In this document: piece by piece, positions 1 through 64,000 of the stretch | How the letters are laid out: the number at the start of each line of letters is the position of its first letter | How positions within the stretch are numbered: position 1 is the first letter of the stretch | Assembly: GCA_963924555.1 (NCBI GenBank) | Contig: OZ004596.1 | Span: 1,302,001 to 1,366,000 of the forward strand | Direction: 5' to 3' | From: Crambe crambe | Lineage: Eukaryota; Porifera; Demospongiae; Poecilosclerida; Crambeidae | DNA: 64,000 nt | Notes under the pieces: generated by a model | Told to the model about the DNA's origin: nothing | The model's database searches: none | What the model saw: only the letters and a program-made list of their open reading frames with translations | Position numbers and translations under genes: made by a program

Positions 1-301
1 AGATGTATACAAGGGCTTTTAGCTGTAATTAATCACCTCTTATTTCACTATTCAGTATTCACACAAGACCCAGTAAACGTACACTATTTTTGGCCAAGCA
101 TAAATGTTCACTCGTGCCACACCTAAGTGCTAGGTAAGAATGACCCAATGCTGGACTCATTAGACAATTGGCAGCTTTCAAGCCAATTGAGATGTCTCTT
201 AAATGCAACCTTAAAAGGTTCAAAGAAAAGTTAATTTCTTGCTAGAATACATAAACATTAAAAGAAGAATTGGTCCAAGGATTATACATGAGAAGACCCA
301 C

Positions 302-3300
302 CCTGATCCGTGGTGCACAACAATGGCTGCAAGGTCATAAATCTCTCCCTCTCCTGTGGAACCCTTGTTCCTCGCTATGTATGAGGACATGTCAAGTCCA
401 CGGAAGGGGAAGTGGACCATCGTGTCTATTTTCGTCCGAGAGAAAGCCGTGAAATGGAATCGCTTGAGATGAATGGTGAGAACCTAATAAGGGAATCAAT
501 AAAGAACATGCATTGCTGATCAGTATAGCCACCAGGCCAAAGGATTATCTTTTGATTAAACAGTACTTAATATAATCAACAAACACGGGGGGGGGGGGGG
601 GGGGGGGGGGGGGGCCAACTCAGCAAACTTAGCAGTATGTCTCCTTTTGAAGACTATCCCACACTCTATTATAAATACTAACTTTAAGCTTCTCCAATGA
701 GCCTAGACCAACAGCAGATCGGCCCACAGCTATTTCATCATGCATCAAGCTCATAAAAATGCAAGGAATTTTCATGCTCAATTTCCAAGCTCTAAATATA
801 AACCCAATGGTCAGAGAAAAGGAGTATTGTGTCCCTTACATTGGATAGTGTTTGGATGGACAGCTGTTTGGTGGAGGGTCGACGGCTTTTACAGCGGGGA
901 CAGTAATACCACTCTGACTCTTGTAGCGTCTCCAGGTCTGTGAAACTGTCGAGACAGTCTAGAATGATATACAACAATAAGAGGTTCTAAAAACCCTACA
1001 TCCTCTCAGAACCAGATTCTGTTTGGTAAATAAAGAACCATACAGTCACAGATTCATATTCTAGGTACCTGAAAGATGGCAGTCAGGACTGGTTTTTTTC
1101 TTATCTTTCTTGGGAATATCCAAAGAAATATCTAACAATAGAAATAAACACAACATCACTAAACCCCACCTTTAAGGGTGGATCAATGATTTTTTTGTGG
1201 TTTTTTTGTCCATAACTTCCTTATACTTTACTTAAGATAGCCCTGCTATAGTTATAATGGAAGATTGCTCACCTAAAATCGGATCCAATTTCCGTGACTC
1301 GTTTCTACAGGTCAGACATGATACCTACATATGCATGATATATATATATAATTATATGTAAGGTAAATAGAAGTCCTAGCATGTATAAACTGACAGAATA
1401 AGATCACGTACATACTTCTCAGATGTGCAATACAAGTACCTACACAACCGCCCAAGCTATCAGGTATTTTTATAGTTCAAAAAGGTCACCATCCCAAACA
1501 TGAATGATTAATTTATGACAATCACTCAGATATGTAAAGGTTATTTCTTGGAATGATGGCTTATTTATTGCCATCCCTTGATGATGTAAGAACAATCCAC
1601 GATCAGCACTCCCTCACATATACATAGCCTATAAAACAAGCCCTCACGCACAAAATATTCAACCAAGAAAGTTAACCTACACATGTCACTACAGCCGATG
1701 CCATATATTACATTGTACTACTAAAAATGCTTCACATAACTAAACCTACAAAGTGAGACCCTATGAATATCTAAACATGACAGCTATGCCACAAATACAA
1801 ACATTAGTAGTCAATTTTCCAAATGGGATTATGTACTATGACCTCACTTCCAAACCATGCTCGGAATATAGCAAAACCCCCTTGGAGATAAGACATGGCT
1901 ATGGCATTATCAAAGTGGGGCCTGGGTACAAGGCTACATCTATGTGTATGTAACATAGATGTCATGTAACCATCACTCACGTCACTCTGAAGGATGCCTT
2001 CAAATATGTCAGACACGATGGACTGTCCTGTCTTGTGCTGTGGCTTCCGCACTTGAATCAATTCTGTGTGCAGCTTGTCCAGAAGGTAACGCATAAACTC
2101 ATGTGCATCTTGCTGCTGGTAACCCCTAACATGGGTGCAATGAATGCATGAGCAATAAGAGTGAAATTGGTAAAGCATCATTAAACACAAGTACCGTTAA
2201 ACACATGCACAGTCGGTAAAGTGTCATCAATGTAATAGGATTACATAGTTGGTAAAGTATCACAAAAGGATTACATAGTTGGTAAAGTATCACAAAAATT
2301 AAAAACACTACAAGCTTACCTGAATTTAGGGACCAGTTTCCAGACCACAGCAAAAAGGGAATCAGGTGAATAAGCTCCACTTCCTTCTTCCCACAAAGCA
2401 CAGGATATCTTTCTCACTTCTTCCACCAAAGAACTACAACAAAGTATGAGCATAACCTTGTGAAGTAGCTTCTAGCTGTACAAGAGCTCACATTTCATCT
2501 ATGTCTCCATTACGTCTTGTACTGTATTTATGTGTCCGTTTGACGTCTGTTGACATCTTGACATCGAGGGAGGGGAGTTTCTTAAAGAAGAGATAAAACT
2601 GTTCCAAGTTGCTGTAATAGGTAGTTGATCACCAGTTTAATGGTGCACTATAGTGAATGGGTCAACTCACTTGAGAGACTGAAGGATTGCATTCATGAAG
2701 CAAGTATTACCAAGATTTATCAGTCCTACTGGACTAGGATGCTTCTACAGATGGAAAAATGTATAGTCAAGTAAGTATTACATTAAGGATCTGATTCTTA
2801 CCTGCATCTTTGAAGGAGGGGGTTTCATGTCATTATCAGAGTCACAGGAGCCTAGTGCACTAAAAAAATACAGACTATACTAATGTCCCTAACAACTGCT
2901 TTATGGCTAGTACTCACCTAGTTTTCCCTAATTCACCCCCAATCCGTGTCCTCAGCAATTGGATGATCCGGTTATCATTCACAACATACTCATCATCCAC
3001 ATAGCTACATAAGTAATTCGAAGGGGTTGGACATAATTTAAAGATAAGGACCTGATGCAGGTTGTATTGAGTGACTGAGGTACTTACCAGTACACTGAAA
3101 GATTTTGATCCATACACAATCTATGTCCAGTGAACTGTTCCGCATGTTCTTTGGCGTGCCCATTTATATACCTGGTAAAGGATCATTATAAAACATACAA
3201 AGATATAAATTAAACTCACCTGCCACAATGAACCACACCACATGCTAAACAGATCCAGGGACTTTTACGAGACTTGCATTCTAAAGGTCAAGGTAAAAAA

Positions 3301-3480
3301 TGTATTACATGTTAAGCAGACATGTTGTCTGCAAGCATTGTAAAGATATAATTTGTGGTCGCCCAAGTCATCTGTATACATTGCTAACTTACTTGCACAT
3401 GCCCAATGCTGTGGCTCCACTTTGGATACGTCTTTAGCTGTCAGCAGCACAGCAGTTGACAGGTGCTCACACTCTACCAT
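302..3480 (-). CDS. USP3: USP3-like ubiquitin-specific protease (3' end outside window)
   Basis: Cysteine deubiquitinase, by homology a nuclear/chromatin ubiquitin hydrolase of the USP3 type. Read 3'->5' on the plus strand, the coding exons begin at ATG 3478-3480 (MVECEHLS, like the start of vertebrate USP3). A zf-UBP zinc finger is spread over exons near 3393-3480, 3220-3280 ([19 protein letters not shown]) and 3100-3170 ([18 protein letters not shown]). The catalytic Cys box is near 2670-2735 ([18 protein letters not shown]). Further exons are near 2320-2435, 1973-2128 ([19 protein letters not shown]), 1265-1310 ([13 protein letters not shown]), 832-955 ([12 protein letters not shown] and a CxxC pair) and 302-470 ([10 protein letters not shown] to VVHHGSG). 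The exon carrying the catalytic His (GHYxA) is not visible and probably lies left of base 1. The segment between 832 and 1265 holds an exon I could not place. Intact where seen. Confidence 0.88.
587..614. repeat. 28-base G homopolymer in a USP3 intron
   Basis: Uninterrupted run of 28 G on the plus strand (C-rich on the transcribed strand of USP3). Its length is likely to be polymorphic or assembly-uncertain. Confidence 0.9.
2217..2300. repeat. Short tandem duplication, about 30-bp unit
   Basis: A unit of the form ggattacatagttggtaaag-tatcacaaaa is present twice in tandem, with a diverged partial copy before it. It lies in a USP3 intron and has no coding role. Confidence 0.7.
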
Positions 3481-3796
3481 AGTAGCTAGCTAAGGATACA
3501 AGAATAACAACGAAGCATATACGAGGAAAGTATTGTATTACCTTTATTGCTTATTCCCCCCGAACATTTCAACGAAAGAACCAGCTATATTTTCTTTGGG
3601 TCTTTGCAGAACAATGCTCCTCGACATGGCTGACCTTATCGCGTCCCAGCCAAGAAATTTAAATTTTTAAACCACGCCTACCTACCGATTTCAATTAATG
3701 CGCATCATAAACAGATGCAGGGAATTTGAGTCAGAGCCATAGAAACCATCCAGCGCTGCTGTACGTGTGATTACATTCACATGCAGTGAACTGGTG
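3481..3796. promoter_or_regulatory. Divergent intergenic region between USP3 and the small membrane-protein gene
   Basis: Only 316 bases separate the two opposing start codons, so they probably share a bidirectional promoter. No clear TATA box is seen at a convincing position. A short upstream ATG (3781, ATG CAG TGA) precedes the plus-strand start. Inference from spacing only. Confidence 0.4.
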
Positions 3797-4448
3797 ATGC
3801 CTATAGTAGTGGTGGAAGGTGAAGGTGTAGGAGATAATGGCCCAGTGGGTCACGAAAGTGAAAATGAAGACCTTAGAAATAAATTGATACTCCTAATTGT
3901 ATTTCTGGTTATATTCCACGTTGGAGCATTTGTATCCTAGTCAATGTCTTCGTTATTAGTAACTGTAACTTTAATATTCATTTAGTTATATTCCCTGACT
4001 GCATTTTAGATATTCTGGGCATCGAAACTCTGGAATGGGTCTGCATCTTCTAAACATGATAAATCAAAAATACGGATATCCTAGCGGTTATCTTGCACTG
4101 CTTCCTTCATACTCACTGGCTATGAACAGTATAAAAGACAAAGGAACATGCAATTTTATTTTTGTCGACATGATATGCATGATTGATAACTTGTTGGGCG
4201 TGGCATGACCTATACGATGAATGAATAAGCTTTATGGAATGTTGCGAATATAAAATGACCTAATTTTATATTACGCTGGCAGTAAACAGGAAGATGGTTT
4301 GTGTGTATTGATAAGTGAAAATCGTCTAGACTTGCTTGTGTTACAAAGACTGAGCTGGACCGCACTGCTGGGACTGACCGAGCTGTTAAAAGCTCTAACA
4401 GCTGATGAACTCAGCATTCTGACTGCCGTACAGAAACAAAGAAGCTAA
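3797..4448 (+). CDS. Small single-pass membrane protein, three exons (hypothetical)
   Basis: Proposed join 3797-3931, 4010-4038, 4283-4448, which gives 109 residues and a TAA stop. Exon 1 encodes an acidic N-terminus (MPIVVVEGEGVGDNG...) and then a hydrophobic helix (about residues 31-50, KLILLIVFLVIFHVGAF). It splices with gtatcc into a 29-base exon that continues the helix and ends in a basic/aromatic patch (WASKLWNGK). The last exon encodes a leucine-rich helical tail (LDLLVLQRLSWTALLGLTEL) ending QKQRS. The phases agree across both introns (0, then 2) and the acceptors are tttag and ggcag. I do not recognise the family. A tail-anchored or type II/III small membrane protein is the reading from topology. 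The weak point is the 29-base exon with donor gtctgc; an alternative frame there stays open for about 60 codons. The model rests on sequence only. Confidence 0.5.
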
Positions 4449-5829
4449 ACTTCCCAGCAGTCTCAGTGTCTGTTTTAGTTGGTTACTTACGGGCCCGATC
4501 TGTGTGGAGAGTGGACTAGACGAGAAGAACCGGTGAGTTTATGATGTCTGACATGGCTTGCAAACCATGTGCCTAGCTAGTTATGTACCTGGCCTTGTTC
4601 ACTTGTATGAGCTTATCCACAGTGATAGATCCTTTTGTGCTGTCACTGTCTGTGTGTTAAACTATGACTTTCTAGCCTGACCTACTTCTATTGCCTGCAG
4701 CACCCAAACAGATTTCAGCTCAAGCCCTGTTTGGACTTGTATTAAACCATAATACCCTTTTGATCTTTCTGAATCTGCTGGCCCTGGGTCTCTAAATCAC
4801 TTCAATTATCAACTCTCAGCTAATAGAGTTGATTAATAAAATGGAATTTTCTTTCTGTTAATTAGGGGGGAATGAGCTGGTGTCCTTTTGGTTTGTACTG
4901 TAAGCATGTCATACTAGGAATCATACTACTAGTGTCACTTGTTTTTCTGGACTTCCTTCATCATTCCATAAAGAATAAAAAAAGAGTTGTTAAGAATTTC
5001 AGCTACTTATTGGGTTTATTAGACATGTGTTTTGCATGATCTTCCAGCTCATTAAACTCAAGAGTTCGTGAGAACTTACATCCAAGCTGGGTCAATGAAG
5101 TACTAAAGTTTGATCTTAATTATGTGAAGAAAAAATAGCATTATTTATGATCAAAGGGCTCACCACAACACACCTGTTGTTCTTGGTCTATTTAGAGGAA
5201 GAATCTTGCCACCTTCAAATAAAAATTACATTTCTAGAAATGGCTTCCTAATTGAGTAAAAAATCTTTTCTGGCTCCTTGAGTGTTGGTGTCTGCCGATT
5301 GCATGTGTAATTTGTGCACACTTGCAGCACCTGATTCTGGGTGCTGTTGATACACTGTCGGAGAACCATTGCTGGCAAGCAACCGTGCAAATGCTGCCCA
5401 GAAATAGTGCACAAAAGCTGTTTCAAGTGGTCATGTACACCTTGTGGAGTGTGGTAATTAACACCATGAGTTTTATTTCTCTTTGGTTGGCCAAAAGTGG
5501 TGGGATTTCAGAGAACACCATTCTGAAATCAGAAGAGTTTCAGAGGGTATTTTTAAGTCATTTTGTTGTTTTTGTTGTTATTTGCACCTACTTAATCCTT
5601 CAAGCATAATAATTTGTTCTTTAGGAATTGAGATACAATCTTAGTCAGTGACTAATAGGCATTACTTGGTGCATAGTGCTCAAATACAAGCTGCTCTATA
5701 CAGAACTCCATGGACCTATTTGTTAGCACTATGGTAACCTCTCTTGTTTAGTATTCAGGATGAGTACTGCCTCTTATTGTTTTCTGTACAGTGAAAAACT
5801 AACCTGTTTGTTATATTACCATCATCATT

Positions 5830-5914
<85 letters not shown>

Positions 5915-5917
5915 CAG
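4449..5917 (+). other. Non-coding stretch: 3' end of the small gene and probable 5' leader/intron of the zinc-finger gene
   Basis: No convincing coding exon. A strong donor-like site (cgagaagaaccg|gtgagt) near 4531 could end a 5' UTR exon of the zinc-finger gene, spliced to the acceptor at 5917. The transcript start was not identified. Confidence 0.35.
5835..5910 (+). repeat. (TC)38 microsatellite forming the polypyrimidine tract of a splice acceptor
   Basis: About 76 bases of pure TC, followed directly by cattcag, a good 3' splice site, and then an exon that contains the start codon of the zinc-finger gene 104 bases later. Confidence 0.85.
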
Positions 5918-6021
5918 ATCTCCACAGCAAGAATCTCTCAACATTAAGTTTAGGCGAGGAAAGATTCTTCTAAGTCAGTGAGTCCCCGGACACTGAAGGT
6001 GGAGGCTCTCCTTTTTCCAAT

Positions 6022-9000
6022 ATGATGCTTACCGCCGCCATTCCTACCAATCCTGGTCCTTCTGTGTATGCTCATAATCACTCCCCGTCAGTTGCTACAA
6101 GCTCTTCCCCTTCTCACCCGGCATCTCCAGACTCTCTCCCCGGCCCCCAGGCTTGCCAAAGCTCCACCCATGTTCGACGTGGAATGGAGAACAAAGCATC
6201 CACAGGCTCAGCCATGACTCCAGATCATACTAATAGTAATAACGAACGGGGACATCCTCCTCCTCCTGCTGCTCAACTCATTCCCATGACTGCTCTGCAC
6301 CAGCCGTTCATTCTGGGACCTGGGGGAGCAAGCTATGCCCTGCTCCCTTCCATTCAGCAAGTTAATAATCTATCTGGTGGCAACGATGCCACCATGTTTG
6401 GTATCCAACCCCTTGGCGCTATCTCTACTCTGCCGAGACCAACAGCTACGGGGACAGCAGCTGCTGCTCCCACCACTGCCACACTTCAGCCCATAGAAAC
6501 CAGTTACTACAGCCGTGTCCAACCTGACCCCTCGCCTATGGTCTTCCAGCAACCTCTCCAACAGAGAACTGCCACTTCATCTGATTCCAGACACTTGAAT
6601 AGTACCTCTATCCAAGTTCCTCCGCCTCCCACTACAGCATCCCTTCACCCCCACTCATTCCTCATATCTGGAACCGGAAGCGGACTCATCTTGAATAGGA
6701 ATCAGACTGCATCAACTTTGGGACCAAAACCAAGCTCAACAACGGTGCCTACTCCCAATCTAGATTCCAGAGTGGTCCTCCCAGAGAAGGCCTCTTCCCC
6801 CCCTTCCTCCTCCTCCCCCCAAACCTACACAGGACATGGATCCAGGTCAACTCGCGTCATATTGGATAAATCCACAAGCTCGTCCGATCCTGAGATTCAT
6901 CGGAGAAACAGTATTGGAGACGTGAACAACGATGACATCATTAGCAGAAGAAGACAATCTCACGATATGGTCTCGTCCCATTCCTTTTCTCAGCCACAGC
7001 GCCATGTATCTCAATCTGATTCCAACACAGCCTCATCAGAAATTGGACTTCCTAAAGATATCCGTGTTAAGCATGAGCCACTGGGGGATGACCCTCCTCT
7101 CCACTCTGTGACCACTCGTAGGAACTCAGATAGCAACTTGGACGAGGCTGCAGGTCTATCCTCCTCCTCCTCTTCGTCTAAGAGTTACCAGATCAGTGCT
7201 CTGATCGATGTCCCCCCGCCTCCCATGAACCAGCAGCTCAACAAAGCATCACGGACGTCAAGTCTGAGCAGTTCCCTGTCCTCTTTCAGGTTCGGGGGTA
7301 GTCTGAGTCAGTTGTGGGCCTCCCAGATATCACTCTCGGGGAAGATTAATAACATGAAGAGCACAGGGTGAGTTTTAACTTGAGAATAAGTGATCCAGTT
7401 TAGGTTGGAGATCCAGTACTGAATTTGATAGGCTGTTTCCTTAGTTACTAATAGCTGCAGTACTTCTGGCTCTGTCCACTTGGTACAAAGAGTTGTCCAC
7501 TTGGAACAAAGAGTTTGATAAAGAGCAGACTTGAATGCAGCCAGTCTGTTGGTTAGTAGAACCATAGGCACCTCTTGATGTAGATACTTCTTGCAGTTGG
7601 GGAGTGGTGATGATAGGTTGGGAGGGCTGATCACATTAAAATTTAAAAACAAAGACAGTCTATCACCGCAGGCTGCTCAATCACACCATTCATAGTTTTG
7701 ATTATCAAGTTATCTTAGCCACTCCTGGTATGAAATGACACAATAATAGCTTTGTCAACTTTGAAGCAGAAGTAAGTGTATAGGACTATCTATTTGTGAT
7801 CTTTCCTTCTCTTTTTATGGAGGAGTGAAAGTTCAAGTTCAACTGTAACTGATCTTAGTGCAGCTTTTCATCAGGAGCATAGCTTGCATATCCAGACAGC
7901 AGCTGGGAAGCTATTATGCTTAGAAATAATGGCTTGGGGTTTAGGTGTGTGGATTCAATACCCTGATAGTTGGTAAGACGACTTGCTTGACGGTACTTCC
8001 TTATAAGAAGTGACCTTGTTGCGATGAACTTGTGAACTTTTGTTTGGCAACCTATCCAACTTAACATATCCAGAGGGTTTGTGTGTGAGAGGCCCCACTA
8101 GACCAGTCCTTTTGAAGTCCTCATCGTCACCATGAAAATGATTTTGGGGGTGAACTTTTTGTTTACAACCTGATGCTATATAATTCTGCCAACCATACAA
8201 GCCAAAAAATGCCACATACACTGGATCGTCACATCTTTTGCTTCATTTAGCCAGCTATGACTAGTATGCACTCACATCTATTTCAGCTTCTCTTTGAAGA
8301 CGTTACACAACATCAAGCAATTTCTCTTTTTCCTTTCTATGGCCTTCAACATTGCACCATTTTGTATAACTCAGTCTCTCCATGCAAGATTCCTTCCTCC
8401 CTCCATGTAAAATCCCTTCCCCCCTCCCTTTTCTTTGAGCTGCATTGTCCCACAACTTTTCTGTCATAGTTTTCTATAGAAATAGAGATAAAGCAACACA
8501 TTGAAGAGACACAATGCTTAGGCTTTTTTATACAATATGCACAAGGATCTCGAGTATTGTTTGCTTAGGATGTTTAACTCAAACGAATGATAATTGTTGT
8601 GCATGGGGAAGCTAGCACAGCACACTTGGCCTATAAAACCTAGCACACTCGGCCTATAATTGAATATAATTGAGGAGGTTCAATGGCAATAATTACAGGA
8701 GTAGAGTGTTGCTATGGTGTGGAATAGAATCCAAGAAAGGGACTAAGTGAGAAATAAAATGGACACAAATAGCGGTGGTATGGGGATTTGAACCAAAGTA
8801 TTTTTTTCCCTCCTTACTTTGTCTTGATGTGTAATTAGACAACTATTTTAACTAGCCATGCAGAACTAACGGTCTTATTTCCCTGATCTGATACTAGCTA
8901 GCTAACTGGTTAATCTCTTTCTCTCTGTGTGACTTGAGGAAGACTCTTACCATCACAAGGAACACTTTGAGGATTTGAAAGTGCTATACACACAGCATAA

Positions 9001-12000
9001 TCCCTCCAAGGCACTGCCTGCCGGATTCCCAGTGTTTGTTTTGTCCAAGAAGGGCTAGGACACAACTATTAAAATTCCTCGTCCCCTTTGATGTGTGTGC
9101 TTAGTCTATAGTTCTTCGCAGATGTTTATTGGCCAGGGAGATAAATACATTATGCTTCAGGCCATGGCACTTAAGATCTGTAATACTGTTGTTATTGAAT
9201 ATCTTGGCTTCTCTCAGTTGTTCATGTTGTGGTCAGCCCAGAGTGTTATAAATAGCTTTGCAATTCTCTAAGATGACTTGCCCAGGGGAGCTTTTTAGGG
9301 TGTGGTGATATCATGTGATTAGTTACATAATAATGAAGTCCGTGTGTGGCCTCTGGGAGCTTCTAAATAATGCTTTTATTATTATTGTAATATTATTATT
9401 GGTCAGATGTGTGGTATGTGTTGGCTACAGTTATTAAACTCCTTGAAGTGTTATTTTTGATGGAATTACTCCTTTGTGGTGGCCAGGTAATTGAGTTAGG
9501 CTGCAATTTGAGAGGCTCTGAACCTGTCTGGTGGTATCCACCACTCTAGCACTTGGCAGATTCAGGTATAGTAAGCTGCAGGCATAGTTGAATTGGGCAT
9601 GCTTGCCTAAGAGGGTAGCTTCGGGTACTCCTGACGGGACTTGTTTTCCTCTCCATAGCTTATCAAGTTTCAGACATCACTGTGTCACCATTTTTTTATT
9701 TATCATCGAGGGAGAAAGCATTTTCCATGTCCTCTTTTGGCTACATGTCCTCTTTTGGCTACATGTGTCGGTGTTCTTGTTAATTAGAGCCTATTTTGGT
9801 TGAACTTTTGCTTTTATATTTTGGTTTTTAAACTTTCATTCTCTTTCATTTCTCTTGATTATCTCTTTCAACCGTCCTCCCCCTTTGCCTGGCCCTTTCC
9901 TCTTCCTCCTCCCTCCTCTGCTATTCCACTTACCTTCTGATGTGGGTCAGAGAAAATAAACTCTATTAAATTCCTTCATATTCTTCCTGTAGCCTAGTTA
10001 ATAGTGGGTGACAATGATGTTTAAAAGTGTGTGAGCAAAACCGAAAGTTGTGAAAAGTGACCAGAAGACAGGACAGTGAGAGAAGGAATTGAAATTGATG
10101 TATTAATCTTTCCCAAAGTACAGAGATTTTGGCAGTGGTCAGGTAGTGGGTGAATTTTGAGGTCACCTTTCTCTTTATAGAGAGCTAGATAGAAAGATTC
10201 TAACCTTGATTTTACTCTAGTTTGTGTAAACTTCTTCTTTATAACCTGAGCTAGCTGCCAAGTGTTCGTGACCCATTCAAATATGATAGGCGATAATATC
10301 TAGGCAATCACTTTTTTGGAAGTGGCACTGGTTGGCAAACATGAGGCCCTCACTGTATGTACTTACAGTCACCGCTTATAACAAAACAGAGTCTGCATAA
10401 AAGGCTGGTGTTCTAACTAATCTGGAGTTGTGTTATCAGTTTTGCATGGCTGCATTCATTTACTCAGAGAGAGTTGTCTCTTCTGTGAAGTTGATTAATT
10501 GAATTAGAACTATATGGATCACTTTTTTACTAATTACATTGTTGAGATGTTTGGGGTGTGAATTATAGAACACAGCAATAATAAACAGGATGAGTGTTCA
10601 CTCAGTACTTATTGTAAAGTCACATGATAATAGTATTTAGTAGTCATGTGATTACAAATTTATGTGCTCTTATTTCATATCCTTAGAAATTTAAATGCTG
10701 ATGCAGCAGTCATGCCATCACTTGGCAACCAGTACTTTGCATTTGGTGGCAGTCTCCCAGAACTCTCCCTGACCTCCCTCAGTCGTCTCCTTCCAAACTC
10801 CTCAGCCAATGACTCGGGCATGTCATCTTGTCCTGGACTCTTTACCCTCCCTCTCTATGTCTACCCCAGCCAGCAGCACCTTGCCACGCCCTTCATTAAC
10901 ACCCATGGGTCCATCACCTTTGGCAGTTTTCTTTCTAATGGCTCAAGTTTGTGTAGCACCTCACGAGGATCTGCTGGGGGAGGTGGCAGCAGTAACAATA
11001 TGGGTACACCTGGCGAGGGAAACACAGGTGATGCTGATTGTGATGTGACCAATAATGACAACAACACTGAGGAGATATTGGATGGGTGTGGTCAGACAGG
11101 AAGTCCCTCCCCCTTGAGAGTGAATGGGTGTGGTCAAACAGGAAGTTCCTCCTCCTTGCAAGAAAACATTATTAAGCTGCCAATGTATTCTCCTATTTCT
11201 GGAGCTATTTTGGGTGGGGCTGCCCCTGGGGTTATCACCTCGTTGCCTGCCTTCAGCACGCTTGCTCGTGGAATGGAAGCAGACCCCTCCAGCACTAAAA
11301 CAGCTGCAGCAAGCAACACCAACAGTTCCTCTTCACCGTCATCCAATCATCCCAACTCTCTTGGGTCGCACTGCATTGCTACCATCACTGGCAACACCAT
11401 TAGACATCACCCTCAAGGAATCGCCTCGTCAAACGACCACGCACACCATCCTCACCATCTCCCGCTCCATAACCCAGCGCAACCCCATCTCCATGGCACC
11501 ACTCCAGAGGGGGCTAGCGATAAGCACCCACACTTGGCTGCTATGAGTCCAGGACAGCCTGACCTCTACATGGCACAAGAGAACACGATACTCCAAACAG
11601 TGCCCACCATCACAAGTCTGAATAGAATCAAACTGGAGAGTGATATGGAGCCACTTGAGCTGGACCCGACACACAGGGGACTTGCCCTCGTGTCCCCAGA
11701 GGGAGCTCGATTGAACTCTCCCCACGGCCAAATAGACATGGGAAGGGTTATCGGGACAAAGGACATCAAAAAGGAAAAAGATAAGCCATACAAGTGCGAC
11801 CATCCTGGGTGTGGTCGTTCCTTCTCATTTCCTGCTCACCTCCGTTCACACATCCAACAGATCCACATCTCCTACCGACCATGCAAGTGCGAATTTCCAG
11901 GTTGCGGCAAGCGATTCTACACTCCTCAGCACCTTAATGTGCACCGACGGGTCCACACAGGGGAACGTCCCTTTGTCTGTCCGTACACGGAGTGCACAAA

Positions 12001-12358
12001 GGCCTTTACCACGGCTGGGAACTTGAAGAATCACATCAGAACACACACGGGAGAGAGACCGTATGCTTGCAAGTTCGAAGGCTGTGGGAAGAGATTTGCA
12101 GAGATGTCCAGTCTCAAGAAACATGAACTTACCCACACTGGGGAGAAACCTTATAAGTGTAGGGTGTGTGGAAAGGCATTTTCACAGGCAGGAAGCAGGA
12201 ACACACACGAACGTAAGCACAACAGAACAGAAGATGAAGAAGGAGAGGGAGTCAGTATCGGAGTGGGAGGAGTCATGGGTGGAGCTAAGGGATCTAAAAA
12301 ATATAGGATTAAAAGAATATCTGGCAGTGGGACGATAGAAGAAGCAATGGAGCAGTAA
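6022..12358 (+). CDS. C2H2 zinc-finger transcription factor, five fingers
   Basis: Join 6022-7367 and 10687-12358, about 1005 residues. The split codon (ACA GG | A AAT) keeps frame across a 3.3-kb intron (gtgagt...ccttag). The start is the first of two ATGs and has an in-frame TAA 51 bases upstream. The N-terminal two thirds are low-complexity Ser/Thr/Pro-rich, with candidate SUMO sites (RVKHEP near 7065 and RIKLESD near 11628). A repeated GCGQTGS motif lies near 11080-11150. Five tandem C2H2 fingers lie at about 11785-12225. Fingers 1-4 have the C-x4-C spacing (CDHPGC, CEFPGC, CPYTEC, CKFEGC) and finger 5 has C-x2-C, with TGERP/TGEKP linkers. This is the style of the ZNF143/ZNF410/MTF-1 class, but I cannot assign an orthologue. 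Nuclear DNA-binding regulator by inference. The C-terminus is basic after the fingers. Confidence 0.85.
7368..10686 (+). other. Large intron of the zinc-finger gene
   Basis: Bounded by donor gtgagt and acceptor ccttag with matching phase. It is AT-rich, with no supported coding exon on either strand. A 17-base direct duplication (tgtcctcttttggctaca) sits near 9728-9765. Confidence 0.7.
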
Positions 12359-12842
12359 GGTTACAGAACATAATGTACTCCACGTTCCTTTGTTCCATAT
12401 CATCACTGATGTCACATGACCAAGCACAGTCCATCAATATGACCAGTTCCTCAAAACAGCACCACAGTTACCTTGGTAACCACATCTAGCTATACTTTGT
12501 CTCTGTTCAACATACTCTATTTATCATAGTTCTCCATCCATTCTAGTGTATAATATTGTCCATAATTGCACTTTGAACTGGTCCCCCTTCCACAGCTGTA
12601 TACATAACTCCACTGTATTTATATATTTTTTTCTCTCCCTTTTTTCCATGTTTGATATTATACTCACTCCATCTTGTGAAAGTACTGTTTGTGGGAACTA
12701 GCCATTCGGTACAACTATTATCATTCTCAGCAATACACACTAGTGACTCACTCGCACATGAATAATAATTAACTTTTGTGCCACACCACTCGGCTACTTA
12801 GATTCTCTATCCATCTCAGCTATACAGTTAGTCAGTGCACTT
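12359..12842. other. Convergent 3' region, zinc-finger gene / CYP-A
   Basis: Gene-free 480 bases between the plus-strand TAA at 12356-12358 and the minus-strand stop of CYP-A at 12843. It contains AT-rich stretches suitable for polyadenylation on both strands. Part of it (accagttcctcaaaacagca) recurs downstream of CYP-B and CYP-C, so the P450 duplication unit reaches into it. Confidence 0.5.
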
Positions 12843-15667
12843 CTATTTTCTGGTGACCACTTTGAGGTATATTCCATTCTTGGGTGCCATGGTAACCCCC
12901 AGTATCGTTTCCAAAGGTACCTATATAAAAAGAGACCATAAAAGGATATTTAACTATGAAAGGACTTGCCTCTGTGTCTGGTGCCCTGAGGAAAGTGAAC
13001 CTCTTGAGGAGTTCTATGAGGGCTATCTTTGCTTCCAGGAGGGCAAACCTCATCCCAATACAGCTGCGTGGACCAGCACCAAATGGCATGTAGCATTGCT
13101 GTGGACGCTTAGCTTTTTCTTCAGGAGTGAACCTATCAGTTGATAATAAGTCACTGTGTGTGTGTGTGTGTCCAGAATGTGTAGTCACCTCAAAGGATCA
13201 AATTTCTCAGGATCTTGCCAATATTTAGGATCCTTATGGAGCAGCGAGGAAGCAATGAACACTGAAGCTCCCTTGGGGATAGTCATGCCCTTGTAAGTGT
13301 GGGCTTTCGCACACTCCCGTTCAAATCTGCAAAGGAGCCACTTTTACTAATTTAACTTATGGTGGGAGGAGTCTCACATTAGTACCGGAGGGTAGAGCCT
13401 AAGTGACTCCTGGAGAACCATATCCAGATAGTCCAAGTCCTGGGCTGCTTGGTAAAGGGAAGTCTCCTGTGTGTGTTGTATTCATGTATAATAGAAGAGT
13501 GAACAGACAGAGTATTGGATATCTTTATTTACAGGGTTCTCCTCAAAGTAGCTGTCAATTTCTTCCTGCAACTTTTCCTGAATGTGAGGGTTGAGGGCTA
13601 GCAGGTAAGAGGTGTAGCTGAGGGCATTGGCAGTGGTCTCGTAACCAGCAAGCATGAATGTGATGGAGTGACCTGCAATTTCCTCATCAGATAAATTCCT
13701 CTTACTGCCATCACTTTCTTCCACAACTGCATCCAGCATCAACTGAAGGAGGTCCTTGTACTGTTAGTATGAGATATCACAGTGATAACATTGTCCTCTT
13801 CCTTTGTTCACTAACCTCTCCAGTTTTTGTCCCAGCACGACGCTCTTTGATAAGTTTGATGGCTGTGTCATGGAGAACATAAAAGCTTTTCTGCCGTGCA
13901 CTCCCTTGGATCATGTACCGCAATACAGGAAGTAACCATGGAAAATTACCTGGTAATAATAGGATTGAATGAGTCTTCTCTACACTACTATAAACGATTG
14001 CAGTACCACTAAACTTACTCAAAATCATAATAATGTAAACTGCAGAAGTCTTCTTCATTTCTTGTGTGCCACTAAAGATGGTGGCAGCGGCTTCTGTCAA
14101 TTTGTCAGATTTTCCTTTCTGAATGTCTATCACTCGACCAAAGGCAGTAGCAAATATGGTTTCCATGGTGAAAGCACCATAAGTCCTTGAGAAGATGAAT
14201 ATCATTACAAAAAGGACTTGGTGGCAACAATAAGTGCTTACTTGAAGAATTCCATACTCTTCTCTGAATCAGCATGTTCTTTGAAGACTTCCACAAGTAT
14301 CTTTACACTGTTGTGTATTAGAGGTGTCATCTGGATACATAATTACTTAATCAACACACAATAATCCAAGAGATTATACATACTGCTTTAATCTTGGAAG
14401 AGGAGAAGGTAGGAGAGAGGGCCTGACGTGCTACTCGCCAAGAATCATCTCTAGACTGGAGCAAACCACGCTGACTATTCTTGGTGGCCCGCTTCTTTCG
14501 TAATAGATCAGGAATTTTCTGAAGGGAGTTAATCATCACATGACTATCATTTGATAGTCACATGCTTACAGGTCTGTTTATGAAAGCATCAAAATCCTTG
14601 ATTGTGATTAGTTTAATGAGGTCAATATCTGTCACAGATATTTGAGGAGACTGTCCCAAATAGAACCTGAAACCAAGAAGAAGAAGAAAAAATTGTAAGG
14701 TTCAGTCTGAAGGGACAAACCTACCCCACTATGGATCCATACTCCTTGTGTAGTTTTTCCACATACTTGAGAATTCCCTTGAAAGAAACAAAGATTTAAA
14801 ATGGCTTTATATAGTAGAGGTCTTTACTTCTTACTCTACAAGAATCTAGCTACATCCTAGTCAGGCAATCCTAGTCAGGCACACGGGGGGACCTCTCCTC
14901 CTGTGTGTGCATGCAACTAAGTGTGTGTGCAGAGTATTGTAAGGGGGAAAAGAGTCTGGCTAGCGAGACTAGCTACATCCCCTGGTATTAGTCTTGCGCA
15001 GACTTTCCTGATGGGTGGGGCTTCACGGAGAGGGAGAGGGAACTGTGGCCAGGTTTCAGTGGACACTGCAGGAATTTGTGGCAGCACCAATCAGATCGCA
15101 GATTCAAAAATGTCATGTGGTCGTTAGGAATATATCAATTATAAACGATCGCACGTTCAAAGATGGATGACTCTCTTGCTATCAAAGAAGCTGTCAATTA
15201 GGCTGATGGCTGAAATCTCGCACAGATGATAACTTAAACCTCCTCCGTAAAAAAAGGAAAAGAACTCTAAAATAAATTCTTTAGCGCACATGACAAGTGC
15301 ATGTGACTGTATTCCAGAGTGTCCACTGAAACCTGGCCACAGTTACCAGACTTTCCCTCTCCCTCTCCGTGAAGACCTACCCATGCACGAGACCACCCTG
15401 GTATAGCTTTTATCCTTCAACTTACCTCCTTCGACCTTTCTTGATAATTGCCATAGAAGAAGGAAGGTGTAGGACCCTTAATCCCATTCCTTTTGAGAAC
15501 TTGGAAAGAGAAGAAGGCAATCCTAAATGCATTATGCAGAGTCTGACTTGGAAGTCAATTCTGGCTAGACACTTAACTTACTTCAAATAGAGTAGGATCA
15601 AGATGAGCAGTGCTATAATGAATAGCCCATAAGGTGAAAAAAGAACTCCTGCCGCCACTGCAACCAT
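12843..15667 (-). CDS. Cytochrome P450, clan-3-like, copy A
   Basis: Haem-thiolate monooxygenase anchored in the ER by an N-terminal helix (start 15665-15667, MVAVAAGVLFSPYGLFI...). About 13 short exons, all with plausible splice sites. Main exons are about 15434-15520, 14726-14778, 14572-14668, 14384-14520, 14244-14332, 14022-14186, 13816-13950, 13535-13762, 13384-13465, 13191-13326, 12969-13136 and the last at 12843-12917. Landmarks are the I-helix AGYETT, the ExxR motif ESLR, the haem loop FGAGPRSCIG and the C-terminus APKNGIYLKVVTRK. Overall style is CYP3/CYP5. The donor after ...APDTE is GC (gcaagt) and not GT. The 5' half is nearly identical to copy E, while the last three exons match copies B and C. 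An apparent one-base deletion (ttggatat) falls inside an intron. The substrate cannot be read from sequence. Confidence 0.88.
14998..15395. mobile_element. Non-autonomous hAT-like element in CYP-A intron, 8-bp target duplication
   Basis: Relative to the matching intron of copy E, copy A carries 398 extra bases bounded by direct repeats of ccctggta (14990-14997 and 15396-15403). E has a single copy of this site near 30978. The ends are imperfect inverted repeats, and a long inner inverted repeat (cttcacggagagggagaggg and gtggccaggtttcagtggac against their complements) fills much of the element. No transposase is present. Confidence 0.75.
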
Positions 15668-16612
15668 TATCCCTTGGCTATGGCCTTGGCTAGTATATTT
15701 GTAGCGGAAATCACAGCACAGAATTAGGCCTGGGTACGAGGCTAGCTATACACCCATTTTCACTTCACTTTGAACGTGCTCCGAGAAGCGTATGGTTTGT
15801 TTTTTCAAGGCTGTTCCAATGGGGATCAATGGAACCCACAAAGCATAAACTTCCCGTGAGATTTTTGGAAGGTTATGCTTTGTACGTGCCGTTTAATGTT
15901 TATTGAAACTGCCCCGGGGCACATTCAAAGTGAGGTGAAAATCGGTGTACTGCAGATTTCACTTGCGTTTGAACATTGCGTGGGCTACAGCGCATGTTTT
16001 GTATTGCAATTTTATAGAGTGGCAATGAGGGTCAAAGGTCCTACGCAAAACTCAATGTTCAAACGGAAGTGAAATTTGCAGTAGCAACAATCTATCCGTA
16101 TTGCGGAGCATCACCAAAGCAAATTTTTTGCAAGACATCTGTTTTAGCCTGTTTTGGCTTTGTGTATGAAAGAATAAATATTCAACTTAACAGTTTCAGA
16201 CTTTAGTATATACACTCTACTTCATGCCATGCCCCCACTGCCTGTATCTAACCCATTTCCAGCACTTTATTCTTTGCATTGTATTCAATGAAATTGAAAA
16301 TTGAACCTTGACCTTGAACCTTTTAATTATTGGCTGAAACTCTTGAATACATGCAAAGTTCACTACATTAATTTTAGATATGAGGGACTGTATCCAAACA
16401 GTGGCCTCGTCATTTCTTTAAATATGGCAGCTGAGCAGTCCCAGTTGGGCCTAAATCTATGGCAGTATCCCGTCACTGACCAAGCATATCACCAGTTCCT
16501 CAAAACAGCACCACAATTACCTTGGTAACCACATCTAGCTATATACCCTATTTATCATAACTCCATCCATCTCAAGCTACTAGATTTAATTATACAGTTA
16601 GTCAGTGCACTT
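15668..16612. other. Intergenic DNA between CYP-A and CYP-B
   Basis: No gene seen. Bases about 16300-16560 resemble the stretch at about 20330-20790 between B and C (for example atccaaacagtggcctc and a diverged following segment). This marks the boundary of the tandem duplication unit. It should also contain the CYP-A promoter, but no element is convincing. Confidence 0.5.
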
Positions 16613-19600
16613 CTATTTTCTGGTGACCACTTTGAGGTATATTCCATTCTTGGGTGCCATGGTAATCCCCAGTATCGTTTCCAAAGGTACCTATATAAAA
16701 GAGACCATAAAAGGATATTTAATTATGAAAGGACTTGCCTCTGTGTCTGGTGCCCTGAGGAAAGTGAACCTATTGAGGAGTTCTATGAGGGCTATCTTTG
16801 CTTCCAGGAGGGCAAACCTCATCCCAATACAGCTGCGTGGACCAGCACCAAATGGCATGTAGCATTGTTGTGGACGCTTGGCTTTTTCTTCAGGAGTGAA
16901 CCTATCAGTTGATAGTAAGTCACTGTGTGTGTGTGTGTGTGTCCAGAATGTGTAGTCACCTCAAAGGATCAAATTTCTCAGGATCTTGCCAATATTTAGG
17001 ATCCTTATGGAGCAGCGAAGAAGCAATGAACACTGAAGCTCCCTTGGGGATAGTCATGCCCTTATAAGTGTAGGCTTTCGCACACTCCCGACCAAACCTG
17101 CAAAGGAGCCATTTTTACTAATTCGATTTGTGGTGGGAGGAGTCTCACACTGGTGCTGGAGGGTAAAGCCTAAGTGACTCCTGGAGGACCATATCCAGAT
17201 AGTCCAAGTCCTGGGCTGTTTGGTAAAGGGAAGTCTCCTGTGCGTGTTGTATTCATGTATAATAGAAGAGTGAACAGACAGAGTATTGGGATATCTTTAT
17301 TTACAGGGTTCTCCTCAAAGTAGCTGTCAATTTCTTCCTGCAACTTTTCCTGGATGTGAGGGTTGAGGGCTAGCAGGTAAGAGGTGTAGCTGAGGGCATT
17401 GGCAGTGGTCTCGTAACCAGCAAGCATGAATGTGATGGAGTGGCTAGTGATCTCCTCATCAGATAATCTCTTCTTGTTGATTGTGTTCTGGTTCTGGCCG
17501 TCTTCATCACCTTCCTCCACAGTTGCATCAATCATCAATTGAAGAAGATCCTTGTACTGCATAGAAGATGTCTGTACATAAGATCATCATCCCTTCATTA
17601 CCGTAGTCACTGTAATTCAAGCGCCAGAAAATAATAATTCCATGTAGGCGTGGCGCTTAGCTTATGGCTTAAAAAATGCACTTCCTCTGGGCGTGGCGCT
17701 TAAATTACAGTGGCGCTTAGTTAATTCATAGATAGTAGACACGGAACAGGATTGGAAACTTAATACTACCATGCGCGTGCTATCCGTGTTTGCCGGGAAA
17801 TTTTGGCGCGAGATATGAATGCATAGTTACCACATAATAGTTAAGAATGAGTTCTGCAAAAGATATCAGAGCGAATATTAGTTTAGTAGCTTAATATTAG
17901 CTGGACTAGAGTGTTTCCATGTTGTGCTTTTATAATAATAATAATATTTAATATGAGACTAGATCTAGCTAGATAGTATAAATCTATGAGAGATTCAGTA
18001 TCTCAAGTTTTGAAAGATGAAGAGTTTAGTCTTCCTCTCTAGCCATCTATAGATGCCCGTTCTTGTGCAGAGAGCTTTATGGAGTGGATAATAAAACATG
18101 ATAATGCAAATAAATAATAGAAATGTAATAATAATAACTATTTAACCCATAGTTTAACACTGCAATCAAAAAAAACTAACAGCTATGAATCAATATAACA
18201 TATATCATCCGATAGACAAACTATTATACTACTAAAAGATATCAAACGCTTGACTTCTAAATTTATATTAGTCCTGTTCTAGTCCCACAAATTGGTAGGC
18301 CTATAAAATCTTTAGCAACATATCCTACACTCTTTATTTCAGTCTATTCCAGTAAGAAACTTTACCTTCCAAACTTCTATAGGATAAAATTGCAAAAAAA
18401 ACACTTGTACTCGTAGCTCTAGTCCCACAAAGTCTGTACCTCTCTTCCTCAGAAAATGTATTGCGACAATAGGGCTAAATTTTCTATGGTTACAACGCGG
18501 ATAGCACGCGCGAAATGTATTAGCTTAATGGGAGTGACGTCACATGACGTAGGCAGTTTCCAATCCTGTTCCGTGTCTAATATCTATGGTTAATTGTAGC
18601 TTATCTGGACTGCAAAAACGTGGAGATGGCTGCTAGCAGTGCCAATCACTTTCAGCTGTCATTCAGCAGTGTTGTGAGGGGATTTCACGTGTATCAGGCA
18701 GTTTGGACCCCAGTGCTCAATGCTGAATACCTAACACAGCAAGAACATGGCAAAAAAGCTCTTGATGGAAGCATAGATAAATGGAAGTCTGCTTGGACGA
18801 TATCACCTCTCAAAAAAGCTGCTTCAATAATGACCACGTGGGTTGCATTTATTTAAGCGCCGCCTAAAAATAATACAGGAAGAGGTGTGGCGCTTTTCTA
18901 ACAACTAATAAAATGTGATTAGTTGCTAGCTGGCGCTTAAATTATAGTGGCGCTTGAATTACAGTGACTACGGTACTAACCTTTCCTGTCTCAGTCTCGG
19001 TGCGACGTTGCTTTATAAGTGCAATGGCTGTTTCATAGAGGGTACTGAAGGCCTTTTGGGCTGGACTTCCCTTAGACAAGTATTGCAATACTGGCACTAA
19101 CCAAGGAAGGGTACCTGTAGTAGTTTCGAGGGAGAGAGATCACAGTACTGTTAACAGTATTACAGAGTCAGTCACTGAGATTTCACTACATTATTATGCC
19201 GCACTTACTCATGAGCATAAGACCGTGCAGAGGAGAAACAGCATTCTTTTTCCCCTCCTGACTCATACTGAAAAAGGTGGAAGCAGCCTTTGTCAGCCTG
19301 TCAGTCTTATCTCTCTGGACATCCATCACTCGACCAAAGGCAGTGGCAAAAATGCTTTCCATGGTGAATGAGCCATAGGTCCTTCAAGTAGAATCAAGTT
19401 TATTTGAGTGAGTAGAAAGATTTAGCTGTGGTACCTGAAGAATTCAAGGCTCTTATCAGAATCGGCATGTTCCTTGAAAATCTCCACAAGCACTTTTACG
19501 CTATTTTCGATCAGTGGTGTCATCTGAGGGGGAGGTGAGAGATTGTTCATGTGATTCATACGGCAAAATCATGCTTCTGCATTATACTCCTTTCAGGTCT

Positions 19601-20307
19601 TACATCTGTGCCAGTTTCCACTTACTGCTTTGATTTTTGAAGATGAGAAAGTAGGGGAGAGGGTGTGGCGAGCTACACGCCAAGCCTCATCTCTGGACCG
19701 TAGCAGACCAGGTTTTTGACGAAACATGTTAGGTAATAGCTAATGGAAGATATTCAAAGCTTGATGTAGGACGAGGTTGGCTTATATAGATGCTTACAGG
19801 TCTGTTTGTGAACAAGTCAAAATCCTTGACAGTGATGTGTTTGAGGAGTTCAATATCCATCACTAGAATCACAGGATTCTTCCCCAAATAAAATCTAGAA
19901 ATAGAACTTAGAAGGATGAGATTCTCATCCACAAGGTGAATGTACCATCATGTACCCCACTACTGGTCCATATTTCCTGCAGAGTTCTTCCATAAATTTG
20001 GCAAATCCCTTCATAATAAGTACATGACATTTGAGAAGAGGACAAGAACTTTAAAAAGTGTGCATACCACTTTCTCTATCTCTTTGAAATTTCCGTAGAA
20101 GAAGGAAGGAGTAGGACCTTTAATTCCATTTCTTTTGAGAACTTGGAAAGGGATGAAGGAGAAGCTATGGATACATTGTAGAATCACAACTTCATAAATA
20201 TTCTCCAGCTTGTTAGCTTACTTAAGGTATACTGCTAGAGCTAAGATCACCACCACCACAGTTAGAGAGAGAAGGATAATTCCCAGAGGTGAAACAGCAC
20301 TAATCAT
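16613..20307 (-). CDS. Cytochrome P450, clan-3-like, copy B
   Basis: ER-anchored P450 of the second group in the array (with copy C). Start 20305-20307 (MISAVSPLGIILLSLTVVVV, a hydrophobic anchor). Exon layout is as in copy A. Landmarks are the group-specific insert before the I-helix (DEDGQNQNTINKKRLSDEEI), AGYETT, ESLR and the haem loop FGAGPRSCIG, with its stop at 16613-16615. The exon with LLPNMFRQKPGLLRSRDEAW is near 19620-19745. The intron after the exon ending RRTETETGK is inflated to about 1.4 kb by a nested transposon; the coding exons on both sides are intact. The haem-exon donor is GC (gcaagt) as in copy A. Substrate unknown. Confidence 0.87.
17727..18589. mobile_element. Nested inverted-repeat element inside the outer transposon
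   Basis: 863 bases whose ends form an almost perfect inverted repeat of about 38 bases (both contain agacacggaacaggattgga). They are flanked by TTAATT at 17721-17726 and 18590-18595, a candidate target duplication that includes the TTAA typical of piggyBac-type insertion. AT-rich interior, no open frame. Confidence 0.75.
18620..18856 (+). pseudogene. HIRAN-like domain fragment carried by the transposon
   Basis: A 78-codon frame with the pattern GFHVYQAVWTPVLNAEYL...EHG. This resembles the start of HIRAN-like domains often found in invertebrate mobile-element or repeat-associated proteins. After EHG the family continuation is lost, so it is a captured or decayed fragment. The family call is from memory of the pattern and is tentative. 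Confidence 0.4.
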
Positions 20308-20856
20308 CCTATTGCAATGAGAAGTGCTGACTTGTGGTTCAAAGGTCAAGGTTCGATTTCAATTTCATTTAATGCAAATAATGTACGGTGTAATGCAAAG
20401 GGTAATGTTTAATGAAGTACTGGAAATAATTTCCCGGATTGGATATAGGGCATGGACTATATCCAAACAGTGGCCTCATAGTATGATAGTTGAGTTGGAC
20501 CTAAATCCATGGCAGCATCCCATGTCTTCATCCAGCTTGTGTCAGCTAATCCAGCTGCCACAGAGTTGTGCTCTGGTGTTCTGATGATGATGTGGTGTAT
20601 AATATCTCCCTGTCCCTAATTCAGTTTCTCATTCTTTTTGGTTCTACTGTGCACAAACAATACCAATTTTCCTATATACATAGCTATGCATAAAGCCCTC
20701 CACATTCCATATTGTCACCGACCAAGCACAGTCCATTAATATGACCAGTTCCTCGAAACAGCACCACAGTTACCTTGGTAACCACATATACCCTATTTAT
20801 CATAACTCCACCCATCTCAGCTACTAAATTTGATTATACAGTTAGTCAGTGCACTT
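20308..20856. other. Intergenic DNA between CYP-B and CYP-C
   Basis: No gene. It shares diverged blocks with 16300-16560 and 12420-12500, as expected of a tandem duplication boundary. Confidence 0.5.
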
Positions 20857-23182
20857 CTATTTTCTGGTGACCACTTTGAGGTATATTCCATTCTTGGGTG
20901 CCATGGTAATCCCCAGTATCGTTTCCAAAGGTACCTATATAAAAGAGACCATAAAAGCTGGATATTTTAATTATGAAAGGACTTACCTCTGTGTCTGGTG
21001 CCCTGAGGAAGGTGAACCTCTTGAGGAGTTCTATGAGGGCTATCTTTGCTTCCAGGAGGGCAAACCTCATCCCAATACAGCTGCGTGGACCAGCACCAAA
21101 TGGCATGTAGCATTGCTGTGGACGCTTGGCTTTTTCTTCAGGAGTGAACCTATCAGTTGATAGTAAGTCACTGTGTGTGCGTGTGTCCAGAATGTGTAGT
21201 CACCTCAAAGGATCAAATTTCTCAGGATCTTGCCAATATTTAGGATCCTTATGGAGCAGTGAGGAAGCAATGAACACTGAAGCCCCCTTGGGGATAGTCA
21301 TGCCCTTGTAAGTGTGGGCTTTCGCACACTCCCGATCAAACCTGCAAAGGAGCCATTTTTACTAATTCGATTTATGGTGGGAGGAGTCTAACATTGGTGC
21401 TGGAGGGTAGAGCCTAAGTGACTCCTGGAGAACCATATCCAGATAGTCCAAGTCCTGGGCTGCTTGGTAAAGGGAAGTCTCCTGTGCGTGTTGTATTCAT
21501 GTATAATAGAAGAGTGAACAGACAGAGTATTGGGATATCTTTATTTACAGGGTTCTCCTCAAAGTAGCTGTCAATTTCTTCCTGCAACTTCTCCTGGATG
21601 TGAGGGTTGAGGGCTAGCAGGTAAGAGGTGTAGCTGAGGGCATTGGCAGTGGTCTCGTAACCAGCAAGCATGAATGTGATGGAGTGGCTAGTGATCTCAT
21701 CATCGGATAATCTCTTCTTGTTGATTGTGTTCTGGTTCTGGCCGTCTTCATCACCTTCCTCCACAGTTGCATCAATCATCAATTGAAGAAGATCCTTGTA
21801 CTGCATAGAAGATGTCTGTACATAAGATCATCATCCCTTCATTACTAACCTTTCCTGTCTCAGTCTCGGTGCGACGTTGCTTTATAAGTGCAATGGCTGT
21901 TTCATAGAGGGTACTGAAGGCTTTTTGGACTGGACTTCCCTTAGACAAGTATTGCAATACTGGCACTAACCAGGGAAGGTTATCTGTAGTTTCGAGGGAG
22001 AGAGATCACAGTACTGCTAAGAGAGATTTCACTAGATTATTGTGCTGCACTTACTCATGAGCATAAGACCATGCAGAGGAGAAACAGCATTCTTTTTCCC
22101 CTCCTGACTCATACTGAACAAGGTGGAAGCAGCCTTTGTCAACTTGTCAGTTTTATCTCTTTGGACGTCCATCACTCGACCAAAGGCAGTGGCAAAAATG
22201 CTTTCCATGGTGAATGAGCCATAGGTCCTTCAAGTAGAATCAAGTTTATTTAAGTGAGTAGAAAGATTTAGCTGTGGTACCTGAAGAATTCAAGACTCTT
22301 ATCAGAATCAGCATGTTCCTTGAAAATCTCCACAAGCACGTTTATGCTATTTTCAATCAGTGGTGTCATCTGAGGGGAGGTGAGAGATTGTTCATGTGAT
22401 TCACACAGCAAAACCATGCTTCTGCATTATACTCCTTTCAGGTCTTACAGCTGTACTAGTTTCCACTTACTGCTTTGATTTTTGAAGATGAGAAAGTAGG
22501 GGAGAGGGTGTGGCGAGCTACACGCCAAGCCTCGTCTCTGGACCGCAGCAGACCAGGTTTTCGACGAAACAACATGGGAAATTGCTTTGGGATTTATTAA
22601 GATACTCAAAGCTTGATCTAGGACGAGGTTGGCTTATATAGGTGCTTACAGGTCTGTTTGTGAACGAGTCAAAATCCTTGACAGTGATGTGTTTGATGAG
22701 TTCAATATCCATCACTAGAATCACAGGATTCTTCCCCACATAAAACCTAGAAATAGAACTTAGAAGGATGAGATTCTCATTCACAAAGTGAATGCACATA
22801 ATTTTGTACCCCACTACTGGTCCATATTTCCTGCAGAGTTCTTCCACAAATTTGACAAATCCCTTCATAATAAGTACATGTATACAATATTGAGAAGAGG
22901 ACAAGAGTGTGCATACCACTTTCTCTATCTCTTTACAATTTCCATAGAAGAAGGAAGGAGTAGGACCTTTAATTCCATTTCTTTTGAGAACTTGGAAAGG
23001 GATGAAGGAGAAGCTATGGATACATTGTAGAATCACAATCTCATATTATTCTCCAGCATGCTAGCTTACTTAAGGTATACTACTAGAGCTGAGACCACCA
23101 CCACCACAGTTAGAGAGAAAAGGATAATTTCCAGAGGTGAAAGCAAGAATCCAGCACTGCTAGTAGCTATTAGCCCAACCAT
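20857..23182 (-). CDS. Cytochrome P450, clan-3-like, copy C
   Basis: Closest to copy B. Start placed at 23180-23182 (MVGLIATSSAGFLLSPLEII and a Val-rich anchor helix); an in-frame upstream ATG at 23249-23251 would add 23 hydrophilic residues and is less likely. Exons include 22930-23020 (VLKRNGIKGPTPSFFYG), about 22652-22750 (FYVGKNPVILVMDIELIKH), about 22470-22585 (QFPMLFRRKPGLLRSRDEAW), the I-helix exon about 21551-21806 (AGYETT), the ESLR exon, the haem exon about 20990-21155 (FGAGPRSCIG) and the last exon with its stop at 20857-20859. The haem-exon donor is the ordinary gtaagt. It lacks the transposon seen in B and so gives the empty site. No disabling change was seen. Confidence 0.87.
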
Positions 23183-23844
23183 CCTATTGCGTTGCAGCTC
23201 AGAGTGAGAAGTGCTGACGTGCCCGGGGGCCGGGCTACTTTCATGGTTCAAAGGTCATGGTTCGGTTTTACTGCGCACGCGCAATAGCAATTAAAGCGAG
23301 CCTTTTTTTTTCTTTTTTTTCGCGGCGGGGCGGTTGCAAGTGTTGGCTCGCGAAACTAAATAAGAAAACACAAGCAAGCAATAACAAAAAAAGCCTAAGC
23401 CCTCCAGCATTCCTTGTTTGGTAAAATATAAATAAATAAAATCAGTCTGGTGCCCGAACCTCTGGAGTATCTTTACTTCCAGGAGAACAAACCTTCACCA
23501 CTGTACAGTTTCATAGAGGCATGTATAAACATTGCTGTGGATGCTTGGCCTTCTCTTCAAGAGTGAACCCATTAATGATGTGATAGGATGACTATAGCTA
23601 GCAATGGTACTTGTAGCTGTAGTGATAGCATAATAGTTATCGTGATGGTACATGTAGCTATAGTGATGGTACATGTAGCTATAGTGATGGCACATGTAGC
23701 TATATAGCTGGTGATGGTACAGCAGATTCGCGGATCTAGGATCAGCATTGATTGTCTATAAAATATAGCTACTCCATCGCATTATTGTGTAGGGCACTAT
23801 AATATCTTATTGCTCAGCTGCTGGATTTGATAGTCAGTGCACTT
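23183..23844. other. Intergenic DNA between CYP-C and CYP-D
   Basis: No gene except a probable decayed haem-exon trace near 23450-23570 (caggagaacaaaccttcacc ... ttctcttcaagagtgaaccc), which suggests another lost P450 exon. A tandem repeat lies at 23634-23720. Confidence 0.45.
23634..23720. repeat. Tandem repeat, about 21-bp unit
   Basis: About four copies of a tagtgatggtacatgtagct unit. Diverged versions also occur near 24165-24200 in CYP-D intron DNA. Confidence 0.75.
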
Positions 23845-26634
23845 CTATTTTCTGGTGACCACTTTGAGGTATATTCCATTCTTGGGTGTATTGGTCATCC
23901 CCAGTATCGTTTCCAAAGGTACCTATAGAGAGACCATGAAAACTATTCATTATGAAAGGACATCTTGTAATTACCTCTGTGTCTGATGCCCTGAGGAAAG
24001 TGAACCTCTTGAGGAGTTCTATGAAGACTATCTTTTTTTGCAGGCGGGCTAACCTCATTCCTACACAGTAGCGTGGACCAACACCAAATGGCATGTAACA
24101 TTGCTGTGGACGTTTGGCCTTCTCTTCAGGAGTGAACCTATAATAGTTATCATGAAAAAGATGGATTGTAGCTATAGCAATGGTACACATAGCTATAGTA
24201 ATGATCATTGACTAGCAAGAGTCACACCTCAAGGGATCAAAAGTTTCAGGATCTTCCCAATACTGAGGGTCCTTCTGTAGGAGAAGAATAGGGAAGGACA
24301 CTACAGCACCCTGGGGGATGGTCACTTCTTTATAAGAGTAGGACTTAGCACATTCCCGATTGAGTCTGTAAAGGAGAGGGATTTATATATATCATATCAT
24401 CAGCTTCGATTATGGAATCACATTGGTCCTATAGGGTAGAGCCTATGGGATTCCTGGAGAACCATGTCCAGATAGTCCAAGTCCTGGGCTGCTTGGTAAA
24501 GGGAACTCTCCTGTGTGTTGTGTTCATGTATAAAAAAGAGTGAACAGACAGAGTATTGGGATATCTTTGTTTACAGGGTTCTTCTCAAAGTAGCTGTCAA
24601 TTTCTTCCTGCAACTTTTCCTGGATGTGAGGGTTGAGGGCTAGCAGGTAAGAGGTGTAGCTGAGGGCATTGGCAGTGGTCTCGTAACCAGCCAGTATGAA
24701 TGTGATGGAGTGACCTGCAATCTCCTTATCTGATAAATTCCTCTTACTGCCATCACTTTCTTCCAAAACTGCATCCACCATCAACTGAAGGAGGTCCTTG
24801 TACTGCTAGTATGAGACATCACAGTGATAAAATGATAACATTGTCCTCTTCCTCTTACTACTAACCCTTCCAGTTTCTGTCCCTGCACGACGCTGCTGGA
24901 CAAGTTTGATGGCTGCATCATGAAGAACATGAAAGCTCCTCTGCTGTGCACTTCCCCGGAGCATATACCGAAATACAGGAAGTAACCATGGAAAGTTACC
25001 TAGTCATCACAATACAATTTTAATTTTAAAAGTACTTAACAACTGCATTACTACACTTACTCAAAATTATAGTAATGAAATATCCAGAAGTCTTCTTGTC
25101 TACTTTAGTGCTGCTAAAGATGGTGGCAGCAGCTTCTGTCAATTTGTCAGATTCCCCTTTCTGAATATCTATCACTCGACCAAAGGTAGTAGCAAAATTG
25201 GTTTCCATGGTGAACGCACCATAAATCCTAGAGAAGAGTGACAATGTTATCAAAGAACCAAAATAATATATGTTTACTTAGTAAATTCCAAGCTCTTTTC
25301 TGAATCAGCATGTTCTTCGAGGATTTCCACAAGTGTCTTCACACTGTTGTGTATTAGAGGTGTCATCTGGATACATACAAGGAAGTGTAAAAAACACACA
25401 CACACACAATAATGCTATGCATACTGCTTTGATCTTGGAAGAGGAGAAGGCAGAAGAGAAGGCCTGACGTGCTTCTCGCCAATGATCATCTCTGGAACAC
25501 ATCAGACCACGTTCACTATCCTTGGGCTTCTTTGGTTGCAATAAATCGGGAAATATCTGAATGTCTATTGGTCTGTTTATAAAACTATCGAAATCCTTGA
25601 CCGTGACTAGTTTAATAAGGTTCACATCCATCACAGATATTTCAGGAACCTGTCCCATGTAGAACCTGGAACCAAGAACATATTGACCCCTTGCAGTAGG
25701 CATGGCATGGGCAGGGCTTATCACAGAAGCAGCCATGTTGGTGTACATCTTAGAGGGCATGTCTACAAGTACGAAGTACACTGGTACTGCTAAAGGCTTG
25801 TTTTCTCCAGTGCAAACGCAGATTAGCTTTGCTGAACTAGCGAGATATGAGCAATAGACTAGTTGCTGCATGAAAATAGCACTACATAGATAAACTACTA
25901 ATAAACAGCAGCAGGAACCTGAACTTCCTGAAGTGCAAACTAATACAATTTTGCCTATACCTTGCTCACCAACATGGCGGCTGTGCACAATAAAATGCAG
26001 ATTATGATTTTAAAATTTATGGAAATGCTGAGTCAACTGCAAGGGGTCTATAGGGTTAGTAGGAGGGGAAAAACCTACCCCACTATAGGTCCATATTCCT
26101 TATGCAACTTTTCCACATACTTGACACATCCCTAGAAAGAATTTAAAATGGCTGACTACAGACAGTGAGGACTTGAAGAACAGTAAAGTAAAGCCGGGCT
26201 GGTGGGTTCTGAAACTACTGAAGCTTCTGAGCTCAATGTTGGAGGATATAATACCTTTCAAAATAGAGCTCATAAGCTCGAAAAGTTTTGACCCTACCGA
26301 ATAGCCTCACCAGCCCCGCTTTGCCTCTACAAGAGTAAGACCAAAGTAGACTACACATTACACCTTTGCAATCCTTTCAACTTACCACCTTCAAGCTTTC
26401 TTTATAATTGCCATAAAAGAAGGAACCTGTAGGAGGACCCTTAATCCCATTTCTTTTGAGAACTTGGAAAGAGAAGAAGGCAATCCTATAAAATGCAATG
26501 TTAGGGACTTGGAAGTCGATTCCGGCTAGACACTTAACTTACTTCAAATAGAGTAGGATCAAGATGAGCAGTGCTATAATGAAGAGCCCATAAGGTGAAA
26601 GAAAAACTCCAGACGTAACTTTAACTGCAACCAT
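23845..26634 (-). CDS. Cytochrome P450, clan-3-like, copy D (most diverged)
   Basis: Start 26632-26634 (MVAVKVTSGVFLSPYGLFI), same group as A and E. Landmarks are AGYETT (about 24690) and the haem loop FGVGPRYCVG followed by MRLARLQKKIVF, which differs from its sisters at several positions but keeps the haem Cys. The C-terminus is TPKNGIYLKVVTRK and the stop is 23845-23847. Two oddities. First, the intron that splits FINRP from xIPDL in the other copies is absent, leaving four in-frame extra codons (IDIQ). Second, the intron upstream of the FYMGQVPEISV exon holds a 368-base MITE. A Pro is duplicated in KGPPTGSFFYG. Intact by eye; a diverged specificity is likely but unproven. Confidence 0.83.
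25683..26050. mobile_element. MITE in a CYP-D intron
   Basis: 368 bases flanked by TA, with inverted ends sharing gaccccttgcagt. An internal inverted repeat (gcagccatgttggtg against caccaacatggcggc) is present. Sister copies A and E lack it. No coding capacity. Confidence 0.65.
26175..26335. repeat. Small inverted-repeat element, CYP-D intron
   Basis: The ends agtaaagccgggctggtggg and agcctcaccagccccgcttt are imperfect complements. A related end (cagtaaggtaaagcggggct) occurs at 28496. Probably an old MITE family; the boundaries are approximate. Confidence 0.45.
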
Positions 26635-28029
26635 TATCCCTTGATTTAGACTGAATTCCGGGCCCGTGATTATGCGCATGCGTGCCAAAATCGCGTGCTG
26701 AATCCGCAACTGTGGTTCGCTCTCCTGGATCTTGGAAGCAAAGATAGCCCTCATAGAACTCGTCATGAGGTTACACAGAGGTAATTACAAGCAGTCCTTT
26801 CATAATTGCTTTTATGTTATCTAGGTCAGTGCCTCCAACCTGTGAACTTTGATTTCAGTATAAATTGAGTATTTTTACTATGAATTTCAGTATTTTCAGC
26901 CATTTTTAAGTAACACTAATATAAAATGTGTATAGTGAATTTGCTTAAATTTCAGTATTGTTGGAAAAATCTTCAGTATTTTTGGTCAAATTTCAGTAAA
27001 AATACTGATAAGTATAGTTGGAGGCTCTTTGGAAATGATGACCACTAGAGTAAGTAATCAATTATCAGACGGATCAATTACCGGACACTTTTTCTGGCAT
27101 CCAGTACCTACGATTTAGGTATCAAAAGATAGCCCATTGAAAACTGATTCAGAATCCTGACTTTCAGTCATGGTTGTTAATTTGTGTAGATTTTATACAT
27201 CATTAAAGCAAGTGTCCAAAAAAATCAATAATCAAAAAAAATTATCATATTTCAGACAGCTACCAGTTTATGGCAGAGTTTTCTAGGTATGATTGTCAAA
27301 ATTGGAAGACAGGAAGTTCTATCCTTATCTGTGTCTCCATTTATAGAAGTCAAGCTTCAAATACCACCTGAACTTAAAAGCACTTCAGACAGCAAAAAAT
27401 GGGTTGATTAGTAATTTGACCCTTCACACTGAATATAAGCCAGACTCAACACCACCAGTGGAATCAGTACCTTCTGAATGTGACTTACCCAAAGTTTCAA
27501 GTCCCAAAAATAAATTGTACTATTGTTACTGTCAGTTATTTTTTGTGATCTGTAGGTGCAGCTCTCAATAACCATGTAAAAATCGAGAAAATATGAACAA
27601 ATATCATAACTGTTCATAGTTTAGTTACGAAAATTGTTACAATAGGCAAAAAGGGGATGCTGATTCCACTGGTGGTGTTGAATTTAGTCAAATTACTAAT
27701 CAACCCATTTTTTGCTGTCTGGATATTGATTACCTTTAAGTTCAGGTTTGTAATGCAGTGGTATTGAAGCTTGACTTCTATAAATGGAGACACGGATAGA
27801 ACTTTCTGTCTTCCAATTTTGACAATCATACCTAGAAAACTCTGCCGTAAACTGGTAGCCGTCTGAAATATGTTTTTGATTATTGATTTTTTCGGACACC
27901 TGCTTTAATGATGTATAAAATCTATATGAATTAATAACCATGACTGAAAGTCAGGATTCTGCTAGTAAAAAAAGACTACATGACATTGTATCATGGTACA
28001 CCTACAGCTCTAGTGATGATATATATTGA
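26635..28029. other. Intergenic DNA upstream of CYP-D
   Basis: No gene. Bases 26860-27010 have a repeated sttcagtattttt motif. From 27150 it is occupied by a long inverted repeat (listed separately). Confidence 0.5.
27150..27961. repeat. Long imperfect inverted repeat (hairpin), arms about 310 bp
   Basis: The left arm, about 27150-27470, is the reverse complement of the right arm, about 27657-27961, with scattered substitutions and small indels. Examples are cagaatcctgactttcagtc against gactgaaagtcaggattctg, and caacaccaccagtggaatca against its complement. The loop is about 190 bases. Both arms hold fragments of the same short frame on opposite strands. Confidence 0.85.
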
Positions 28030-28320
28030 CTAGTGAAGTCATATTTCAAGGGATGAAAGTTTCAGGATCTTCCCTGAGGGTCCTTCTGTAGGAGAAGAAC
28101 TGGGACACTACAAGTGCCATGGGGGGTTGGTCACTTCCTTATAAGAGTAGGACTTGGCACATTCCAGAGTGAGCCTGCAGAGGAGAGGGAGTTATATGAA
28201 ATATCATCAGCTGCAGATTAATTAATGAGAGGAGTCTCACATAGGTACTAGAAGGTAGAGTACCACAACTCCTGGAGAACCATGTCCAGATAGTCCAAGT
28301 CCTGAGCTGCTTGGTGGATT
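28030..28320 (-). pseudogene. Cytochrome P450 relic between copies D and E
   Basis: Two decayed exons in P450 order and orientation. The first, 28045-28180, matches the exon encoding ECAKSYSYKEV...DPLR of copy E but has internal deletions. The second, 28225-28320, matches the AQDLDYLDMVLQES exon. Haem and I-helix exons are not found here. It is the remnant of a further duplicate. Confidence 0.75.
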
Positions 28321-28805
28321 ATGCTTTTATTTTTTATTCTTGCTATTACCAATAATAAATTATAGCAAAAATTTATGAATGTAAATTATTGCAATTGAAC
28401 ATCATTGTAATTGAACATTACAGCATTGGTGCCTATAGATGCGGGAGCCAGGGGTTCAGTGGGAGGGGACAACCTACCCCTCTATATTTTCTGTACAGTA
28501 AGGTAAAGCGGGGCTCTGATATCCAATCAATCAATCAATCAATCAAGCAATGTAAAGCCCAAAGGGCATATGCAAAATAAACGGGGAAAAAAGAATGTCA
28601 AGTGACTGAGGGAGGCTACTCAGGTGTAACATAAAAATGATTTATAACAAGTGATAAGTCAGGTTCTGATGATGACAGAGCAGAGAGGATCCTGTCCACA
28701 TTCATGAGGGCTAGTGCGCTTATCCCTTGCGCGCGCGCATGCATCCCAAAATCGCGCGCGCAATTAAATAATTAAAAATTTTTTTAAAGATTAAAAATGA
28801 TCTTC

Positions 28806-31245
28806 CTACTTTCTGGTGAACACTCTGAGATAGATTCCATTTTTGGGTACCATGGTGATTCCACACACTGTCTCCAAAGGAACCTACATTGGCAGTTTAG
28901 AGTTGACTGCAAAATAAGATGTTTCTCACCTCTGTGTCTGGTGCCCTGAGGAAAGTGAACCTCTTCAGGAGTTCTATAAGGGCTATCTTTGCTTCCAGGA
29001 GAGCAAACCTCATCCCTATACAGTTGCGTGGACCGGAACCAAATGGCATGTAACACTGCTGTGGACGCTTGGCCTTCTCTTCAGGAGTGAACCTAATAAT
29101 ATTATCATGAAAAAGATGGGTACATAGCGACAGTAACAGCACATAGCAGAATTGCACCTCAAGGGATCAAAAGTTTCAGGGTCTTCCCAATACTGAGGGT
29201 CCTTCTGTAGGAGAAGAGTTGGGATGGACACTATGGTGTCTGGGGGGATGGTCACTTCCTTATAAGAATAGGACTTAGCACATTCCCGACTGAATCTGCA
29301 AGGAGAGGGAGTTATATATATCATCAGATGGTGGGAGGAGTCTCACATTGGTACCGGAGGGTAGAGCCTAAGTGACTCCTGGAGAACCATATCCAGATAG
29401 TCCAAGTCCTGGGCTGCTTGGTAAAGGGAAGTCTCCTGTGTGTGTTGTGTTCATGTATAATAGAAGAGTGAAGAGACAGAGTATTGGGATATCTTTATTT
29501 ACAGGGTTCTCCTCAAAGTAGCTGTCAATTTCTTCCTGCAACTTTTCCTGAATGTGAGGGTTGAGGGCTAGCAGGTAAGAGGTGTAGCTGAGGGCATTGG
29601 CAGTGGTCTCGTAACCAGCAAGCATGAATGTAATGGAGTGACCTGCAATTTCCTCATCTGATAAATTCCTCTTATTGCCGTCACTTTCTTCCACAACTGC
29701 ATCCACCATCAACTGAAGGAGGTCCTTGTACTGTTAGTATGAGATATCACAGTGATAACATTGTCCTCTTCCTTTGTTCACTAACCTCTCCAGTTTTTGT
29801 CCCAGCACGACGCTCTTTGATAAGTTTGATGGCTGTATCGTGGAGAACATAAAAGCTTTTCTGTCGTGCACTCCCTTGGACCATGTACCGCAATACAGGA
29901 AGTAACCATGGAAAATTACCTTGTAACAACAGGATTGAATGAGGAAACTTTTGAGTCTTCTCTACGCTGCTATAAACGATTGCAGTACCACTAAACTTAC
30001 TCAAAATCATAATAATGTAAACTGCAGAAGTCTTCTTCGTTTCTTGTGTGCCACTAAAGATGGTGGCAGCAGCTTCTGTCAATTTGTCAGATTTTCCTTT
30101 CTGAATGTCTATCACTCGACCAAAGGCAGTAGCAAATATGGTTTCCATGGTGAAAGCACCATAGGTCCTTGAGAAGATGAATGTCATTACAAAAAGGACT
30201 TGGTGGCAACAATGTCAAGTGCTTACCTGAAGAATTCCATACTCTTCTCTGAATCAGCATGTTCTTTGAAGACTTCCACAAGTATCTTTACACTGTTGTG
30301 TATTAGAGGTGTCATCTGGATACATAATTACTTAATCAACACACAATAATCCAAGAGATTATACATACTGCTTTAATCTTGGAAGAGGAGAAGGTAGGAG
30401 AGAGGGCCTGACGTGCTACCCGCCAAGAATCATCTCTAGACTGGAGCAAACCACGCTGACTTTTCTTGGTGGCCCGCTTCTTTCGTATTAGATCAGGAAT
30501 TTTCTGAAGGGAGTTAATCATCACATGACTATCATTTGATAGTCACATGCTTACAGGTCTGTTTATGAAAGCATCAAAATCTTTGATCGTGACTAGTTTA
30601 ATGAGGTCAATATCTGTCACAGATATTTGAGGAGACTGTCCCAAATAGAACCTGAAACCAAGAAGAAGAAGAAATAATAATGTAAGGTTCAGTCTGAAGG
30701 GACAAACCTACCCCACTACAGATCCATACTCCTTGTGTAGTTTTTCCACATACTTGAGAATTCCCTTGAAAGAAAAAAATTAAATATAGTAGAGATTTTT
30801 ACTCTACAAGAATTCAGTAAAGACCCAAGTAAGCCTATGCATTATTTTTGAGCTACACCCTAGTCTTGCTAGCCAGACCTATTTCACGTGCATGGGGGAC
30901 CTCTCCTCCTATGCGTGCGTGCAACTAAGTGTGTGTGCAGAGTATAGTAAAAGAGTCTGGCTAGTTACATCCCCTGGTATAGCTTTTGTCCTTCAATTTA
31001 CCTCCTTCGACCTTTCTTTATAATTTCCATAGAAGAAGGAAGCTGTAGGACCCTTAATCCCATTTCTTTTGAGAACTTGGAAAGGGAAGAAGGCAATCCT
31101 AAATGCATTTAATACAGAGTCTGACTTGGAAGTCAATTCTGGCTAGACACTTAACTTACTTCAAATAGAGTAGGATCAAGATGAGCAGTGCTATAATGAA
31201 GAGCCCATAAGGTGAAAAAAGAACTCCTGCCGCCACTGCAACCAT
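28806..31245 (-). CDS. Cytochrome P450, clan-3-like, copy E
   Basis: ER-anchored P450. Start 31243-31245 (MVAVAAGVLFSPYGLFI), stop 28806-28808. Well-placed exons are 28806-28883 (VPLETVCGITMVPKNGIYLR), 28930-29092 (FTPEEKAKRP, haem loop FGSGPRNCIG), 29158-29297 (ECAKSYSYKEVTIPPDTIV), about 29350-29434 (AAQDLDYLDMVLQESLRLYP), 29503-29730 (I-helix AGYETT), about 29786-29920, 30000-30165, 30228-30318, 30368-30505, 30556-30652, 30710-30768 and 31015-31098. The haem exon uses a normal GT donor. Its intron lacks the element found in A. This copy is the cleanest template for the A/D/E group. Confidence 0.88.
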
Positions 31246-31372
31246 TATCCCTTGGCTATGCCCTTGGATATCAGAGAGTGTCTCTATTAAGTAGGGATGG
31301 CAGGTCAAAGGTCATTATAGTTTATATAATTAGGAAATTAATCACACTCCTGCGCGTGCGAGTGAACCGCAA

Positions 31373-31700
31373 GCTAGCATCCTCTTTATCAGCTTGCCGC
31401 TCGGCAGGCTTGCACTTCATTCCTCTGGTAGCAAAAACATTAGGGGGCCTTGCTGACGACACAATTCAAACTGTTCGCTCCATTGGCAAGGCCATCGCAG
31501 ACAGAGTGGGTACTACAGATTCCTCCAACTCTTCCAAGCACCTCTTTGGTCGACTAGCCATCGCCCTGTGGCGTGGCAACGCCTGTTTATGGCTACATCG
31601 CCTCCCAACTCTCCCCCCCTCTCTAGACGGAGTGCCATGACTTGGACTTGTTTGTTTGTCTGTGTATAATCGAATTCCATTATTAAAATTAACATAAAAA
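31373..31700 (+). mobile_element. Relic of a non-LTR retrotransposon 3' end
   Basis: An open frame here ends with GLHFIPLVAKTLGGLADDTI ... LFGRLAIALWRGNACLWLHR. This is the pattern seen at the C-terminus of many invertebrate reverse-transcriptase polyproteins (xFxPLVxxxLGG...LxxRLSxxLxKGNAxLxLxR). An AT-rich tail follows and ends in a-rich sequence near 31700. The reverse-transcriptase domain is absent, so this is a 5'-truncated insertion. The family call is from pattern memory. Confidence 0.6.
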
Positions 31701-31823
31701 ATAAAAAAATGTACTTATCCCAAGAGACTGGAGACCCCTTACCATAAAGCTAAAGTCATGAGACACTCCGGCTCCGTACGTTGATGAAGTGTCAAACGGC
31801 TACTTTAAAAGGTAAAGCAGAAG

Positions 31824-33158
31824 ATGGATTCGGGAACCAAGTTACACACAAAGGGCAGATACTTCTGTGGAAGAAACGCGATCGTAGAAGGAGATATATT
31901 CAAATTCAAAGGAGAGGGAGGTAGTGTGGGCGTGGTGAGAATAGTAGAGCCCATCAATCCGATATTGAACTACTTCGAGTACCAGATAGTATCTAGAGGA
32001 GTCAAATGTGCCATAGGACTTGGCTTAGGGGATCAGTCTTATCCCTTAGATCGTATGCCAGGCTGGAACAGGAATGGTATTGGGTACCATGCAGATGATG
32101 GTCGGCTCTTTCACCAAGATGGCTATGGCAAGCAGTTTGGTCCCACTTGCACAGAAGGGGATCGGATGGGTTGTGGGGTTGATTTTGACAGTGATGTTGG
32201 TTATGGGTATTGTGAAGTATTTTTTACCAAGAATGGGGTGGAAATAGGCACACCAGTGAGAATAAAGTGTCCAGTCTACGGACTTTACCCTATCTTTGGC
32301 CTCCACAGTCGCGGGGAAAAGATCCGCTACTTGGGACACTGGAATCGTCAACGACCTGGTCTCCTGGAACCAATGATTCATGACCACTCCCCCTGCAACA
32401 CATGGCTTCGTTCCAATAACATCAAATTCCAAGACGATGGTTTGACCTTGGAGTACTCTGGGGATGGGCTCAACCGACAAGATGTGGGTATTGCACAGGG
32501 GAATTTCTGCCTCGATCAGCAGCATCATTACTTTGAAATGTCACTTCTCTCATCGGGAAAAGAAGGATGGTTTGCAATAGGCCTAGCACGCACCACTTAT
32601 CCACTTCATCGACATCCAGGGTGGAATGCAGGATCAGTTGGATACCATGCAGATAACGGCCACTTATACAAGGAGAGAGGACATGGAGAACCTTTCGGTC
32701 CAACTTGCACTGAGGGAGATGTGATGGGATGTGGCATATCTTTCCCCGTAGACAGTTCTCTGAGTGCCGAGGCAGTGATTGGTGCCACCTCCCCCAGCCC
32801 AGCTCTGGCCCCAGATTCTGATTCGGAGGATGAGAAATTCCTAGTCCAGGCCGATCAGTACAACTATGGGGAATTGTTGGATGATAATTCCAGCTGGGAG
32901 GAGGATTCAGACAATGAGGACATTTACTTGGGCTATGAGCTGGAGTTGGAAGCTAGGAGAAAGGTGTGGCAAGGAAGGAACTTGGCCCCCAAGGTGGAGT
33001 CACAAAGTACAAAGACCTGTTTGGTCTATTTCACAAAGAATGGAGAAAAAGTTGGAGAGACTGAATGTTCACTACCCAAAGGGGGTTTCTACCCTGTTGT
33101 AGCCATGCTGAGTCAGGGTGAACGAATTAGAGTCAATTTTAACCCTCTAACTGGATAG
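31824..33158 (+). CDS. SPRYD3: SPRYD3-like protein with two SPRY domains, intronless
   Basis: 444 residues. Two SPRY/B30.2 repeats (about residues 55-175 and 230-320 plus 395-440) carry the family's paired signatures: YPLDRMPGWNRNGIGYHADDG and YPLHRHPGWNAGSVGYHADNG, each followed by FGPTCTEGD(R/V)MGCG. The second SPRY is interrupted by an acidic Ser/Asp/Glu-rich linker (about residues 325-390), as in vertebrate SPRYD3, before its last strands (CLVYFTKNGEKVG). The end GERIRVNFNPLTG matches the family's C-terminus. A protein-interaction adaptor by domain type; cellular role poorly known. No intron, unlike most genes around it. Confidence 0.9.
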   Translation: MDSGTKLHTKGRYFCGRNAIVEGDIFKFKGEGGSVGVVRIVEPINPILNYFEYQIVSRGVKCAIGLGLGDQSYPLDRMPGWNRNGIGYHADDGRLFHQDGYGKQFGPTCTEGDRMGCGVDFDSDVGYGYCEVFFTKNGVEIGTPVRIKCPVYGLYPIFGLHSRGEKIRYLGHWNRQRPGLLEPMIHDHSPCNTWLRSNNIKFQDDGLTLEYSGDGLNRQDVGIAQGNFCLDQQHHYFEMSLLSSGKEGWFAIGLARTTYPLHRHPGWNAGSVGYHADNGHLYKERGHGEPFGPTCTEGDVMGCGISFPVDSSLSAEAVIGATSPSPALAPDSDSEDEKFLVQADQYNYGELLDDNSSWEEDSDNEDIYLGYELELEARRKVWQGRNLAPKVESQSTKTCLVYFTKNGEKVGETECSLPKGGFYPVVAMLSQGERIRVNFNPLTG

Positions 33159-33348
33159 TATGTTATTATATATAGTTAGGCCTACATATCCACCATGCAT
33201 CAAAGTATCCCACTGTTAATATGATGTAACGTTCGATTTGTACAAAGTACGCATGCGCACTATAAGCTGGCCGTGGTGTGTAGTGGGAGGGTCTGCAGTT
33301 ACTACACGTAATCAGAACTCTAAAGCTATAACTATAGTATTTGTGAAT

Positions 33349-36300
33349 ATGCAAATATCTGCGTTTGTATTTATAGGTTTCGCTCTTTCCTACTCTTCAG
33401 CTGCCGTCGTTACTGTCTCCAAGAACTGCGACAATGGAGGGCCAGAATGTGTTTCCCTGGACAGGGCATTAAGAGACCTAATCTCAGATACCACCATACA
33501 AATGGAGTCTGGAGATTATCAACTGGAAAACTTCACTTTACACAAGAATCTATCCAATATCAGAATTGTGGGAAGTAACACTTCAATCCAGTGCGCAAAT
33601 AGTGTGGGACTTGCTTTCATAAACTCTTCATACATCCTTATATCTGGAGTGGAAATCAATGGCTGTCGATTGAATGGAACAAATTTCAATATGGTTTTGG
33701 AAGAACTGGAGAGGTTTGTCGATCTGTTTTTCTCCATTCCAACTGAGGTCCAGGTGGGTGTGTTCCTAGGCCATTGCAGGAATGTGATGTTGGAGTCTGT
33801 GGTGGTTACCAACACTGCAGGATTCGGACTAGTTGGTGTTAACCTCATTGGTGCTTCCAGCTTCTCAAATGTCACTTTCTCTAATAATATCCAAGTGGGA
33901 TCTTGCACAAATAATAGTATCAGTGCTGCTGTTTTAACACAAAATTTGACTAAAGGGGGTGGAGCAGTCCTGCTCTATCAAGATTTCACTAATGAATACA
34001 AACAAGCTTATACCAACCAAATTTTTAGTCTGGAAATGGAAAATGTTAACTTCTCTTCAAATTCAGAATGCACCTTATCTTATTTTACAGCCCTAGGTGC
34101 AAACTCTCAGTTTTTGAGTGAATTGGGTTTTGGAATAGGTGGTGGAGGAGGACTCAGTCTACATTTGGCCCAGCTTGATTTTAGCATCAATATCACCACA
34201 AGAGAAAGCTTTTTCACCAATAATTCTGCTCTCTTTGGAAGTGCAGCTCAAATCACTCTTTTTAGTGGCGTGAAGAACTCGGTTGTTACATTTGAGGATA
34301 GCACATTCGAGTCTAATGGAGTATTGGAACCCCTTAGTACTGCAACTCTGAGGGTTCTTGGATCTGGTGGAATAGCCATTTTTAATGACATTCAACTGCC
34401 TTATGATATTGTTCCAAACCTTGAGATGAATCGAAACTTTTATGTGAATATCCGAAACTCAATTTTCTCACGAAATAGATCTCCGTTTGGGGCAGGGATG
34501 TTCATTTACTCTACTCACACCTCACCTTTGAGGGATACAACTGATGCAGTTCAGTTTCTCATTGCTAATACCACCTTCATACAAAATGAGGCCAATTCAG
34601 GTTCTGCCATGATAATAACTGAGATTAAATCTTCTGGAATGGCTGATGGCATTCAAGTAACTATTCAAAATTCTTCATTCATAAACAATATAATTGTATC
34701 GGCCAATCCCGACCCCTCCATGGATGCCCTGCTCGTTGGACAGACTGTGGGGACAATTGAGGTAACAAACATCAATATTACCTTCCATGATGAATGTCAC
34801 ATTCAAGGTAATCTGGGGAGTGGACTCAAAGCTGAAAGAAGCCTAATTGGAGTGTTTGGGGATCTGACACTTCGTGAAAATGTGGGGGTTAGTGGAGGAG
34901 CCCTCCATCTTCTCAGCCAATCATTTATCATACTCCTGCCTCACTCTCGTCTTCGTTTATTGAATAATACCGGAGAAGTCTCAGGTGGTGCAATTTATGT
35001 GAATCAGATTAGCTCCACCTCATACAGTGAGGGCTTAATTAGTGACTGCTTCTTGTCCTTTGGATATGATGATTTTGTGATCTGTACAGATTGTTCGGAT
35101 ATTAATGCTACAAATGCTTACGTTGAGTTTAGAGGGAACACTGCTCCAGTTGGCAGTTATATCTATGGGTCTACATTAAGTGGTTGCCCCTGGGCTGACC
35201 ATTTCCAGCTGAATTTCAACACTACAAATACCTTTGCCATCCTCCATGAAAACTTTCCAAATGTATTCAATTTCGAAGAAAATCCACTCAATCCTGGACT
35301 GGTTAGGGGCTTTGCATCCACTCTATCCAATATGACTCAAGTACCATCCACTGTAGCTCCAGGACAAAGGTTCTCAGTAAACTTCACGGCAATGGACAAT
35401 CTTGGGAATTCTATAGCCACAGTCCTCTCTTCATTTGCTTCTTCTCTTATTAATCTGGAAATGGTTGAGAGGACTTCAACAACTGCTTCTCTGAGTACCA
35501 ACAACTTTGCAATTCTATCCCATACAAATTCCACAAGTGTTCCGATAACAATTATTGGTCCTGAAAACAAAAATGTTGATGTCACCATCTATTCCACTGA
35601 TCCTGGTGTTCGTGCGCAGACAGTTTTACAAGTGAAACTTGGAAGTTGTGGACTTGGATTTAACTTGTCTGATAACCGCTGTGAGTGCCGTAACAACTTC
35701 ATAGAAATAGGAGTGACTTGTGATCTTGACAATCACACACTCATTGTCAGTGGTAATCAATGGTTGGGACTGTTGACTGATAATGGAAACCAATCACACA
35801 AAGATGACAGCAATGTTGTCTTTGGAACATGCCTATTTGGGTACTGCCGGCTAGAAACTGCAATTTTAGATGTCACCAATGACAACGTGCCAGACTTTAA
35901 AAGTCAGTGTGACTTTAACAGGGCTGGAGTATTGTGTGGGCGCTGCAGAGAAGACTACAGTGAAGTGATTGGCACTTCCATAGAATGTAGAAAGTGTTCG
36001 AATGTCTACATTCTCTTATTCTTCCTCTTTGCAGCAGCAGGAATCCTCCTCATGTTCCTTATTACATTTCTAGACATCAACATCACAGGAGGTTTCCTCA
36101 ATGGTGTCATCTTTTACTCCAACATCTTCAGCCTTTATGCACCTAATCTCAAAATACCATCACAACATCATTTAGCAGTTGTTTTTTGGCCATCTCTGAA
36201 CTTTGGAATTGACTCTTGTCTCTATGATGGTATGACAGCCTTACATCGCACTATCTGGCAACTTGTTTTCCCAGTTTACCTCTTCATCCTCATGTTTCTA

Positions 36301-37272
36301 ATCACAGGCCTTTTGAACACCAAATGTGTCAAACTGGTAAAGGCTTCCTCGGGACACAGCATCATTCAGGCTTTCTCCACACTCATCATACTCTGCTATG
36401 TCAGCATCTTCCAATCCTGTGCCGAGTTGGTAGGAGCTACAGAGATCACATCACTCACAGGAATGAAGCATGTTCGCTGGATTGTAGACGCATCTGTTCC
36501 ATATTTCGTCAATGGTCATGGGCTCCTCTGTTTCCTGGCTATCTTGCTCTTCTTGTTCTATCTCATCCCTCTTCCTATTTTCCTCCTATTCCCCAACCTC
36601 ATTTATAGGAACAAATACTTGCACAAATTCAAACCCTTTTACGATTCCTTTTGGGAGCCATTCAAGACTAAATATCGATTCTGGCTTGGAATGAAGTTGA
36701 TATTTCGATGGATTCCTTTCATTCTTGTGTTTACAACCTCAGAGTCTATTAGTGTGTTCATTACGTCCCTCATGCTCCTCCTCCTCCTCTTCCTCCAACT
36801 ATTGGTCAACCCTTTCAAGAGTAAGTGGCGAAACTACATGGACAGCTTTTTCCTCCTCAACTTGTGCATGTTGTTTATTGGAGGTCTCTTTGTTCAATTG
36901 GAGGTGGAAAAGACTGGCAAGGTTCATGCTGCTCTCTTGGCCTATAGCACCATTGTGATTTTGTTGGGGTACACAGGATTTGTGATAATTGTGTTTTACC
37001 ATGTCTTTGTCCGTTTTCCAAAACTGCAATCATGCCTGAGGCAGTGTATGCGTCGTACATACTTTGCAAAGTACATGAAGCCTGAAACTGATGAAAATGA
37101 TGCTCAAGTTCCAAAAGTAAGCCCAGCCAAGAAAAATGTAGATGTAGACGGTAAATCCACTGAAACTAAGAACAGCAACCAACTCAATAACTCCTCTACG
37201 AAAAAGCAGCTAGTCACATTTACTGAAATACAGATACAACCAGTACTACGTGAGCCACTGCTGGAGCCTTGA
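33349..37272 (+). CDS. Large surface protein: parallel beta-helix ectodomain plus seven-pass C-terminus
   Basis: Start placed at ATG 33349 (MQISAFVFIGFALSYSSAAV, a good signal peptide); the same frame opens 37 codons earlier without a signal-like start. About 1307 residues, no intron. The ectodomain (to about residue 780) is Asn/Ser-rich with repeated right-handed beta-helix rungs (xxxFxxNxAxxGGAxxx, e.g. NVGVSGGALHLLS and NNTGEVSGGAIYVNQ) and many N-x-S/T sites. A Cys-rich juxtamembrane stretch follows (CRCRNN-type, CLFGYC, CDFNRAGVLCGRCREDY). The membrane region runs from about 36000 to 37020: helices start near 36001, 36250, 36361, 36510, 36706, 36838 and 36929. The C-tail is polar. This pectin-lyase-like/Pmp-like plus multipass layout is seen in sponge and other invertebrate gene families; ligand and function are unknown. 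Surface receptor or adhesion protein by topology. Confidence 0.82.
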   Translation: MQISAFVFIGFALSYSSAAVVTVSKNCDNGGPECVSLDRALRDLISDTTIQMESGDYQLENFTLHKNLSNIRIVGSNTSIQCANSVGLAFINSSYILISGVEINGCRLNGTNFNMVLEELERFVDLFFSIPTEVQVGVFLGHCRNVMLESVVVTNTAGFGLVGVNLIGASSFSNVTFSNNIQVGSCTNNSISAAVLTQNLTKGGGAVLLYQDFTNEYKQAYTNQIFSLEMENVNFSSNSECTLSYFTALGANSQFLSELGFGIGGGGGLSLHLAQLDFSINITTRESFFTNNSALFGSAAQITLFSGVKNSVVTFEDSTFESNGVLEPLSTATLRVLGSGGIAIFNDIQLPYDIVPNLEMNRNFYVNIRNSIFSRNRSPFGAGMFIYSTHTSPLRDTTDAVQFLIANTTFIQNEANSGSAMIITEIKSSGMADGIQVTIQNSSFINNIIVSANPDPSMDALLVGQTVGTIEVTNINITFHDECHIQGNLGSGLKAERSLIGVFGDLTLRENVGVSGGALHLLSQSFIILLPHSRLRLLNNTGEVSGGAIYVNQISSTSYSEGLISDCFLSFGYDDFVICTDCSDINATNAYVEFRGNTAPVGSYIYGSTLSGCPWADHFQLNFNTTNTFAILHENFPNVFNFEENPLNPGLVRGFASTLSNMTQVPSTVAPGQRFSVNFTAMDNLGNSIATVLSSFASSLINLEMVERTSTTASLSTNNFAILSHTNSTSVPITIIGPENKNVDVTIYSTDPGVRAQTVLQVKLGSCGLGFNLSDNRCECRNNFIEIGVTCDLDNHTLIVSGNQWLGLLTDNGNQSHKDDSNVVFGTCLFGYCRLETAILDVTNDNVPDFKSQCDFNRAGVLCGRCREDYSEVIGTSIECRKCSNVYILLFFLFAAAGILLMFLITFLDINITGGFLNGVIFYSNIFSLYAPNLKIPSQHHLAVVFWPSLNFGIDSCLYDGMTALHRTIWQLVFPVYLFILMFLITGLLNTKCVKLVKASSGHSIIQAFSTLIILCYVSIFQSCAELVGATEITSLTGMKHVRWIVDASVPYFVNGHGLLCFLAILLFLFYLIPLPIFLLFPNLIYRNKYLHKFKPFYDSFWEPFKTKYRFWLGMKLIFRWIPFILVFTTSESISVFITSLMLLLLLFLQLLVNPFKSKWRNYMDSFFLLNLCMLFIGGLFVQLEVEKTGKVHAALLAYSTIVILLGYTGFVIIVFYHVFVRFPKLQSCLRQCMRRTYFAKYMKPETDENDAQVPKVSPAKKNVDVDGKSTETKNSNQLNNSSTKKQLVTFTEIQIQPVLREPLLEP

Positions 37273-37532
37273 AACAATTAAGTAGTGAGATATGGATTAC
37301 TGTAATTAGCCCCCCCCCAATAATTTTTTCTCTTGCTGGTAGTTATTATTTGGTGGAACCCTATATTATTATTTAGATGCTACATTGACATTTTCATTAA
37401 CTAGCTAGTTCACATATCAGCGAACTCTAACAACCCAAGTTAAAATCTCTGTGGGTGTACCCTCGAGTGTAAACATAGTATCCCCAAGAGTATTCTAATA
37501 CGCATGCGTAGAAAATATCCTAAGCCACGTGC

Positions 37533-37611
<79 letters not shown>

Positions 37612-37857
37612 GTGCGTGGTGCCGGTAGTCGATGCATGCGTATTAGAATACTATAGACGTGTCAGCCTTTTTTTTTTTTTCTTAGAATCTTTCTTTCTTT
37701 CTTGTTTTGATTTGGTTTGTTGCTGTAGTTTTGTTTTGTTTTTATTTTGTTTTTTTTCATCATCACCTTTATAGCTATTACAAATCTATGATTACTTACT
37801 TGTACTAGAGAGCTAGAGACGACGTCTGCGCGCGGTCGATCCTTTACCAAGTGCCAC
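37273..37857. other. Intergenic DNA before the Lon gene
   Basis: Holds an inverted-repeat element with a 76-base T run (listed separately) and further T-rich sequence at 37668-37760. The Lon promoter should lie in about 37760-37857, which is G+C-richer (gacgacgtctgcgcgcggtc); no specific site can be named. Confidence 0.5.
37489..37652. mobile_element. Inverted-repeat element with a 76-base poly(T) core
   Basis: 19-bp perfect inverted ends (agtattctaatacgcatgc and complement) enclose T at 37534-37609, flanked by another short inverted pair (ccacgtgcg/gcgtgcgtgg). No target duplication is clear. Could be a MITE that received a retroposed poly(A) tail, or a simple repeat expanded in a hairpin loop. 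Confidence 0.6.
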
Positions 37858-43324
<5,467 letters not shown>

Positions 43325-43683
43325 CTTCATTCATGATTATTCTCATCTTCTATTGTTATAATTCATTCAAATATTCAAAATCAAGCTAAAATCAAAAGAA
43401 ATTTTATCATACAAAAATCAGCAGTAATTGTTCAAAGAAAGATAAATAAATAGATTTTTTTTTTAAAGATCCAGCTAAGCTGGTCTGTACATAACAGTTG
43501 GTAGTCTCATAGTAGAACAAGGCACTACCTTATATGTAATAAGTAAATTTTGAAGACTGTTCCACTCTGTGATGGCAACTGAGGAAGCAGACTTCAGCTG
43601 GCCCGTGGTAATCTACACAATAGTACTACCTCTAATTGCCAGGATGGATGGGGAAACTCGCCAAGACATAATTGATACATGAG
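43325..43683. other. Convergent 3' region, Lon / ISL-A
   Basis: 358 bases without coding evidence between the Lon stop and the ISL-A stop. AT-rich on the Lon side with aataaat (near 43443), a possible poly(A) signal. Confidence 0.5.
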
Positions 43684-45642
43684 CTACAACGCACTGTGGT
43701 AGAGTGTCTGCTTCCTCCCTCTCATCAATCCGGCAGGGTCAAAGTGTGGGATGGAACTGGTTGGAGAGGTCCACATGGGGTTCTGTTGGTAGGTGACTAT
43801 GGGGGAGACACCTGTATGGGTGGGCGTGGAAGGGATTGGCTGAATGGTACTGCAACTGGTCTTGGTCAGTGTTGGTGGTGGGAGTGGAGCCTGGGGGTAG
43901 TCTGGCGTAGCCCAGGTGTAGGCAAAAGCAGGCACAGGTGTGGAGTGCGTTGGGAAGAGCTGACTTGTACCATTAGGAGTTAACATCTGAGAAAGCACTG
44001 ACTGCAGAGAGAAAGGTAAGTAGCACTGTAGTAGAGAGAGCCACATTGTGTAGAGCTTCTAAAGAAGATTTAACGAGACCTCCAACGTTCTAACATCTAT
44101 TACTATTAGTCTACTTACACCAGATGATGATCCAATCTGCTGCTTCTGCTCATGTCTTGATTCTTTTTTCACTTTCATCTTCTCCTTGCAGCGCTTATTT
44201 TGGAACCAAACTCGGATCACCTTTGAATTCAGTCCGGTGATCTCAACCAGGTCCTGCTTAGTGAAAGCATCAGGTCTGTCATTGATGGCGTAAACTTTGT
44301 TTAGTGTCTGCAGCTGGTCCTCGGAGAGTACAGTGCGGACTCGAGGGTGTTTACCTGACTTTGCAGACCTACATCCTGAAGCACTTGATCCTTTATGAGA
44401 ACAGTCCTTGTTTGAGGGTTTATTATTGTTGTTGTTATTGTTGTTGTTGTTGTCGTCGTCATCCATACTGAGAGGATCTGGAGATAGTGAATAATTTCAG
44501 AGTGGACTAGTATAGGTGACACTGCATGAACTTGGTTCTGTAATAGGAGGAAGGATAGAAGGACTTACCAATTTGGGTGTCTGTGTCATCATGCTGGAGA
44601 AAGCTGACATCTCTCTTACAGAATAGTTTCCCATTGATAAGCCCAAACTGCTCTCCTGGTACCAAATGCCTCTTACAATAGGAACAACGAAAACACTCCA
44701 TGTGGTATATCTGCAGGGGAAAAACTTTACAAACTCAAGATGGGAAATCAGACCATATAAGAATACATGCTACCTTATCCCTTGCTCTCATGATGTAGTC
44801 TGTATCAGAGATAGACTGGTAGCAGGAAAAACACTTCACCCCAAAGACCCTGTGGGGGAAAAAAAAAAAAAAAAAAAGTTGGGAGTACACATGCACTTGG
44901 CAGCTGGTTTAACAGATTAGTTACATGTAGTGGTCCATGGTACATGTAACTAAGCATTATGACCAAGGAGTGGCCTGGTAATATCTTATCGGCATCATGT
45001 CAAGAGGTGGTATAAGATAGTCCACTGACTCCACTCCACCAGAGTCCAGTCAGGTCTTCTGACTCGGGGCTGGACCAAATTTCATGGTCTTGATAATCCA
45101 GCTGCATGGTCTCATATAATTACTCTGGTTTCTGGTTGATTTAGTGCGCCGTAGCCCGAGGGCCGCATTTTCCTTGCATGCTAGAGCTAGGGGCAGAGAT
45201 TCTCATGCATGTATTTTTCATATTGGATGAGAAGAAGAGGATATTGCATGATATTTATTTAAAATAATAATGATTACTTTTAGATGCATTAGCTATAATA
45301 GAGACAATGCAATACACACTAACAGACCTGACATAGTCCTTCTTACAGTATGGCCGTCCTTCTTTCATGAAGCAAGTGCAATCCTCATTGAGATGGAGCT
45401 GACACTCATTACAGACCAGACAGGATGCATGCCACTCCAGGTTGGGTGAGACTCGCAGCCAGTATTCATCCTTGATGGGCTCCTTGCATCCATAACATAG
45501 CTTTGGATTGCTGCAGCTAGACAGGTTGCACTCTATACAATACATGATATGACATAGCAAAATTATGTGCAAACACCTTTGCTGGAAGTTTAATTTAAAA
45601 AATCTCCACCTATGCAGGCTTACCAGAGCTAGCATCCTCCAT
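43684..45642 (-). CDS. ISL: Islet-type LIM-homeobox transcription factor, copy A
   Basis: Six exons: 45624-45642 (MEDASS), 45328-45532 (LIM1: [20 protein letters not shown]), about 44776-44850 (end of LIM1/start of LIM2: [16 protein letters not shown]), about 44570-44709 (LIM2: [20 protein letters not shown]), about 44120-44476 (Asn-rich linker and homeodomain) and 43684-43995 (C-terminal domain). The homeodomain has Islet features ([33 protein letters not shown]; Gln at the recognition-helix position of WFQNKR). The C-terminus has [20 protein letters not shown], shared with copy B. A nuclear developmental regulator by homology. It is the more derived copy: [13 protein letters not shown] versus [13 protein letters not shown] in B. 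A poly-Asn run comes from a (GTT)n repeat near 44430. Confidence 0.9.
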
Positions 45643-45799
45643 TCTTATGTCTCAACAATAGTAGCAGCAACACAGCAGCGCTGCAGCAGTTCTAGTTGAA
45701 TAGTCTTCTTTTTCTTCGCGCACATTGCGCGCAATTATCGAGAGACGTACCTAGCTAGCTAATTAGCTAATGACCCGACCGCACCGCGACCGGTGGAAA
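45643..45799. promoter_or_regulatory. Short bidirectional promoter region, ISL-A / DDX59
   Basis: About 157 bases (or 127 if the first DDX59 ATG is used) separate the divergent starts. Contains gcgcacattgcgcgcaatta, a near-palindromic GC-rich stretch. Inference from spacing. Confidence 0.45.
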
Positions 45800-48457
45800 A
45801 TGTTCGTTCCAAGAGCAGTCCGAGTCGGGAGGAACGTTTTGAACTTACAGAAAACAGACAATGGGAGTACACACAGAAATCTAGAGCCAAGAGAAGTGGA
45901 CAGTTATCCTGTATGTAGCAAGTCATCTCCAGAGCTTGAGGGAGCTCAGGGGTCAAAGGTCAGAGATGACCACTCCAGCAGTAGTAGTGATGAGGACGAA
46001 GCTGTAATCTCTTATTCTAAATTGCAACGTTGGCCTCACCATGGAGAACCAGTGTGTGTCGTGTGTGGTCGTTATGGAGCATACATTGTGGACAAAACCA
46101 ACCAAGACGTGTGCTCCTTGGAATGCAAAGCTCGACACTTGATCAAAATGGGGCTGCCGCTGACTCCATCTAGTGCAACTGCACCAGAAGAGAGTCGTGA
46201 AGATGAAATAGTAAAGGGATGGAGTTATCGAGAACATCCGGAAGTGGCGGGAATGACTCCAGCGCAGGTGGATGCCTTGAGAGTCAAAGTCAGTGCTCGA
46301 TTTAATCATTATCAAGTGTGTTATGATCCCTGATTTGAAATGGAATGTGGATTGTACAGATGAGAATCAAAACTGATGGAAGACGTGCTCCAAAGCTAAT
46401 TTCATTTTTTTCCCAATTGAATCTCCCGAAGAAGTGTATCCTTCTATAGTCATAATTATCGCTAACTCCATTTAATGCTTCATTCTTTGACTCTGTGTCT
46501 AGTGATCTCCAATTTGGAAAGTGCTGGGTACTCTTCTATGACAGCCGTTCAGATGCAAGTGATCCCAGCTGCTCTCTCCCGTAACGATCTGCTTGTGTGT
46601 GCAGGCACTGGTTCAGGAAAAAGTGAGTCATGTCGAGTTGTCATCCAGGACAGACTCCACTCCTCTCTCCTCTTCCCCCCCTTCTCAGCTCTCTCGTTCC
46701 TCCTCCCTATTATTCTTCTCCTCCTTGGGAGGGAAGAAGGCATGGGTGAGGCAGCAGATTCAGGTACTGTGACGCGATCTCCTCAGTGTTTAATTCTGGT
46801 TCCAACCAGAGAATTGGCAATGCAGATTGAGAACCAAGCAAAACAGCTAATGAGGGGTACGAGAGAGGAAATAAAATTAAGAAATGTCATGGTGTAATTA
46901 CCTATTATTGGCTAGGACTCCCTAACATGAGAACAGCCTTAATTGCAGGAGGGATACCCATTGCAACACAGCTGCACAGACTTGGGGCTGGAGTTGAAGT
47001 AAGAATCAAAAGCTATAGTATATGCATTATGCTACATCACCTGTCGTCTAACTTTACAGCTGGTGGTAGCAACTCCTGCTCGACTGAATGATGTTATCGA
47101 GAATCATTTCGCCGACATCGAACTTGCAGACATCAAGATTTTTGTGTTGGATGAAGTTGACTGCCTTCTCAGCATGGGATTCGAGTCGCAGGTAATACAT
47201 GCATTGATAGGGATTCCCTCCTTGAGGGGTGAAAGGATTTCTGCTTCTCCTTTACAGGTTGGTATGATAGAAGAAGTATTGCCAGCAAAAAGACAAAACT
47301 TGATGTTTTCCGCCACCATTCCGCCCAAAATTGAAAGACTGGCCAAAGGGATGATGACTGACACCATTAGTATTACTGTTGGGGAGGTAAGAAGAACAAT
47401 GTAAGATGCTCATATGGTAGTTAGCCATTTATGGTATTCTTGAAGCCCAGCACACCTTGTGAAGCTATTCGACATACGGTGATTTGGGTGGAAGAAACAT
47501 CCAAGAAAAAAAAGCTCCTCACTTGGTTCAAAGATGGAAAGCACTTCAAGTGGGTATCCATTGTCTCTTTTTCAATTACTTTTAATATTCTTTCTGCAGT
47601 CCTCCTGTGGTGGTTTTTGTAAGTTCCAAAAAAGGGTCCTTGCTCCTAGCTGACAGCATTAACAAAGTATCTTTGACTTTTCCCCCTTCTTCTCCCTTTT
47701 AAGAGCGTTTTCTTCTGCTTTCTTTTCTTTTTTCCTTCCAGTCTTCTATTCCAGCTGCTACAGCAGTTGGCTTACATGGAGATATGGTTCAAGAAAGAAG
47801 ATCAGAAATAGTCCAGGAATTCCTGGAAGGAAAGCACTCAGTTCTGGTCACCACCAATGTCTTGGCAAGGGGCATAGATCTCGTCAGTGTCCAACAAGTA
47901 TGTTTTTTAGAGGGAACTGTTATGAAGGGATCAGAAAGAAAGAATCCTAATTCTGAGAGAATATAGGCATAATAGTCTCATGTAATTAAGGTTATTATTA
48001 CAGCTTTTATTTCTCTTCTTTAGGTATTTATTTTTGATATGCCAACATCTTTATTGGACTTCATTCATCAGGTACATCTCCACCCCTCACAAAATTCCAT
48101 TACTTGTGTTGTATCTCAGGTTGGTCGAGCTGGGAGAATGGGTTCTCCAGGAAATGCCATCACTTTCATCAATAATAGCAACAAAAACATATTTTTGAGT
48201 TTTTCTGATTTGATGAAGAAGATGGGTGTGTCCTTGCCAGCTCAGCTGACCACGTCCCCTTACCTGGCTCTGCAGAGAGAGAAACGGAAGAGAGAGGCTG
48301 TGACATCAACATCAAAGTTACCAGCCCCAAAGAAAAGTAGACAGGACAGAGACAAGTGAGCAATAATTAGAATACCTCGTATTCAACCAACTTCCCTTCA
48401 TTTTGCAGGAGTTTACTAGAACTTTTAAAGAGTGAAAGGGCTGTAAGAAAGAGATAG
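45800..48457 (+). CDS. DDX59: DDX59-like zf-HIT DEAD-box RNA helicase
   Basis: ATP-dependent RNA helicase family member. Start taken at MFVPRAVRVGRN (45800), which matches vertebrate DDX59's MFVPR; an in-frame ATG lies at 45770. A zf-HIT finger (CVVCGRYGAYIV...VCSLECKARH) is in the first exon, which ends about 46313. Then come an exon about 46360-46438, the Q-motif/motif I exon from about 46502, motif II DEVD (about 47150), SAT (about 47310), motif V region LVTTNVLARGIDLVS (about 47840) and motif VI VGRAGRMG (about 48121). Motif I is interrupted by a 66-base intron: GTGSGK|T, with gtgagt near 46622 and ttctcag near 46687, so the unspliced reading (GSGKSESCR) is wrong. The last exon, about 48411-48457 (SLLELLKSERAVRKR), is reached through a gtgagc donor that overlaps an apparent stop at 48357. 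Confidence 0.9.
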
Positions 48458-48507
48458 AATGTATAAAAATATTACTCTCAGAACCAGCATTATCATGAAT
48501 CTCAAGT

Positions 48508-52722
<4,215 letters not shown>

Positions 52723-52897
52723 AATTATTACGTTTTTGCACGTGTACTATATATCACGAAAAGTTACGCATGCGTGTTGGTTGTTGTTTGTTTTTTTTGT
52801 ATGCAATGAATATCATTAAACTGAACTGATGAAACAATGAAATTAAGGTTTGAATCGCGCACGCGTGAAATTTGTTCAAATCCGGTCCATACATGTA
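52723..52897. promoter_or_regulatory. BLM upstream region
   Basis: About 175 bases between the BLM start and the first MITE. AT-rich with atatatcacg near 52750; the promoter must lie here or within the adjoining MITEs. Confidence 0.3.
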
Positions 52898-53021
52898 CAG
52901 TGGATTGCAGGTCGCATGGACCAATCAGATTTGCAGGCAATGATGTCAGCATGAATCTGATTGGTCCATGTGACCTTGCTGGCTGAAGTACTACTAGTGT
53001 CAAGCAACCTGCAATCCACTG
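52898..53021. mobile_element. MITE 1 upstream of BLM
   Basis: 124 bases, TA on both sides, perfect 15-bp inverted ends (cagtggattgcaggt) and a second inner inverted pair (atggaccaatcagat/atctgattggtccat), so almost the whole element folds back. Tc1/mariner-type target site. Confidence 0.85.
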
Positions 53022-53036
53022 TATCGCGCGTCGCTA

Positions 53037-53447
53037 GTCTCGGCCCCCCAGCCCCCACCCGGAAAGGAGATCGAGAGGGGTCTGGTGACTATGGGCATAA
53101 ATCTTGGTTTTGCTGACTCAGCAGTATTAAAATTGAGTAAACCAATCAGAATAGCACTAACTGTCACACGATTCAATTTAGTGGGATCGATCGATAGCTA
53201 GCTGGCCAGCGCCATGGATCGAAGCTAACCCTATTTGCCACTAGCATTGCAACTAGTCCCTAGATATGCATAAATCGGCTTCCAGTTACCTAGTCTTCTA
53301 GCTAGCGAGCGAGCTTGCAGGTGGGGTTTGACATTAACTGCCCACGTAGCTGAGTCAGCAAAAAAAGATTTATGCCCATAATTATGCCTAGTCACCAGAC
53401 CCCTCTCCGTTCCGCGATCCGGGTGGACGTGGGGGCTGGGCCGAGAC
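53037..53447. mobile_element. MITE 2 upstream of BLM
   Basis: 411 bases flanked by TA. Arms of about 90 bases (gtctcggcccccagcccccac..., gagaggggtctggtgactat, gctgactcag) are inverted copies with small indels; one arm has an 11-base duplication around cataattatg. Confidence 0.8.
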
Positions 53448-53497
53448 TATCGCGTCGCGCTCGCTCGCTGAATCGGTGCACGTGTACGTGTACGTAT

Positions 53498-53782
53498 GCG
53501 TAGCCAGACCCTTTACCAACTCAAGGAGGGAAAGGGGTGGTAAACTTCGCATAGCAGCTGGTCCACTATTTTTTCGGACCGGATAAGTGGGTGACAAATA
53601 ATGAATACTATTATAAACCCAGCTAGTATACGTAGTGCGCGCGGTAAGCAATAATAATATTCATAACCATGCGGCTTAATGCTTGGCTAGTTTTTGGTCT
53701 AGGAGCTGACTAAGCAAGAACCACTCTGCTATGTGAAGTTTACCAGACCCTTTTCCTCCTTGAGTAAAGGGTCTGGCTACGC
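53498..53782. mobile_element. MITE 3 upstream of BLM
   Basis: About 285 bases with inverted arms of about 65 bases beginning gcgtagccagaccctttac. The flanks share aatcggtg(c/t)ac at 53471 and 53791, a possible long target duplication or a sign of an older tandem structure. The end points are less certain than for its neighbours. Confidence 0.7.
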
Positions 53783-53807
53783 GAGACTAGAATCGGTGTA
53801 CAGTGTA

Positions 53808-53964
53808 CAGGGGTTTTCAGGTTGGTTGGCCAGTAGAATTTGCACATGTGCAAGATAAATTCAAGCGAGCACAATATATAAATGCAATGATCTTAAATTT
53901 TGCGAGCACGAATTTAATTCTGCACAGTCGGCAAATTTTGTGTCAACCAACCTGAAAACCCCTG
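53808..53964. mobile_element. MITE 4 upstream of BLM
   Basis: 157 bases flanked by TA with perfect inverted ends of about 21 bp starting caggggttttcaggttggtt. AT-rich core, no coding. Confidence 0.87.
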
Positions 53965-53966
53965 TA

Positions 53967-55360
53967 GTACGCTAGTAGCTAGTTAGCTACATACGCACCT
54001 AACTCCTTCTAACTCCCTGTCAGGGTCTTGGCTCACAGAAACAGAGGTATCCATATCATCCTTAGGTTCAAAGGTTATTATAGCCTAATGCGCAATAATA
54101 AATGAACTGTCTTTGTTTCAGAAACGTTTCTGAAATTTCTTGCATAGCCGGGCCCATAAATAAAATGCGCATACGGTAAAAGCATACCCGGTACCCACAA
54201 CTAAAAAGGTTGCTAGAACGTGTGTACGTGTGCTGTATAAATTGTTTGCGCATGCGCATAATGAACAGAACCCAAAAATAATCAAGTAATTAAAGTACAA
54301 AACTTTTGCCTGTGCTTATAAGCAGCTGTAGGTAATTCTATAGAAAGATGCATAAAATGTACAGCAAGGCTAACTATTACAGTGAGGCAATGAAGTATAC
54401 AAAAAAAGTGGTTATGTATTATAGGGCATGATACTGGGAAAGAAAATAGACTCTTATTGATGGTGGTTTGAATTATTGAAGTGAAGTGGCAAAGTGGTGA
54501 GCCTAGAATAATATATTACTCTGTTATGAATGTTGGGTTGCAAAAAAAGAAAAGAAAATTAAGACATTGTCTAGATGATGAATGTGCAGAGGCTGTCTAG
54601 AAGAAGTTATGCTGTGAAGTGATGGCAGTTGAGTAGACAAAGTTCTGCTGATCTGCAGTGGTCTGCATTGAAAACAGTAGCAATAACAATGTCATAACAA
54701 GCTCTGATACATCTATTTCCGTAGTTTAATACAATATTAGGCATCTTAAGCACACCCCAGCATATTTTGAGACTAAATACACCCCTGAAATGCATACAGT
54801 GGACCCCCCCCCCCCCCCCCCAACCCAGTGTGGACCCCTAAAATGCATACAGTGGACCCCCACCCAATGTGGACCCCTGAAATGCAAATCCATATAGTGG
54901 ACCCCCTCAATGTGGACCCCTAATGCACCCCCTCCCCCTTGAAATGAAGTCGAGTGTCTCCCATCAGCACACTATGCTACAGCTGGCCATTAACTTTTTA
55001 CTTTAGTTTCACTCCATTTAGGCAATGTTCTCTACTGAAGTGGTTGACAGAGTGGGCCAGAATCATTGCCACTAACTAGAGTTAAAGTGGTTGATAGTGG
55101 GCCAGAAGCAGTGATTATTTCCTTTCCAATAATAACACCTGGTAATGGAGTCTGGTGAGATATACAAACGAAAGGTCACCTCCCACCATCCCATCTCTAA
55201 TGGCTATCTTGTTTTACTATTACAACAAATCCTTAGCAACCAGTGCTCGGGTTGAGTTGTTAGAGTTGTGTGAGTGTTTGTGTTGGCACTATGTTGTGTC
55301 ATAAATTGGGGCAAATTTTCTCAGGCATTTTGTGTAGGATTTCACAACTTCTTTCTTTAC
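53967..55360. other. Intergenic DNA between the MITE cluster and ISL-B
   Basis: No gene supported. Contains a C run at 54806-54822 and a tggaccccc minisatellite-like stretch (about 54795-54935, unit aatgcatacagtggaccccc and variants). The 3' UTR of ISL-B probably occupies the right part. Confidence 0.5.
54795..54935. repeat. Degenerate tandem repeat, C-rich
   Basis: Four or more diverged copies of tggacccc(c)(t)aaatgcataca units, one of them with an expanded C homopolymer. Confidence 0.75.
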
Positions 55361-58300
55361 TCAACTTACCATGGGAGAGGAGTAGTCTGCAGCCGGGTCA
55401 AAGTGCGGGATGGAACTGGTTGGAGAGGTCCATGCAGGGTTCTGCTGGTAGGTGACTATGGGAGAGACGGCTGTATGGGTGGGTGTGGAAGGGATCGGCT
55501 GGATGGCATCGTAACTAGATGGGACTGGAGGGTATGTGAAAGCAGGCATGCCAGGGTGAGGGGAGATTTGGCCCATACTGTCGGGGGTCAGTGGTGTTTG
55601 CGGCGTTAGTGGAGGCAGCACCGACTACAGAGAAAGAGAGAGAGAGGTGTTAGCTACTTATAGGGGAAAAGATAAAATTGAACAAAGGCGCTAGTCTTCT
55701 CATAACCATCTCTTTGTGAGATAATATGGCACCAGGATTAAAATTTGGAGGTGAACCATCACTCTAAAATTCCATTGCCTCCTTTTGTGTATCCCTAACT
55801 GTAGCCGATCAGATATGTTCCCCATAACATATCTTTACGCTTGGCTCACCACGATCGACCTCCCAAACCACCAGCCACATCAAGGACAGGTTGGAACAGG
55901 AAGCCAACTAACACCTGATACCAGAGAAAACCAAAAGCACAAGAAAAATCTGTAGGAGTGGACCACACAGCATGGCAACCACTGTAGCTAGGTGGGCAGT
56001 GGGAAAATCCTCCGGTCATGTATGTAACTAACTAGTATACAGCCTGTTCTCTGCTCCCCAAGCCTTTATACATGAATGTACCGGTACATACATGGTACAT
56101 ACATGGGTATATGAGCCCAGCTAAGTTCCTGTTGTGGCATGTATGGTGTGTTAGTTTGTGGGTTATTTAGGGACATGGGAACAGTCCTATACCTGCCACA
56201 CCGGCGGATGGCATGTGTCCGTCCCTCCGGTGTTGCCAGGATTATCTCACTGCCAGGAATGCTTTTGTCTAGCGGCTACATACCAGCTTCTTTATGACTC
56301 CATCCAATCCTTTCTGCATACGCTTACACACGTCAGAGAAGACTAATCATTAAGAAATGAGTTCACCTTTTGACCTGTTCACTAAAACTGGAAGTGAACA
56401 AGTCCTAGAATTCAATTACTTCATTTTTCATCATGTACTTAGTTAGCTCTGTTGTATAGCCTACCATGTTGTAATGTTCTCTTGGAAGTATCCTTGATTC
56501 ACATTGAGGTCAGTGAGCTCACATGGGAATTTTTCAATGCCACTGCTAGATCAGAGACAGTACTTAGACACATCTATTCACCTCCCACTAGTTCAGTCCC
56601 ACCTTCCCACCACCCTCTGAGACTTACATTGGATCCAGCTTGTTGCATGGCTTGCTGCTGCTGCAAACGTGCTGCTTCATGCTGGATTGCCTTCTTCTTA
56701 TCCTTGCACCGCTTATTTTGGAACCAAACTCGAATCACCCTCGGGTTCAATCCAGTGATCTCGACCAAGTGTTCTTTCATGAGGGCATCTGGTCGAGGGT
56801 TGGTGGCATAGACGGTTCTCAATGTCTGTAGCTGCTGTTCAGAGAGGACAGTACGGACTCGTGGACCCTTTTCTGAGTTGGAACGCTTGGTGGTTCCACC
56901 TCCTGAGTTTGCCGATCCTCCAAGGGAGGTGGAGTCATTGTGGGTGGAGTTTGTGTGGTTATCGTTTTGATTGTTTGAGCCGTTGTAGTTCTCCACACTG
57001 GAAGGATCTGAGAGAAAAAAAAAAAAGGAGAAAGAGTTTAACACGATTCAAGCCACACTTTACTATGCTCCAGATATACTATTAACAAATTTTTTAGGGG
57101 GTGAAACTTTTGCAAGGTAATTTTAACAGAATAAAATTATCCACAAGAAACAACGGAATTTATTTTGGTTCTCTGCGGTAGTAGAGATACATACATGTAT
57201 TGTAACTAGCTAGCATTTTAATTAATGCGTTGGTTCTTAATTCAGGAATGAAAGCATAATATTCATTGTCTTTAATGGCAGGCTCTGTCTAAAGTGGGGA
57301 GGGAAGAGGGGTGCACTACAGAGACAGGCAGTAAACAATGGCTGAAATATAGCCCATGTTTGCACAGCATCTCTATGGATGCTCAGGTGGTGGACCTTCG
57401 ATTATTTTCATGATAATGTGTGTACATGTGGTGTAGTGTCTAGACGACGCAGGAAAAGGATGGGAGAGAGAAAGAATGCAGGTACGTACGCACAAGGGTG
57501 GATTCAAAAAAGCTTGCATGTGGTACTGATTTTCAGTTTTTCTTAAGTGAAAAACAAACGGTGCACAATTTGTTGAAGTCACAATAAAGTAGTCAGCTGC
57601 TGCAATTATTGCAATAATGTGGCTGAAAGAGGGAGAAATGAATGTAGAAAGATTAAAACCACACAGCCTACCATCCATCAAGGATCCTTTGTTGGTCTAT
57701 TTTCTCATTTTCGCCCCCTCTATTGTACTGTTAAGTCCTCGTGGTTCCATATTTGGCCACCTGCCTACCACAGAAACATCTCCATCCTATTGTTAATGAA
57801 TAGGGGCAACCCCGAGCAGCTTCAGCTCAAATGATCCACTCTATATTCAGACGATTTAACAATCCTTTAACCTTACATTATGAGAAATAAAATGGCTATT
57901 CCTGGAAGGATATGGTTGGTGCAGATGCCTGACTCTGCTAAAGGAGAGCATTTGGCAGTGACTAAATGGACGGCACTAACATTGGTCACTCCACCCTGAC
58001 CCGGTTTGGCCAGCATCTCAATCTATAAGGAAGCCCACTCCAAAGCTGGTCCCTAAAAGAGCAAGGCATGAGTCCACCAGGCCAGCTGCATTGGGATATG
58101 TGGTAGGCAAGAATACCAAGTTAGTCCATCACACAGAGCAGCATCGATGGCAAGGTTCAAATAGGACAGGTTCTTCATGAATGACAGTTTTTTTGTATGA
58201 GTACAAAAATCACCACCATAGCTATGCAAACTCTCTATTTGTGACAGAGATCATATCTCATTAGCTAGTGTATGGAGCAAGAGATTCTTTAACTTAGCTC

Positions 58301-61300
58301 TTTGTAATAATAACTTAGGAATGGAACTATTATTAGGAAGAGATGGCCTCATTATTAGCTCGTGTACTCATTTCTTGAACCCCGGCACTCAATTTAATAA
58401 TGTTAAGAGATCCCCAGCAATAATGATGAGAGATCCCCAGCAATAATGATGAGAGATCCCCGGCACTCAATTTAATAATGATGAGAGATCCCCGGCACTC
58501 AATTTAATAATGATAAGCTATACATGCACTTCAAGGAAAAGATTGGTCTACAGCTGAAGACCAAACATGCCAAGAAAAGAGAACAATGCAGTACATTGTG
58601 TCATGGAGTTAACACAGGGAGGGGGAGTTTGAAGAGCTAAACACATACATGTAAGCCCTCAGGGAGCTAGCTAGCTAGTCCAAGCGGCGGCTTACTCACC
58701 AGTTGGAGAATCCATGTTATCATGCTGAAGGAGATCATAATCACTCTTACAGAAAAGCTTGCCATTGCTAACCCCAAACTGCTCCCCCTGAATGAGGTGC
58801 TTATCACAAGAGGAACAGCAGAAACACTCCACATGGTAAACCTATGAAGATGAGGGAGAATAACGCTTTATAATAATTACTGTATGGAAGAACGTTAACA
58901 TTCATGATGTTTTCTAACATTACTAACTACATTATATATCTGCAATTATGGAGAATAGATATATCACTGCATCATATTCAAATATTTGCACCCTTGAATA
59001 CAATGACACTTGACACTGCCTCTCTTATAGGGGAGTCGTCATGCAGTGCATTGAGAAATGGGTAGGAGTTTAAGCAAGAAAAGAAAAAAAGTATCCAGCT
59101 CTTCTGTCTAGAAGTGCTAGGCATCAGGTTGTAGCCGAGACATTGGAGAATGCGATTGACATAGAACTGAAAAGACACTCTCAATGCAGCAAAAGTGTTG
59201 TGACACAAATAATTGAAAAAGGTGATTACAAAGAAAAGAGAAGCTGTTAGACTCCATCCATTGCACCCAGCTAGCGACAATTACATTGTGATCAACCGAT
59301 TCAGTCTTTTATAAGACGTGTCCACTGAACTCATAAAAAGATCTATGCCAGTTAGCACCTAAGGTGAAACAAAGGTCAAAGTAGCTTCTTCCGTAGGCAT
59401 ATAATGGAGTACGTATGCAAGTATTAACAGTAGCTGTGCATTTAGACTTGCATAAAAGTAAGTCTACAATACATCCCAACTGTTACAAAAGCTATTTTGG
59501 AGTCAAATCAGTTTTAAAATAGTTTTTCCAGGTGAGTAGGTTCCTCTTTTGGAATTACATTGCTAAACGAGGGGGTCATAACAACAAGCAGGGTGATCAC
59601 CAAGGCAACTAGCTATTTTCTTGTTGCTAGGCAACCATGCACGTATGCAGGTGTTGCGTGTGTGTGCAAAGTTCTCAGATATATCCCAGTGAGAGAGCCA
59701 GCTTGCTAGCTCACTGAGTGGCCATGGCCTGCACACATTCCCAGGGGGAAAAAGAAGCAGCTGGAAAAATGATACTTGATCACATACCATGTCTTTTGCT
59801 CTCATGACCAAGTCTTCATCAGAGATGGACCGGAGGCAGGAAAAACACTTCACCCCATATCCAAAGAGCCTGTATGAAGGAAAAAGAGCAATGAATGCAT
59901 TTAGCCAGTGGAATGTCTTATTCAGTACATGGGGTGTTAAAGATTGGCAAGGCGAGTCTTTTAGTACGGAAATGGCAATAAAAATTAATAATGAGTTTGC
60001 TCACTTTGAATCTCTACATGGAGATAGATCAAGATAATTATCTTTTCTTAAGGTAAATTTGCCAAGGCAGTGAGTTTCGATCTCCACTTTTCCACTCTGG
60101 CAATTATTATAAGTTGAATTGATAGAGCGATACAAAAAGAGCATTATTCCAGAGTCACATACTGAGGGAATTCAGCTACTATCTATATCCATAGAGCTGG
60201 AAGGATCACAGGTCATTCTCCAAGGAAATGACAAAAAATTTCAAGTGCTTCAAGGTAATCTATTTTTGTTTCCTAGTTATTTCTGCACTCCATGGCTATA
60301 GTCCATTATTTCAATGGAATTTCCTAAGTGGGTTCTGATTTCATTTAAAGTCTTTTTTCCCTCTGAGCTAAAAGAGGTCACATCAGATTACCAGCGAGCC
60401 ATCTCACACTGTACTTAGAGCAGAGAGTGTATTGTGGCTATCCAACCCTCATTAGTTTGCCATGAGGAGTCTTCGGTTACATGACTTATCATTGGCTTTC
60501 ACTCCCCCTCACCAGGCCTCACCCTCGCCCATGCAGTACCCACAAGGGTAAGCTCCAAGGACTCTGTTCCTCTATTAAAACAAGCAGTCATGCAAATATG
60601 TGGTTTAGCCGACCACCAGCTGTTATATTGTGAGGGGGACAACCACCAGTTGTTGTGTGCAGGGGGGGTGTGACCCCTGACCACAAACTGTTGTGTGCAG
60701 GAGAGATGCAACTCCTGACCACTAGCAGGGGGGGATATAACCACTGACCACAATCTGTTGTGTGCAAGGGCCCACAGTTTGTGGTATATTCACATGGAGG
60801 CTGCTTAGGGAGGATAGTAGTTGGGGAAGGAGGGGGGGGGGGGGGGCAGCTGCATGTCATTCAAGCATGAAAACGCAAGCTGCATGAGAGTGTGTAATCA
60901 TGATATACTATTGTGTACTATGTAGGAGATGTGGTTAATGTGTGGTTTGGTGCTGGAACTTTGACAGACAGATAAGGATGCGGATTAAGAGCATTGGAGA
61001 GGGTAGGGCTGCATGCTTGCAACCAGGTGCCCAGGAGGCTGAGCTTTTATGGTTTCTATTATAACTATAGCAGAAGATATCTACCCTCAAAATCTCAGCC
61101 CTGGTCGTATGTCAACAGTAACTAAACCAGCTGTCCTTATGTACACCTATTTAGAGTTAGTCACTGGAAGTTTTGAATCTAGAGTCTTCGTTGTCTGCAC
61201 AAACAACATAACAGAGACCACATGCATTGGACATAACACAACTTAATCAATGCCTACTCAGCAAATATAGGATCCAATCTCAGCCTGACTCTGGTTCCAG

Positions 61301-63674
61301 ACTTCTGGATGTTTTCCAGTTTGTATTCTGGCACAGTCTGTAGACTGGAAGGTGTTGCCATACCAATGAATGTTCCTATTACCACAATAGATATCTATGT
61401 TGTACATGATATGTTATTTTACAAGTGGTGTGGATGTGGGGAGGCTGGCTCGGCATGTACATTACATGTACCACATATAGTGTGTAGGCCCAAAAACACA
61501 CTATTGATAGTCCACATGGCAACCGTCAAAGATGAAACTAACCAAGAGAGAGACAAGAGAAGTTGAGGATTAGGTGTTGCAAAATGAGATATCAGTTAAA
61601 ATACCAGTGGAGCTAACCAGCATAGAGAGGCAATGTGGGCATTTTGGAGACCATGCAGTACGTCTCCTGCCAGGACTAAGTGTATGTCCCTCCCTTTCAG
61701 GGGTGGATAATAAATAATACACATGTCATTCAATGAGACACAGAAAAGGTCCTTACTTTAATGGCTTTTCAGGGACGTCCCCATTGAGGGATTCTGCAAT
61801 GTACATGTATTTAATGAAATTCATTGAGGTACAAAGAGACACAGTGTTTACTTCCTCTTTCCCTCTTTCCTGGAAAGACAAGAGCCCTTCAAAAGTTTAC
61901 ACAGCAATGGCTGTCTTCTAGTGACCACACACTTCATTAAGGGTCAAATAACCACCAGTGACACCACCAACACCAGATTAATGACCAGCTTGCTCTCATG
62001 AGCACTTTACAAGAACTTATGTAAGTGACAGTAACATCACAGGAAAACAGAGCAAGAATTCTTGTTGTGAGCAGGGACACAGATTGCTTCTTCACATGGT
62101 CATCCATCAATTGATCTTCAATTCTTTAAAAAAAAATAATTAGGATGCATCTTGATAGCTAATGCTGTCGTGGTGACAGTATCTCTAACAACTGAGCTGG
62201 GTGTTTAATTTTAATACTCTCTATATATATACAGCTAAGGCAGTCCTCAATGTGCTAAGGCAGTCCTCGTGTGGTGTCCTGCTAAGGCAGTCCTCAATGT
62301 GGTGTTCTGCTAAGGCAGTCCTCAATGTGGTGTCCTGCTAATTAAGACAGTCCTCAATGTGGTGTCCTGCTAATTAAGGCAGTCCTCAATGTGGTGTCCT
62401 GCTAATTAAGAATCCTTTTAGGCTAATAGTGCACTAGGTCACATGAAGTCACTAATATACGGCTGGTTGAGTGTGATGGGGATGCAACTGGTACATGGGA
62501 CATTGTAACATCATAGCTATCAAACTTACCACAGACTAGCTTCCTGGCCAGGAAACTATGGATTGAATATCTCCTAACAGGCTAGCCAGCAAGTACATTC
62601 TGTTGTGTTGTGTACATGACACAGCAGACTGACATGGCAAGCGCACATTCCAACCAAATTGTTTAGCTGTGAGCTAACCAGACTATACAGAGAGTGCGCT
62701 GCTGAGGACATGCTGGTCCCATTCAAATCTACATCTCACCTACACACTCCACTGTTCTCCCACATGGAGCGTGCTCAAAAATGCAAGTTGAGAAGTGTTA
62801 ACAGACAGAGAGCAGTGGGCAATAGAGACGGGACACCAACCACCTCCATTAAATACCAACCCTTAATGATTATAAGTAAATCACTGGTGTAATGGAAAGG
62901 ACTTTCCCTTAAAATCAGATCTCTGACCTATTAATTAAGGACTTGGATGCAGGGCAGGGTGGGGGGTGGTTACCATAGAAGCAATGTACATAGGATTTCT
63001 TTGACCACCTTTGAATGCTGGAAATGGAAGCGATCTCTTTAGTTAGTATTATATGGAGAGGGGTCCTTTACTAGCTACGTCCCAAACTTCCTTTATCAGC
63101 AATTATGGTCAGAGTGTAATATGATATATGAGGATGGACACACAGGGTCATCGACAGAGACCAGCTGGAGCCAGGAATAGCTGGGGTGCATTGTAATTCT
63201 AGCACCACGCCATGTGAGCAGGACTAGACTAAAAAAAAACATGTAATGTCACATCCTGTACATGGAGAGTCAACTAAGATGGCATGATCAGAGATAGAGA
63301 TAGAAGCATTTTTAAACAGACACCACACCATGGAGGAAAAGGTACCAATAATAATAACAACAACATCAGACTATCAGTACTTAGGTGATTATTGGGAGAA
63401 TATCTTTGGTGAAAATTTTTATTTCCCAGCTGCCTCCCTCCCTAGGCCTTAGCAGCTCACCTGATGTAGTCCTTCTTGCAGTATGGTCGTCCTTCCTTCA
63501 AGAAGCAAGTGTTTCTTTCATCGAGGTTGACCTGACACTCATGGCAGATGAGACAGGAGGCGTGCCACTCCAGGTCGGGTGAGACTCGGAGGCGATATTC
63601 GTCCTCGATAGGCTTCCTGCACCCATAGCACAGCTTGACATTGCTGGGGGAGTGCATATCCGAGTGGTCGGATT
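55361..63674 (-). CDS. ISL: Islet-type LIM-homeobox transcription factor, copy B (5' exon outside window)
   Basis: Exons seen: 63461-63674 (LIM1: [20 protein letters not shown]), about 59789-59870 ([20 protein letters not shown]), about 58698-58842 (LIM2: [20 protein letters not shown]), about 56626-57008 (linker and homeodomain) and 55361-55625 (C-terminus, stop 55361). The homeodomain is strongly Islet-like: [53 protein letters not shown]. The C-terminus shares [20 protein letters not shown] with copy A. The LIM1 exon starts in the same phase as in copy A (G|AA TCC), so the missing first exon should again be a very short one, right of base 64000. Introns here are much longer than in A (up to 3.6 kb). 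Nuclear developmental regulator by homology. Confidence 0.9.
55626..56625 (-). other. ISL-B intron (homeobox to C-terminal exon)
   Basis: No coding exon found. Contains only short direct repeats such as tacatggtacatacatggg near 56085-56110. Confidence 0.5.
57009..58697 (-). other. ISL-B intron with short tandem repeat
   Basis: No coding exon found. At about 58385-58520, copies of an (c)ggcactcaatttaataatga/tgagagatcccc unit are arranged in tandem. Confidence 0.55.
59871..63460 (-). other. Largest ISL-B intron
   Basis: 3.6 kb without a supported exon on either strand. It holds degenerate tandem repeats at about 60600-60780 (unit around gaccacaaactgttgtgtgc), a G run at 60829-60846 and a repeat at 62230-62410 (gctaaggcagtcctcaatgt + ggtgtcct, about six copies). 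Confidence 0.6.
62230..62410. repeat. Tandem repeat, 28-35-bp unit
   Basis: About six copies of aaggcagtcctcaatgtggt + gtcctgct, later ones with an extra aatta, in the large ISL-B intron. Confidence 0.85.
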
Positions 63675-63711
63675 CTAGAGGGGAACACAAAGAAAACACC
63701 ATGGGTAAATA

Positions 63712-63854
63712 TGGCAGTAAATGAGTCAGTAAATGTGTCAGTAAATGTGTCAGTAAATGTGTCAGTAAATGGGTCAGTAAATGGGTCAGTAAATGTGTCA
63801 ATAAATGGGTCAATAAATGTGTCAGTAAACATGTCAGTAAATGGGTCAGTAAAT
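63712..63854. repeat. 12-bp minisatellite next to the LIM1 exon of ISL-B
   Basis: About a dozen copies of gtcagtaaatg(t/g) (variants gtcaataaatgg). The 12-base period keeps frames open on both strands, giving spurious Thr/Asp/Phe- and Leu/Thr-rich frames. It lies 38 bases upstream (minus sense) of the LIM1 exon. Confidence 0.92.
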
Positions 63855-64000
63855 TATACATAGATAGGTAGCAATTTATTTGTTGCCCTGTGCAAAACCA
63901 CAAACTGCAGTAGTTACAACAGGTTTTTATTAGTGTGAGCCAGAATAATTTATTAAACCTAAGATACCAGCTAGATAAATGTATAATGCTTGTGGCTTTG

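Follow-up and report, generated by a model that had tools for sequence, protein, structure and literature searches.

The question raised by this locus is what kind of protein combines rungs of a bacterial-type β-helix with a row of membrane helices in an animal genome, and whether the gene stands alone or belongs to a larger system. It lies in a 64,000-nucleotide stretch of contig OZ004596.1 of the sponge Crambe crambe (assembly GCA_963924555.1, positions 1,302,001 to 1,366,000 of the forward strand), referred to here as the window. The coding frame, which we call P0001, runs free of stop codons from an ATG at 33349 to a TGA ending at 37272 (1307 codons). It had been read in the initial annotation as an intronless gene of nearly 4 kb, and this reading stands: P0001 is one uninterrupted frame, and the long frames of its family are likewise single-exon. 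The observation is borne out and proves more extensive than first noted: P0001 belongs to a large, intron-poor family that has a defined architecture (Table 1).

Wnt matches from a profile search of the same genome come as separate short pieces covering successive parts of the profile, and genes of that kind in this genome therefore have introns. In P0001 the reading frame stays open further upstream of 33349. Its closest kin at the DNA level are L007 (94% identity, ~104 kb away) and L008 (80%, ~99 kb away), both on the opposite strand. Homology begins abruptly at 33369 with L008 and at 33377 with L007, and the tract TTTCGCTCTTTCCTACTCTTCAG (33378–33400) at this start resembles a 3′ splice acceptor, so that P0001 may have a 5′ leader intron. 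The 5′ flanks of P0001 and these two loci are unalignable, in contrast to coding sequences with as much as 94% identity. This points to either a 5′ leader exon or gene conversion that was confined to the coding sequence.

Several other features lie nearby. A two-SPRY gene, called SPRYD3 in the initial annotation and also a single frame, sits immediately upstream on the same strand (31824–33158). Just past the end of the L007 homology, at 37489–37652, 24-base inverted repeats (92% complementary) flank a run of ~70 T; the element resembles a MITE, but we rejected that reading, an 18-base stretch of its arm being found exactly once in the genome. Elsewhere in the window, judged by eye, the frame at 10664–12358 is a candidate C2H2 zinc-finger gene (YY1-like) and that at 48508–49743 a candidate RecQ/BLM-like helicase. 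A tblastn search of the window with 29 family members gave 30 hits, all inside 33349–37272, and thus no further family member there.

The paralogue search and per-genome count that the initial annotation had proposed put the family at no fewer than 188 loci in this 143-Mb genome; 134 of these have a frame of at least 1100 codons without a stop. Five protein searches gave 172 distinct loci on 18 contigs, among which 133 have a stop-free frame of that length, 36 are shorter and 7 contain stops (these sets overlap); a sixth search added 16 loci, mostly fragments, one being long and open. Because only the best candidates were scored, these counts are lower bounds. When clusters were defined by inter-locus gaps below 30 kb, 112 of the 172 loci fell into 29 clusters, the largest with 14 and 12 loci. 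A degenerate pattern built on the CFYDGMD loop matched 51 places in the genome, compared with 1 for the reversed control; five of the loci found with it are outside all lists and were left out of the 188. No relatives were found in viral_contigs and genome_contigs. Similar unnamed proteins probably exist in other sponges and cnidarians. For alignment we used 29 members, leaving aside L001–L005, which are DNA hits that overlap in part with the others, and L033 (an 808-residue frame), and later added 14 (L036–L049), which were picked by hand and are not a random sample (two chosen for length, twelve from other clusters), giving 43 aligned members.

Table 1 Features of P0001 in window coordinates
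Feature	Position	Strand	Basis
Single-exon coding frame of P0001, 1307 aa	33349..37272	+	open-frame list; dN/dS of paralogues
Predicted signal peptide, ~residues 1–19	33349..33405	+	hydrophobic N-terminal segment in 41/43 members
Right-handed β-helix with Pmp-like rungs, ~residues 25–640	33421..35268	+	motif enrichment; family profile matches
Probable Ig-like β-sandwich, ~residues 655–748	35311..35592	+	family profile against PDB, weak match
Cys-rich neck, residues 760–888, 11 invariant Cys and invariant W805	35626..36012	+	43/43
Membrane block, residues 889–1220, probably nine helices	36013..37008	+	hydropathy, charge
C957 in loop 2 (predicted outside)	36217..36219	+	43/43; sole invariant Cys beyond the neck
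Predicted cytoplasmic tail, residues 1221–1307	37009..37269	+	residues 1219–1240, mean K+R 6.0, D+E 1.0 (43 members)
Tail motif REPLL, within LREPLLE	37249..37263	+	motif count in 43 tails

The N-terminal arm carries the signature of a Pmp-like solenoid. Residues 20–640 of P0001 contain 12 FxxN motifs (4.3 expected) and 8 GG(A)-like turns (1.05 expected), and none of 5000 shuffles matched either count. P0001 itself meets no curated profile cut-off (TIGR01376 POMP_repeat, 12.8 bits with a cut-off of 15), and the profile evidence comes from its relatives: with E ≤ 1 as the limit, 20 of the 29 members have a Chlam_PMP match (best 7e-12), as do 9 of the other 14 (best 2.2e-40), and Beta_helix is matched by 5 (best 2.5e-8) and 2 (best 1.5e-37), respectively. 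A cysteine pair near the end of the helix, C567 and C613, is kept in 38 of 43 members at each position. The Pmp-like β-helix ectodomain of the initial annotation is thus upheld by family homology and motifs rather than by a structure, and "Pmp-like" holds for the repeat alone; the abundance of N-glycosylation sites also noted there is evident in 26 sequons, 23 of which precede residue 888. Single-sequence AlphaFold2 models of both halves are unusable (pLDDT 33.0 for the ectodomain, 33406–36018, and 43.2 for the membrane part, 35611–37068). Arm length ranges from ~500 to 1312 residues across members, and two of them, L036 at 2025 aa and L037 at 1801 aa, represent this same protein with a much longer arm. 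At positions 2785–4528 of L037, an 11-copy, in-frame tandem array of a 162-bp unit, with copies 88% alike, encodes β-helix rungs; each unit is 54 residues, or about two rungs, and in this one long member the arm has grown by duplication of two-rung units. Neither L036 nor P0001 has a tandem array in its arm at the DNA level.

Two further elements lie between the arm and the membrane block. Behind the helix there is probably an Ig-like domain, which was absent from the initial annotation: the family profile matched a surface-layer protein best in PDB (E 0.0041), and 4 of the 11 listed chains are surface-layer proteins, the other 7 (E 0.046 or worse) being unrelated and matching other stretches. 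G672 in this region is kept in 42 of 43 members. The neck that follows is Cys-rich as first described, and its eleven cysteines are invariant in all 43 aligned members. Exactly eleven neck cysteines plus one in loop 2 are found in 34 of 43 members, and the total of neck and loop-2 cysteines is even in 40 of 43. The last cysteine cluster of the neck resembles DUF7630 (PF24633), a 45-position model without an assigned function, with E ≤ 10 in 27 of 29 C-terminal halves; P0001 itself scores 13.5 bits, below the cut-off of 27, and the model matched at least 5 places in the genome at E ≤ 0.001 (150 of 325 candidates scored).

The initial annotation had counted seven hydrophobic helices after the neck. 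A hydrophobic row is indeed present, but the number is probably not seven: the family-mean scan gives eight clear segments and one weak one, with centres at ~899, 921 (the weak one), 982, 1014, 1067, 1120, 1143, 1175 and 1208. At a fixed threshold, the 29 members have 7 (2 members), 8 (9), 9 (10), 10 (6) or 11 (2) segments; segment 921 is called in 16 of the 29 and segment 1014 in 28. Averaged over the 43 members, the K+R/D+E counts of loops 1 to 8 are 0.2/0.3, 1.5/3.3, 1.1/0.1, 2.7/3.6, 7.0/1.6, 0.3/0.7, 2.2/0.3 and 0.9/1.0, and sequons occur in the same loops in 5, 4, 0, 13, 0, 5, 1 and 5 of the 43 members, and in the tail in 1. A nine-pass reading places a mean of 16.5 K+R inside and 5.3 outside, and an eight-pass reading inverts the charge rule. 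A seven-pass reading that omits segments 921 and 1014 gives 16.9 inside and 5.0 outside and by charge is equal to nine. Taken together, nine passes probably fit hydropathy and cysteine parity better than seven. We prefer nine because segment 1014 is hydrophobic in nearly all members, because loop 3 has a slight positive charge and no sequons, and because C957 must face outside to pair with the odd neck cysteine. The near-absence of sequons from loops 3, 5 and 7, which nine passes would place inside, compared with their frequency in outer loop 4, also speaks for this reading. The sequons of loop 1, a six-residue loop at the membrane that would be inside under nine passes, weigh slightly against this reading, being found in 5 of 43 members, no fewer than in outer loops 2 (4), 6 (5) and 8 (5).

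These observations bear on the possibility that P0001 is a divergent seven-pass GPCR with a β-helix ectodomain, like the Dictyostelium family 3 receptors GrlP, GrlQ and GrlR. The N-terminal region of those proteins is described, in the available part of the report, as homologous to chlamydial Pmp (PMC1885808), and the seven-pass reading fits the charge rule as well as nine passes do. However, such a receptor would have to skip segment 1014, and it would place the invariant C957 and an acidic loop inside the cell, leaving the invariant neck cysteines odd in number. The absence of a familiar 7TM signature noted at the outset is also supported, in that no 7tm family, 7tm_3 included, came up when Pfam was scanned with 29 C-terminal halves (E ≤ 10), 29 near-full-length members (E ≤ 1) or the 14 additional members (E ≤ 1), although the HMMER filters can miss very distant kin. 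We therefore regard a GPCR identity as unlikely.

It is similarly improbable, in our assessment, that the protein is a channel or mechanosensor whose nine-pass base lets ions through and whose solenoid acts as a tether or filter. The weak second segment, which is possibly re-entrant, has conserved glycine, asparagine and aromatic residues that would be in keeping with such a role, and a bond between the neck and an outer loop would lend itself to force gating. Against this, there was no match to the TRP-like family PF06011 in the sponge's own genome, including the family loci, though 14 control genomes were equally without a match, and the membrane profile (43 rows) matched no PDB chain. The Pfam scans gave the block isolated weak matches in single members (such as LapA_dom in L036, 0.00074, under its cut-off) and no family whose membrane fold is known. 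By sequence, P0001 as a whole matched nothing in PDB, and a profile of neck and membrane block (29 rows) gave one chance hit, EEA1, at E 4.3.

The predicted cytoplasmic tail ends in an LREPLL(E/D)-like motif that the initial annotation had not recorded. The pattern RE[PSAEIT][LIMV][LIFMV] is present in 29 of 43 tails, compared with 0.25 expected from shuffles; of the initial 29 members, in which it was first spotted, 23 have it, as do 6 of the 14 later additions. Median identity is 21% in the arm and 29% in the membrane block, and the tails are otherwise 17% identical. In the neck-and-membrane tree, members with the motif fall on either side of the midpoint split, a distribution that needs 8 changes. 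Five close members without REPLL (L038, L039, L041, L044 and L049) have a common AAxxRE ending. A YxxΦ-like stretch is present in the tails of four of them, L039 being the exception, and in that of the distant L048.

Such a tail could also belong to an endocytic or scavenger receptor for particles, with the motif acting as a dileucine-type sorting signal and one subfamily using a tyrosine motif instead. LREPLL does resemble dileucine signals, and the tails with the YxxΦ-like stretch are ones that lack REPLL. The canonical dileucine signal, [DE]xxxL[LI], has an acidic residue at −4, which is absent from the tail motif, and the YxxΦ stretch is short, was noticed post hoc and is missing from L039 of the same clade. 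We accordingly attach a low probability to this explanation.

P0001 and its relatives are under constraint. Across 11 paralogue pairs, dN/dS is mostly 0.2–0.6 in helix, Ig-like domain, neck, membrane block and tail, in agreement with purifying selection across most regions; the exceptions are the helix of L031/L035 (1.41, with dS 0.05), the neck of L025/L027 (1.20, dS 0.024) and the tail of L031/L035 (0.81). The 11 pairs give no general sign of diversifying selection and no overall excess in the arm of the kind that an arms race might give. That P0001 is a recent retrogene in which two unrelated halves were fused by chance is highly improbable: it has no intron and its homology to the nearest paralogues stops near the coding limits, but the same architecture recurs in 43 aligned members that are clustered and under purifying selection, and there is no poly-A run where the homology ends near 37454, although the run of ~70 T lies ~80 bases further on. 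No intron-bearing relative was seen among the loci with frames of at least 1100 codons. Of the earlier suggestions, retroposition or an intron-poor family, the latter is supported, and retroposition is unneeded because every long frame is single-exon and 112 of the 172 loci lie in clusters.

The explanation that we favour, and to which we give roughly even chances, is that these proteins are lineage-expanded cell-surface recognition receptors with a disulfide-clamped solenoid arm, a nine-pass base and, in most members, a common tail motif. The signal peptide would place the long, glycosylated β-solenoid outside the cell, where it would serve as a variable arm that binds a ligand or surface. 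The Ig-like domain and the eleven-cysteine neck would couple the solenoid to the membrane base, which is predicted to cross the membrane nine times with its N-terminus outside and its C-terminus inside. One of the neck cysteines probably forms a disulfide with C957 of outer loop 2, and through this bond a pull, or a ligand-induced change in the arm, could be passed directly to the helix bundle. In most members the LREPLL(E/D) end of the tail may recruit the same cytoplasmic partner, either a sorting adaptor or a signalling scaffold. More speculatively, the family could represent an undescribed early-animal recognition system of some 130 or more intact receptors, with arms of varied length on a new, disulfide-clamped nine-pass base and mostly one common partner, discriminating food, symbiont, pathogen or self; we consider this possible but on balance doubtful.

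How do these receptor candidates compare with known systems? Autotransporters of the Pmp type carry a C-terminal β-barrel. Among the Pfam matches of the family there was no autotransporter domain, and the C-terminal half consists of successive hydrophobic helices. Chlamydial Pmps (PF02415, TIGR01376), which are described as autotransporters, share their FxxN and GGA(I/L/V) β-helix rungs with the P0001 family (PMC11166332, available part), but in the latter the rungs sit on an α-helical membrane block in an animal genome. The nearest published layout among the matches found is that of GrlP, GrlQ and GrlR, which likewise join a Pmp-like N-terminal region to a multi-pass membrane domain; by the published description, as far as available, their membrane part is a family 3 7TM domain, whereas the sponge proteins have no 7tm match, probably nine passes, twelve invariant cysteines and a tail motif. 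A survey of social amoeba GPCRs has parallel β-helix repeats among its abbreviations (PMC10445921, available part), and the terms beta-helix, pectin lyase and polymorphic do not occur in the available part of another GPCR survey (PMC12716839). Adhesion GPCRs of the sponge Amphimedon similarly set a long ectodomain on a multi-pass base (PMC4302439, available part), but 7tm_2, GPS and GAIN are without a match in the P0001 family members scanned. Among the matches listed in the literature searched, in titles and abstract openings, no animal family of this layout was described. With 188 or more loci in a single animal genome, the family has a membrane domain to which these Pfam and PDB profile searches gave no name. 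Should these proteins be receptors, they would be ready candidates for the means by which this animal tells microbes or self apart, and their invariant cysteine set and tail motif offer direct handles for testing; a repeat familiar chiefly from the surface proteins of chlamydiae is here joined to an animal multi-pass base.
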